Source: Escallonia rubra
Taxonomy: Eukaryota > Streptophyta > Magnoliopsida > Escalloniales > Escalloniaceae
NCBI GenBank assembly: GCA_033065855.1
Contig: JAVXUO010000619.1
Span: 186,001 to 250,000 of the forward strand
Direction: 5' to 3'
Length of the DNA: 64,000 bases
The translations under genes were made by a program, and so were the position numbers. The notes beneath the pieces were generated by a model that had not been told where the DNA came from, ran no database searches, and was given only the letters and a program-made list of their open reading frames with translations. Within the stretch, counting starts at the first letter, position 1. The number at the start of each line of letters is the position of its first letter. Shown here in pieces: positions 1 through 64,000 of the stretch.

Positions 1-81
1 TACCCCTTATAGTTAGTCGCCTAGTCGGTGGGGCTATTTCTAAAAGCCTGTACAACTTTTGTTTGCTTTTGGTGCTAAATT

Positions 82-118
82 TTCCCACTAAGTTTTATTC
101 CTAAAACACCTCAAAACG
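82..118. repeat. Isolated copy of the terminal motif of the 1100-4406 element
   Basis: The stretch holds the motif CACTAAGTTTTATTCCTAAA followed by ACACCTCAAAAC. Its reverse complement is nearly identical to 1111-1142, the left terminus of the long-TIR element at 1100-4406. It has the same orientation as that element's right end (4373-4406). It could be the right end of a second copy lying mostly outside the window. Only about 35 bases match well. Confidence 0.45.
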
Positions 119-1099
119 TGTCGGCCCGTGCCGTTTACCATATTTGTTTTATGTTATCATTTTTATGATTTTTGTATTCAGCTAGAAAATACGCTCCTGT
201 AATTTTATCATTTTCACCAAAAAAATTCAGTTACTTTTTCTTATATTGGGTTAAGTTTGGGTGAAAAAAACTGAAAACACCTCATAGGTGTTTTCAGTTT
301 TTTGTCACTGTTTGAGTAATTTTACCCGAAACAAAACAGAAAATGGTAAAAGTACATAAAAAAAATCTTTTTTTTATCAACGTTGCAAAAAAAAAAAAAA
401 AAAATGAATATGGTAAACATACGAGTCCGATCACGACAATCCAGCTTTCTTTTCTAGTTTGAATCTCAACTGTATCGCTGGTGAACCTAAGATCCTATCT
501 AGAAAGGTTGAGTATGGGGATTTGACCGGACCTTTTTTTGTTAAATTGATTTGATTCAGGCTTTCTGATGGGGGCAGAGAAGACTATATCCATTTGGTTA
601 TGGTTAGTGCTTCTGCGCTTATTCATAGTCGAAAAGTGGAAACATCTTTTTCCTTATACTAACTCCTTATGTTTCGTTGAATTCTTTTAATGTTTTTTAG
701 TGAATCTTTTAAGATGAATGCATTACATATAAATGTTGATTTTATTTGCTTTTTATCCTCATTTGATTTGTTAAACGTTACTTGCTTAATTAACAATTGT
801 TATGTGAGTTCATTTCGATATTCATATGATGCGGACTCTATCGCTGAATTTGACAACAATTTATAAAGAAAAATCCAATAGAAATGAGGTAGTAGTGTAA
901 GATCCACTATTCTAATCTTAAAATTTTTTTGATTTTTTTTAAGAGATAATTTCCAGTCAATAGTGCTTCGACATTTAACACTTGTCATCTTTTTGACCTT
1001 TTTCTTATTTCTAGGCATAAACCAAATATTTGTCCATTGACCATCAAAATTTAGCTACCAAAACATGTCAAAACAGTATACTTATGAAGAATAGAATTG
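119..1099. other. Intergenic stretch, no gene recognised
   Basis: This is AT-rich sequence with poly-A and poly-T runs (361-403) and a perfect 18-bp hairpin at 265-303. The one short open frame (800-1018, minus) is low-complexity and resembles nothing I know. It may be decayed transposon DNA, because both flanks carry related terminal motifs in inverted orientation. Confidence 0.5.
265..303. repeat. Perfect 18-bp inverted repeat with 3-nt loop
   Basis: Arms at 265-282 and 286-303 are exact reverse complements (core CTGAAAACACCT / AGGTGTTTTCAG) around the loop CAT. There is no neighbouring gene on either strand, so a terminator role cannot be assigned. Such hairpins are also common inside MITEs. 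Confidence 0.8.
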
Positions 1100-1480
1100 G
1101 AAAATTAGGTTTTGAGGGGTTTTAGGAATAAAACTTAGTGGAAGGTGGGATTGTTTTGAAAAGTTATGAAAAAGTAGGGTGACTTTTCAAAATTTCTGAA
1201 CAATGGGTAGACTTAAAAAAAAAAGGGGGGGGGTCTTTTTAAAATCAATTAATTTGGTCTTCCCAAATTACCCCTCCCCCCAAAATCGTTGGCCTCTGTT
1301 CTGATACAAGTCATTTTCAGTAAGAATGCAAGTACATTTATGAGAAGATGCTTGTCAGTTTGTGCAGATATTCAAGTCATTTCTTATGTTTTAATTGATG
1401 CAATACTTAATTTGCCTCCAATTTTATACGGACAAAAGAGTAAACTGAAAGGATGAAAGGTGAACCTCTTTTCAGATGTC
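1100..1480 (+). repeat. Left terminal inverted repeat
   Basis: It matches the reverse complement of 4018-4406 with scattered substitutions and small gaps. Shared landmarks are the outer ACTTAGTG, the homopolymer G or C tract, and an inner block mirroring the oligomers around 4018-4090. Confidence 0.75.
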
Positions 1481-1713
1481 CTATTGTTCATTGTTATTTG
1501 AAAATCTTACTAGCATCAAATTAACAGAAGAAAGCATGAAACACACATTCTGTTGACATTGGATAATTTGAAACACGATATCAGCTTTTTCTTGCCTCAG
1601 GCATTAGGCCTATTCCATGAGTAGATATACACTTTGATTCCTTATGTAACTCAGCTTGAGAATAAGAACCCTCAAATTAACCAAACATCAAGAAGGAAGA
1701 TTAACATTCTCCT

Positions 1714-3829
1714 TCAATTGGACGGACATCCCCCCGATGTATAGCCTGAGCCTTTTATCCACACTTCATTCAATCACCCAAAAAGATGAGATGAAGCATT
1801 GTATTGGGCAACTTTGTAGTAACTTTTATCTCCCAAGATTGCATTCTTCCCATCCAAATATCTTATCTAAGCTGCTGCTCACAAGAGCTTCTTTTTCTTT
1901 ACTAATGTTGTCATCTTTAGCAAACCCTGAGAATCTCCTAACTACGATGCATTGACTCTTCCACTTGTCCAGGTGCAAGCAATTGGGTAAACCGGGCGGG
2001 TACGGGTAAAAACCGGACGGGTACGGTTAAAATCGGATCGGATAAAAATTACCCGATTTTTTTCTGGCAACTTTTCACTGTATCCGGACCCTACCCTTAC
2101 GGGTAGGGTATTACCCGCGGGTATATACCCGTATATGTTAAGCTTTCTTATTTTTAATAGTTGTTAGATTTCAATTCCACAAAAAATAAAAATTATATCA
2201 ACTGACATGTAAAAATTAAAATACACCATAGATCTATAATCCATTCCCCACCCAGAATCCAAAATAAAACAAGTTCGATTTTTAACAGATATGCAATCCC
2301 AATTTCCCACTAATAATCCAAAAGACAACAACTAAATTTCAACAAAGATACAAAATTACATCAAGCAAATAATCCAAAATGAAATCTTTAATTCCTTGCA
2401 GAACTTCGTGTCGAACGGCAGTGAACAACGGCGGTGGGGACGTGAACTTCACGATCCGCGGTGGAATGGAAGATTGGTTGCCGTTGGCGGCCGATCTGCC
2501 GCGAAAGGAGATTGACAGAGTGAGGATGAAGGATAGAGAAAGAGTGGCGATCGCAGATCTGAGAGGAGTGAAGTGAGGGTGAGAGATAGAGAGAGAGTGG
2601 CAGCGGCCGCAGATCTGACGCTAGGCGGCGGTCAACGGTGGCCTTGTTAGGGTGAGGGTTAACACGGAGTGCCCGTTGGTGGTAGATCTCCGAATGGGAG
2701 GGGCTGCGACTGCAGCAAAGATAACCGAGGCGGCGTGAGAATAAGAGAGAAGGGTCTGAGACTAAGAGACATCTGACTCTGGTGGGCGGTGGGTGGGAGC
2801 GAGAGATAGAGAGCGAGGCTGAGAGAGATGCGGTCGTCGGTGGATCGATGTTGGGCGAGAGCGAGAGACAGATCTGATCATGGTGGCGTGGTAGGTGAGA
2901 CGAGAGAGTTCAGAGAAGGAGGGAAGTGGAGAGGGACGTCGTGAGAAAGAGAAAGAGGAGCGACGCCGATGAGGAAGATGAGATAAATGATTGAAATTAT
3001 GAAACCCTAGCATTCTAGCACTTATATATAGTGAACAATTCGGGTAGGTCGGGTAACCCGTATCCGACCCGGGCCGACCCGAAAATTACGGGTCGATTCG
3101 GGTACGGGTCTGTTTTCGGCGGGTATTCAAAACATGTACCCGTACCCGGGATATTTGACCGGGTACGGTTTTACCCGCGGGTACGGTTCGATTTTTGCCA
3201 GGTCTAGGTGCAAATCGAGTTCATCGTAGAACTGTGGAGGAGACCTCTCACGTTTTTCTGCCATGTACAACCTCACGGTAAACTCGGAGCCTCGCACTGC
3301 TTGGGCCATGGTGGTCAAGATAGGAGAAGTGATCATGAGTCTGGAGGAGTTTACGTTAGCCCCGAGAACGTATTGATACAACTTGAGGCCCAAATATGCA
3401 GGATCAACACAAAATTGTGTATTACAGAGTCTTGGAATTGTTATTTACATGGTGAACATGGAACTATTTTCAAAGTTATCGCTTGTTATTTTCAGGGATA
3501 TAAGGTATAAATTTAGCCAGTCCATATTACTACTGGCGCTACTTTTTATCGACGAAGGAGCGAATACAGAGCAACCCGAGTTACGAGATAGTGGTGAATC
3601 GGTGAAAGTCGTCTTCGGTGGACTTTTTGAAGGAAGTGGCTCCTCAGACTAACGCTGACATCCACAACAACTCTCTGTAGAATCTGATCTCCAAATTTGC
3701 TTCCAAGTGCACCACCATGTATGGCAGCGACTCGAGAGCATTGCAACAACATAAGAGTGCCAGTAGAAAGCTCAGCTCACGTATAACGATGAACATTCTC
3801 TCCATCAACAGGTCCTCTTTGTTTGTCAA
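1714..3829 (-). pseudogene. SOUL haem-binding protein pseudogene, split by a hAT insertion
   Basis: Read on the minus strand, 3829-3590 encodes a hydrophobic leader (LLALLCCCNA) and the SOUL start (YMVVH, EIRFYRE, WMSALV). After an intron-like gap, 3381-3207 continues with LYQYVLGANVNSS, SPILTTM and FTVRLYMAEK. The frame then resumes beyond the hAT insertion at 1979 with DKWKSQCIVVRRFSGFAKDD and ends near 1714 with VAQYNASSHLFG and NEVW. SOUL proteins bind haem or other tetrapyrroles in the cytosol, plastids or vacuole. Inactivating changes are a TGA after WMSALV, a frameshift before the VAQYNASSH block, a stop in place of the Arg expected after HLFG, and the 1.2-kb insertion. Family assignment is firm; loss of function is nearly certain. 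Confidence 0.85.
1980..3206. mobile_element. hAT-type non-autonomous element inserted in the SOUL pseudogene
   Basis: The right end reads TTTTTGCCAGGTCTA, and both flanks are rich in subterminal CGGGTACGGG / ACCCGTACCCG repeats typical of plant hAT elements. An 8-bp target duplication, GGTGCAAG (1972-1979) and GGTGCAAA (3207-3214), brackets it with one mismatch. The left terminus seems to have lost the outermost eight or nine bases. Removing the block rejoins the SOUL reading frame (DLHL/DKWK), which fixes the boundaries independently. The GA-rich interior has no transposase. Confidence 0.8.
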
Positions 3830-4017
3830 TGGGCAGTAACAGTTTGCGGTAGCAATGGTGTGGCTTTCTGGCTATGACCCTTCCCTTTTTATATGCTCAA
3901 GTAATTCTGTAACGAGTCACTATTTCTTCCAAAGTTTAGTGGATACGTCACTTAGGCCCATGTTGGCTAGAATGTACTTGTTCTTGGAAATCCTTGGGTG
4001 CTCTAATAGGAGCTCTT

Positions 4018-4406
4018 CCAGACATCTGAAAGAGGTTCACCTTTCACCCTTTCAGTTTACTCTTGTGACCGTATGAAATTGGAGGCAAATTTAGTATTAC
4101 ATCAGTTGAAACAGAAGAAACGACTTGAATATCTGCACAAAACTGACAAGCATTTTCGCATAACCGTACTTACATTCTTGCAGAAAATGACTTGTATCAG
4201 AACAGGAGTGAACAATTTTGGGGGGAGGGGTAATTTGGAAAGACCAAATTAAATGATTTCAAACCCTTACGCCCCCCCCCCCCCCCTCCTTTTTTTCTTA
4301 AAGTGTATCCCTTGTTCAGAAATTTTTAAAAGTCACCTTACTTTTTTTTAACGTTTTCAAAACAATCTCACCTTACACTAAGTTATATTCCCAAAACCTA
4401 ATTTTC
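4018..4406 (-). repeat. Right terminal inverted repeat
   Basis: This is the inverted partner of 1100-1480. It ends with CCTAATTTTC and contains a C-homopolymer (about 4271-4286) where the left arm has a G-run. Confidence 0.75.
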
Positions 4407-4459
4407 GTTTAGTATAAAGGAAAGCGCGGGTCTTCTGTAAGTAAACATAGTAAAATAAA

Positions 4460-4817
4460 CTCCCTCCGTTCCTGATAATTCGATCACGTTTGACTTGACA
4501 AGCATATTAAGGATTTATGTTATATATTGTGTGTTTTTCATTTTACTCTTTAGAGAGAGGGAGGAAGAGAGTGGGTCAGGAGAGAGAAAAATAGTCGGTG
4601 GAGTGTTAAATGTGGAGAGAGAAATAGAATAAAAAAGTATACAAAATGGGTGCGGAGAGATAAAATAAGTTGGTGGAGAGAGAAATTGAATAAAAAAAGT
4701 GTAAAAAGGGTAAATATAGAAAAACACTTAAAAAATCTTTCTTAATTTGAAAAGTGAGCAATTTTTGTGATCTTATGTAAAAAAAAATATATGATCAATT
4801 TATGAGAGACGGGGGAG
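4460..4817. mobile_element. Stowaway-like MITE
   Basis: Termini are CTCCCTCCGTT at the left and ACGGGGGAG at the right, followed by TA. The interior (GAGTGGGTCAGGAGAGAG and an AT-rich right part) is shared with the MITE at 42477-42843. Stowaway elements duplicate TA; here the left copy reads AA, so one base has changed. There is no coding capacity. Confidence 0.75.
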
Positions 4818-5475
4818 TAGTAAACATAAAAGTGTGTTTGGATGAAGAATTTCAAATTACCTTGTATTTCAAAATCCATTCATTTTGAAATCCGTTGATT
4901 TACAAATTTATGGAATTACAAATATTGTGTTTGGGCGATTTTGTAGATTGTGAGTATTTCATATGTGGATTTACATTTGAAAATTTGAACCTAGATAATT
5001 TAATATTGTATAGGTACAAACTAATGAGAGAGAGCATCTCCTTCTTTATGGAAGTAGTTACCTAAAATAATGGAGACTCTTTTCGTGTGGAAGTGATTTG
5101 ACAGTATTTCAAAATGCTTTATGAAAGTGAAATTCTTAGTTCAATTACCTCACCCAAGAGTTAGTAGATCACTTAAGACGGGAAACAAAAAAAAGAAAAG
5201 AGCTCTCTTGTGAAATAAGAAATGCAAATGACGGCGTAACAACCATCTTCCTCGCTTTAAACAAAATTTCCCCCAAAATCTGGATATAAACCCGTAAATA
5301 TGTGCTCTCGGCCTGGTTTAATGCCTTAGGCAGTTCAAAAGAATGGTTCATCAATGGAATTCCTTCTACTGAAAGACCGATTTACGAAGTACCCATCAAC
5401 AGCTAATATCTCTTACACCCAACAGTAAAGCAAAACAAGGCAAAAAAAAAAAAAAGGGAAAAGAAAAGAAGTCCC
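4818..5475. promoter_or_regulatory. Upstream region of the HCC2 gene
   Basis: No gene is visible. The last 300 bases presumably contain the HCC2 promoter and 5' leader, but I see no convincing TATA box. A poly-A tract lies at about 5440-5458. Confidence 0.4.
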
Positions 5476-5555
5476 ATGCCAATGTCAAAGTTTCTATATT
5501 TCTCCTTGAAGAACCGCTCCCTAGACTCTCTCAATCTACTTAAACGGTAAGCCAA

Positions 5556-5594
<39 letters not shown>

Positions 5595-8500
5595 TCTATA
5601 TCTTTATGTGTGTGCCGGTGTGCCCCTTATGATTTTGTTTTGTCTTATGTAATTGTTTCTGCCTAGATGATCTTGACATATAATGTGGTTTGCAGTTATG
5701 TTTTGGACACTTTGCTCTTCTTGTAGAATTTCGTGTGGATATGCTAGTTAGTTCATGTCTACCAAGTGTTTGATGCATTGCTGAAAATTTGTCTGTGTGG
5801 ACTGCACTTATTGCTGGGTACCCATATTAGTCAATTTGGGGCTGCTTGTTTGGTAATGAAATATTTTTTTTTACTTCACTGAAAATTTAGTAGTGAAGCT
5901 CTCTTGCAAGTCAAGCGAGCATTAGATATTTGTTTAGGTTTGAAGGGTGTAAATTTGTTTGTTAAGGTAATAACATAAAGGGGGTTATATAGCATTTTGA
6001 TAGGGAAAGAGAGCATGAACTTTCTGGGGGATTAGGTTGTTTTGTGGACTTTTACCCTTTTGCTTACTTCTGCTATATTTTCTCATTACAAGTATCTGAA
6101 TTTATGAAATTCGATGTGTTGTATCTATGGTTTTTGTTTATATATGCCCATTTTGGAAAAATGTTTTAATGGTTCTTATAGATCATCATGTGGTTCCAAT
6201 GTAGAAGTAGCATTAGTGCAGCTGAGCCCTGTTGGTGGCATTTCCAGCTCTGTTTGTTTTCATGATGTTTAGAGTGGACAAAGTTCTGGAGATTGACTCT
6301 CATGTTGTAGAGATCCACTTACTTAACTGATCACAAGTGCTCTGGTCAGTTATTTTGAGTTTTAAAGTCAATCTCTAAGGAGAGCCCCATTATGAACTTG
6401 GGGAGTGCCTCAATGACTTTCACCTTTATAGGATGTAGTCAAACTGAATTGCTCTTGTAAAGAGATCTTTCAGTCGACAGTTTTCTTTAAAGGCTTGGAG
6501 TCCCAAGGCCAGTCTTCTGCAAGTAAAGTTTTGGCGTCCCTTTAAGTCCACCTGTCTAATTTTCTCTCGATAACAACAGCTTTTGGGAAGCCTGGATTTG
6601 AACTAATGATGTTCTCCATTCCACACTTTTTGTATCATTAATTGTTGCAAATTATCTAGCTAGAGCACCTGGCATTTTGTGATGAAATTCCGCCAATCAT
6701 AGTATGAAAAAAACCTTTTGGCCAGGGATATTCAGGCAACAACTGAAAGAAAACTCTAGTGCAGTTTAGGAGGTATGAGTTCTATAATTGAATAGAAAGA
6801 GGAATCTGTTATTGTCTGTTCGCTATGTTCTTTTTGTAAAAAATTATTTTTCTCAAAGGATGTTGCTATCCCATCCTAGCTATGCACGCTTGGACCTCTG
6901 TTATCCCGTCTGGCTACCCTGGCCGGCCTGCACCAGTCGGCCGGCTGCATCGGTCGACCGGCTGCCTTGGCCGGTCAGCTGCACCAACCGACCTACCCCA
7001 GGTGGTTAGTCCTGGTCGGCCGACTGCACCGGCCGGTTGCGCACATTTGGATCGTTGTTTCCGCGCGCCGTCTCTGCTTCACGTGCCCCCGGCACGACGC
7101 CCGTCTCTGCGCCCGAGCGCCGTCTCCGCGTCTCGTGTCCTCGGCAGAACGCCCGACTCTATGACATTTGTCGCCGCGCCCGTGAGCCATTTCCATGTTA
7201 CGTGTCCCCGGCACTTCACACACTCCACTGCACCCATGCGCCGCGCCGTTGATACAGTTGTGCCCCCTGGCTCTCTGTCACACTACTATACTTCTAGCAC
7301 TGCACACCTCCACCACGCCATGCGTCGCGCCTGATACTGTTGCGCCCCCCGGGCTCTTTGTCACACTACCACGCCCTAGCATTAGTCCATCTCTTCACCA
7401 TACCATGCGCACCTTCCCTTGGTCGTGGAACATGCTTTGACCCACTCCACGGAGTGTGCAACATCCTGCGGGGATAAGCTACTCCTCCAGGACACTATCT
7501 CCGCTAGGGAGCTCTAAGTGTTTCGGCATGAAGACTCCCTTCCGCTAAGTAAACAGCTCCTCCGCTATGCTACCTCGGCCCGTCAGGTAGGCGACTCCTC
7601 CGGGACACTACCTTGGCGCGCTCCAAGTGCTCCGGCACAAGGGCTCACCCGCGGGGATAGGCGACTACTCCGGGACACTATCTCTGCCAGGGAGCTCTAA
7701 GTGCCCCGGCATGAAGACTCCCCTTCTGCCAGGTAGACGGCTCATCAGGGATGCTACCTCGGCCAGTCGGGTAGGCGACTCCTTCGGGACACTACCTTAG
7801 CGCGCTTCGAGTGCTCCGGCACAAGGACTCACCCGCGGGGATAGGCGACTCCTTTGGGACATTATCTCCGCCAGGGAGCTTCAACTCCCCTTTCACCAGG
7901 TAGACAGCTCTTCCGGGAAGCTACCTCGGCCTGTTAGGTAGGCGACTTCTCCAGGACACTACCTTGGTACGCTCCGAGTGCTCCGGCACAAGGACTCACC
8001 CGCGGGATAGGCGATTCCTTTCGAGACACTATCTCCGCCAGGGTGTCTGCGTGACAAGCGTACGTGCTCCGGCACCGGGGGCTTTCATCGGCACCTCTAG
8101 GGACTATGACTCCCGGGTAACTCCGAGACAGGATCAGGTCTCCGGAGGGCATCACGCCTAGTCTGCTTGGCAGTTGGGCGTAGGGTCTTCCCTATCGCTG
8201 CCAGGTCCTCGGCGTCTCTGGACGCCCTGTAGGACTTTGCAAGGGTTTTAGACTGGTAGCTAGATCAAGGGGGCTCTCTCGTCACAACGGCGCTGTGTGG
8301 GCTAGTCTTTCCAGACAGACAGAGCGATGCTATGCTAGATAGGCCGGGTGAATGTGCGATCCGACAGTCCGTGGAGCACCGGCACTTGTGGACCCTCAGT
8401 GACGTGTCACTCCTAGGGAGCGCCACGTGTCGGTTGATGACATCATCATCTCAACCTCTATAAATAGAGGCCTTGAGAATTCATTTTTTAGGACTTCACA

Positions 8501-11500
8501 TTTTGGAGACTTTCATTCTCACAGTCACTTTCTCACTCTAGAATTCTAGAGAGAGAAACTATCTTGACTTTGGACCTAAGTATCGGACTATGACTGTTGT
8601 CGTGTATTCACCCCGCGCCATCGCCCTCGCTTTGTCTGGAAAAACCTTGGTCTCTGCCTTGCTCCATCCTTGCTGTATCCCACATCAGCATACTTGGCAT
8701 CTGACTCGGACTGCATTCCTTGTGGCACCTCCACGTCGATTGCGAACCCACTTTCCTTCGCATCAAAGGATAACTATAAAAGGGATTTAAAAGTATGGAG
8801 ATAATGAAAATGATGTATGACATGTATAGTTGAAACTGGTTCTCTTCAAAACTTTCGCCTGCTAGGATATTATTAATTCCTGATGCATTGAAAGTTTGAG
8901 ATGTGTGAACTGACATTGTCGTGTCGAATATGTGATAGTCTCGTGATAAAATACTAACTACTTGTTCAACTCACCAAGCAACCTTAGACATCCCAAGACA
9001 ACCACGACATAGCCTTTCGTCTGGAAAAGAAGCTCATAGCAATAGATTACAACCATATGTATGATATGTCCTATATTATATATCCTCCTTGTCTTCTCCT
9101 CCAGATTTTCATACTTTTGATGTCTTTTAGATTTTCAGACTTGTGTCTCATTTTGCTATTGTTTTATCTTTAGATGACCCATATTGATGTAGTGAATAGG
9201 GATGATCTCTAATTTAACTTCGGGGGAGTGTTTGATGTCGGACACCGTGTCGAACTCCTTAGCAGAAGTGTCCGACACGAAGGGGCATAACTGCAGTTCT
9301 TCAAACTTATTTTTTTGAGGGTCATGATGGAATATATCGAAGATAAGGCCAACCCCTAATAATAGATTGTTTTCTTACCTTTTGTTCCAATCAACTTCTG
9401 CCTAATCGAGAGAGAGACGGGGCTCTCAACAAAAGGCAATCTGACGGAAGAAGACAGATCTCTCACTTGATGAACGTGTGTAAGGAAGAGGTTGATGATG
9501 GATGTCCAAAGAAAGAGCAATGAACTTGAGGCAATTCATGATAATTGAGTCTTGCTGGATGGAAGGGTTGAAAGCTGTTTCTGTCTTACTTTTTGCATCA
9601 CCTTTTTAACTATGTTGAGTAACTTTACTATGACTTTTATTTAACTTGGTGTGTGGTTTGTTAATTAGTGTTTTACGAGATAGGACGTGCTTGAAACTTA
9701 GGTAACACGCACACTAAAAATATACAAAAAATTCAGCGATGTCCTGTGTTGTAAAAAAATATGGTTTTTTGGAAATCGCGATGTCTGGTGTCGCCGTCGG
9801 TGTCTGTCTCCGTGTCCATGGTACTTAGCTGGGACCTGATGGCCGAGGTTTGAAATGTGAGTTATCATTGAGAACTAGCGAATTATAAACCCCCTGTTTT
9901 TCAAAGAGTACTTGGAATATGTATGTCATTAAGTTGAGGATTATTATGCATTCTAATGTTAGCTACACAGTGGTTTGGAGAAATACAAGGAGACTTTTGT
10001 GGAAGATATGGTGCTCAGTTCAGTGTTATTCAGCTCTCGGAGGTGCACTTATGGCCTTAAATGACAAGTCCTATAGGGTTAGGCTTTCTTTTGACAAAAT
10101 GTTGCATTTTCTAATTTTCTCTTGTAAAATAGTGGCTAGGGTTAAAGTAATGAATATACATACGGATTACAAGAGTTTGGCGAACAATCCAGCTATGCAG
10201 CTCTTTGGAAGTGCACCAAGTCATTTACTAATTTCAACTTTTCTTGATTTGAATAGTGGCTAGGGTTAAAGTACTGCCGGTACTTGTGGATTAGAAAATT
10301 GAGCCACTCCCCCATCCCTCCCCGGCTCCGCCCTCCATCTGCACACCCAAGTGCCCGTAACTTTTCCATAGTTTTCAGGTCGAGATATGTGCCATCTATT
10401 GAAAAATCAGTTTTATGTGTTACTCATCTTATCGTACTGTATTGGGAACTTATAGCAGATCGTATTCACACATGCTATAAATACTGGAAAGTAGAGCAGA
10501 TCCCATGCATGAATACGTCGACCCATAGCAAAGACTCCATAAAAATAGTGTTAACAGTTGATTTATTTTTATTTTAGCAGTTCCCTCGTTGAACAATAAA
10601 TTTGGGAAACGAAGATGAGCATTTAGTGCTGTTAGAATTTGGCTACAATAAGGATCTTGATGCTGTTACGTAATCAAGGAATGCATGGTTCTCTTCCATG
10701 GATGAGTTTAATGCTTCACAATCAGAAAGTAGTTCCCGGCTGAAGTTATAAAAAAATTGAGATCCATCCTTCATGTGACATTGTCATCAGTAGAAAATGT
10801 ATTGACTAAACGTTGTGTGGAGAATGCTGAGGAGTGCTTTTCTTTGTGAGAGTAGTTTTGACATCTGATTTTTTTGTCTTTTTGCCATGCATATTTTTAC
10901 ACCGATTGTTTTAAAAGCATAATCTGTTAGAAAGTGGACTCATCAATGTATATCACGATTAACACTTGCGTTCAAGTACAAGCCCCGGATTACACATGGA
11001 GGGACATTCATCGACAAGCAAATCATGGTGCGCCTCGACAAATTGAACCCAAGATCTTGATAAATAAGAGCTCTGATACAATGTTAATTTACTAAATTTT
11101 TTAAAATCTTGGGTTCTTAGAGAATTAGATGAACAATTTGTATCATGCTTAACACAAGATATAGCCTTAATTTGGTATGACGAAGTGATGAGATTCCTTT
11201 TGTCATTGCTTTATTTGTCTCGGCATCTCTCTCTCTCTCTCTCTCTCCCTCTCTCCCTCCCTCTCACTCTCTCCCCCTCTCCCCACACACACTCACCCCC
11301 ACCCCTCATGTTTTTCTTTCCCTGTTTCCCCACTTGTCATTCTAATAATTCTTAACTGCTGTGCCTCTTGTGTAGCTTTGGTCAGCCCAAGAGATTTTAT
11401 TGTTCAAGCTACTCGAGATCAGGAAAAAAGACAAAAGTACCTCCTTTATTGGCTGAGGGACAACGGACTTCTCGCTCGTCGACATCTATTCTGATTGTAG

Positions 11501-14224
11501 GCCACCTAATCTTCATTATTCTCCCTCATTTTGTTTGTGGCAATCTAATGTCAAATGTAGCCTCAAATTGTAAATCTTTTACGTTGACGTGTTCTTTGGA
11601 TATAAGTTGTGCAAGCCCCCTTTGTTACGAAGGTCTCTAAGCTTTGTTTCTGTATTGCAGCCAACTGCTTTAGTGGGCGGATTTGCTGGGTTGGCAATTC
11701 TTTTTCATTTTAATGATGAGAGGAGAGCTATTCCAAAAGGTATACTATAATTTATTTTCATTTAACGCACAACATTTTTTAATAGGAGCTTCCTCTGAAG
11801 GTGAAATTGCATTTTGAGAATTTGTTGTCAAATATTACCACGTTGTAGCCCTCGCTTTTCTGGTTTTTTGCATACTTCTGTCTTTTTGTTTACCCATTAC
11901 GGTGAGGTTTGGTACTCTTGGTCATCTTTCCCCATCCAGTCCAGTCCCTGAGGGGCATATTTAATGTTGTACTTGACTAGCAAATCTTTGAATCACTGTC
12001 AACCAAAAGCTTGTTTACGAATATTCGGCAATTTTTTCTTGTTAACATTTTCAGTGTGCATTTGTGTGGTGGTTTGTCTAATTCGATTTTATAAAATACT
12101 TATATGGTTCTCTCCTGAAATATTACTGGAATAGTAGCTTTGCTGGGTTGGCTTTTGACTGCAAAACCCAGCCTGAACACAGTCATCAGTTTAGGAATAG
12201 ACTTTTGGCCAGCAGCATGCCACACCAGATTCTATAAGTTTCTTTGTCGAAAAGGTGCAGTCTCTAAAGACGTGTTGCCCTTAGAAAGATATTAGTAGGT
12301 TGAGATGCTATCACGCCACTAGTTCTCAAGTGAACCAAGTCGCACTTTCTCACGAGGCACTAGATGAGAGAGATGATAAAAGGGGAAAGGGAGACAAAGT
12401 AACGCTACAATCCTTCAAGCACAAAAGTTATGAAACCCGATTTGTAGGAGTCAACCCCAAGCGTGCTGGAAAGTGCAGAGAAGCCTCAGGTGAATTGCCA
12501 TATCGAGTAATGTTGCGGCACCTATTTCATATCTGGTATCATGTTGGTTGTGGTTGGATTTACTTATGTTCCTTTGAACTGTGATGTTGGGGAATTAAAT
12601 GGCAAGTGGGATGCACCAATCGGAATGCAAACATTTTGGCTAGTGCTCCTTTTTGATACTTGTTTTTCTTTATTGAACCATGGGTGATAGAGTTAAGAGG
12701 TTTATTACTAAACGGATTACATGAAAAATGCAAAGATGAAGTAGATTAAATTGGCCGATCTTTTGTTGATTCCCAATCTTTCAAACATGTCATGAGGAGT
12801 CGGTTTCTAATTTCACCAATTCTGCTCTCACAATGAACCCTTCCCCTCGGTTTCTTGTGTGGGTTGTCTCCATTATGCCGTTGAAATGGGGAGGACAGTG
12901 ACGAGATTCTGGTTAAGAGAATTCTCCTAGCATTCTTTTGGTAGCAAGCTATATGAAATTGATTGGTGGGGAGTCTGGTAAGTTACCGGATGATTGATTT
13001 CATATTTTGAAGGTTGAAGGCTACTTAGAAATATCAGAGGTTTACTGGGGGAAGTACATCTAATGAGTGTTTTCACAAATTTCCACTGCTTTATAGTTGG
13101 ATACACAAATCACGTTCTTACTCGACAGAGTAGCCGTGTGCTGTTTTTCAAGTCTACCCATAGTTGTTAAAGGGCAAGTGTGCAAAAGTCATCACTCAAT
13201 TAGTTTTTACCTCCTTCTCTCCCCCTCCCCCATTGCCTCCATGAATATTCTAAGTACCGAATTGTTATATACTTTTTCTCTCTTGGTGTGACGACGTACT
13301 TTATTATTCCTTGCTTTCAGTGTCAAACTGTTTAGAATCTGGAGACTGTAATATTAAGGTGACATCTCCTGACTTCAATTTTTTTATTCTCTGTTTCACT
13401 GGTTTAGGCCAGGGTGAAAACTTTGAAAGAAGTTCCATCAAAGGGCCCATAATTGGTGGCCCTTTCAGTCTTATCGATACGGAGGGCCGATTGGTTACTG
13501 AACGCAACCTTCTGGGAAACTGGGTTCTTCTCTACTTTGGTTATACCTCATCTCCGGACGTTGGGCCTGCGGAAGTCCAAAAAATGGCCAATGCTGTTAA
13601 TATATTAGGTTCTATTCTCTTCTTTAAGTGAACTTTCTAGCTATTTACTATCTCCTTTTGACGGTTTCTTTTTCCTTGTATTTTTCTTAAAAAAGAGTCA
13701 GAGCAGAAGCTTAAGGTTTTACCTGTATTTGTTACAATTGATCCACAGCGTGATAATCCTTCACAGCTTCATGCGTATCTTAAAGGTCGGTTTTCATCAT
13801 CCATGAAAGTTGATTGGTTATTTTGTCTCTGCTTTTTTGGTATATGCTTAGCTAATTCGTAGTACGGTGTGGCTAACATGGTTTGCAGAATTCGACTCAA
13901 GAATACTGGGATTAACGGGACCAGTTGCTGCCGTAAGACAGATGGCTCAGGAATACAGAGTATTTTTCAGGAAGGTTGAAGAAGATGGGGATGACTATCT
14001 TGTTGAATCTTCCCACAACATGTAAGCTCTAACGCAATCTGTTACTATTCTTTGTTTTTATGATTTGCTGGTTCAGACCAGCTGTAAATTTTTTTGCACT
14101 AAAGCATTCTCAAAAACACAGGTACTTGATGAACCCAAAAATGGAAATTGTAAGATGCTTTGGGGTAGAGTATAATGCAGCGGAATTATCAGAAGAGATG
14201 CTGAAGGAACTAAAGAAAACATAG
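5476..14224 (+). CDS. HCC2: SCO1 homolog 2-like mitochondrial protein (HCC2), seven exons
   Basis: Exons are 5476-5546, 11376-11496, 11661-11739, 13408-13608, 13696-13785, 13889-14021 and 14122-14224. All junctions are GT-AG and phases agree, giving 265 residues. SCO proteins of the inner mitochondrial membrane help put copper into cytochrome c oxidase. The N-terminus (MPMSKFLYFSLKNRS) is basic and presequence-like. A membrane segment lies at about residues 65-81 (ALVGGFAGLAILFHF), followed by a thioredoxin-like domain (GPIIGGPFSL, WVLLYFGY, LPVFVTIDPQRD, EYRVFFRKV). The copper CxxxC is replaced by S139-P-D-V-G143 and the usual His ligand is not in place. This is the hallmark of plant HCC2, linked to redox or stress roles rather than copper transfer. 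Exon 1 rests on phase and family fit. Intron 1 (5.8 kb) hosts a solo LTR. Confidence 0.9.
5554..5594. repeat. (CT)n(CA)n microsatellite at the start of HCC2 intron 1
   Basis: An uninterrupted CT run passes directly into a CA run, starting a few bases after the exon 1 splice donor. Confidence 0.9.
6861..8765 (+). mobile_element. Solo LTR, 1905 bp, in HCC2 intron 1
   Basis: It starts TGTTGCTATCCC and ends TTCGCATCA, with an exact 5-bp target duplication AAGGA at 6856-6860 and 8766-8770. The left half is GC-rich and built from degenerate repeats of the type GGCGACTCCTCCGGGACAC and CTCCGGCACAAGG. The right part looks like a promoter and leader, with a TATA box near 8458. Related copies lie at 39090-42200 and 43180-44695. 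No gag-pol or second LTR is present, so it arose by LTR-LTR recombination. Open frames inside it are by-products of GC-rich repeats. Gypsy or Copia origin cannot be told from an LTR alone. Confidence 0.9.
8398..8470 (+). promoter_or_regulatory. LTR promoter: TGACG motif, G-box/ABRE-like site and TATA box
   Basis: Within the solo LTR, TGACGTGTCA (8400-8409) and CCACGTGTC (about 8423-8431) precede CTATAAATAG (8458-8467) at normal promoter spacing. TGACG and ACGT-core sites are bound by plant bZIP factors. The orientation matches HCC2 transcription. Confidence 0.6.
8771..11375. other. Remainder of HCC2 intron 1, no gene recognised
   Basis: This is AT-rich intron sequence. It includes a direct repeat of GTGGCTAGGGTTAAAGTA (near 10131 and 10256), low-complexity stretches rich in TGTCGGACACC-type words (9230-9290 and 9780-9820) that may be old transposon remnants, and a CT/CA-rich tract (11226-11305) before exon 2. 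Confidence 0.5.
11226..11305. repeat. CT-rich microsatellite upstream of HCC2 exon 2
   Basis: A (CT)n run degenerates into CCCT and CACA repeats. It may act as an extended pyrimidine tract for the downstream acceptor. Confidence 0.8.
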
Positions 14225-14468
14225 CTGGTTCATAGCATTGATCTTTGTTCATCTTCTCCAGCAGAGTCGTAAGGGAAGCATAACAATTCCTCCTAACACT
14301 CTTCAAATCACAACTTATATGGTTTTAGTGACGCGCGGTTCAGTACTTGTATGCTAGAACGAATGATGACTAGAACGATACTCGATTTTTTCAAAGAGAG
14401 AAGGTAATCAATTAGCAATTAATATGTGGGAGGATTGCCCCTTTTTATTATGTAGATTTACTTATTCC

Positions 14469-14472
<4 letters not shown>
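14225..14472 (+). other. HCC2 3' untranslated region and spacer
   Basis: This is the sequence between the HCC2 stop and the (TA)n bordering the Pack-MULE-like element. No other gene is seen. The 3' UTR must end here or run into the element. Confidence 0.5.

Positions 14473-14508
<36 letters not shown>
14473..14508. repeat. (TA)n microsatellite, left flank of Pack-MULE-like element
   Basis: A pure AT dinucleotide run abuts the element terminus without any spacer. Confidence 0.95.
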
Positions 14509-14510
<2 letters not shown>

Positions 14511-14759
14511 GAGTTGATCCATTGCTCGCGCTGGCAACTTGGGTTAAGTTGCCAACGCGATCTGGCCGTCCACGGGCGATCTGTGGACGGTCCAGATCTT
14601 ATTTTTGCACTTTTTTTAAGTTCGTCCGCCACATTATGTAGCGGACGGACTTTTGACAAAAATACCCCTTGTCCGCAATTATGTACGCATTGAAATTGTC
14701 TGTCCGCTACATAATGTAGCGGACAAAGTACGCATACCAAAGGCAATGGCTGTTTCTGG

Positions 14760-15153
14760 TTTTGATTAAGATGAAGGGAACATCAAGCTCTCTTTCTGCA
14801 AACCCAAAGCAAGCATGTCTCGCATAGTTGTGGAGAGGAACATTTTGCCTCTCTCTCTCTTCTGCCCACATAAGCAATATAGGCAGATGGTAGCGATTGT
14901 GGAGCATGAGGAGAAGTAGACACCGCGGCATGTGGCGAAATCGAGGGCGGCGCCTCGCGCGAAAGCGCACCGATTTTCTTTCTGTATTCACCAGGAACGA
15001 CCACTGGATCAGGAGCAATCCATTCTTGAACAAGCCATTCAAAGCTTTGCTCAGCATCTTTTGCCGATTGTCAGCCTCGCCGCTTTCTTTAGCCAAGACT
15101 CTTTCCCCAATGATGCTTAATCTGGATGGTATCTGATTATTTGAGTCGCTCAT
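14760..15153 (-). other. Second coding-like segment captured in the Pack-MULE-like element
   Basis: On the minus strand this region can be read as protein in more than one frame. One frame contains AEQSFEWLVQEWIAPDPVVV, which looks like genuine protein; another, starting at 15153, stays open for 148 codons. I do not recognise the parent gene. It is separate from and antisense to the PPR fragment, so it may be an independently captured piece with a frameshift. Confidence 0.4.
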
Positions 15154-15234
15154 CTGATCCTCCTTGATCTCCGAAACTGGATCAGCCGAGATCTACCCAT
15201 TGATTTGATATTAGATGAACGGCCGGAAGATCTG

Positions 15235-15835
15235 CAGTTGTGAAAAATAGCATTGATGAAGCTCGTTATGTTTTTTATCAAGCAATTGTGAAAAATAGCA
15301 TTTTGTGCACTTCAATGATCACTGGGTATGCTCAAAATGGTAGAGCTTCCGATGGCCTGGAATTGTCCGAGAGTCTGGTAATGGAAGAAGATTTTGTGCC
15401 AGATCATATTTGTTTCACAGCTGTTTTGATTGCCTGCAACCATGCTGGATTTCTTAGCAGAGCTATAGTATATTTCGACAAGATGCGAAGGGATTACTCT
15501 TTGGTCCCTCAGCTAGATCAATATGCTTGCTTGGTTGACCTCTACGCTAGAAGTGGGCTTCTTAAGAAATGCCCACTTCTAGCATAGTTCGTTCCTGAGT
15601 TCTTGCAAACTATATGGTGAGTTAGAACTTGGACGGGAGGCAGCATATAGGCTTTTCAAGTTAGAACCACAGTGCCGTTCCATACATTACTCTGGCAAAT
15701 ATATATGCAGGAGCTGGTTTATGGAGTGAATTGGCTGAAATTAGGAGTCTCATGAAACAGAAGGGAGTAAGAAAAAGCACTGGTTGGAGTTGGGTTGAGG
15801 TAGAGAAAAGGGTTCATGTCTTTTCGGTTTTGTGG
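15235..15835 (+). pseudogene. PPR protein gene fragment (C-terminal repeats and E motif) inside the transposon
   Basis: The frame from about 15240 reads through PLS-type pentatricopeptide sequence: SMITGYAQNGRASDGLEL, PDHICFTAVLIACNHAGF and QYACLVDLYARSGLL. After a frame change near 15580, E-motif sequence follows (LGREAAYRLFKLEPQ, later LAEIRSLMKQKGVRK and WVEVEKRVHVF). Intact proteins of this class act in organelle RNA editing or processing. Here the N-terminal repeats are absent and stops and frameshifts occur, so it is a captured fragment of an unknown parent gene. It lacks its own start context and lies wholly between the transposon termini. Confidence 0.85.
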
Positions 15836-16066
15836 GAAGAACATCATACAGGTTAAGTCCTCTGACGTCCGCTACACAGGTCCACATCTCACACAAGGGG
15901 CAAACGAGGGGCAATCTGGTAAAAAGCATCGTGCACTACATAATGTGGCGGACAAACTTAAAAAAAAGCGCACAAAAAAGATCTGGACAGTCCACATATC
16001 GCGCGTGGACGGCCAGATCTCGCTGACAACTTAACCCAAGTTGCTAGCGCGAGCAATGGATCAGCT

Positions 16067-16069
<3 letters not shown>

Positions 16070-16097
<28 letters not shown>
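16070..16097. repeat. (TA)n microsatellite, right flank of Pack-MULE-like element
   Basis: A pure TA run directly follows the terminal CTCCC. Confidence 0.95.
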
Positions 16098-16100
<3 letters not shown>

Positions 16101-18492
16101 CATCACTAGCGTGTTATTTCACATAAATTACCATCTATTGAGAATGAGAATCTACCTTAACATCTTCCCGTTCAACTAAAAAAAAAAAAAGAAAAGGAAA
16201 GAAAAAGAAGTAGTAGGCTTGATTTCAAGTGATCTGACTCTAGGGATGAAGTGAACCCTGTATGATCATCCATTAAAGCTGGAAGGCCTTAAACTGCCAC
16301 TTTTTTCTGGGTCGATCAAACTTCTAATGACGGATTAGTATCCTTTGTAGTTAGTTCAGAAGGGAATACTTCGACTATCCAGGCTGGGAAGATGGTAGGA
16401 TGTATGATGGCTGAATGAAGCTTCTGAAAATGATGCAGCAGTTTATCTAGTTACCGGCTGGTCTATGTGGGGGTCGCTGGGTTCTTTTTGTTGTTTCTTT
16501 GGTGGGCATAGGAGAAAAGGGTTGGTAGCAGGAACTGCTCTTTAGGTTTTGGATGAGATAGTTAAGAGTAATGATAGATCTGATTAGGAATTTGTTGGAT
16601 TTCAGTTGTGTAGACGGCTCATGTTTTCCATAAACTGATGTGCCTGCTGCAGATGCAAGATTATCCATTTGCACATGTTTTTATTTGTTAGGAATGTTCT
16701 GATTTCCTTGTTTCACCTGTTTCATCTGTGTGTGTGTGTGTGTGGGTGGGGGGGGGGGGGGGGGGCGCTGGGAAGGGGCCAGTTCCGGTTGGCTCCTCCA
16801 GTCTCCGAAGGAGAAAAGCTTTTGTCGAAGTCTATTGTATTGGTATGCTACAGTATTGTTCTGTAATTACTATGTTGCAACAGTGAATACACCATCATCT
16901 TACTGGGAAAAAAAAAAAGCACAGTTGAACATTGCCCGAACTTTAAGAATCAGTGCTTGCACGAGAGAACTGCTCGTAGAATATAACTTTATGAATGCTT
17001 TCTTTTTGGGTTTGCTTTCTGTGAAATAACATTAGCAGCTCAGTTATGGAAAAAGTTGCACGGTCGGAATATCTTCTCGTAAAACAAGGCATGTCTTTGC
17101 CAAAGTAAGCATGTCTTTGCCACTTTTCGAGATTGCAGCACTTGGTCCTGCAATAGTACAAGAGTTCGCCATTTAGTTGATGCCCTCGTCCCGGTTCACC
17201 TGAGAAGGGGTCCGTTTTATCGGTTCACCAAACATGATCAGCCGAGCCGAGCGACTAAAGTATATAAATACCACAGTCCTCCAAGTTTGTCCTTAAAAAG
17301 CATTTTGTTACAAATACAACTTGAAGCGTCCGAAAGCAATTCCAATGCATAAACCTTGTAGCTACAAAAATTGACAACACTAATAAAAGGTATGTGTGTG
17401 CCATGCCATATTTTATTCTAAAAAAATTGAGGCGCAAATGAAAGCTGATTCAAGTCAAACCCGAACCATGTACACAAATTCTAAAAACCCAAAATTTCAT
17501 TCTATTTCAAGAGTTTTGTATGTCGTGTTCTTAATGAAGCACAGCGTATTTGCCGCTAATTGACATCCTAGGCCATCTGTTACATTACATAGTTGACAAT
17601 GCTACGTGGGGTGCTCAAACAGACCTACGTGAAGTAGTCACCTTTAGAAAGGGGGTCTCTCCCATGTCTTTCTTTGGCTGTAATATTACATGAAGAATCT
17701 CCAGCACCCAAAGAGAAGGAGAAGGAGAACATGACAGCTCCTTTCTCTATCTTATAAATCGAGAGATCCCCATTCCTTCCAAGACCGAGTCTTCTGCTTT
17801 CCCTTCTCACACCACACAAACAAAACAAAACAAACAAGGGTGTATGCAACTCAACTCGGACAATCTATCAAAAATAAACTCTAAACATTATTGTTATTCT
17901 TCTTTTCTTTCTGCAGAAAATTTTCGCACATTTCGTCCCTCATCCTCTTTCTCTCCTTCTCTCTCTCTCTCTCTCTCGTGCTACCATGTCATTTCCATTT
18001 GTCTAACATAACAGAAAGAGAGAGAAAGTAAAGAAAAGGAAAGAGAAAAATTGTTCGTTTGTTTGTGTTGTTTTGCTGGGTGAAGTCACTCCAGGAGGCT
18101 AGGCTAATGAGATCACACGCATCATGAACCGCATCTCCTGGGGTGTAAGCATGCTGCATACCCCGCTCCTGATCCCATCAATCTCCCCTCTCTGTCTCTC
18201 TTTCTGTCTCCATATCTCCATCATTGTTTTCCCCCATGAAATGTTCGTTTCATAACACGGGTCCTTTGGCCTTTTGGTGATGTATGGATTTTTAACTCGA
18301 CTCACATAACGTGTTGTTTGCAATTTTGTTTTATACGAAAAACGTATGCTTGATTAGACTCTTCCTGCAAAGAATGCCAATGCATGGTGTTTGATCCATA
18401 CCCATTTCCGAAATATACCATTTCGTTCTGTTCATTCTCTACCCTTGTAAAGCTGCAGCAAGGTATATTCTCTCCGTCCCTTAAGAAGAGTC
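16098..18492. other. Intergenic region and TTL upstream region
   Basis: No gene is recognised. It contains a (GT)n/(G)n tract at 16727-16765, a duplicated CATGTCTTTGCCA (near 17090 and 17110) and a CT-rich tract at 17957-17977. The last few hundred bases before 18493 probably hold the TTL promoter and leader, possibly with a 5' UTR intron, but I cannot place a transcription start. Confidence 0.5.
16727..16765. repeat. (TG)n followed by an uninterrupted G-run
   Basis: A TG dinucleotide run passes into roughly 18 consecutive G residues. Such runs are often unstable or mis-assembled. Confidence 0.9.
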
Positions 18493-21400
18493 ATGACGGA
18501 TGTGGGTGATAATTCTCCTGAGCGAAAATCAGGATGTGGCTTATTAAACGCAGTTTTTGGACGTCGGAACATATGGCCGAGAAGAGCAACCTCAACGGGT
18601 TCACTTCCCACGGCGAATGTCAGCAGTAGTATTCCTCGAGTACCGAGCACGCCAAATTCAAAAAGGCGACGTGGGGGCTCAGACGAGGCGGCGTTCCTCG
18701 AATCACCTAGTGTTTCATCCGAGCAATCGCAAAAGCAAGTTGACAGAATCATTGCTAGACCTGCCCCAAACCATCACAAAGCACCACCACCTGCACATAA
18801 TCCACATCAACCGCCGCCCGCTTATCACCAAAGTCAAGGTTATGGACAGGCTAGAAAGGTGCCACAAGGAACAAGCGGCATATCTGGCGAGCTAGAAAGC
18901 ATGATCAGCGATCACCAGAGATCTAAGGGTGCTAGTACATTGGTTCGAGCGTCCTCCAGTAATGTGATGCTTTTTGGAAATTTGGGCAACATTAGGCAAC
19001 AAGGTGGGATGGGGAATGTAGTGAACAATGTTCTTGATCACCTCCCAAGGACTGCAAGAGAGGAACCTTCAGGGCCTAATGGGAAGTACCCGAATAGTGA
19101 AATGGCGAATGTAGTTAAAAAACAGAATCAAGAGCCTGAGAAGCCAACTTCTTTGTGCCGAGCGCTCTCAACAAGAATGGATCCCGAGACGTTAAAAGTT
19201 ATGGGTAATGAAGATTACAAGAATGGAAATTTTGCAGAAGCTTTGGCCTTGTATGATGCAGCGATTTCCATTGACCCGAATAAGGCTTCATACAGGAGCA
19301 ACAAAAGCGCGGCATTGACTGCCTTGGGAAGGCTTCTCGAGGCAGTTTTTGAGTGCAGAGAAGCAATTCGGATTGAACCTTTTTATCAAAGAGCTCATAA
19401 CCGTTTGGCAACTCTATACCTCAGGTAAGTGAAATAGTACTTGTGCCCACTATTTAAATTAAGCCAACTTTTACAAAATGCATTCCAGTTGTAGAACTAA
19501 AAATTTGTGATCTCCTCAAGTTAATTTACAAAATTCAGTGAGAAAATGATGTAGCTAAAGTAATTTCTTTCTTCTCTGGATTCATCAACTTTTTTCTTCA
19601 TTATAGTCTAGTGGTACTAAAATGGACATGTAACTTTTTTCTGGGAACATTTCTCTGGAAATATCATTTCACGCTGCAGAATCATGCAAAACTTAGGGTA
19701 CGCATCCATGTCGTTAGCCACTAATTCAACTGTCTCTGAAACCTACACAGTCAAACCGCAGATTTACAGACGATTTAATGTTAATTCCTAGTTCGAGCAA
19801 TTAGCTCTGATCTATATTTCTGTCTGATCTTTAATCTCTTTACTTACTATTCTTGCTGTTATACTTTGCGGTTGCAGATTAGGAGATACAGAAAAGGTCA
19901 TGTACCACTACAAACATGCAGGTGCTGAAGCTGACCCTGATGTTATGACTAAAGCTAAAAACGTTCAAGCTCATCTAAACAAATGTACCGAGGCTAAGAG
20001 GCAACGAGACTGGAACACCCTGCTAAAAGAAACTGCACTTACTATATCAGCCGGTGCCGACTCTGCTCCACTGGTAAACCATCGAAAGTTCATAAATTTA
20101 AGACCATCCTTAAACCTATAGTACTCTCCATTTCTCACACGTACTTTTTCCTATTTTTTGAGAAAGATATTTGCTTTGAAAGCCGAGGCCTTGTTGAAGC
20201 TCCATAGGCACCAAGAAGCAGATGAAGCTTTCATAAAAGGTCCCAGTTTTGAAGTCGAGGACTGCACTAAGTTCTTTGGTCCTATCGGTTATGCCAGCCT
20301 GCTAGTGATACAGGCTCAAGTCGACATGGCTGCTGGCAGGTTAGGATAACTTTTTACTTGTTATAAAAATCGAGGTTGCCACCAAAATTTTAGTTGAGAG
20401 TTATGAGCATCTGTTTTGAATAAATGTCAAGATTTTACGAGTCTCTAATAAGCTATGTTTTCTTGTACAACCATGCTTGCAAAAAGATTGAGAAACGGAT
20501 AACTAGAAGTTCATTGACTTGATAAACCTTTAACTGAACCCTTCAACCACACCCTAATGACTATATTTTCTTAGGAGAGATCATTCCATCTCCATAACAA
20601 AAGAGTCAGATTTTGCATTTGACATTTTCCTTTCATTAACTTTAGCATGGCCCTGAAGATCGGCAGATGGTGCAGTTTCGAGCCATTTATTAGATGAGAA
20701 CAAAAGTACATTTGACATATCGATCTAATGAGCACCCAACAGCTAAGAAACGCAAGTCCATATCTCAACTTTTAAAAGCATGTCAATTCCACAGTTTTGC
20801 ATCTAGTCAATTGGACGGAGAGTAAACTGCTGATATGTGTTTCCTCAGATGTTTGATGGTGGTTATAGTGGTAACTCAGATAAAAAAAAAATGAAAAGGA
20901 AAAAGATTGACAAGAAAGCAATTGTTGGCAATCTTTAGGCCTAATGTTGAACCCAATGTTTTGCACCGTTATATAGAAAAAATTGATTATGAGAACCTTG
21001 TACAATATATCATCGTAAGAACTTTAATGGATTTTAGCGGGAACCGGTCAATTGGTTGCTTTCGCTTACATGCAGTAATCTGTTCCCTTCCATAGCTTCA
21101 ACTTGGCAATTGATCTTTGCTTAACAGTATTGGTGTCCTTTGGGTCGACAGATTTGACGATGCTGTGGAGGCGGCTCAACGGGCAGCTCGGCTTGACTCT
21201 AACAACAGAGAAGTAAACATGGTGGTGAGAAGAACACGGGCATTGGCAACAGCTAGATCAAATGGTAATGAGCTCTTCAAAGCATCAAGGTACTCTGAGG
21301 CATGTATTGCATACGGGGAAGGACTCGACCATGATCCCTACAACTCGGTCTTGCTCTGCAACCGAGCCGCCTGCCGGTCCAAACTCGGCCAGTTTGAGAA

Positions 21401-22964
21401 AGCGATAGAGGACTGTAATGCCGCCCTCAACATCCGACCATCTTATAGCAAAGCTAGGTTAAGAAGAGCGGATTGCAATGCCAAGGTGAACATACATTTC
21501 AAACTCAATAGTATATGCTGAAGGCCCTAGGCATAGTACACTTACATGCGATCACTACACTGATGTTACATGCAGTCATTGCAATTGTGGGGCTAATACA
21601 TCCAATTTTTTTCTTGGCTTTTGTTCTCAGTGCTTGCAAATACTTTGTGCATATTCTTAGTCATGAGAAATCCTCGACATGCTACCAATCACTGCAGAAG
21701 CCAGCTGTATACTCATTAAATACTTTCTGTTTGTTATCATTCTCTCACATCACATCCACATTAGTGCGTACAACTAGTGTGTAGACTGTTAGAACGTTTA
21801 GGTTTACACATGAAACTTATGCGCGTAGCTTACTGCGCTATATTGAACAAGTGTAGTTTTGCTTATGTGAGTGTGTATGGGTGGTATGTAGTTGGAGAAA
21901 TGGGAAGCTTCTGCAAAAGATTATGAGGTGTTAGTGAAAGAAACACCGGAGGACGAGGAGGTGAGCAAGGCGTTGAAGGAGGCTCAGGCACAGCTCAGAA
22001 GACAGCGAGGAGGAAACTTGGACATGAAGGACAAGAAAGTTGCTGGTGCTCATGATCATTCTCATGAAGTGGTCGTCATTTCAAGCATCGAACGTTTTAG
22101 AGACTACGCAACATCGCCTGGTATTTTCTCTTTTATGCTAGCACACTTTTGCATGCCTAGATGCATGACTTGGTCCTTCTCCTTTTATGGGTCCAAAGCC
22201 CTCACATCATCATACCCACATTAGACAGAAAGCAAAGAATTTCTGGGCCATACATAAATAGGAGTGAAAAAAACAGCAAAAGGGTGAACAATAACTACAC
22301 CTTCACCTTAAATGAAAATAAATCTTTAACTTCATGTGAGACATCATTTCTCTTTGTCACATCTCTACAATAACAAAGTACGTACTTACGTTGAATGAAC
22401 AATAAAACCTCACGATGTTTAGGAGTTACATTGACATAAGTAGAAAAGTGTGGCCCTTTTGGAGTTCTGAAGCACGTAAAGAATAGAGTGTGTTCGACTT
22501 GATGGGCCTGTATGGTAATCCTTCAGCATCTTGTTGGCTTGTCTAGACATTAAGGATTAGACTAAACCTTCTGAATTCTGTTGTTGACAGGTACATCGGT
22601 GGCTCTATTTTGTAACAAGCCAGGCGACGTGCGAAGTTTACAACTTATGGAGCAACTCCACAAAAGATACCCGTCAGTTAACTTCCTTAAGGTTTGTCAG
22701 TTCTCACATCTAACTCTTTTCTTTTCTTCCTTGAGCTTCTTCCAAAGAAGTGGTATATCATTGTGACGCTCAACTACTTTATACTGCATACAGGTGGACG
22801 TTGAAGATCACCCCTCAATAGTAAAAGCTGAAGGTTTGAGCTCAGTGCCGGCCTTCAAGATATACAAGTATGGTTCAAGAGCCAAAGAAATTCCAAGCGA
22901 CAACCAAGAATTATTAGAGAGCTCAATCAAATCCATTGCTGGTAAAACTCATGACTACTTGTGA
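18493..22964 (+). CDS. TTL1: TPR repeat-containing thioredoxin TTL1-like protein, seven exons
   Basis: Exons are 18493-19424, 19878-20073, 20167-20339, 21152-21485, 21892-22120, 22591-22691 and 22794-22964, all GT-AG with matching phases. The product is 711 residues, against about 700 for Arabidopsis TTL1. Residues 1-228 are low-complexity and polar. TPR motifs start at 229 (GNEDYKNGNFAEALALYDAA) and continue through exon 4 (GNELFKASRYSEACIAYGEG, RAACRSKLGQFEKAIEDCNA). The last about 90 residues form a thioredoxin-like fold (VALFCNKPG, VDVEDHPSI, SVPAFKIYKYG) without the catalytic CxxC, as is usual for TTLs. TTL proteins are plant-specific TPR scaffolds linked to osmotic-stress, ABA and brassinosteroid responses and to cellulose synthase traffic. 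The copy looks intact. Which TTL paralogue it is cannot be settled; the symbol marks the family. Confidence 0.92.
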
Positions 22965-23698
22965 CATCTCTACAAATGTGCCCGAAAAGCACCATCAACA
23001 GTGCCCAATGAGTCCGAATTTTTTTTTCCTAGAGGAGAGACTCTCGGTAGGGGGTGGGGTCCTTTAGGTGGATCGGATTGTAGCAGCAAGAAAGTGGACT
23101 CACCAATGAAAAATTTCAAGTGTTATTGGATGTAAATTAGTTTGATATATACAGCTCTTGAATCATTTCTACCCCAACCAATTTGTTTCTTTTATGACAT
23201 GTTTAGTTTTCTTTTCCAATTTAAGTTTGTAGACTCAATCCTGTAAACGATACACTTTTATGATGACTATGACTATGTGGAGGTAAATTTTGAATCATGT
23301 TCAGAGTAAATACCAAAGTGAATTGTCGGATTTAGCATTCCAACTTTCCTCTTTTGTTGACTCCTGTTTGCTGTTTTCTTCTCTATCAATTAAAAGCCAT
23401 GCTTAATCAACAGAAAAGTTTTACCTTTTTCACTCACGTTGGTAGTGGGCAATAACAAAGTTCTCTTCTTTTTGTTTGATCGTGCTAGAAAGTTAGTCTT
23501 TTGTTTTTTTGCTTGGGGCGAGAAAAGACGGAACGCGAAATTGCTCCAATTAGTCATAAAGGAAAGAACGTGGTTCAAGTTGTGTCTCTCTCCGACTTAT
23601 AAATTTTTTTTCTTGGCGTCCCGTAATATTTACCCTTTTTGAGACTGTTGGTAAAAAACTATCAATACTTTGTACTAGTATACAATTGAATAGCTCCC
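22965..23698. other. TTL 3' region and intergenic spacer
   Basis: No gene is recognised. The sequence is T-rich and includes the presumed TTL 3' UTR. Short open frames on both strands are low-complexity. Confidence 0.5.
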
Positions 23699-24640
23699 GA
23701 TATACATTCCAGGTAGAATTTGTAGCTTTGTAGTCTATGGATTTTTTTGGGTAGTCTTGTAACCGTGGCACGCCTAAAAACCCCAAGCTTCACAAACTCA
23801 TTATGTCAAGACACCGAGATCATCTGAATTGGGTAGCACTGACTCGTTCTGTGAAGCTTGAACACCCACCCAGCACAAGTCTTGGTCTCGCGAGTTCTTC
23901 ATCCTGGTTTATGATATAGCTATAATTATTTTCAATTTTTGATTAGATTTTGTACAACCTCGCTTTAACATATGAGTAGAACATGAGCAACTGAAAGGGT
24001 TCATGAACAAGGTTGTGAACAACTCTATATATTTATAAATTTTATGCTAATATGTAGTGTAAGACGTAAGCATGTCGTCAGCCCAGTCCATATGTCCCAC
24101 AACCCAAACCAGAACCCAACCCATGCATATCTCCAAACCTACTTCTAAAGCTATGAAAGAAGGATCTACTTTCTTCTTTTTCCTAATTTGGATATGCTAT
24201 TTTGAAGTCAATTTATTAGGAATAGGGCTACATGGTTTTTTTTTTAATCCTTTCCCCTTTTTGATTGAATTTGATCCACCCCTTTTATTGATTAATATAG
24301 TGTCGCAGAGGGAAAGAAAAAAAAAGAGGCCAGCTCTTCCTTTTATTCTGGTTCGTCCATCAAATACGAAGATGATCACGTTTGAAAAACGACAATGCTA
24401 ATGTTTCAGGGATGATTTTTATTTGACAAATTGGATTTACCTTGTTCAGGTTCTTTGTTGAATTCCCTTTTTACGAGCCGAGTCGAGCTTTGCTGTTCTT
24501 GTAAATTTTCGGAGCACAGGTTTGAGCATGGGTGTAAAGTTCGTGACGAACAGTAGTGGAGCTTGAACAAGGTCAAAATTACCAAGCACGAGCTTGAGCT
24601 CTCACTAACGATTCGAGTGCTCGATAATTTGCAGCCCTAT
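23699..24640 (+). repeat. Direct repeat, left copy (partner at 35469-36500)
   Basis: It shares a long, gapped similarity with 35469-36500 in the same orientation. Landmarks in both are GAATTTGTAGCTT, CATTATGTCAAGA, TGGTTTATGATATAGCTA, ACCTACTTCTAAAGCT, GACAATGCTAAT and GAGCCGAGTCGAGCTTTGCT, ending in CAGCCCT. The AGCCGAG/GAGCTCG-rich end ending CAGCCCT resembles the subterminal part of some plant hAT elements. The left copy has a private insertion near 24190-24345. Whether these are two insertions of one element or a segmental duplication is unclear. Confidence 0.75.
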
Positions 24641-24784
24641 GTATAATCATGTGTCCTGTTAAAAACAATTAATTGCGCCTACCACGTAACACGTAGTGGG
24701 TTCAGAAACATACCGCACAAAGTACCCAAAAATTCCGACAAAAGCTCCTTGTTGTTATGAGTTTCCAACACGCTTGATCTTTTT

Positions 24785-25264
24785 TGCAGGTATGAAAACG
24801 GCTACTAAAGTCGAGTTCTTCGTCCACGAACCAAATCTTAGAGCTTGGTGATGCTCTAGAGAGAGTGCAACAGAGGGAGGGATTGTCTTGTGACTTATTG
24901 TATTATCACTAATTTTCTTGGGATATCTATAACCTTATATAGAGATAGTCTTAAAGACTGTATTTATCTCAAACACTTAGGAGATAAATATTGTATTTAT
25001 CCAAACACTTAAGAGATAAATATTCTCTAATTAACTGTAATGATCCTGACTAACAAATACACAATATCTGTTAGTGGTCAGATAATAGGTCCTCCGACCC
25101 AATTTATTAACAGCTCCAACTCGCCCACACAGGGCAAATAAATCATGCAGTCTCTCCCTATCTCTTGTTCACTAATCTCCTCATACAAGAAATGGAACGT
25201 GCGACCTACGAGAAAGAATGTCCAACATTGAGGAGTATTGTATTAAGTTATCACCTAACTAACA
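24785..25264 (-). repeat. Putative 3' LTR of the Copia element
   Basis: In minus orientation this block starts TGTTAGTTAGG and ends in ACCTGCA. It contains TATATAAGG (reverse complement near 24935) in promoter position, as in the U3/R part of an LTR. It lies downstream of the pol remnants. No matching 5' LTR was found to the right of gag, so the boundaries are tentative. Confidence 0.45.
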
Positions 25265-26232
25265 CAATACTTCACTCCAAAAAATCTCGTATGTACCGCA
25301 GATAGTTCAACTACACCAGATTAAACACTCTCAAATCCCTCATAGTGAGCAGTGTTAAACCTCTCATATGTTATGTATTCATGACTTATATTGAAATGAA
25401 AATCGACAAAGTCGCCCGGGCTATGAAACACACAACATGGTGTAATATTGAATTTTCTTCCCAAAGCCCTCATGTCATTCCAATTAGACCCAACCGCTTT
25501 CCTAGACATGCCCCGCGAGACCGCATCATCCATGATCCGAGGGTACATGCTAAAGTAGCGACATTGAGTATCCTCTTCATGACATAGTCTAAGGTGAAAA
25601 GAGTATTACATATAGGATCAAAAATATTTCGATCCAAGTGGCTCGCATAGTGACGAAGCATGGATTCATTCATCACTCCTACTGTCGATCTGCATTTAGC
25701 ACATACAGTATGATTTTCATGTTATGGCGTAACCCGCAAGGGCGTGTCACATAAATGTATAATAAAATACGATATACGAATTTGAGTCTAGTCGCTGTAC
25801 GAGTGCTTAACCTGAGTTTTTCAGCCCAGTCACTCTCATAGTGCCTGCCTGAAATATCACATTTGGCAGTAAATAGGCTACAAAGAGTTGTGGAGATACT
25901 CTATGATTGACCTACCTTTTTAGGTCTCATCTTAGCTCAAACTAAGGCAACATGTTTGCATAACTAGATGTATCATCTTATTCGGCCTCTCAGCGCCTAA
26001 GATAGTTATGTCTCATCTTGCTTGCTAACTTAGCGCCAATATGAATTACCCGTGTGAGTGGGTCAATTCAAGCCTGATGACACTCTCAATAAGGATGTAT
26101 ATGTAATCACAAACATTATCCATTCAATCCAAAATAAACTCAAATCAAGGTATGAAAATATAATAAATAATGTCAAGTACATAAGATGCCATAAGAAACA
26201 TATCATACTCTATGTAGTCCCATACTCCTAAT

Positions 26233-26837
26233 TAGGGGTGAGCATCAAACCTTTCAAATCGATCCGAACCGCTCAAACCGAACCAATTCAATCTGAACCT
26301 TCCAAAGATCTTAACGGTTTGGTTTCACATTTTCCAAACCGACCTTGGTTCGGTTTGGTTCACGGTTCACATTTTTGAAACGGATTCCAAATCGAACCGA
26401 ACAGACCTATGATATGTTAATGTATTTTTAGTAACATTTCATTGATAATTACACATATAAGGTACTAAGCAACTCCACAATAAACAAATCTTGAAAGTTA
26501 AAAGAAACGAAAATATTAACAACACTTAGAACACAAAATTTTTTAGACCAATATCTAGTTTATATTTACTCATTCTTTCTCATTCATCAATGAGAACTTA
26601 TATATCAAATGAAACAAGATTATATGCAATTTAGAAAAAATATAACTTTAATTAGTAGTGTGTAAAGGAACAATGACTTTAAGTGGGCAAACCGATTCAA
26701 ACCGAAACATTTAAACCAACCAAATCGAACCGTCCAAACCGATGGTGTTTGGTTTGGTTCGGTTCACAAATTTTCAAACCGAGGGGTAACAGTTCGGTTT
26801 GCGGTTTGACCCCCAAACCGAACCGTGCTCACCCCTA
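26233..26837. mobile_element. hAT MITE, 605 bp, inserted in the Copia RNase H end
   Basis: Terminal inverted repeats are TAGGGGTGAGCA and TGCTCACCCCTA, with subterminal AACCGAACC / GGTTCGGTT repeats. An 8-bp target duplication, CTCCTAAT (26225-26232) and CTTCTAAT (26838-26845), differs at one base. Joining the flanks restores the Copia tail (SHIRS followed by MGLHR). The interior is AT-rich and non-coding. Confidence 0.92.
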
Positions 26838-29800
26838 CTTCTAATGTGAGAAAGGAAAACATCTCTAGCAATAGGCTTGGTCAAAGGATCAGCCACCATT
26901 CTGCTAGTAGGTATATGCTTCATGGTCACCTCTCCTTACGCAACTAAAGTTCTAATGAAGTGATAATGAAGGCCTATGTGTTTGGCCTTCCCATGATATT
27001 TAGGGTCCTTTATAAAATTTAGGGTAGTTGTACTGTCACAATGAACAGTGACAGCCTCATCTGCATGAGCTGTAACCCCTAGAGCCTGTAAGAATGACCT
27101 CAACCAAATAGCTTCCTGGACTGCTGCTGAACAAGCAACATACTCTGACTCCATCGTGGATAGGACAATGCAAGACTGTTTCTTGCTGCACCAAGAGATA
27201 GCTCCACCTGAAGTGGATCTACGCTCATCTCTATCAATGCCCCAATCAGCATCGATGTATCCTCTCAGTCTCAAGTCTCCACCATGATAACACATGATGA
27301 GATAAACGGTTCCACGTAGGTATAGAAGAATCCTCTTCACCGCATTCCAGTGATCGGGTCCAGGATTACTCTGATAACAACTCACCATTCCAACTGCATA
27401 GCAAATGTCTGGACGCGTACACAATATAGCGTACATTAGACTCCCTACTGCAGTCGCATAAGGCACTTTGGACATCCAATTCTTTTCCTCGTCATTCTTT
27501 GGGCATTGGTCTATGCTTAAAGTACACGCCTTGTCCATTGGAGTGTCTATGAGTTTTGAGTTATGCATACGAAATCGTTCTATGACTTTCTTGATGTATG
27601 TCTCTTGAGACAAACCGAGAAGTCTCTTTGGACCATCACATATGATTTTAACCCCGAGCACATAATTAGCTTCTCCCATGTCCTTCATCTCAAAAGTTGA
27701 GGACAACCACTGTTTAGTGGCGACAATGGAACTCATGTCATTCCCAGATAAAAGAATGTCATCCACATACAAAGAGAGGATCATAATACTTTTCTTGGAT
27801 CATTTTATGTAAATACAATGGTCTTGTTCAATTATTTCAAAACCTATAGAGGTAATGGCATGATGAAATCTAAAGTACCACTGCCTAGACGATTGTTTGA
27901 GACCATATATAGAACGTTTGAGACGGCCAACTTTGCACTCATGTCCCTTGACTTCAAAACCCTCAGGTTGAGCCATATAGATCTCTTCGTCTAGTTTTCC
28001 ATTGAAAAACGCAGTCTTAACATCCATATGAAAAAGTTCTAAATCCTGTTGGGCAACAATAGTCAGGATCAGGCGAATTGAAGCAAAACTCACCACCAAG
28101 GAGAATGTGTCTTCATAGTTCACACCCCACTATTGAGTATAGCCTTTCGCCACAAGACAAGCCTTATACTTGTCAATTGACCCATTTACCTTGCGCTTGA
28201 CTTTTAAAACCCATTTGTTTCGAACAGTCTTGCGCCCTGTCGAAAGGTCAACTAACTCCCAGACCTAATTCTTTTTCATTGAGCTCAACTCATCTATCAT
28301 TGCAGCCATCCACTGATTACTAGCATATGAAGATAAGGTTTCTTCCACATAAGTGGGCTCATCTTCATCAGTTTAAGTGCACATAAGAATTTTTCCGTCA
28401 ATCTAAAAATGACGACGTGGAACTCTTCCCCATGCACCTCTACGCAGTTGAGAATCTTGTTGACCTGATGGTCCTGGTGGTGTGCTCCCACTAGGTTGAG
28501 GGTCACTAATATTATCTTCAGTAACAACCGGATGAGAAACTAATTCTCCACCTCACTTGGAGATGGTAAAGTGACTTCAACCTCCTCTAACTCATAAAGG
28601 TCAAGATTCTTACCGGTGTCTCCAATGCTAGGAAAATCATTCTCTATGAGATAAAAAACTTCTGGATAGGTATCCTACATCTGAACCGAGATTCTATTTT
28701 AGTCTTTCCACCATTTGGATGTTCACCATACATCACATAGCCTTTAGAGTTTTGAGAATACCTTAAAAACATACTCTTTTTAGCTCTAGGCCCTAGTTTC
28801 TCATACTTATGAGAAGTACTGTGAACATAACCTGCTGAGCCCCATGGGCGCAAGTTATCCAAATTTGGCTTTTGGCCATTCTAAAGCTCATATGGGGTGG
28901 ATTTGACTGATTGTGAAGGCACACATTTAAGTATATAGGCTGCAGTCAAAAGAGCATCCCCCAAAAAGATATTGGAAAGTTTGCTTGCGCCATCATAGAC
29001 CTAACGATATCTAACAATGTTCTATTCCTTCTTTCCACAATACCATTTTTTTGTAAATCATTAGGAATAGTAAGTTGCATGTGTATCGCTTTTTCCCCAC
29101 AAAATTTCTTGAAGTCATTGGACAAATATACGCGTCCCCGGTCAGTGCGAAGAGTCTTTAAACTCTTATCTTTTTGATTCTCAACTTCTGCTACAAAGCG
29201 TTTGAAACAATCCAAAGCTTCATAGCAGTGAGATATTAGATACACGTAACCATATCGCGTATAATCGTCTATCAGTGTGAGGAAATAAGAGGCGCCATGG
29301 CATGCCTTCACACTCATAGGCCCACATATGTCAGAGTGAACTAGCTCAAGTGGCTGAGTTGCTCTCACAGCCTTTTCAAAAGGCTTCCTGCATGCTTTAT
29401 CGGCCAAACAAACCTCACATGTTCGTAGATTGACTTTTGCGAGTGGGCCCAAAAGGCCTTCTCTAGTCAAATGAGTCATTCTATCTTGGCCTATGTGGCC
29501 CAGTCTTGCATGCTAGAGGTGGTAGAATCATTCACAATATTATCATTCACCACATAAAAATAAAAAACATGAGAATCAATTAAATCCAATTGAAAAATAC
29601 TATCCATGCGCATGTCCAAACAAAACATCATCCACAAAATTGTTCAACTTATTACCCCTAAAATTGAAGGAAAAACCATTGTCTAATAAACCAGTAACTG
29701 AAAGTAGATTAGGCCGAACAGTGGGTGCATACGCACATCCTCAAGAAGCAATGTGTGCCTAGTGTCCAATTTGAGCTGGTATGAACCAACCCCTAGCACC

Positions 29801-30679
29801 TCCTCAGAGCTATCATTTCATATGAAGATATGTTTGCTTCCCACTGGAATCCGGTGATAATCTGCAACCCCTCTCGATCACGTGCTACATGTTTTGTTGC
29901 ACCTGTATCCACAAACCACACACATTGGAAATCAACAACCGTCACATGTGATGAAACATATAACTGAGAGAGATATTCAGAAGGTACCTTCTTCGGCTCA
30001 GTGCAATCACGAGCGAAGTGTCCTTGCTGTTGACAGTTGAAGCATTTGATTTTAGACAAATCCTTTTTTCCACCACGATTTCCTCTCTTGTGCTTCTTTA
30101 TTTTCCCTTCCTTTGGTGCAGAAGTGCTAGCCTCACCTTTCTTGCCTTTCTTATTTTATCTTCCGCGCTTGCCATTTGCATTGCACGATCCCCTTTGGGT
30201 GACATAAGTAAGGGTCTTATCAGCATCTCGAGTCTCAGCCTCAAGGATGACATGCTGTGAAAGTTCTTGATGTTTTCACTATGGGTCAATATCTGTTTCA
30301 TATTGGCCCATGAGGTAGGAAGGGACCTTATGACAGCTCTGACTTGTTGCTCATCAGTGAGCGCATGGCCAGCATCCCTTAGCTTACCAATCATGTTGGA
30401 CATGACCCTTAGATGTTCATTCATGGTATGCTTCGGGTCTTTTATGTATTCCTCAAACTTAATCACAAGGCTACGAAGCCGTGTAGTTAAGGTTCTACCA
30501 AAAGAGAACTTGAGCTGATCCCATAAAGCTTTGCAAGTTGAAAGTTCATCAAATTGCCCAATAAGATCATTTTGCAAGCTGCTCAACAAGGTGTAGTGCG
30601 CACTACGATCTTTTTCATTTCATTTCTGGTAGGGAGCGTGGTCTCTTAGGGGTTGCCTCTAAATGGGCGCGATCATCTC

Positions 30680-32132
30680 TGAAACAAATAAAATAACCCT
30701 AGAAGGGGTGAATAGGTTTTTTGATAATTAATGGGGAGTTTAAACTAAGCACAATCATAAATCTCAATCAAACCAAGTACTACTTCAATCAAGATGCTAA
30801 CTACACAATCTCAAGCAATTATAGAGCAATAAGCAAAGAGATTGAGTTAGAGATACATGACAAGGAGATTTCAATGATTCGGCTTAAATTACCCGCAAGC
30901 CTACATCCACCTCTTCAAGGAAGTCCCTTGCAAGAGCACTAGAATCCACTAGCAACAATCTTCTTCTGGGTCAAGATCAAAACCCTTACTACACTTGGTG
31001 ATATCTCCACACCAAGCATAAGCGTTGAATCCACAAAGCTTACCCAAGACTTGACAAACCCAAGCCTTGATCACAATCCTTTTACAAAGATCAAATGTAT
31101 ACAAAGAAACCCTCTTAAAAGGAAATCAATACAAATGAAGCTCTAGTGCAATAGAAAGATAAGAGAATTGATGACTTTAAGAATGCTCACTATCAATCAA
31201 AGAGTTGCTCACAAATATGCTCTATTTAATGATATAAATCATGAAGATGAAGAGATAAAAGTTTAATCTATGAGCCTTTATGTTTCTCTAATGAATGGAG
31301 GCTTAGACTATGATTTCTGTAGTGTATGATGAAGCCCCAAATCATTTATATAGGGAGCAAATGAAATATAGCCGTTATAGCCATTATATGAGCAAAACTG
31401 CCATTGCAGTCGACTGTATTTCCAATACAGTCGACTGGGTTCCCTCTAAACTAGCCGTTGGGGTCTTGTCCATGAAAATAGCCGTTGGAACTGAATTTTG
31501 ACCAATGCAGTCGACTGTATTCCAATGCAGTTGATTATATTACCCTACTGCCTATCGACTGCCTATCGGCTGCCTCACAGAACTCCCTTTCTTATTTTGG
31601 GCATAACTTTTTCTAAACAAATCGGATTGAGGTGCCATTTTTTTGTGTTGGAAAGCTAATGAAATTTTTTATCAAAATATGAAAAGTTTAGCACCAAAAA
31701 ATATTTTGTGAAAATCTGAGTAAGCTCCAAATTTCACTTATTTTCAAGAATCACACTTGTGTGAAAGGTTATGAACTCACATGCAATGCACAAGGTGTTT
31801 TAAGGTCATTTTAAGTCATAATCATCAATCCAAGCATCAAACCAAGACTAGTTACATAATAGTAAAGATCAATCATAATCGATAGTAACTTAGCCTTTGC
31901 ATTCTTTCTTACTCTTTGACATTGGACTTGATGAAGCTTCCATAGCATGTCCACTATAGCTTTAAGCTTCTTTGGTTTTAATCCATCTATCCAACTTCTC
32001 AAATGTGCCTTCTTGAGTGTGCACGTATATACCTACTAAGAATACACTCCAAGCACACATTAAAACATAATCAATGTGTAGTTATCATCAAAACAAGATG
32101 TAGGCCTAGGTTATCCAACCATAAGGCTAACA
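30680..32132 (-). mobile_element. Solo LTR, 1453 bp, inserted in Copia gag
   Basis: On the minus strand it starts TGTTAGCCTTATGG and ends TTGTTTCA. On the + strand an exact 5-bp target duplication ATCTC flanks it (30675-30679 and 32133-32137). Excising it rejoins gag in frame (HFTKE then MIAP). The interior contains the common plant LTR words TTTTGATGATAAC and TTCACCCCTTCTAGGGTT, plus a CAGTCGACTGTATT-type palindrome near 31408-31437, partly repeated at 31507. There is no coding region. It belongs to a different family from the LTRs at 6861 and 43180. Confidence 0.92.
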
Positions 32133-32266
32133 ATCTCTTTGGTGAAGTGCTCTTCGAGCTCTTGTTCATTTAGCATGAATTTTATCTTTTTGTGCTAAAT
32201 GTCATAATTATCTTCGTTAAGTTTTTCACCCTTAACGAGATCAACTATGACATTCTTGGTGGCCAT

Positions 32267-33042
32267 TCTATTCACTACATTAGTTTGCGCAAAGAGAAAA
32301 ACATTAATTATACATCCTTCTATTTATATCAAAAAATTCAAATGAAAAATATTATCCTTCCTCACATCATGAAATCGAAAATTTGCTAAGCTCGTAATCA
32401 TCTCCCATGTATGTGAGTTGGGGAAAAAAATATTTTTCAAGTAATTTTTCGCATTAAATTTCATATCAGCTAATCCACAAAGTAATGAATCATCCGCATG
32501 ATAATTTAAAATAATATAAAATTGTACCATACAACAAAGTGTGCAAGGACTCCATTGAGCCCTATTGGCATTCTAATAACTTATGCTAAGAAAAATCTAG
32601 CTTGAATAATGTGCTTGCAAAATTACATCCATGTACGAGACTTTCTGAAATATACAGGGAAATAATAGATTACATCATCTCTGAGAATCCTACTACAAAC
32701 TACTCCAATAAAGAAAATGGAGATGCCACACAACACTTTATTCTCAAAAGAACTTTCTTAAAGCAAAAGTAAACACAAAAATATAAGTTCATTTAGAATG
32801 CCAATATAATATGCATTCATTAACCTAAAACTAGCATGCTCAAATAACAAGTCAAAGGGCAATTAAATGGATGAATAGGCCACATTCTCCTTCCAAGGAA
32901 AATGGGCGAAAAGGCTTTGAAATTGGGTTTAAAAAGTGTGGGCTTACCAAAACCCAACAAATATATCTCAACAAAAGCATATTTAAACCATAACACTAAT
33001 CAAGGCAAACAAATAAAACATAATTCATCTATGTCATATATA
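32267..33042. other. Possible Copia leader, then AT-rich sequence without features
   Basis: Nothing is recognised. The Copia 5' leader and LTR would be expected here, but neither a primer-binding site nor similarity to 24785-25264 is visible. Confidence 0.4.
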
Positions 33043-34422
33043 TAGGGACGACAATTAGATCCGCACCCGTCGGATCCCCCCCCGCCCCGCTAGGAGCGGG
33101 TTATTTTGACTTTGACCGGGTTATGGGGCGGGTATGGTATTTTTTTAAAAAAATCCATAGCGGGTTAGGGTCGGGTATGGTATTCTGCCCAACTCGCCCC
33201 GCTATCTGACCCGTACCCGCCCCGTTATGCGCCAGCTAATCTCTGCCGTCCATCCATTTATATATATAGTCCCTTCCAACCCTAATATTATCATTCTTCT
33301 CTTAATCTCTTCACTTCCTACCGCCGCTCCCTGCTTGGCTCCCCTTTCCCCACAAATAGTCAACGTCCACCTCCACCTTGGTGACCACCGTACAACTTTC
33401 CTCCACACCGTCGGTGTCCATCTCCACCTCGGTGACCACAGTCCACCGCTCCACCGCACCGTCAGCTTCCATCTCCACCTCGGCGACCACCATCCAGCTT
33501 TCCTCCACACCATCAGCGTCCATCTCCACCTCAGTGACCACAGTCCACCGCTCCACCGCACCGTCAGCTTCCATCTCCACCTCGACGACCACCGTCCAAC
33601 TTTCCTCCATACTGTCAGCGTCCATCTCCACCTTGGTGACCATAGTCCACCGCTCCACCGTACCGTCAGCTTCCATCTCCACCTCGGCGACCACTGTACA
33701 CCTATTCCCCGCAAAGACGGCGTCCACCTCCACCTTCGCAATCACGTCCACCGTCGGCGTCCGGCGGCTCGATTTCACTCCAATCCTTCGTGATCTGTCA
33801 GAGTGTCACTTGAGAAAGCAAATGTTTTAGCCAATGTATTCTGAGTTTGCATAATTTCTTTCTAGACATCGTAATGGTTGTGCTTGGACATGCCCATGGA
33901 TTGCCAACTAAGTTGAGGAGTGTTAAAGAATGTTATAGTGGAGACTTCAATTTACAGTATTGCGTAACCATTATTTTGCTTCCGTTTTCCTTTTCAAGTA
34001 TCTACTCTGGTCAGTGTGTTTTGTGCAACCCAACCATTACATTTCCCTGATTCTTCCTTGTAACTTGTTTTTGTTTTGTGGTTGAAGTGTTGCCTTTTAG
34101 TGAATTCTTTTTTTGGTTTTGTGATTGAATTTTTAATTATTCAGTGTTTTGTGAAGTGATGAATCATGAGAATTGTAGTGGCTCTGTGAACTGTGATTGA
34201 AGATGGATTACTTGCCTGAAATGACGAACTAGACAGTTTTGAGTGCTACAGGGGAGGGGGGGGGCGGGGATGGGTTTTTCAATCTTTGTTAGGATCGGTT
34301 ATGGTTTTGTATATAAATGACCCACTGACGAGGCGGTGCGGGGCGGAGTGGGGTTTTAGGGCTACCGGGGCGGGTGCGGATTTTATAAGATCCGCATCCG
34401 ACTCGCCCCATTGCCATCCCTA
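33043..34422. mobile_element. hAT-type non-autonomous element, 1380 bp
   Basis: Termini are TAGGGACGACAATTAGATCC and the inverse of TAGGGATGGCAATGGGGCGA, both leading into GGGCGGGT-rich subterminal repeats. An 8-bp target duplication, CATATATA (33035-33042) and CATATATC (34423-34430), has one mismatch. It carries a minisatellite that leaves long frames open on both strands, but no transposase. Confidence 0.85.
33365..33720. repeat. Minisatellite of about 54/108 bp in the hAT element
   Basis: The block repeats CCATCTCCACCTCGGTGACC followed by a variable CAC-rich half, several times. The period is a multiple of three, so frames on both strands stay open and give repetitive peptides (for example EVEMDADG and EVEMEADG on the minus strand). 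I regard these as repeat artefacts, not genes. Confidence 0.8.
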
Positions 34423-35468
34423 CATATATCTCTCCAAAATATTTATTTTTGCGCACGAAGTGAAAAAATTAATATTTGCGCATTATTCGTGTTTTAGGGA
34501 CCACAAAAATACTCACAAATAGCCCAAAAACGAGAGATAAATTCTTAAAAGAGGATAAACAGTAAATTTTAATATACCCTCTAAAATTTAGGAAAAAAAT
34601 GTGTGTGTATAAAACAAACTTTCAAAGCTAATTTCTATAAAAAAAAATCGTTGAAAAATTAAACAGAATACACACAGAGGGTATAAAGGTAAATTTAACA
34701 CCACAGGAAAAATTCAAAAGCCAAGACAAGGCTCCACGCGCCGGCGGTGGGGTCAGAATCGGCTGAAAACAGCCTTAATGCGCCACCGTGCGTGTGGGGC
34801 AGCGTCTGGAGCTTCTTGGAGCAGGCACGTGTGTAGCACGCGCGCGTGTGGGACGTGTGGAAGAACTCGGCGTGGCGCATGTCGCGCGTGGCAGCTCAGC
34901 CTTGGCTGGCACGTGGTCGACCCTTCTTCGCGCCCGTGAGGCGCTTGAATGGCTGGCTTCACGGGTGGCGTGCGTCTTTGGCGTATGGCTTGTGTTCTGG
35001 TCTTCTTCATTGGAAAACCCTAATTTTTCAGCCGCCACCATGCCCCGAAGCCAATGTTGAAAGGTCATATCTCTCTTGTTTTTAAGCCAAATAATGTGTG
35101 CCATATATCGTTGGAAAGCTTATGTGACATAAATTAACTCTGTAGTAACCGATTATGATAAAAAAATGAATATCATGCTCCAAATTTGAGCCCCAAAACT
35201 TGAAAAAACCACAGTTTTCTTGAAAAATAAAATCGGGATTTTTCACAAACCATGCATCCAATAATCAAAAAAGTTTATAGAGTTCATCCCCAACCATAGG
35301 GGAACAAAACCATGTAATTAATTTTCAGAATAACATGCTCATAAATTTGAATTTTTCTTGATGGGTCTCATATATCGTATCCGAAAAAAGGCGTAACATG
35401 CGTATAAATTATACTAGCATGTTAAAGGCAAATCAACAAGTAATCACGCTCACATACGGTCCGCTCTC
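34423..35468. other. Intergenic sequence, no gene recognised
   Basis: A GC-richer island (34725-35045) yields frames on several strands, but none resembles a known protein. The surrounding sequence is AT-rich and could be an old LTR fragment. Confidence 0.4.
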
Positions 35469-36500
35469 AATATACATATTGGGTTGAATTTGTAGCTTCG
35501 TACCAGTCTATGGATCTTTTCGGGGTATACTTGTAACTGTGGCGAGCTTGAATTAAAAACCCAAGCCTCACTATTTCATTATGTCAAGATACAAACATCA
35601 TTTGTATTGGGTTGCTATCACATACACTTGGATACAAAGTCTGCACAACTCTTGATCTTGCAAGTTCTTTATCTTGGTTTATGATATAGCTAGTTTTTGC
35701 GAGCATGCATTTAGATTGAAAATTTTATTAGATTCTGTACAAGCTCGCTGAAATATATATGAGTAGAACATGAACATATAAAATAATTCATGAATGAGCT
35801 CGTGAACAACTCGTATATACATATAAGTTGTATAGCAATATGTAGTATGAGATGTAATTAAGCATGTCATAAGCCCAACCCATAAGAGTCCCACAGCCCA
35901 AACCAGAACCAACCCATACGTACACTTCTCTAAACCTACTTCTAAAGCTTTGAAAGAAGGACTTACTTTCTTCTTTTTCTCCTTTTTCTTTATTCAGGTT
36001 CGTCCATCGGATGCGATGGCGATCATATTCAACAAATGACAATGCTAATATTCAGCAATGACATCGACATCCTTTGACTTGTTGTGCTAAAGTGAAGACA
36101 ATTAGTAGTGTTACGGTTTGAAATTGCAGAAATCTGCAACTTCGGGGTTCGTACCACATACCATGACCTTTCTTTTGACTTTATCCCCTAAAACTTGGTT
36201 TGATTTCCAAGTTCTAATTTCAAGATTCTTCAGGCTTGATTTTTGTTATTTTAGGGAATTTTTCTATTTGACTCTGAGAAATTAGGGCTTTGATTTGACA
36301 AATTGGATTTACCTTGTCCAAGTTGTCTCCATATTCCTTTCTTAAGAGCCGAGTCGAGCTTTGCTCACGTTCCTGTATATTTCCCGAGCACAAGTTCGAG
36401 CATGGACATAGAGCTCATTACCAAAATGAGCTGAGCTTAAACATGGTAAGTATTATCGAGCTCGACTTGACAAGCCGAGTCTCATTCACTCCCAGCCCTC
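35469..36500 (+). repeat. Direct repeat, right copy (partner at 23699-24640)
   Basis: It is collinear with the left copy. It has its own extra block near 36060-36290 and lacks the left copy's insertion. It ends with AGCCGAGTC...CAGCCCT. The two copies bracket the whole Copia/hAT cluster, about 11.8 kb apart start to start. Confidence 0.75.
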
Positions 36501-36976
36501 TGCATTATCACTTTTACGATGTATATACTATCGTCGAAGAAATATGATAACCTATTTCTTATATTTGAGATGTATTGGAACACCACGACATCAATGCCTT
36601 CCATTTTTGGGTCATCCTTAGTCCACCTTATGATACTATATTGACAACTATGCTCTTCCTTCTTCTCTCTCCAAAACTCCCGAAAACCCCAGCCACTGGC
36701 TCTGGGTTAGAGGTGTCTTTGTTTAGTTAAAGACCCTCCCGCCCCCATCTCACTTCCTTTTTCTTCTACTCTTTTTCAATGTATTACATATTAATATATT
36801 GCCCTTTTTTGTTTGAATTTTGTGTCTCTCTTTATGAATTGGTTTTAGCTTCGTAAAGATAAAGATAATATATGTTCATGGTTTATCTTATTGGATTTGT
36901 GGTTACCTCTTTCAATCGCGAAGTTGCTTTTCTCTCTTTTGGATAACGGTTGGTTGACCTCTTTTGGTAGCTAATG
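36501..36976. other. Intergenic sequence, no feature recognised
   Basis: AT-rich sequence with no coding or repeat signal that I can support. Confidence 0.4.
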
Positions 36977-38639
36977 CACTACAACAAAAAGGACTTTTAG
37001 CGACGGACTTTTCCGTCGCTAAAAGTCCAATTTCCGTCGATAAAGACTTTTAGCGACGGACTGCCCGTCGCTAAAAGTCTGTTGAGAAAAACCCCATCGC
37101 TAAAAGATTAGCGACGAAAATTGGTTATCCGTCGGTGAAAATCTACTTTTAGCGACATAAATAAATACTTTTAGCGACGGAATATTCCGTCAGTAAAAGT
37201 ATTTTTCAATTTCTGCAAAAAATTGTAAAATGGACTTTTAGCGACGGGAATTTCGTCGCTAAAAGAGGAAACCTTTTAGCGACGGAAAGTCCGTGACTAA
37301 AAGTCTATCCCTAATATTTGAAACCTTTCGTGGCATATATTTGTTGCTAAAAACCATCTATGATTTGTTTAAAATACTTATGGTGACATAATTTCATCGC
37401 TAAAAGTCCATAGCAAAAATTAAAAACAGGCTGTTTTCAATTTTTTTTATCTTTTAAAAAACCAAACTTGTTTCCTGTAATTGAATTCACACGAACAATA
37501 AAATCAACTAATCCATCGACAGTTAACCCTAATCAAATTTCATACACCATTAATTAACACTCAATACTAACTTTTACTAAATATAATAGATCACATCTTA
37601 CATATTCCGAAATAAAATTACAAGTTTCATCGAAACGAAAATTACAAAAATGAAACACCTCGTCTAGAGGTTCCATGAAAAAGGCTATAAAGATCACTTT
37701 ACATACATAAATGATAAACTCTCTCTTTCTCGTGCTCTTCATAACAGCACCAAGAGGACCACACAACACAGAGCTCTTTGAACTGCTACAAACCCCACCA
37801 CCTGCTCATCCACCTAAAATTTGAATCCAATAAAAAACAACATCATTAACCTAATTGGAACCAAAAATTAATTTTTTAATTTGAGATGAAAACCTATAAT
37901 GCTAATAACCAAACAAGCTCAATAATTAAACAACCTCCCAAGAATTGGTATCCCCAACAGTACATTTCAACCTCTCAAAATAGCTAAATAACCAAACAAG
38001 CTCAAGATCTATGCATCTTCCCTGGGTCGCCGTCCGATTGTCGCTCGTTGGCAAGAGAGAGATGCGAGAGTGAATTAAATGGGTGAGAGAGTCGGCGATG
38101 GAGAGCCCAAAGGTCAGAGGGAGACAGAGGCAGTGAAACTGAGTAGGCGGCTTGGGAGGTGGAGGTGGGATGGCGTGGGAGGTGGGCAGTGAAGCTGAGT
38201 CTGGGTGTGTGAGAGAGAGAGAGAGGAGGAGGAGGAGGAGGAGGAAGAGAAGAAGGGGAAAAGAGAGCGGCGGGGAGAAAGAGAAAAGGTTAGGTTTTTT
38301 TCTTCTTTTAGTCACATTTAGCAACGGATTCTAGCCCGTCGCTAAAAGTTTGTCGCTAAAATTACTTTAAACTTGTTTCAAAAATGAGAAAAATGAGAAA
38401 TTTTTTTAAAAAAAATTTAGCGAGGGATTATTCCGTCGGCAATAATCCGTCACTAAAAAATTTTATCGATGGAATTTTCTGTTAGTAAAGGTTTTTAGCG
38501 ACGGATATTTACCGACGGATAAATCCGTCGGTAAAGGCTATTTTTAGCAAAGCACCTTTAATGGCGGATAAATCCGTCGATAAAACTACTTTTAGCGACG
38601 GATCTAAATCCGTCGCTAAAGACTGTTTTTCTTGTAGTG
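36977..38639. mobile_element. CACTA (En/Spm) non-autonomous element, 1663 bp
   Basis: Termini are CACTACAACAAAAAGG and the inverse of CACTACAAGAAAAACAG. Both ends carry many subterminal TTTTAGCGACGG motifs in both orientations, the typical CACTA arrangement. The 3-bp flanks are ATG and ATT, so the target duplication is imperfect. The interior has a CT/GA-rich tract (38060-38290) whose open frames are low-complexity. No transposase is seen. Confidence 0.9.
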
Positions 38640-39089
38640 ATTGTATAGATCTAATGTACGTGACATAATGTGCCAATGTTCATTGCTTTAAGTTGATTTT
38701 CCTAGTCGTTGGTAGCGGGGAAGTGCACTAGGGACATGACTTATATGATTTTGTACTTTGAGAAATTCAACTTATGTTCGTGGAGGGAATACTAAATAAT
38801 ATGATTGTCCTCCATAGTTTTTGGTAATCTAGTACTCTTTAGAGGATATTGTATTTTTTTAATCGACTAGAACAATTAAGTTTTTTGGGCTGGCAAAATA
38901 ATATATCTATATAATACATAATTACACCGAAACCATATTAAGGGACTTCGACAAGGTTTACATCGTGAAGAGACCACATAGCTAGGTAGATTCCACATGG
39001 TTATGTCCAGCCTTGCACAATGTGATTCATACTTGTGCCTTCCCCCATTCCCACCGACCCAGCTGATAACATCGTGTTTGTAGCACCTT
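38640..39089. other. Intergenic sequence, no feature recognised
   Basis: AT-rich spacer between the CACTA element and LTR-derived DNA. Confidence 0.4.
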
Positions 39090-42000
39090 ATCGCCAATGC
39101 TGCGGTTGTTGCTTGTAGAGTCGCGCCCCTCGGCACTCTCTCAATCTACCACGTCCCATCGTCGTTGGTCCACCCTTTCACCACATAATGCTTCTCGCTT
39201 GCGGCCCTATTACGTGCATCGTGCTTTGGGCATTGACCTCATCATACACCATTCGCCGTGCTTGTGCCATGTCCTTCGTCGGGACGCTTGAGTACTGCGA
39301 CCTCGACCGTGCCCCTGCGTTGTGATGCACTAGTGTCCCTAATACTTAGTAGGTGGTGCGCGAGGCAGCTCGACCCACCTACTTCAACCGTCTATTGATC
39401 TGTGTTTGCCGCGGTAGCCAGTGCCATGACTTTTGAAGACGTCCAAGCCCCCAAAAACTTAGTAGATGGTGCGCGAGGTAGCTCAACCACCTACTCCTTA
39501 CTTTCGTTGTTTTGGCATCCATCATTGCGCTCCCTCACCATGAGGCCCGATGATGCCAAAGCATCCCAGTACTCAGTATGTGGTGAGCAAGGCGGATCAA
39601 TCCACCAACTCCTTTCTTTCGTTGTTCTTCGTTCGCCATCAATCACCTACTCAGTATGTCGTAACACCCGACCCTACCCCTGCCCCTGTCGTCGTGCCCT
39701 CTCATCGCAGTGCCCAACGATGTTCGAACTCTTAAAAATTCAATAGGTGGTACGCGAGGTGGCATGAATCACCTACTCATTATATTTTTTGTTCAGTGAC
39801 AATGCCTGCGACACCCATGCCAATACACAACAGAATTTTTTCTCAGTACGGACTAGCTGGTTTGCCCCTCCATGCATACCACATGCAAGGGGGCTTCTAT
39901 TGCTAGTCCATCCTGACTATGCACTTTTGACTGCTCTTGTAACACGTAAACGAGTATTCAACGGTCAAAGTTCGACACTACCAAACCGGTAAACCAGAGG
40001 CACATACTCATGTCACGTGTTGCGCTTTGCGCACAAAAATATTCTATGCGTTTGAATTTACATAGCGTGTCGCGCCTTTGTCTAAAAAGTAATCTAAGTG
40101 TTAAGATCGACATTGCTCTTTCCCCAAATGGGTTGATCATTGGCTTTCCCCTCAAAAGGTTTGGTCAATGGCTTTCCTCCCAAGAGGTTGACCAATGGCT
40201 TTCCCTGACGGGGCTGCCCCTGAATCTTCCCTCCTTACTCCTTGAAGGGTTCCCTTCCTTTGGGGTCTTCCGATTCGTTGCCCTTTAGGGGCTCCCAATC
40301 ATTGGTGTATTCTCCTCACATCTTGGGGGCTCCCTTGACTCACCTCTTATTCTCTCCTCCCCTTGAGAGCTCCATGCTCCACAATGCCAGCGACAGTCAC
40401 GTGATGACATTCGATCGTGCCCGAGCTCCGTCTCAGAATCAGGTACCGTCAACAAGACGTCCGTCGTTGTGACCCCTAAGCGCCGTCTACGTATCACGTG
40501 CCCCATGCACGATGTCCGTTGTCATGACCCTTGACTTCCATCCCACGTCACTTTCCCATTGCCGCGACACCCGACCACGTCTCAGCGTCACATGCCCTTA
40601 CCAACACGCCCGTTACCTAGCCCATCGTGCAGCGATGTTCGACCATGCCTGAGTGCAACCTCCCTGTATACGTCCCCCCGTCACTGTTTCCCTCGGTTGC
40701 ACCCATCCACTGTTGCCGTATCACATGCCTCCCGTACAATGATTAGTGACCATGCCCCATTAATCGTGCCAAAGCACTGCAAACATCACGTCGTGCCCAT
40801 GTGTCGCGCCACTTGTAGAGTCGAGTCCCCTGACACTCTATTAATTTACCACGTACCCGGCATTGGTCCATCCTTTCACCACACAATGTGCACCTTGCCT
40901 TGATCATGAAACATGCTCTAATCCACTTTTTGGAGTGTGAAACATCCTTCAGGGTAGGCAACTCTTTTGGGTCACTATCTTAGGGAGCTCTGAGTGCTGT
41001 GGCATTACTTTGAGTCTTTGACTCGTTGAGTAGACGAATCCTTCAAGACACTACCTTAGCAGGCTCAAAATGCTCTGCCACAAGGATTAATTACGGGGAT
41101 AGGCAACTTATCTGGGACACTATCTCTGCCAGCAAGCTCCAAGTGCTCTGACATGAAGACTCGTCTCCTACCAGGTAGGTGACTCATCTGAGACACTACC
41201 TCTGCCCGTCGGTTAGAGTCTCTTCAAGGACACTACCTTGGCACACTCTAAGTGCTCTGGCATAATGACTCATCACTGGGATGGGCGATTCCTCCATGAC
41301 ACTATCTCCCTCAGGGAGCTCCAAGTGAACCGGCATGAGGATTTCCCTCTCTTCAAGGAGGCAACTCCTTGGGGACACTGTCTTAACATGTCGGGTAGGC
41401 GACTTCTTTTGGACACTAACTTGGCCCGTCAGGTTGGCGACTCCTCTAGGACATTACCTTGGTACGCTCTTAGTGCTCTGGCACAAGGACTCACCCGCTA
41501 AATAAGCGACGCCTCTGGGACATTATCTCGCCAGGGGGTTTGCATGACTAGTCTACGTCCTCAGTCACAAAGGGCTCTTCATCATTACCCCTAAGGACTA
41601 TGATCCCCAGGTCACTCTTAGATGTGAGCAGGTCTCTAGAGAGCATCATGCCCAATCCATCTGGTAGTGGGCGTCATGCTTTTGCCTTTTCTGCCAGATT
41701 TTCTGCTTTTCTCGACACCCTTTTGGGACTCAGTAAGGCCTTTGGACTAGTGGCTAGATGAAAGGAGGTTTCTTTGGCCGTACCGGAACTATGTGAGAAA
41801 GTTTACTAGAAAGACCGAATGAAGCTGTGCGGGACAGACCGGGTATGTATGTGACAACACATGTATACCTTTGCTTATGAATAATGGACTTTGAATTTCA
41901 TTTCAGAAGATTGGAACTCCTTTCGCATTTCACTTTCTCACTCTAGAACTCTTGAATTCCAAATCTAGAGAATTCTAAAGAGAGAGACACACAGGAGCCT

Positions 42001-42200
42001 GTCGTTGGACCTTGACTCTAAACTTAAACGTTGGACTATGACTGTCCCCGTGTATTCAACCCGTGCCTTTGCCCTTGCAGCACTGCCACTCCTAATTAAG
42101 GCTCAATTTGGGAAGCCTTTTCTCTAAACTTGGCTCTGACTCAGACTGCATTGTTTGTGGCACCTCCACATATCTTTGAACCCGCTTCCATGACATCGCA
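39090..42200 (+). mobile_element. LTR-derived DNA of the 6861-8765 family, rearranged
   Basis: From about 39898 (TATTGCTAGTCCATCC) to 42200 the order matches the solo LTR at 6861: a GC-rich head, then GGGACACTATCT / AAGTGCTCTGGC-type repeats, a leader with TTTCTCACTCTAGAA, and the tail TGGCACCTCCACAT...GAACCCGCTTCC. The part before 39898 resembles an internal LTR stretch (GTAGAGTCGCGCCCC versus 40808) and carries four degenerate repeats around CTTAGTAGGTGGTGCGCGAG, so it may be a second fragment. No target duplication is evident. No gag-pol is present. Confidence 0.7.
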
Positions 42201-42476
42201 CATATTATTGCCAAACAACGGCAAGAAAAATAGAACTAAAAGTACTAGGTGGAGGTGAGGATTGTTGAAACAAGGAAAGACGAGAAAGTAATGCCTCTCA
42301 CAAGGGAAAGACACCCGCCATGATAGCAAGGATTTTACTAGATACAGAAAGCAAAGAGAAGTTAAGTGAAGGGTTATATGTTAACTTGAGTCTTGGGAGT
42401 TAAAAGTTAGAAACATGTTATTTTTACCTTGTTCATATGCTTTGACACCTTTTTTTGTCGCTTAAATTGTATAATA

Positions 42477-42843
42477 CTCCATCCGTTCTACATAATTTGA
42501 TTGTTTTTTTACATGCAGATCAAGGATATTGATTATATATTGTATGTTTTCTATTTTACCCTTTACAGATAGAAAAGAAAGAAAGTGAGTCAGGAGAGAG
42601 AAAATGAATAGTAGAGTGTTAAATGTGCATGAGAAATAGAGTAAAAAGTATAAGAAGTTAGGTCAGGAGAAAGAAAATGAGTTGGTAGAGACTTAAATGT
42701 GGAGAGAAAATTAGAATTAAAAAAATATAAAAGTTATAAGCATGTAAAAATATTTACATAATCTTTTTTAATTTGAAAAATGAGCAATTCTTGTGTGACG
42801 ACCTATAAAGAAAATATAATTAATTTATATGAGATGGAGGGAG
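42477..42843. mobile_element. Stowaway-like MITE, 367 bp
   Basis: Termini are CTCCATCCGTTCTAC and GATGGAGGGAG, flanked by TA on both sides, the Stowaway target duplication. The interior matches the MITE at 4460-4817 (ATTTTACCCTTTA, GAGTCAGGAGAGAG). Its last 33 bases are included in the 368-bp duplication described next. Confidence 0.88.
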
Positions 42844-43178
42844 TATTAATTATTGTTAACCTTTGGCGACAAATGACAAAAAGGTAGCCTTTCTCTAACA
42901 TTTATAGGAAATACGAGCTAAGCTCGACATATTGCTAAAATCTCAAACGTTAGTATCACTAAAATATACCTAGTGCTGAAATTTTGAAAAGTGAAGTTTA
43001 AAATGTCAACTTTCAAAGTAATTTGTAATCATCTTTGACATTTCTATTTTACTCTACATAATCGGGATGCCACACACATATTACTGGAGACACGCATAAC
43101 TACCCTCCCTTAGCTTTGCATTATAATATGTCCACTCGGTTTTGGACAGACCCTCATTAGTTTGCCAATTAATGTCCA
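42811..43178 (+). repeat. 368-bp direct duplication, copy 1
   Basis: It is nearly identical to 44699-45068, with only a few substitutions and small indels. It begins inside the Stowaway-like MITE and ends at AATTAATGTCCA. It is followed by an 18-base copy of TTTTGGACAGACCCTCAT, which also occurs inside the duplicated block at about 43140. Confidence 0.92.
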
Positions 43179-43204
43179 CGACGTTTTGGACAGACCCTCA
43201 TAGT

Positions 43205-43640
43205 ATTACTCCACGACGTTCGTCACCGTGCGTGTGCGCCATTCTCATGATACATGCCCCGGCACCAAGTATTGTATCTGCGACATTCGTCGCCGCGCCT
43301 GCGCGCCATTCTCATGATACGTGCCCCAACACCAGGTATTGCTCCGCGACGTTCGTCGCCGCACCCGGGCGCCATTCTCATCATACGTGCCCCCGGCACC
43401 AAGTATTGCTCCGCGACGTTCGTCGCTGCGCCCGTGCGCCATTCTCATCATACGTGCCCCCGGCACCAAGTATTGTCTTCGCGACGTTCGTCGCCGCGCC
43501 CGTGCGCCACTTCCATAACATGTGCCCACGACACCAGGTATTGTCTCCGCAACGTTCGTTGCCGCGCCCGTGCGCCACTTTCATAACATGTGCCCCGGCA
43601 CCAGGTATTGTCTCGTGCTGTACGCACCGCGCCCATGCGC
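43205..43640. repeat. Tandem array of about 60 bp in the truncated LTR
   Basis: Roughly seven copies contain CGACGTTCGTCGCCGCGCC, GTGCGCCATTCTCAT and GTGCCCCCGGCACCA. Open frames on both strands here are products of the repeat. Confidence 0.85.
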
Positions 43641-43659
43641 CACAATCAAGTTACATGCT

Positions 43660-43915
43660 TCTGGGATGGGCTCACAACCTAATAGCCATCGCCATCTCAA
43701 TCACAGGGGGGCTTCGGCCCTCATACCGGGATGAGCTCACAACCTTATAGCCATCGCCATCTCAATCACAGGGGGGCTTTGGCCCTCGTACCGGGATGGG
43801 CTCACAACCTTATAGCCATCGCCGTCTCAATCACAGTGGGGGCTTCGGCCCTCACACTCGAGATGGGCTCACAACCTTATAGCCATCGCCGTCATAATCA
43901 CGGGGGGCTCCGGCA
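43660..43915. repeat. Tandem array of about 64 bp in the truncated LTR
   Basis: Four copies contain GATGGGCTCACAACC, TATAGCCATCGCC and TCAATCACAGGGGGGCTT. Confidence 0.85.
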
Positions 43916-44698
43916 CGAGGACCCCTCGCAGCGGACTCTGAGCACTAAGCTGCGAGCATGTCCACTCATGTTACTGTTGATCGTCGACACCACCAAGGCA
44001 ATGACCCATGGGTCACTTCGGGACGGGAGCAAGTCCTCGGAGGGCATCGCGCCTAGTCCGCCTGGCAGTTGGCTACAGGGGCAACCCTCACCGTTGTCAG
44101 GTTCTCTGCGCGTCTCTTGACACACCTCGTGGGATTCAGTAAGGGCTTGGACCGGTGGCTGGAGCAACGGGCTTACTCTGATCATGCTGTCATGGTATGG
44201 TCAGTCTTCTCAGACAGGTAGAACGACGCTGTGCGAGGCAGGCAACGCGAATTTGGGAACCGGTATTTTGGGACCCTTGGTGACGTGTCACTCCCAGGGG
44301 ACGACATGTGACACTTTATGACATAAGCACACTGTTTCCTATAAATAGTGAACTTTATGACTCAAAAAGGGACTTCTTCTTCATTCTCACAAAATCACTT
44401 TCTTACTCTAGAATTTGGGAGCTCTTGGATTCTAGTGAGAGAAAGACAAATTGGACATAACTTTGGACCGTAACATTGGACCCCGACTCGGACCCTGACT
44501 TGGACTGTCGACTGCCGGTCCTGTTCGTCTCAGCCTTGCCTTCGCAGCACTGCCACTCCTCACGGCCTGTCTGGGAAGCCTTGCTCTCTGCCCTTACTCC
44601 GTCCTTGATGTCTCTCACTTTGGATATTTGGAAGCTGACTCGGATTGCAGCCTTTGTGGCACCTCCACGTAGGTACGAACCCACTTTCCTTGGCATAA

Positions 44699-45068
44699 AA
44701 AATATAATTAATTTATATGAGATGGAGGGAGTATTAATTATTGTTAACCTTTGGCGACAAATGACAAAAAGGTAGCCTTTCTCTAACATTTATAGGAAAT
44801 ACAAGCTAAGCTCGACATATTGCTAAAATCTCAAACGTTAGTATCACTAAAATATACCTAGTGCTCAAATTTTGAAAAGTGAAGTCTATTAAATGTCAAC
44901 TTTCAAAGTAATTTGTAATCATCTTTGACATTTCTATTTTACTCTACATAATCGGGATGCCACACACATATTACTGGAGACACGCATAACTACCCTCCCT
45001 TAGCTTTGCATTATAATATGTCCACTCGGTTTTGGACAGACCCTCATTAGTTTGCCAATTAATGTCCA
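44699..45068 (+). repeat. 368-bp direct duplication, copy 2
   Basis: It directly follows the LTR end and starts with the last bases of the Stowaway-like MITE, which is otherwise absent here. It shows that DNA from 42811-43178 was copied to the other side of the LTR fragment. Confidence 0.92.
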
Positions 45069-45661
45069 TTCAAGGACGGAGGACAAGTGGTGGGTGTGTA
45101 CAACTCATCCAACCGACAAAAGCTCAGGTCTGACTTTCTCCTAAAATATAGTCCATAGAGATTATAGACAAGGACGTGAATTGATGCGAATGTCTATTGA
45201 AGCCAAAGTTGTCCTTGACAATGCATCCTGAAGTTACTTGTGAAAATTTCATAACATTTGACAGCTAATCATACATAAGTGCCAATGCTGACTGATACCT
45301 TAGGAACGCCGTGGAATTATACAATAGATAGACTAGCATAAGATGTAAACCTCACCCCTAGAGAAAAGAGCAAACACAACTCTCACACACCCAAAACATG
45401 CCTCCGGCAGTTAAAATCAAACTATCGTGCCGTGGATCTCGATTATCAGCTGCACTTGATGAACTTTTTCATCAAAAAAAGTTCATCATCACTAAAAATT
45501 ATATGGATCTTGTGGCATTTGCAGCAACAGTATCCCTTGTAGTGACCAAATCCCTTTTTAGTGACAAAATCCACATGCAAGCGTAGCTTATTTATTTATT
45601 CTTAACAGCAAAAGATCCAAAATCCGTATGGCCTAAGGCCGGCCACAAAGCCCAACAATTC
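45069..45661. other. Intergenic sequence downstream of the PLAT gene
   Basis: No gene is recognised; it includes the presumed 3' UTR of the minus-strand PLAT gene. Confidence 0.45.
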
Positions 45662-46304
45662 TTACATGACTGAAACCACAGAGGAACCAGAAGCATCAAT
45701 CACTTGCCGACCATCCAGTTCACCACCATCGTCGGACGTGCACGAGTTCCTGATGGCGGTGAGCTCGTACGGCGAGGTGTCGGTGGCCAGCCACTGCTCC
45801 ACCGTGAAGAGCTGCTGGGCACAGGCGATGTGGGCGCCGGTGGTGGTCACCTCCACGTAGTTGACGTACCATCCGTGGTGCGGGCCAGTACCGTCGGAGG
45901 TCAGGTTCATGGAGCACACCGGGCCTGTCAGACAAGGGCCTCTGCCGCTGAAGATGTCCAGGTTACCCCTCTCGAAGTAGTTGTAGCCCGGGCCCATCAG
46001 CCCGCCCCAGGCCTCCAGATTGTTGATGCGCACGCCGTAGCCGTCGGCGTCGTACAGGGTCAGAGTGATGTTCGAGTCCGTCCCGGCCCTTATGATCGAG
46101 CCGGTCCTGATGTAGACCGTGTAAACACAATCCGGCGCCTGTATTTAACAAACAAACCGAATGCAAGATCTGTTAACATGGGCATAAAGGGGTAGTTGTG
46201 CTTATGGGTTTTGTTGAGTGGCTTACCGCCGATCGGGCGATGGTGGCGACGGAGAAGGCGATGAAGAGATGGAACCAGACATTGCTATTGAGTCCTCCAC
46301 CCAT
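45662..46304 (-). CDS. PLAT domain-containing stress protein, two exons
   Basis: Exon 1 is 46304-46227 and exon 2 is 46138-45662, joined by an 88-bp GT-AG intron in phase 0. The product is 184 residues, close to the about 180 of Arabidopsis PLAT1. Residues 1-26 form a signal peptide (VWFHLFIAFSVATIA) followed by APDCVYTVYIRTGS. The single PLAT/LH2 beta-sandwich spans about residues 30-150 (TLYDADGYG, WGGLMGPGYNYFERGNLD, HHGWYVNYVEVTTTG, EQWLATDTSPYEL). Secreted or ER-associated PLAT proteins of this type are linked to abiotic-stress tolerance and growth in Arabidopsis. Domain and length look complete. The exact paralogue (PLAT1, 2 or 3-like) cannot be told, so no symbol is given. Codon use is GC-rich compared with the flanks, as in a genuine gene. 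Confidence 0.93.
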
Positions 46305-47677
46305 GGCTGATGGCTTTCCTTTTCTCTGTTTGTTTGTCTCTCAATAATTGCTAAAAATGGTCTATAAAAGCATGCGATCTTATGAAAATCTGTATACGTG
46401 AGCTGTATAATGTATGTGCCTTTATGTAGATAGACCTTTTATTGAGTTGAGTTGGTCGTGTAGATAAGGGGCACATGTTCATATCGTCTAGGTTTGAAGA
46501 CATGATTTCTTTCTTTAGCTCGGGTAGAAATTTCAACCTATTATGATTTGCCACGTTTGTATGCAGAATATAAGAAGTCCAGAGAAAAAATTGAGACCAA
46601 CAAACCTACTTGTGACCCGTGTGTGTTTATATTTGGTGTGTTTGTGAACGTGTGTTTATATTGTGTTGTTTTGTATAGTGTGGCTAGGAAAAAACAAAGG
46701 AGGGAGAAAAAAAAAAAGGAAGAAAACGTTGGATAACCCATGGGTATACGCGGCCCAACTTGGGTTCTTGATTGTTCTAAGAAAATGCTACCTGTAAGCA
46801 GGGCAACAAGCGAGCCGAAGATTACTCGGCTCGTAAAGGAGTGCTCAGACTCGTGATCATTAAATTTACAAATGTTTGCACTCAGATTATGTTTGTCACG
46901 AGTTCTAAATTCATGATCAAACTCGTACTCCATAATTTATATGAGTAGAAGCTAAGGTTGGCTTGACGAAGGTAATGGCGTTGAATTTTGAAAAGAAAAA
47001 AAAAACTTGGACCGTTACAGTTTTTTTTATACATAAATGAAAACCTAATTTTAGAATTCGGTATTCACTGAACCAGATACTGAAAAACTATTCACCTATT
47101 ACTCTGAAAAGACGCGAAAATCGAATTGTACTCACCATATTCCCCATATCATAGAGAAGAAATCAATTTAGTGAGAAAGAAAGATTTGATTAACTATTGC
47201 TCCCAATCCAATAACATAAAATGATGCCACCTGTGCAGTCGTATTAAACGAGCCTTAAATTGTTTTCCATCTTGTTCGTTTAATAAATTAAAAGAACATG
47301 AACGAATTTTTAACGAACGAATTGAACTTGATTACAAGCAGCTTACTTTGCTTGCAGCATTACTAGTAAAACATCGAGTAAATTTTATCCGTACCCACCA
47401 TAACTGTACCCACGATGGACAACCCGCGGGTACCCCTTTGCCATGTCTCTACTTGGCTCACTTTTTTGGAAACGTGGTTAAGATGAAAATTTCTTAAGCA
47501 TTTGAAGATGTAGCAAATTTCTTATTAACGGAGCTTGTTGGAGTCCACTAAGCACGTAATTTTCTGAGTGTCCACTGATAGGTTTAGTCCAAACAAAAGT
47601 TCAAAGAATAAGTGGTGTGTTGCTTATAAGCATCAAGTGTGATCTTACTTTGGAGTGTTGCAGTAACATTTAACTAA
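46305..47677. other. PLAT upstream region and intergenic DNA
   Basis: It contains the PLAT promoter. The stretch 46790-47380 is rich in CGAGCC and GAACGAA-type words and begins and ends with AAGCAG / CTTGC-like motifs, possibly an eroded hAT element, but I could not define ends or target duplications. Confidence 0.35.
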
Positions 47678-48114
47678 GGGTCTGTTTAAAAATCATTTGG
47701 TTTTCAATTTTTTCTCTAATTTTGTAAACTGAAAAAAAAAACGTGTTTGACACACAATTTTTATTTTATTTTCTTCAATTTTGAAAACCAATTTTTTGCT
47801 TTTGAAAACTCCAATTTTGGAGTTTTGGGCTTCCAGTTTTATTTTTTATTTTGAGACCACCCCACTACCACCCCCCATCGCCACAGCCACCACCCGGCAG
47901 CCGCCACCTGCCAGCCACCGCCACAACAACCACCACATAAGAAAACACTCAAAATAAAAACTGGGTAATCAAATACCCAAAAGAAAAAACTCAAAATAAA
48001 AACTAGATAGTCAAACATCCATTTGTTTTTGTAAAAAATGAAAACTAAATTGGTTTTTATTTTTATTTTTCTAGAAACAGAAAATCAAAATTGAAAGTGA
48101 TTTCAAACGCTACC
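47678..48114. mobile_element. Tourist-like (PIF/Harbinger) MITE, 437 bp
   Basis: Ends GGGTCTGTTTAAAAATCA and TGATTTCAAACGCTACC are imperfect inverted repeats, flanked on both sides by the 3-bp TAA (47675-47677 and 48115-48117) expected for PIF/Harbinger. The interior is self-complementary in part (AAACTGGATAGTC-like words) and non-coding. Confidence 0.7.
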
Positions 48115-48117
48115 TAA

Positions 48118-48862
48118 GTTTTGGAATATGATTAGTAGGGCCTGTCGAAAGCCAAAAAAAAATACAATAGAAAATAAAAACTAAGTTTTGGGTGAGAAAA
48201 AACATAGGATGTTCGAAAAAAATTACTTCGTATAAGATTTGTGAGAAAATACCGGGTCGCGACATTCTTGGTTTCATCCGAATGGAAATTGCAAAAAAAA
48301 AAAGAAAAAAGCAAAATAAAACATATGCATCGGTTAATCCTTAATAATTATTGGCATATATTCACATTATAGCCTATAATTAGGTTGTTTTCCTCTTAGA
48401 TCCTATTGCTGTTTTTTTTTAAGCTTGAGCTAAAAGAATATCTCATATTCAAGAAAAAAAAAAATGGCCAAGCCCTGCAACTCTATAAACAATATCTATA
48501 GTTCAAATTCTGCTACTAATAGTGTTAGGGTCATTAACTAATTAATTTAATACAATAAAAAACTCTCCTTAAAAATTTCTTTTTGCTGTCCGCTTACTCA
48601 GAGGCCACGTACCCACTACACACACCGCGCAGCAACGAAGCAGCCTGTAGATCTAAGAGAATCATTTCCTTTTTCTCCTTTGGTTTTGAGAAATTTCCTT
48701 GGTGGCAATAATGATTCTAAATGTTTTGTCGTTATCTTCTTGATATGGGATGCTGAAAAGGTACGGGAGCATATTCTAACGTTTGCAATTTTGAAAAGGA
48801 AAAATGCAATATGAAGAGATTTTAGAATATGCTCCCCCATATTCTTATGTTTGCAATTTTAA

Positions 48863-48865
<3 letters not shown>
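48118..48865. other. Intergenic sequence left of the giant MULE
   Basis: No gene is recognised. ATATTCTAACGTTTGCAATTTT and a similar string recur near 48770 and 48840, a short local duplication. Confidence 0.45.

Positions 48866-48893
<28 letters not shown>
48866..48893. repeat. (TA)n microsatellite, left flank of the giant MULE
   Basis: A pure AT run directly abuts the terminal GGGGGCCGATCCCC. Confidence 0.95.
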
Positions 48894-49360
48894 GGGGGCC
48901 GATCCCCATCGACCGGTGGGAAAAAAAAATTTTCCCACCCAATCGCCACTAATACATGCGATTGCAAAAAAAAAAAATTTGAGCCGCAATTGGGCCAAAG
49001 TGGGCCACAGAGGAGCCGCAATTGGCTTTGGGCCAATCGCAAGAAATACATGCGATTGGCCCAAAGCCAATCGCAAGACATACATGCGATTGGCCCAAAG
49101 CCAATCGCAAGACTATCATGCGATTGACTTTGGGCCAATCGCATGTATTTCTTGCGATTGGCCCAAGGCCAATTGCGGCTCCATTTTCTGAATTTCGGCA
49201 GTAACCCCCCGTGGCCCCCACCCCTCTTCCCCCCTCCCACCCGTGACCTCCTCCCTCCCCTTGGCCCCCACCCCTCTTCGACACATGGCACAAGATGGCT
49301 TGGCCCCCACCCCTTCCACGGCTCCCCCTGCATTATTCGGTCCTTTCCCCCCACTTTTCT

Positions 49361-49542
49361 GTCTATAAAATCCCTCTTCCCCGAATTATTTCTTGCACTC
49401 TCCTCATCCTCCCTATCTCACCTACATAATCTCCACAACAATACGAGCGAAAAAATTTACGCTAGAAGAAGATCGGTGGATAACCGCTAGAAGAAGATCG
49501 GTGGATTTCTTCGTCATTTTTTTCAAGTCAAAACAAGTAAGT
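49361..49542 (+). promoter_or_regulatory. TIR promoter, non-coding first exon and splice donor (left)
   Basis: TCTATAAAATCCC at 49362-49374 is a good TATA box. A plausible leader follows (TCTCACCTACATAATCTCC) and ends at CAAAACAA with GTAAGTATT as splice donor (49537). The matching acceptor TTCTTACAG precedes the ATG at 51025. The inverse copy at 59484-59636 serves the other gene. Positions are inferred, not shown by transcripts. Confidence 0.65.
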
Positions 49543-49919
49543 ATTTTGAATTTTCTTATAATTCAATGTTAATTTAAATTGTTCTTACGCTTAAATTGTT
49601 CTTACCATATTCTAAAATTTGTGTTTAGGGCGTCAAAATTACGTTTTTACAAATCGGGTATTACATTCGAAAGATTCGAAAATAGCGATTTTTTAAGGCG
49701 CCAAAATTATGATTTTTCACGAATTTATAAAAAATAGCTAGAGCTAGATTTTGCCAAAGTGCAAAAAAAAGACCCTGGTTATTTTTAAAAGATATGTATC
49801 AAGTAAACATGGCAGATTTTTCGAAATACTGGAAAGGGGTTAACTGATACGCGCAACCTTGTAACTTCGCAGTGTAATTTAAAATATCAAGCTAGCGCGA
49901 TTTCGCGCGAAACTTTTTT

Positions 49920-50885
49920 GAGAACCCTAGGATGTTGGAAAGTTCCATTCCCCAGGAATTCGGGCCATTCCGAAGCCGGTAGCAATTTTTTGCCGAACGG
50001 GCTTTTAAGCGCTCGATCCGAACACCGGTTCGGAATGTTTTGACGAAAAATCCCTAAAATGCTTTTTAGATCAAGGATGAACTCAGCAACCTTAGAATAG
50101 CGTCTTAAAGCACTTTTGAGATTTTTTCCCGATGCCAGGGGGCATTTTGGTAATTCGCCGCCCGATAGGGGTATTTTCGTAATTTCATGTTGAGCGCCTT
50201 TTCGAGCGTCTTTTCAGTCCGTAAATGTAAGCAAACCCTAGCGAAGATGGGAAGTTCCATTCCCCACGAATTCGTGCCATTCCGAAGCCGGTAGCAATTT
50301 TTTGCCTATGAAACTTTTAAGCGCTCGATCCGGACACCGGTTCGAAAATTTTTGACGAAAAATCCCTAAAATGCTTTCTAGATCAAGGATGAACTCAGCA
50401 ACCTTAGAATAGCGTCTTAAAGCACTTTTGAGATTTTTCCCGATGCCAGGGGGCATTTTGGTAATTCGCCGCCCGATAGGGGTATTTTCGTAATTTTGCC
50501 CCTTTCAACTTTTTTGAATGACTGCTTAGTCCATAAATGTAAGCAAACCCTAGCGAAGGCGGGAAGTTCCATTCCCCACGAATTCGGGCCATTCCGAAGC
50601 CGGTAGCAATTTTTTGCCTATGAAACTTTTAAGCGCTCGATCCGGACATCGGTTCGGATTTTTTGACGAAAAATCCCTAAAATGCTTTCTAGATCAAGGA
50701 TGAACTCAGCAACCTTAGAATAACGTCTTAAATCACTTTTGAGATTTTTGCCGATGCCAAGAGCATTTTGGTAATTCGCCGCCCGATAGGGGTATTTTCG
50801 TAATTTCACGCTCATTACTTTTTCGAGCGTCTTTCCAGTCCGTAAATGTAAGCAAACCCTAGCGAAGGTGTGGGAAGTGAGGAAT
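49920..50885 (+). repeat. Three tandem units of about 312 bp in the left TIR
   Basis: The marker AAGTTCCATTCCCCA recurs at about 49938, 50250 and 50564. Each unit holds GAAGCCGGTAGCAATTTTTT, GATCAAGGATGAACTCAGCA and GGGGTATTTTCGTAAT. The units lie in the presumed 5' UTR intron of the + strand gene. Confidence 0.88.
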
Positions 50886-51024
50886 GGTTTTCATACATTA
50901 AAGTAATGATTTAATGACTATTGTTATTGCGTTGGTAAGCTAGGTTAACGATTCAGTTACAGTTTTGGAATGTAAATATTATGGACGCTAAGTTAATGTA
51001 CGATTATATTTTGTTCTTACAGAT

Positions 51025-53956
51025 ATGGATTTCAACCCTGGACCTCATGATACATCAATCCTATACGATGACGATGACCACGTCGCGAGGCACGTATTTA
51101 ACGGTGTCGATAGGGGTGTTTTGGAAACATGTCAAAGCACAAGTGGCCATTCTGAGTGGGTACTGAACGATGAACAAATAGAACTACTACACAATCAAAA
51201 TTTGACGGTTTTCACCGATTGCGGGATTTGGTCTCGGCACGACGATTGCCTTATATCCGCTCTAGTTGAACGATGGAGGGGCGAGACGAACTCATTTCAC
51301 TTCCGGTTTGGTGAAATGACTATTACGTTAGAGGACGTCGGATTTATACTTGGAATCCCATGTCACGGTAGACCGATTACTTCGAATAAAACGTCGGCTT
51401 CAATCGCGAAGATGGCTAGGCAGTATTTTCTGGGAATTCCGAGGGAAGCTCTTTCAACCAACGGCATAAAACTTAAATGGCTGAGAGAGCAGTACGGCGA
51501 GCTACCGGATGAATACACTCCTCATGATTTTTCGGTGTATACGAAGGCATTCCTTTTGTATATTATTGGATCTATATTACTTCCGACGCAAAAGAAAAAC
51601 ACGGTGCATCCGAAGTATATGGTGTTCTTGGAGGATCTTGAGGAGGTATACTCATATTCGTGGGGTTCAGCTGTCCTTGCGCACCTATATCGAGCATTGC
51701 ACAAAGCTACGAGAAAGGGTGCCAAGTCCATTTCCGCCTGCATCACTCTGTTACAGGTTTGAGCATTTATATTCTTCGTTGACGTGTCAATATATTCGTG
51801 ATTAATAACTAATTCCATATTATGTTTGCATTCACAGGTTTGGTCTTACGAGAGGCTACCCACGGGTCGTCCACAGCCCGTAGCTGATTCCGATGAGACG
51901 TGGCCTAGGGTGTGGGCCTGGGGGCCTAGGCCCAAACGGAGTAGACGGGTAGACCCTCACCACAATCTAATGTTCTATCGGGGGGAACTAGATATGATGG
52001 ATGCATCCCAGGTGACGTGGCAGCCATATGGGAAGGTGATGCATCGGTTGGATGAGACGTGTTGGCAACTGCCGGTGTCGTACGTGCTGGCAGGTTTGGT
52101 TCGGGTGCCACTTATTCATTTCGAAGTATGTGAGTTTCAGATGCCCGATCGAGCTATGAAACAAGCTGGCTGTCTACAAGGGATACCAAAACCCGCTGTA
52201 GACATGCGGCCATACAGGAGCGGTCGAGGTCCGAATTTTGAGGTGCCTGATGCCTTGAATTTGCTGAGCGACGAGGTGCAACAGTGGAATACTTGGCAAG
52301 AAACGTATGGTAGCCTTGTATCGCTCAAGGACGACGGCACCAGTACTGAGGATTACCTGCAATGGTTTCTCAAGGTGACGCGCACGAGGGTGAATCGCCC
52401 TTCCCAAGTGAGGAAGACATCGTACGCGCCACGTGAGGTCTATGACCAGTTCTGGGCATTGAGCATTGTAAGTCAACTCTAGTGTCGTTTCAATATTTAT
52501 TTGCGCACCTTCTCGACCATGCCTGAAATGATGACGGTGATTTTTCTATGCATGTTTTTAGGTTGACAAGGGCACTGAGATGTTCAAGCAGCTCGAGCGG
52601 TTTGACTGGTATGTCGCGCATGCGCCTGACAGTTTCAAGAGCTCCGTTGAGTCGTACAAGACTGATCTTCACAACTTTGGTGTTGCGTACCGGGGTTACC
52701 AAGGGGAACCGTCTAGTCGCTTGCCTCCTGACCCGTTCGGCTCTCAGCCCCAGAGTCAGGGCCTGGGGGAGCCGTCTAGTCCCTTGCCTCCGGACGCGTA
52801 CGACGATGTGCCCCAGAGTGTGGTGTGGGAGCCGTCTAGTCTCTTGCCTCCTGACACCTACGACTTTGTGCCCCAGAGTGAGTTCTGGGAGCTGTCTAGT
52901 CGCTTGCCTCCTGACGCGTCTTTGCCCCAGAGGGAATTCTGGGAGCCGTCTAGTCGCTTGCCTCCTGACACGTACGACTCTCAGCGCCAGAGTCAGGTGA
53001 CCGAAGTAGGAATCCAGGCCTCGCGCCCAAGCAACCGGTCGGATAAAGGACAAGCGACAAAGCCATTGAGGCCGAACAAGCGGGATTGGATCGACCGGCA
53101 CTACTTCGGGCCTGAGCCTGTCGATTCAACAGACTTTCCTCTTGGAACATGTCTAGGTCACGCGGATGTGAGAATGTTGGCACCGGAGACAGATATTTCA
53201 AATTTTGTCATGAACGCTTATATAGATCTGCTCCGGATTAGAGAGCTACGTTATAACCAGTGCGAAGGCATGAAGCTTAACCTGCATCCCACTTACTTTG
53301 TCACGTTAATGGTGACCAGCATGAGGGAGTTAACAGAATCGAGGAGGCGAGGGGCAGGCAAGGGTAAGTGGAAACCATCTGGAAACGTATTAGGCCTGTT
53401 GAACGCAGACAACCAATGTCACGCTGCCGATGCGAACCTTGTCATGATACCTTGCCATCATGAACACCACTGGTTTCTATTAGTTCTCCATCCAGCGAAC
53501 AGACAGGTCAACATATACGATAGCCTAAGGGAGGACTCTCCTGGTCGGTCGCTGGCACAGATGTATAGCGAGTACATCACTGCAGTGGTTAGTTTTTATC
53601 GGTTGACCTTGGCTCATAGCATATTCTTATTGTAACATAGGCATGATGATCTTTTTAATTGTTGGTTGCAGACTACTATCTTCTCGCTAGCGTGCCGAGA
53701 TTATTCGGGGGAATCCATCACCAGGTACTCGACGGTAGAGCCTTGGACGGTCGTGATGATAAAGGACCGACCAAAGCAATATAACAGTCACGATTGCGGG
53801 ATTTACGTCCTCAAGTACATGGACTACATTGCTCGCTCGGAGGTGCTCAGATATACGTCGTGGACAAGGAAGGCTGCCTTGACGTTTAGGTATAGGATAG
53901 CCTGGGAGCTGAAAAAAAATGAAGCTAGATGGCTTCATTACCATTATCCTAATTAG
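51025..53956 (+). CDS. Transposon-borne plant mobile domain / C48 (Ulp1-like) protease fusion, four exons
   Basis: Exons are 51025-51756, 51838-52467, 52562-53587 and 53672-53956, GT-AG and all phase 0, giving 890 residues. Residues 25-440 are a plant mobile domain (PMD, aminotransferase-like/MAIN family): VERWRGETNSFHF, GEMTITLEDVGFILGIPCHG, WLREQYGELP, WSYERLPTGRP. A linker (about 503-600) repeats PSSRLPPD-like motifs five times. The C-terminus is a C48 cysteine protease with a credible H757-D774-C838 triad and Q832 (HHWFLLVLHP, VNIYDSL, YNSHDCGIYVLKYM). C48 enzymes cut SUMO or ubiquitin-like tags. PMD proteins occur both as silencing regulators and inside transposons. The role here is unknown; it may aid transposition or counter host silencing. 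The ATG follows a splice acceptor at 51021. Confidence 0.9.
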
Positions 53957-55172
53957 CGTGACTATGGTGCAATGAGCAAAGAACCCCTTAAAAAAATGTA
54001 TATGTATTTTCGCAAGCTATGAATTTGGCGATAAAGTGTGCGCGAATATGCCTTTTATAGGAAAACCAAATATATTATTTGTCTCATTTTTCGCCGAAAT
54101 TCTTACGAATGGGCTATTAGCGTGCCTAAGGGGCAATGAGCGAAAAAAAAGTGACAAAAAAAATTACAAGATTTTTCGGAAGCTATGAATTGGGCCCTAA
54201 AGTGTGCCCGAATAGGCCCTTCATAGGAAAACCCAAAAAATAATGTGTCTCGTTTTTCGCCGAAATTCTTACGAATGGGCTAACTAGCGTGCCTGAGGTG
54301 CAATGAGCGAAAAAAAAGTGACAAAAAAAATTACAAGATTTTTCGGAAGCTATGAATTGGGCCCTAAAGTGTGCCCGAATAGGCCCTTCATAGGAAAATC
54401 GAAAAAATAATGTGTCTCGTTTTTCGCCGAAATTCTTACGAATGGGCTAACTAGCGTGCCTGAGGTGCAATGAGCGAAAAAAAGTGACAAAAAAAATTAC
54501 AAGATTTTTCGGAAGCTATGAATTGGGCCCTAAAGTGTGCCCGAATAGGCCCTTCATAGGAAAACCCAAAAAATAATGTGTCTCGTTTTTCGCCGAAATT
54601 CTTACGAATGGGCTAACTAGCGTGCCTGAGGTGCAATGAGCGAAAAAAAAGTGACAAAAAAAATTACAAGATTTTTCGGAAGCTATGAATTGGGCCCTAA
54701 AGTGTGCCCGAATAGGCCCTTCATAGGAAAACCCAAAAAATAATGTGTCTCGTTTTTCGCCGAAATTCTTACGAATGGGCTAACTAGCGTGCCTAAGGTG
54801 CAATGAGCCAAAAAAAGTGACAAAAAAAATTACAAAATTTTTCAGAATCTATGAATTGGGCGCTAAAGTGTGCGCGAATAGGCCCTTCATAGGAAAACCC
54901 AAAAAATAATGTGTCTCGTTTTTCGCCGAAATTCTTACGAATGGGCTAACTAGCGTGCCTGAGGTGCAATGAGCGAAAAAAAGTGACAAAACAAATTACA
55001 AGATTTTTCGGAAGCTATGAATTGGGCCCTAAAGTGTGCCCGAATAGGCCCTTCATAGGAAAACCCAAAAAATAATGTGTCTCGTTTTTTGCCGAAATTC
55101 TTACGAATGGGCTAACTAGCGTGCCTGAGGTGCAATGAGCGAAAAAAAGTGACAAAAAAAATTACAAGATTT
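53955..55172. repeat. Tandem array of about 165-170 bp between the convergent genes
   Basis: About seven units share GAGGTGCAATGAGCG, GACAAAAAAAATTACAAGAT, GGAAGCTATGAATTGGGC, GTGCCCGAATAGGCCCTTCA and TGTGTCTCGTTTTTCGCC. The first unit starts directly at the PMD/protease stop and is the most diverged (GCGTGACTATGGTG); central units are nearly identical. No open frame runs across it. It may act as the shared 3' region of the two convergent genes. Confidence 0.92.
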
Positions 55173-55271
55173 TTCATTCAACAAACCAAATCACAAATTA
55201 AAGATTCAACAAACCAAATCACAAATTTAAACATTATAAAAGTTATTCGTTATACAACTGAAACATTAACC

Positions 55272-57572
55272 CTAACACTCTTCATCATCATCGTCCTCCT
55301 CGACCATACTGCCAGGTGCGAGACCTAACACTTTATAATGGTTTCTCTTGTCATGATCAGTCATCTTATTACACAACGCACACTTTCGCAATTTTTTTTG
55401 ACCCGTTTCTTTTTCAATCGGATTCTTCATGCGTATTTCTCGTTTTCGCCCTTTTGTTTGAGAAATAATTGGATCAAAAATGTCGTCCTCCTCACCTTGC
55501 ATGCTAGTGCCGTCAATGACTGGCTGTTTGGCTCGATTGAATCTACCGGCTGGAGTCGTCCGAGTAGTCGGAGTGTCCCGTCTTTGTGGATCAGCCATCC
55601 TAAACTGTGCATGCTTAGCCGTATCCCGTGCGGCTGCTTCAACTTGATACTTGTACCCATCAAATGTTGACGCTGCATCCAATGATAAACCGTGCATGAT
55701 GTTACAAAGGTGATTATATCGCAGCGGCTCAGATTGCTCGAAATCAACTGAAACATTGGGCACGTAAGGAATGTGACCGTGGACTATATTGGCTTCCTTC
55801 GTCCACCGTTCCAAGATATACTGTGGAGGGATTTCACGAGCATTCTTGGAGCTCAAAACCCTCAACGCGTGTCGACAAAGTATACCTTTATGCTCAAACA
55901 ATTGACAGTTGCAATTTACCAACCCGGTGTCCATACATTTAGCCACGGTAAAATGTCTTCTGTTCCTCGGAGCCGACGAAGAGCACGGATTGGCGAAATT
56001 CGTCACGTTTGTCAAAGCATAAACCTTGAGATCTCTGGTGGAATACTCGTGCAACTTTGTCATGCCATATTGATTCGACTTTAGTAGTTCATCTTGAAAC
56101 TGTCTAAACATTTCCTTGGTATAGACTTGAGCCGCATGAGCCTCCAAAGGTGAAAAGAGTAGTATGGCTCTTTCTCTGTAAGCTGTAGCCGCGTCGGCTT
56201 CTCTCTCACGGTACAATTGCCTATCAACGGCTTTCTGCATCTCCAGTACGAACTCCACTATACTTGAAGACTGGCTTACGTACCCATCAAAGAATGAATT
56301 CATAGCTTCGCTTCTCGAGGTCGTAGTCATTCCGGCTGCAAAAAACTTCTTGGTGTAGGCACCGACCCACTGTGTCTTGATCTCATACAACGATTGTAAC
56401 CATCCATGATTGTGCAAACCGTAGTCATCCATTAACGTGGCCCACCTCTCCTCGAACACGTCTACCGTCAACGATTTCTTCACACATGTATTAAAGTCAG
56501 TCTTGAATTCCGGATGGTTTGCATATACATTGTGAAGCCGTTCGGGATATTTGTTGCTTATGTGCCACGTGCACAGGCCATGGTGAGTATCTGGAAGGAC
56601 CTTAGCGATTGCATTTTTCATTGCCAGATCTTGGTCGGTGATGATGGTCTTTGGAGGAATACGATACATTGCTTGAAGCCACGTTTCAAATAACCACGTA
56701 AATGACTCCTCCGTCTCATCCCTAAGCAGGGCAAAGCCAAACGAGATTGACTGATAGTGGTGGTTCACCCCCGTGAACGGAGCAAAAGGCATAGAGTACT
56801 TATTGGTGCGGTATGTGGTGTCAAACGTCACAACATCCCCAAAATTTTGGTAAGCAGCTATAGAACGGGGGTCCGCCCAAAATATAGTACTAATGCGGTT
56901 CTCATCATCGAGTTGGATACTGTAGAAAAATCCAGAATTCTCACTCTGAAGGCACCTGAAGAGATCAAGTGTAGCTTGAGCATCATTCCTACCGAAAGAC
57001 TCTCTCTTCTGAGCACGAAGTTCATTTCGAAGGTCTACGTCGTTGAAACTCAACTTGTCAATCCCCCCAGCCTGGCTTGAGAAAACCCCCATCATCTTAG
57101 AAGGTGGAATTTTAGCCCCGGCCATTGTAAAAATCAGTTGTCTGTGTGCCGCGCTAATTTCTCGGTGTTGATGAATTTGACCAATCTTACTGGGAGTCAT
57201 CAACTGATGATTATGACTCAACTCCACTCCCGTCACAACCCAATGGTTTTCTTTTTTCCGGTGTACTGCATACACATGGGCCTTGCAGCCGGTACCCGGA
57301 AATGTGTCGCGTTTTCTTTGTCTTGTTGTCCCTTCGTCACTGATCTGAACGACCGGGGGTACATGCGGTGCTCCTCTATGACACTCAAATAACCTTGCAC
57401 CAATTTGATCGGTATTCACCCGTTTTCTAGTCGTCTTAGTTCTAATACCGAAACCCATCGTTTTCGAATATGCTCTGTAGTATGCTTCGACTTCGTCCAG
57501 TGTTTGAAAAACTTGATCCAAGTAAGGTGGATCAGAACCTTCACAAAAATTGCTTCCTCCAGTTGCATCCAT
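55272..57572 (-). CDS. Mutator-like transposase, FAR1/FHY3-related, 766 aa
   Basis: A single open frame starts MDATGGSNF. An N-terminal FAR1-type zinc-binding DNA-binding domain covers residues 22-125 (FQTLDEVEAYYRAY, GFGIRTKTT, C64, C96, H120, H122). The MULE catalytic core covers about 245-425, with putative DDE residues D251 (TFDTTYRTN), D313 (IITDQD) and E422 (SRSEAMNSFF), and the TWHISNK motif. A SWIM finger at 554-568 fits CxCx9CxH (CNCQLFEHKGILCRH). The C-terminus has a CALC...H pair and an acidic tail. This transposase would cut and move the element. FAR1 and FHY3 are domesticated relatives, but the TIRs around it show this copy is still transposon-borne. No stop or frameshift is seen. 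The 5' leader likely comes from the right TIR. Confidence 0.94.
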   Translation of the reverse strand: MDATGGSNFCEGSDPPYLDQVFQTLDEVEAYYRAYSKTMGFGIRTKTTRKRVNTDQIGARLFECHRGAPHVPPVVQISDEGTTRQRKRDTFPGTGCKAHVYAVHRKKENHWVVTGVELSHNHQLMTPSKIGQIHQHREISAAHRQLIFTMAGAKIPPSKMMGVFSSQAGGIDKLSFNDVDLRNELRAQKRESFGRNDAQATLDLFRCLQSENSGFFYSIQLDDENRISTIFWADPRSIAAYQNFGDVVTFDTTYRTNKYSMPFAPFTGVNHHYQSISFGFALLRDETEESFTWLFETWLQAMYRIPPKTIITDQDLAMKNAIAKVLPDTHHGLCTWHISNKYPERLHNVYANHPEFKTDFNTCVKKSLTVDVFEERWATLMDDYGLHNHGWLQSLYEIKTQWVGAYTKKFFAAGMTTTSRSEAMNSFFDGYVSQSSSIVEFVLEMQKAVDRQLYREREADAATAYRERAILLFSPLEAHAAQVYTKEMFRQFQDELLKSNQYGMTKLHEYSTRDLKVYALTNVTNFANPCSSSAPRNRRHFTVAKCMDTGLVNCNCQLFEHKGILCRHALRVLSSKNAREIPPQYILERWTKEANIVHGHIPYVPNVSVDFEQSEPLRYNHLCNIMHGLSLDAASTFDGYKYQVEAAARDTAKHAQFRMADPQRRDTPTTRTTPAGRFNRAKQPVIDGTSMQGEEDDIFDPIISQTKGRKREIRMKNPIEKETGQKKLRKCALCNKMTDHDKRNHYKVLGLAPGSMVEEDDDDEEC

Positions 57573-57599
57573 ATTTATACTGAAATCTAAAAAATAAAA

Positions 57600-58120
57600 A
57601 TTATATCATTCTCAACAAGTCATAGAATTAAATAAAAGAAGAATAAAATTTATTTGCAGTGTAATTGTTGGAAAATTTGTATAATGTAAAATTACCAAAA
57701 TAGCCCCCGATGAGCGGCAAATTACCGAAATGCCCCCGGGGGTTCATTATCACCCTAACGCCCCAAATCAGCTTCGAAACAACCTTTCAGGTGCTTTGCT
57801 TACATTTCTGGACGAAGCAGTCATTTGAAAAACTGAAAGGGGCAAAGTAACGAAAATACCCCTCTCGGGAATGCGAATTACCAAAATGCCCCCTGCCATC
57901 AGAAAAGCTGAATAGTTTTTTCAGTCATCGCCCCAACAAGCTTTATCTAATTCACAACTTTAAAATAACTTTTCGGGTGTCTCACACCCTTTCCTGAACT
58001 AAAAGTCATTCGGGAAATTCGTGTAATGTAAAATTAGGAAAATAGCCCCCGATGAGCGGCAAATTATCGAAATGGCCCGGGGTTCATTAGGACCCCAACG
58101 CCCCGCGAATCGGCTTCAAA
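57600..58120. other. Diverged repeat-unit DNA between transposase start and right TIR
   Basis: It contains degenerate versions of the 312-bp unit (GAATTACCAAAATGCCCCCT, TACCCCTCTCGGG). It lies in the presumed 5' UTR intron of the transposase gene. Confidence 0.6.
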
Positions 58121-60183
58121 TCAGCCTTCGCTAGGTGCTGTGCTTACATTTACGGACTGAAAATACGTTCGAAAAAGTTGACAGCGTAAAATTACGAAAA
58201 TACCCCTCTCGGGCGGCGAATTACCAAAATGCCCCTGGCATCGGGAAAAATCTCAAAAGTGCTTTAAGATGCTATTCTAAGGTTGCTGAGTTCATCCTTG
58301 ATCTAGAAAGCATTTTAGGGATTTTTCGTCAAAAAATCCCGAACCGGTGTCCGGATCGAGCGCTTAAAAGCCCGTTCGGCAAAAAATTGCTACCGGCTTC
58401 GGAATGGCCCGAATTCCTGGGGAATGGAACTTCCCAGCCTTCGCTAGGGTGTGCTTACATTTACGGACTGAAAAGTCGTTCGAAAAAGTTGACAGCGTAA
58501 AATTACGAAAATACCCCTCTCGGGCGGCGAATTACCAAAATGCCCCTGGCATCGGGAAAAATCTCAAAAGTGCTTTAAGATGCTATTCTAAGGTTGCTGA
58601 GTTCATCCTTGATCTAGAAAGCATTTTAGGCATTTTTCGTTAAAAAATCCCGAACCGGTGTCCGGATCGAGCGCTTAAAAGCCCGTTCGGCAAAAAATTG
58701 CTACCGGCTTCGGAATGGCCCGAATTCCTGGGGCATGGAACTTCCCATCTTCGCTAGGGTTTGCTTACATTTACGGACTGAAAAGACGTTCGAAAAAGTT
58801 GACAGCGTAAAATTACGAAAATACCCCTCTCGGGCGGCGAATTACCAAAATGCCCCTGGCATCAGGGAAAATCTCAAAAATGCTTTAAGATGCTATTCTA
58901 AGGTTGCTGAGTTCATCCTTGATCTAAAAAGCATTTTAGGGATTTTTTTTTTTTTTTTCCCGAACCGGTGTCCGGATCGAGCGCTTAAAAGCCCGTTCGG
59001 CAAAAAATTGCTACCGGCTTCGGAATGGCCCGAATTCCTGGGGAATGGAACTTCCCAACATCCTAGGGTTCTCAAAAAAGTTTCGCGCGAAATCGCGCTA
59101 GCTTGATATTTTAAATTACACTGCGAAGTTACAAGGTTGCGCGTATCAGTTAACCCCTTTCCAGTATTTGGAAAAATCTGAAATTTTTACCTGATACAGA
59201 TCTTTTAAAAATAACTAGGGTCTATTTTTTGCACTTTGGCAAAATCTAGCTCTAGCTATTTTTTATAAATTCGTGAAAAATCATAATTTTGACGCCCTAA
59301 AAAATCGCTATTTTCGAATCTTTCGAATGTAATACCCCGATTTGTAAAAACGTTATTTTGACGCCCTAAACACGAATTTTAGACTATGGTAAGAACAATT
59401 TAAGCGTAACACAATTTAAACAATCAATTGGTAAGAACAATTTAAAATTAACATTGAATTATAAGAAAATTCAAAATACTTACTTGTTTTGACTTGAAAA
59501 AAATGACGAAAAATCCACCGATCTTCTTCTAGCGTAAAAATTTTTCCGCTCGTATTGTTGTGGAGATTATGTAGGTGAGATAGGGAGGATGAGAAGAGTG
59601 TAAGAAATAATTCGGGGAAGAGGGATTTTATAGACAGAAAAGTGGGGGGAAAGGACCCAATAATGCAGGGGGAGCCGTGGAAGGGGTGGGGGCCAAGCCA
59701 TCTTGTGCCCTGTGTCGAAGAGGGGTGGGGGCCAAGGGGAGGGAGGAGGTCACGGGTGGGGGGGGGAAGAGGGGTGGGGGCCCGGGGGGGGGGGAATCTG
59801 CCGCAAGGGGTGGGGCCAAGGGAGGGAGAAGGCCACGGGGGGGGGGGGGGGGGAAGAGGGGTGGGGGCCACGGGGGGTTACTGCCGAAATTCAGAAAATG
59901 GAGCCGCAATTGGCCTTGGGCCAATCGCAAGAAATACATGCGATTGGCCCAAAGTCAATCACATGATAGTCTTGCGATTGGCTTTGGGCCAATCGCATGT
60001 ATATCTTGCGATTGGCTTTGGGCCAATCGCATGTATTTCTTGCGATTGGCCCAAAGCCAATTGCGGCTCCTCTGTGGCCCACTTTGGCCCAATTGCGGCT
60101 CAAATTTTTTTTTTTGCAATCGCATGTATTAGGGGAGATTCGGGGGGAAATTTTTTTTTCCCACCGGTCGATGGGGATCGCTC

Positions 60184-60186
<3 letters not shown>
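58120..60186 (-). repeat. Right long terminal inverted repeat of the giant MULE
   Basis: It is the mirror image of 48894-50885: three units of about 312 bp (marker TGGGGAATGGAACTTCCCA at about 58418, again near 58729 and 59042), AT-rich stretch, splice donor, TATA, G-rich block, palindrome block and terminus. Differences from the left arm are mostly in homopolymers (for example the T-run at 58945-58958 and the G-runs at 59758-59850). Confidence 0.9.
59484..59636 (-). promoter_or_regulatory. TIR promoter, non-coding first exon and splice donor (right)
   Basis: On the minus strand TCTATAAAATCCC (about 59635-59623) is followed by the same leader as in the left arm and a GTAAGTATT donor just below 59484. 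A possible acceptor is TTTTTTAG or ATTTCAG just upstream of the transposase ATG at 57572. Confidence 0.6.

Positions 60187-60215
<29 letters not shown>
60187..60215. repeat. (TA)n microsatellite, right flank of the giant MULE
   Basis: A TA run directly follows the terminal CTCCCC. Confidence 0.95.
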
Positions 60216-60217
<2 letters not shown>

Positions 60218-60529
60218 AGCATATAATACTGGTAAACATATATACATAATATAAAATTTAGAGTAAATTATACTAAACACCCCTGAGGATTTACGTAATT
60301 ACACTCCACTACCGCTATCTTTAAAAATTACACTCCGACACCACGAGGTTTATACCCGCATTACACACAACTACACACATTTAACGGCAGGCCCAACTCC
60401 GTGAAAAGATTCCCTGACACATTACTTTATGCAATTTTCATACCCAAAATACCCCCCATTTGTCCTTTACTCACCTGTGTGGTCTTCTTGTAGTAATGGG
60501 TTTTTCAAAATTTCAGTCAACTCCACAAA

Positions 60530-61010
60530 CTCTAAGTGAATTAGGGAGTTCAATTTAGCCAATTTAGGGTTCAATTAGCTCATTTTAGGGTTCAATTAGT
60601 TTAATTTAGAGTTCAATTTGATTAGGACATTCAATTTAGAGTTCAATTAGGAGTTCAATTAGTTTAATTTAGGGTTCAATTCGATTAGGACATTCAATTT
60701 AGGGTTTAATTACTTCAATTTAGGGTTCAATTAGGGGTTCTATTAGTTCAATTTAGGATTCGGTTGAATTGGAGTATTTAATTTAGGGTTCAATTAGTTC
60801 AATTTAGGGTTCGATTCGATTAGGACATTCAATTTAGGGTTCGGTTAGATTAGGGCATTCAATTTAGGGTTCAATTAGGGGTTCAATTAGTTTAATTTAG
60901 GGTTCAATTCGATTAGGGCATTTAATTAGGGTTCAATTACTTCAATTTAGGGTTCAATTATGTGTCTAAGTGAATTAAGGCGTTCAATTAGGGCATTCAA
61001 TTTGAATTAG
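60530..61010. repeat. Degenerate minisatellite of TTTAGGGTTCAATTAG-type units
   Basis: Units such as TTTAGGGTTCAATTAG and TCGATTAGGACATTCAA recur in irregular order, many times. The TTTAGGG string is the plant telomere word but is never tandem here. Confidence 0.85.
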
Positions 61011-61339
61011 GTTGGCTCAAAATCTTCTTATGGTGCATCATTTTGCTTACTTTCTTTTCTGTCTCTTTCCAAGTCTCGTGACCACTCAAATTTAATCGTC
61101 GCAAAAAGTTGTGGTTCAAAAATAGTCGCGGGTGGGTTTTCTACGAACAGAAAATAATACGAGGGGTTCGTGCGTGTTTGGTGATGGCATGGAGATGAGA
61201 GTAGTGAGAGTGGGTTCAAGGAAAGGTGTGTATACGGGTGTGGGTTCATGGGTTTTTGGTGAAAGAAGGATGGGAGTTGATGAGGCAGCCGTGGTGCTGC
61301 CATGAATGCAGGTGGGTTGCGAGGAGCATCACAAGCTGC

Positions 61340-61800
61340 GGTGCAAGGTNGTTGTTCGTGTGTGTATACATTGGTGGAGTGGATGAATAAGTATATGGGT
61401 GAGGAAGTGTGTTTGCTGAGAGCAAGTGTGAGTGTGGTTGTATGAGTGCCATGAAGTGTGGAGTGTTGAAGGGCTGAAAAGATCAGACGTGAAGTGTGTC
61501 ATGTGTGCTGAAATGTGTGTGCATGCCTTGGGTGTGTGTGTGTATTTTTGTCACCTGTGTGCATGTGTGACAATTTCTGAGTGCATGTGTGTGAGTGATG
61601 TGTGCACAAGTCTGTGTTGCGTGGGTGTGGATTGAAGGTGTGTATATAGCGTGTGTGCGTGAGTGTGCTGTGAGGTGGGTTGAATGTATTTTGGGTGGCT
61701 TTGAACAAATAAAAAGAGGCAGTAGCTATGTTTGAGTGTGTGTGTTTTCAGCTGTGTGCATGTGTGTGAGTGCCCGTGTGCTTGCATGTAAACTGTGCGG
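61340..61800. repeat. GT-rich low-complexity tract
   Basis: Interrupted TGTGTG and GTGTGC runs dominate. Minus-strand frames read as Thr/His-rich peptides and are artefacts of the repeat. Confidence 0.8.
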
Positions 61801-62000
61801 GAAGAAGACAGTCTGAGGGGCATTCATGTCTTTTTGCATTGCACCATTAACACCGTAAGAGAAAAAGTTATTTTTTGAGCTGAGTGTAATTTTTAAAGAT
61901 AGCGGTAGTGGAGTGTAATTACGTAAAACCTCAGGGGTGTTTAGTGTAATTTGCCCTAATATATATTGTACAAGGGCAAATGTGAGGTCGTGAAATTTAA

Positions 62001-62003
<3 letters not shown>

Positions 62004-62062
<59 letters not shown>
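62004..62062. repeat. (TA)n microsatellite
   Basis: A pure TA run, separated by about 150 bp from a second run at 62215-62283. Confidence 0.95.
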
Positions 62063-62063
<1 letters not shown>

Positions 62064-62212
62064 ATAAAGTTGAAGCTGATAGAAAGTTATTACTTTTATT
62101 TTTAATTTCGCATGTCTATTATATTACCATTTGAAATTCAATATTTTTATCTTTTTTATGTCACCATGTCTCAGTTAAAATTTTTGCTAATAAGTTTGCA
62201 AACCAAGCAATT

Positions 62213-62214
<2 letters not shown>

Positions 62215-62283
<69 letters not shown>
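62215..62283. repeat. (TA)n microsatellite, left flank of the right-edge MULE
   Basis: A pure TA run directly abuts the terminus GGAGCTGATCC. Confidence 0.95.
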
Positions 62284-62285
<2 letters not shown>

Positions 62286-62461
62286 AGCTGATCCGTTGAA
62301 AGCGCTAGCAAATAAGGTATTTTGCAAACGCGATCTGGCCGTCCATCCTGAAAGATGGATGGCCTAGATCTTGTCTTTTTCGAAAACTGACAGTCGTCCG
62401 CGACATAGTGTCGCGAGCAGCCTTTTTGCCCCTCATCACCTGTACGCTACACTATACGGCG

Positions 62462-62545
62462 AACGACTTTCAAGTCCTGGCGGACGACTTTCAAGTCCTG
62501 GCGGACGACTTTCAAGTCCTGGCGGACGACTTTCAGGTCCTGACA
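62462..62545. repeat. Four tandem 21-bp units in the TIR
   Basis: GACGACTTTCAAGTCCTGGCG is repeated almost exactly four times, the last unit with one change; each unit includes the small palindrome GACTTTCAAGTC. Confidence 0.92.
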
Positions 62546-63039
62546 TGTGTCAGGAAAAAGACTTCCACTACGCAGTGTAGCGGACGTCCTCTAGGCTGAC
62601 ACATGTCAGGACCTGTCCCGTCGCCCGCCAAGAAAGTCTCCCGTCAGGTCTTTATTTCTGCACGTGTCAGAGTGTCAGCTATAATGTCCGCTATACAGTA
62701 TCGCAGACATTATTGCCCCTATACCTTAAAGTTCCCTAATTCTCAGCTCATTCGGCAAAATTTTCTTCTCCTTCATATTCACTTCCTTCCATTTTCGGCT
62801 CCCCTCAAGCTTCGAGTAACACTTGCTTCAAGCTTCACTCAAGCAAGGTAAGTTTGTGGTACAACACAAGTTTTTTGGGTGGATTGACTGATAAAGTATA
62901 ATTTTTTATTTTTGGACAAAAGAGTATAGATTTTTTGGTGATGTTCTAGAAATTTGTCGCTCTATTCATCAACTTGTGATATTTTAGAAATTAAATTGTT
63001 AACTTTAAACAAGTTTATTGTAGTTAATTTTGATTTTTT

Positions 63040-63375
63040 TGAGGTTCGCTAACTTTGGCACATGTATCTTATTTAAATTCGAATTTTTTGAGATACGTCA
63101 ATTTTATTTTGGCATGATGAATTTATCTATTTATCTTAGTCATTTTAATTTTTTATGTTCAATAAATCTATAATTAGCAAAATGGGAAACGTTTTTGGTT
63201 CCAAAAAATAAAAAATCTCAAAAGTCTCCCATTTTGCTAATTATAGATTTATTGAACATAACAAATTAAAATGACTAAGATAAATAGATAAATTCATCAT
63301 GCCAAAATAAAATTGACGTATCTCAAAAAAATTCGAATTTAAATAGGATACATGTGCCAAAGTTAGCGAACCTCA
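63040..63375. repeat. Near-perfect long inverted repeat (arms about 148 bp, loop about 39 nt)
   Basis: The arms 63040-63187 and 63227-63375 are reverse complements with only a few mismatches or single-base indels (for example TATCTTATTT against TATCCTATTT). Landmarks are GAGGTTCGCTAACTTTGGCA and ATAATTAGCAAAATGGGA. The hairpin lies between the presumed splice donor near 62848 and the transposase start, so transcripts of the element would contain it. Confidence 0.93.
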
Positions 63376-63527
63376 AATTTAAATAGAGACTTCTGAGATT
63401 ATGTATATGGTATATTTGTCATCCTAAATTGGTCTATTCGCCAAGATAATTTTTAGGTAATATTTTCAGTTGAAAATGTCATTTGATAGTTAAGTGTAGT
63501 CTATTTCTACGTAGGTCTTGTTTCACA

Positions 63528-64000
63528 ATGTCTGATTTCGTGTCGAGCTCTAACACCCCCGTAGATGCTAGTGATCCGTATCTAGGATGAACCTTTCAAA
63601 CTTTGGAAGAAGTTGGAGAATATTTCCGAGCGTATTAATTGAGGATTGGTTTTGGCATTAGAGAATAAAGACTACAAGAACAAGCAACGTAACGAAAAAA
63701 ATATGCTCTCGCTTATACGAGTATCATATGGGCAGAAACCCAGTGCAAAATGAGACACGCGTAGGCAACGATAACAGTGATGACAAAATAGGATATTCGA
63801 GTAGAAGACGGGACTGCTTTGCGCGCACGCATTGAAAGGACAAGATGTTCGTAAGCTATAAACCCAAGCAAGATCATTGGCTTATTACCAGCCTGAAACT
63901 GGCACACAATCACCCGTTAGTAACCCCTTCCAAGGTGAGTCAGATGCATCAACACAAGAAGATGGGTAAGGTCGCGAGGAGCCTGATTCAGACAATGAGC
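63528..64000 (+). pseudogene. FAR1/MULE transposase pseudogene, N-terminal part, runs off the window
   Basis: From the ATG at 63528 the frame reads SDPYLG, stop, TFQTLEEVGEYFRAY, stop, LRIGFGIRE, stop. It is collinear with the intact transposase at 55272-57572 (FQTLDEVEAYYRAY, GFGIRTK). Further on another frame gives DHWLITSLKLAHNHPLVTPS, matching that protein's NHWVVTG...SHNHQLMTPS. Several stops and at least one frameshift show that it is dead, at least in this part. It is the start of the element's own transposase gene. The catalytic core would lie beyond the window. Confidence 0.88.

Follow-up and report, generated by a model that had tools for sequence, protein, structure and literature searches.

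The window, a 64,000-nucleotide stretch of the Escallonia rubra genome (contig JAVXUO010000619.1, positions 186,001 to 250,000), holds an 11.3-kb Mutator-like transposon with two convergent genes, which is one copy of a multicopy family (Table 1). Its ends lie where the original prediction had placed them: both begin with GGGG..CGATCCCCATCGACCGGTGGG and adjoin (AT)n, and the genome has 229 occurrences of the terminal 20-mer versus 0 of the reversed control, so the ends are commoner than expected by chance. Because the element sits in (AT)n, the target duplication, which is 8-11 bp in MULEs, is unreadable. The predicted inverted repeats of about 2 kb were likewise borne out, with identities of 95% and 91% in the two longest blastn pieces and, in 100-column blocks, of 87-100% over aligned columns, indels apart.

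Table 1. Features of the element (positions in the window)
Feature	Position	Strand	Remarks
Whole Mutator-like element	48894..60186	.	11,293 bp; from self-comparison and terminal 20-mer count
Left terminal inverted repeat (TIR)	48894..50869	+	~2 kb; end approximate
Left subterminal array	49012..49182	.	GCGATTGG/CCAATCGC palindromes, 34-bp unit
TATA-box-like TCTATAAAATCCC, left TIR	49362..49374	+	predicted fusion-gene promoter
Fusion gene, predicted 5'-leader intron	49537..51022	+	CAAAACAA/GTAAGT ... TTCTTACAG/AT-ATG
Three ~312-bp tandem repeats, left leader intron	49923..50870	+	6 of 16 ATTTYSRTAATT motifs
Fusion exon 1	51025..51756	+	start codon, N-terminal half of PMD
Fusion exon 2	51838..52467	+	C-terminal half of PMD
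Fusion exon 3	52562..53587	+	linker, then start of C48 (His757, Asp774)
In-frame ~60-bp repeats	52704..52997	+	code for Pro/Ser-rich linker
Fusion exon 4	53672..53956	+	end of C48, with Gln832 and Cys838; stop
Seven ~166-bp tandem repeats	54007..55175	.	between the two genes
Transposase, FAR1/Jittery-type MULE	55272..57572	-	766 aa, no stop
Transposase gene, predicted 5'-leader intron	57580..59483	-	donor as in fusion gene
Three ~310-bp tandem repeats, right leader intron	58122..59057	-	six ATTTYSRTAATT motifs
Right TIR	58116..60186	-	~2 kb; inner end approximate
TATA-box-like TCTATAAAATCCC, right TIR	59622..59634	-	predicted transposase promoter
Right subterminal palindrome array	59900..60070	.	

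Two convergent genes between long inverted repeats

The original prediction of two convergent intact genes was confirmed, as both are open in the window, the transposase on the reverse strand and the fusion gene on the forward strand. The fusion gene, whose exon model was drawn by eye from the sequence alone, is predicted to have four exons, with all three introns GT-AG, and to encode the expected 890-residue protein that joins a plant mobile domain (PMD) to a C48 protease. In Pfam, the spliced protein matched PMD (PF10536, E=7e-71; 239.6 bits, cut-off 34.9) and Peptidase_C48 (E=1e-19; 71.4 bits, cut-off 20.7), and DUF1985 stayed below its cut-off of 35.1, with 27.8 bits for the whole protein and 31.9 bits for exon 1 alone. 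His757, Asp774, Gln832 and Cys838 are all present and line up with SENP2. In place of the Trp in the HWLND segment of SENP, the window fusion and the five diverged copies have Asp. Taken on its own, the SENP2 alignment is weak (score -2.4). The C48 domain is a putative SUMO protease. No relatives at E<=0.001 came from a word search that used just the C48 region.

The open 766-residue frame on the other strand is, as predicted, a FAR1-type MULE transposase. It carries FAR1 (Pfam 4e-14), MULE (PF10551, 5e-33), ZSWIM1-3 RNaseH-like and SWIM (3e-7) domains, with FAR1 N-terminal and SWIM C-terminal, as in the Jittery/FAR1 group. Judged by domain content rather than by a tree, it belongs to the FAR1 type, which is the one listed for Jittery elements. 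D251, D315 and E422, which we take to be its DDE triad, are invariant in a 17-sequence alignment.

Both genes have predicted 5' sequence that derives from the TIRs, with predicted promoters and leader introns. The two TATA-box-like sites may have promoter activity, and the subterminal palindrome arrays are candidate transposase-binding sites. For the transposase leader intron there are two possible predicted acceptors, TTTTTTAG at 57587 or ATTTCAG at 57580. The ATTTYSRTAATT motif, picked by eye on this element alone, recurs in the tandem repeats of both leader introns, and four further motifs lie at 57701-58073.

Copies in Escallonia rubra and relatives in other genomes

The fusion gene belongs to the element throughout the family, which goes beyond the original observation. 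There are 59 scored transposase sites in the genome (53 without stops), 150 for fusion exon 2 (135 without stops) and 118 for exon 3 (97 without stops), the two exon lists favouring well-kept copies. Both genes are convergent in all five diverged copies and at no fewer than 37 of the 59 transposase sites, a hand count that leaves out 21 of the 59 and adds to a first tally of 26 eight sites paired by their exon-2 places (C1589, C2034, C247, C1174, C1232, C2697, C485 and C1731) and three paired by fetched loci (C1121, C1640 and C89). The first tally was a lower bound because "unpaired" sites such as C1121, C1589, C1640 and C89 carry fusion exons. This convergent pairing across copies rules out two separate insertions, one of the two outcomes against which the prediction had been set, and the copy number rules out a lone accident. 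The other outcome, a protease gene disabled in every copy, was not seen either, since open copies are present: of 16 copies read from end to end, 5 have a fully open fusion, three of these five having been picked for an open exon 3. The fusion is frameshifted in most close copies read and mostly deleted in C2464. Among 10 copies picked by transposase score, 9 have an open transposase.

Among the five diverged copies, the length variants of exon 3 differ in multiples of three, and the C48 catalytic motifs are retained in every one. Within the genome, NG86 pN/pS gave no significant purifying selection on C48 after transition and C-to-T bias, and the signal from pooled PMD pairs likewise lost significance with these biases; the ratio was therefore dropped as proof of selection on C48.

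Outside this genome, a 7.3-kb contig from another source apparently encodes a like transposase and a PMD. The Heracleum sosnowskyi protein POM88_014597 (P0004), known from the protein alone, is a PMD-C48 protein that retains H, D, Q and C; it aligns with the window fusion over PMD and C48, but with 42% and 25% identity in two local alignments. Viral contigs held no relatives by the transposase or PMD alignments, and bacterial and archaeal contigs none by the transposase alignment. Many relatives among the matches listed are annotated MAIN-LIKE 2. In a PMD tree of 49 rows, the window PMD fell outside a well-supported clade of 40 rows to which the MAIN-LIKE 2 proteins belong; by path, the rows closest to it were Escallonia P0001 and P0002, with no supported pair and with long branches that make the placement unsure.

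Known systems and a predicted fold match to VANC21

The likeness to MuDR that had been proposed holds for the convergent layout; kinship is not supported. The genes of maize MuDR are convergent as well; however, MuDR has a MURA-type transposase and TIRs much shorter than those found here, and no MuDR-family model was among the Pfam hits of our transposase at E<=0.001. mudrB is not known to contain a PMD or a C48 domain. In MuDR, as here, the transposase is accompanied by a second gene, there of unclear function (PMC6446971). Many MULEs of the MUDR, MUDRAVI2 and MDR groups have a PMD gene antisense to the transposase, as in our element, but their transposases belong to groups other than the FAR1 type; Table 1 of the same source gives no PMD for the Jittery group, which bears FAR1, and no ULP, the term "ulp" being absent (PMC6446971). 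Jittery-like MULEs of grapevine and melon combine a Jittery-type transposase with a ULP sequence, which in grapevine lies downstream of the transposase (PMC2528002); here, by contrast, PMD and C48 form one protein, and "mobile domain" is absent from the text of that source. A literature search whose scope was without Sasaki 2022, Hoen 2006 and van Leeuwen 2007 yielded no PMD-C48 protein and no link between the PMD and VANC folds.

A closer precedent than MuDR appears to be VANC/KIU of the Arabidopsis VANDAL elements. In Foldseek, the predicted models of two PMD relatives, whose mean confidence is modest (pLDDT 62 and 54), matched the VANC21-DNA crystal structure; these listings show ranked matches only, so that the absence of other families from them is uninformative. 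The PMD-VANC21 link is thus a predicted one, through the fold of relatives: a PMD-alignment profile did not find VANC21 among PDB sequences, its three matches having E >=0.12 and being of low complexity as far as shown. An AlphaFold model of the C48 part of P0004, with pLDDT mostly <40, was set aside. Like our fusion, VANC and KIU are encoded by the second gene of a MULE, and KIU, a VANC with a Ulp1 domain, shares the ULP/C48 domain as well. Action of KIUs on SUMO is considered unlikely (PMC6117577). VANDAL elements also carry short motifs in non-coding repeats (PMC13317346, PMC5735166). Unlike VANC/KIU, the fusion scores above threshold for PMD and below it for DUF1985, and its anti-silencing activity is inferred; VANDALs are non-TIR elements, whereas ours has long TIRs and a FAR1-type transposase. 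Nor does a shared fold prove shared function: the host proteins MAIN/MAIL1 have PMDs as well, and they promote silencing.

A putative anti-silencing function and its alternatives

We consider that the second protein is probably an anti-silencing factor of the VANC/KIU type in an autonomous-looking, two-gene FAR1/Jittery-type element. Each of the two inverted repeats would supply the promoter of one gene; the fusion PMD would bind short repeated motifs, possibly ATTTYSRTAATT, in non-coding repeats of the element itself, and C48 would take a small modifier (SUMO or one of its relatives) off the silencing proteins at those repeats, which would keep the promoters of the element open. The fusion may thus be the tool by which the element avoids being switched off. 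That the protein acts on host silencing had been suggested through MAIN/MAIL1; the fold match gives the suggestion a better footing, as putative anti-silencing by DNA recognition rather than through MAIN/MAIL1. More tentatively, and a little short of an even case, PMD and the VANC DNA-binding domain could represent one ancient fold working on both sides, host MAIN/MAIL1 silencing and transposon PMDs un-silencing, with this family as a non-VANDAL anti-silencing system that couples DNA targeting to a modifier-removing protease. The function of PMD has been called unknown, though transposon silencing needs host PMD proteins (PMC8616336, PMC5418596), and the link by fold to an anti-silencing protein bound to DNA points to a direct role that can be tested. 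Since the family is multicopy, has open copies and unites a protease with a putative targeting domain in one protein, it would offer a natural setting in which to ask if silenced chromatin opens once SUMO-like modifiers are removed.

The transposon-borne PMD could instead enter or titrate the host MAIN/MAIL1-PP7L complex, with C48 de-modifying it, so that methylation-independent silencing is weakened. The MAIN-LIKE 2 annotations are in keeping with this, and PMC5418596 and PMC8616336 suggest that transposon-borne PMDs may counter silencing; we nevertheless regard it as unlikely, because the window PMD lies outside the MAIN-LIKE 2 clade, in a placement that is unsure, and the fold match, from a comparison without MAIN-LIKE PMD models, better fits direct DNA recognition. 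A mudrB-like helper that aids integration or the transposase, for instance by de-modifying the latter, and leaves silencing untouched would suit the MuDR layout and the TIR-derived predicted 5' sequence of both genes. With a transposase of another type than that of MuDR and a fold match that points to VANC, we judge such a helper the least probable of these alternatives.

Scarcely more probable is a passenger, a gene or pair of genes captured from the host that rides between the TIRs without benefit to the element. Captured sequences are common in MULEs, and ULP occurs in unrelated MULE families (PMC2528002); the frameshifts in most close copies and the lack of proven within-genome selection on C48 would agree with such a passenger. 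Against it stand the high share of exon-2 and exon-3 sites without stops, though in lists that favour well-kept copies, the in-frame length changes and intact catalytic motifs of the diverged copies, and the like pairing of a transposase with a PMD that apparently exists in another genome.

Structure of the element and its two genes

The Mutator-like element has both of its ends in the window, each starting with GGGG..CGATCCCCATCGACCGGTGGG and inverted relative to the other, and self-comparison of these ends bore out the terminal inverted repeats (TIRs) of about 2 kb that had been claimed for it. Domain matches and an exon model likewise upheld the original prediction of a FAR1-type MULE transposase convergent with an 890-residue fusion of a plant mobile domain (PMD) to a C48 peptidase. 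The transposase gene lies on the minus strand (766 codons) and encodes FAR1, MULE, ZSWIM1-3 RNaseH-like and SWIM domains, with D251, D315 and E422 invariant in an alignment of 17 sequences. The fusion gene lies on the plus strand and is predicted, from a model drawn by eye on the genomic sequence, to have four exons, separated by GT-AG introns, that encode 890 aa with a full-length PMD (239.6 bits) and a C48 domain (71.4 bits). Alignment with SENP2 placed His757, Asp774, Gln832 and Cys838, confirming the full H-D-C triad. Among the 17 PDB sequences listed at E<=1, the best relatives were SENP2, SENP5 and SENP1, and none of the chains bore the name of the NEDD8 protease SENP8.

The outermost part of each TIR is an array of GCGATTGG/CCAATCGC palindromes, with eight copies of the 8-mers at one end and seven at the other, followed inward by a TATA-like TCTATAAAATCCC, a leader and a predicted splice donor (CAAAACAA/GTAAGT); a predicted acceptor immediately precedes the start codon of both genes. 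From this arrangement we infer that transcription of each gene would begin in its own TIR and that a leader intron of 1.5-1.9 kb would be removed from each transcript. Each predicted leader intron holds three repeats of about 311 bp. The motif ATTTYSRTAATT, chosen by eye, is located in these introns, with 16 sites in the window element and none in its coding parts or in 52.5 kb of flank. Across 11 copies there were 8-16 sites per copy, every one oriented toward the gene, with a spacing that differs from copy to copy (about 311 versus about 597 bp). The intergenic space between the two genes is occupied by a tandem repeat.

The element is adjoined by (AT)n at left and right.

A multicopy family with paired genes

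The window element belongs to a multicopy family. In the 566-Mb host genome, its terminal 20-mer occurred 229 times, versus 0 for the reversed control. We scored at least 59 transposase sites (96-100% identity, 53 without stops), at least 150 sites for exon 2 of the fusion (93-100%, 135 without stops) and at least 118 for exon 3, after excluding 23 secondary exon-3 rows; the best exon-3 stretch was stop-free at 97 sites, at 4 of which the second listed stretch has a stop. Since only the best 59 of 4698, 150 of 2760 and 118 of 2380 first-look candidates, respectively, were scored, these counts are lower bounds, biased to well-kept copies.

At 26 of the 59 transposase sites a listed exon 3 lay convergently within 8 kb, the distance being at most 1.8 kb in 25 cases and 6.2 kb in the remaining one, and a count by hand that added exon-2 places and fetched loci raised the paired sites to at least 37. 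Among seemingly unpaired loci, C89 contains exons 1-4 of the fusion and C1640 exons 2-4, up to its contig's end; at one of the 59 sites, C2464, the fusion gene is mostly deleted. Five copies from diverged subfamilies, selected by exon-3 sites and all stop-free in that exon, each have all four fusion exons, with aligned pieces 75-100% identical, and a transposase match in convergent orientation (94-97% identity), which begins late in L042 (residue 113) and L044 (residue 88). This pairing led us to reject separate insertions of the two genes. Two relatives outside the host genome, P0121 (the best for the transposase) and P0003 (the third-best for the PMD), probably sit on one 7,311-bp contig, since they share a source label and this contig size, and the Heracleum protein P0004 is itself a PMD-C48 protein whose homology to the fusion covers both domains.

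(AT)n was seen at 9 of 10 readable ends in seven copies (window element, C1738, C2974, C390, C2254, C2464 and C1004), the exception being the right end of C1004, and at both ends of C9, interrupted at one, while AT runs of at least 10 bp make up 0.38% of the window flanks; these data suggest that AT microsatellites are preferred as insertion targets. C9 is a 5.8-kb derivative, likely non-autonomous, that keeps both ends, the first two fusion exons and a portion of the third, but has lost most of the transposase gene except its ends. Further short end pairs (C67, C430 and C1395) also contain an exon-2 match.

State of the genes and selection

We read 16 copies in full: the window element, ten picked by transposase score and the five diverged ones. 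The fusion is fully open in five of them (window element, C1738, L041, L043 and L045), so that the protease gene is not disabled in every copy. That of C2489 is stop-free with part of exon 1 out of frame, and several copies lose frame at one common A-rich place in exon 1, where either mutation or an error of assembly may be the cause. Of the ten copies selected for their transposase score, nine have an open transposase. In the diverged set, L045 has a transposase that is open over its whole length, and the other four show gaps, an absent start or a shorter open stretch. All five diverged copies retain the catalytic HW, YDS and Q.N..DCG; L041 has HHENHW in place of an HHW string, with the catalytic His retained.

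Pooled over overlapping pairs, pN/pS was 0.48 for the PMD, 1.21 for the repeat-coded, fast-evolving linker and 0.63 for C48. With no mutation bias assumed, tests on three pairs, chosen as distinct but of unproven independence, gave p=0.009 for the PMD and p=0.04 for C48; under strong bias the values were 0.47 and 0.39. Two single PMD pairs gave p=0.018 and 0.045 under bias. Within-genome selection on C48 is therefore no longer significant under strong mutation bias, and the case for long-term upkeep of this domain rests on the triad retained in the host genome and Heracleum.

Known systems and a candidate role

That Ulp1-carrying MULEs and PMD-carrying transposons are known agrees with two sources: Jittery-like MULEs of grapevine and melon contain ULP sequences (PMC2528002), and in MUDR and related groups a PMD gene commonly lies on the strand opposite the transposase (PMC6446971). 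In Table 1 of the latter, no PMD is entered for the Jittery group, which bears FAR1, and the window element differs from that listing in having a PMD beside a FAR1-type transposase. A literature search, with most subscription papers outside reach, found neither a FAR1-type element with long TIRs that encodes PMD and C48 in one protein nor a link between PMD and the VANC21 fold.

VANC proteins of Arabidopsis VANDAL elements bind short motifs located in their own element's non-coding tandem repeats, and the element loses methylation as a consequence (PMC5735166); KIUs are VANC genes with a Ulp1 domain, whose effect on KIU elements is described as of the same kind (PMC13317346). Ikeda et al. speculated that PMDs borne by MULEs may act in anti-silencing (PMC5418596). 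The fusion appears to combine a VANC-like trait, a PMD whose relatives are predicted to share the VANC fold, with a KIU-like C48 protease, and the element, like VANC-bearing ones, has repeated non-coding motifs, here picked by eye. We consider it somewhat probable that the fusion is an anti-silencing factor, in which the PMD would target element DNA and the C48 domain would remove a modifier at the targeted site. SUMO as the substrate is the weakest step, because the window fusion has Asp at the Trp position of the SENP HWLND segment (Trp in Heracleum P0004) and KIUs were judged unlikely to act on SUMO (PMC6117577). It is possible that C48 strips another modifier or has a non-catalytic role.

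Features of the window by position
Feature	Window position	Remark
ORF with TPR repeats	18493-19428	311 aa
ORF with Pfam RVT_2 match	26936-27784	
Mutator-like element	48894-60186	both ends present
Intergenic tandem repeats	54007-55175	seven, about 166 bp each

Elsewhere in the window, the ORF with TPR repeats is perhaps part of a host gene, and RVT_2 is a reverse transcriptase typical of Ty1/copia elements. In P0001, a predicted 1040-aa protein of Escallonia rubra, a closely related PMD occurs together with PPR repeats, a combination that may stem from a gene-model fusion.
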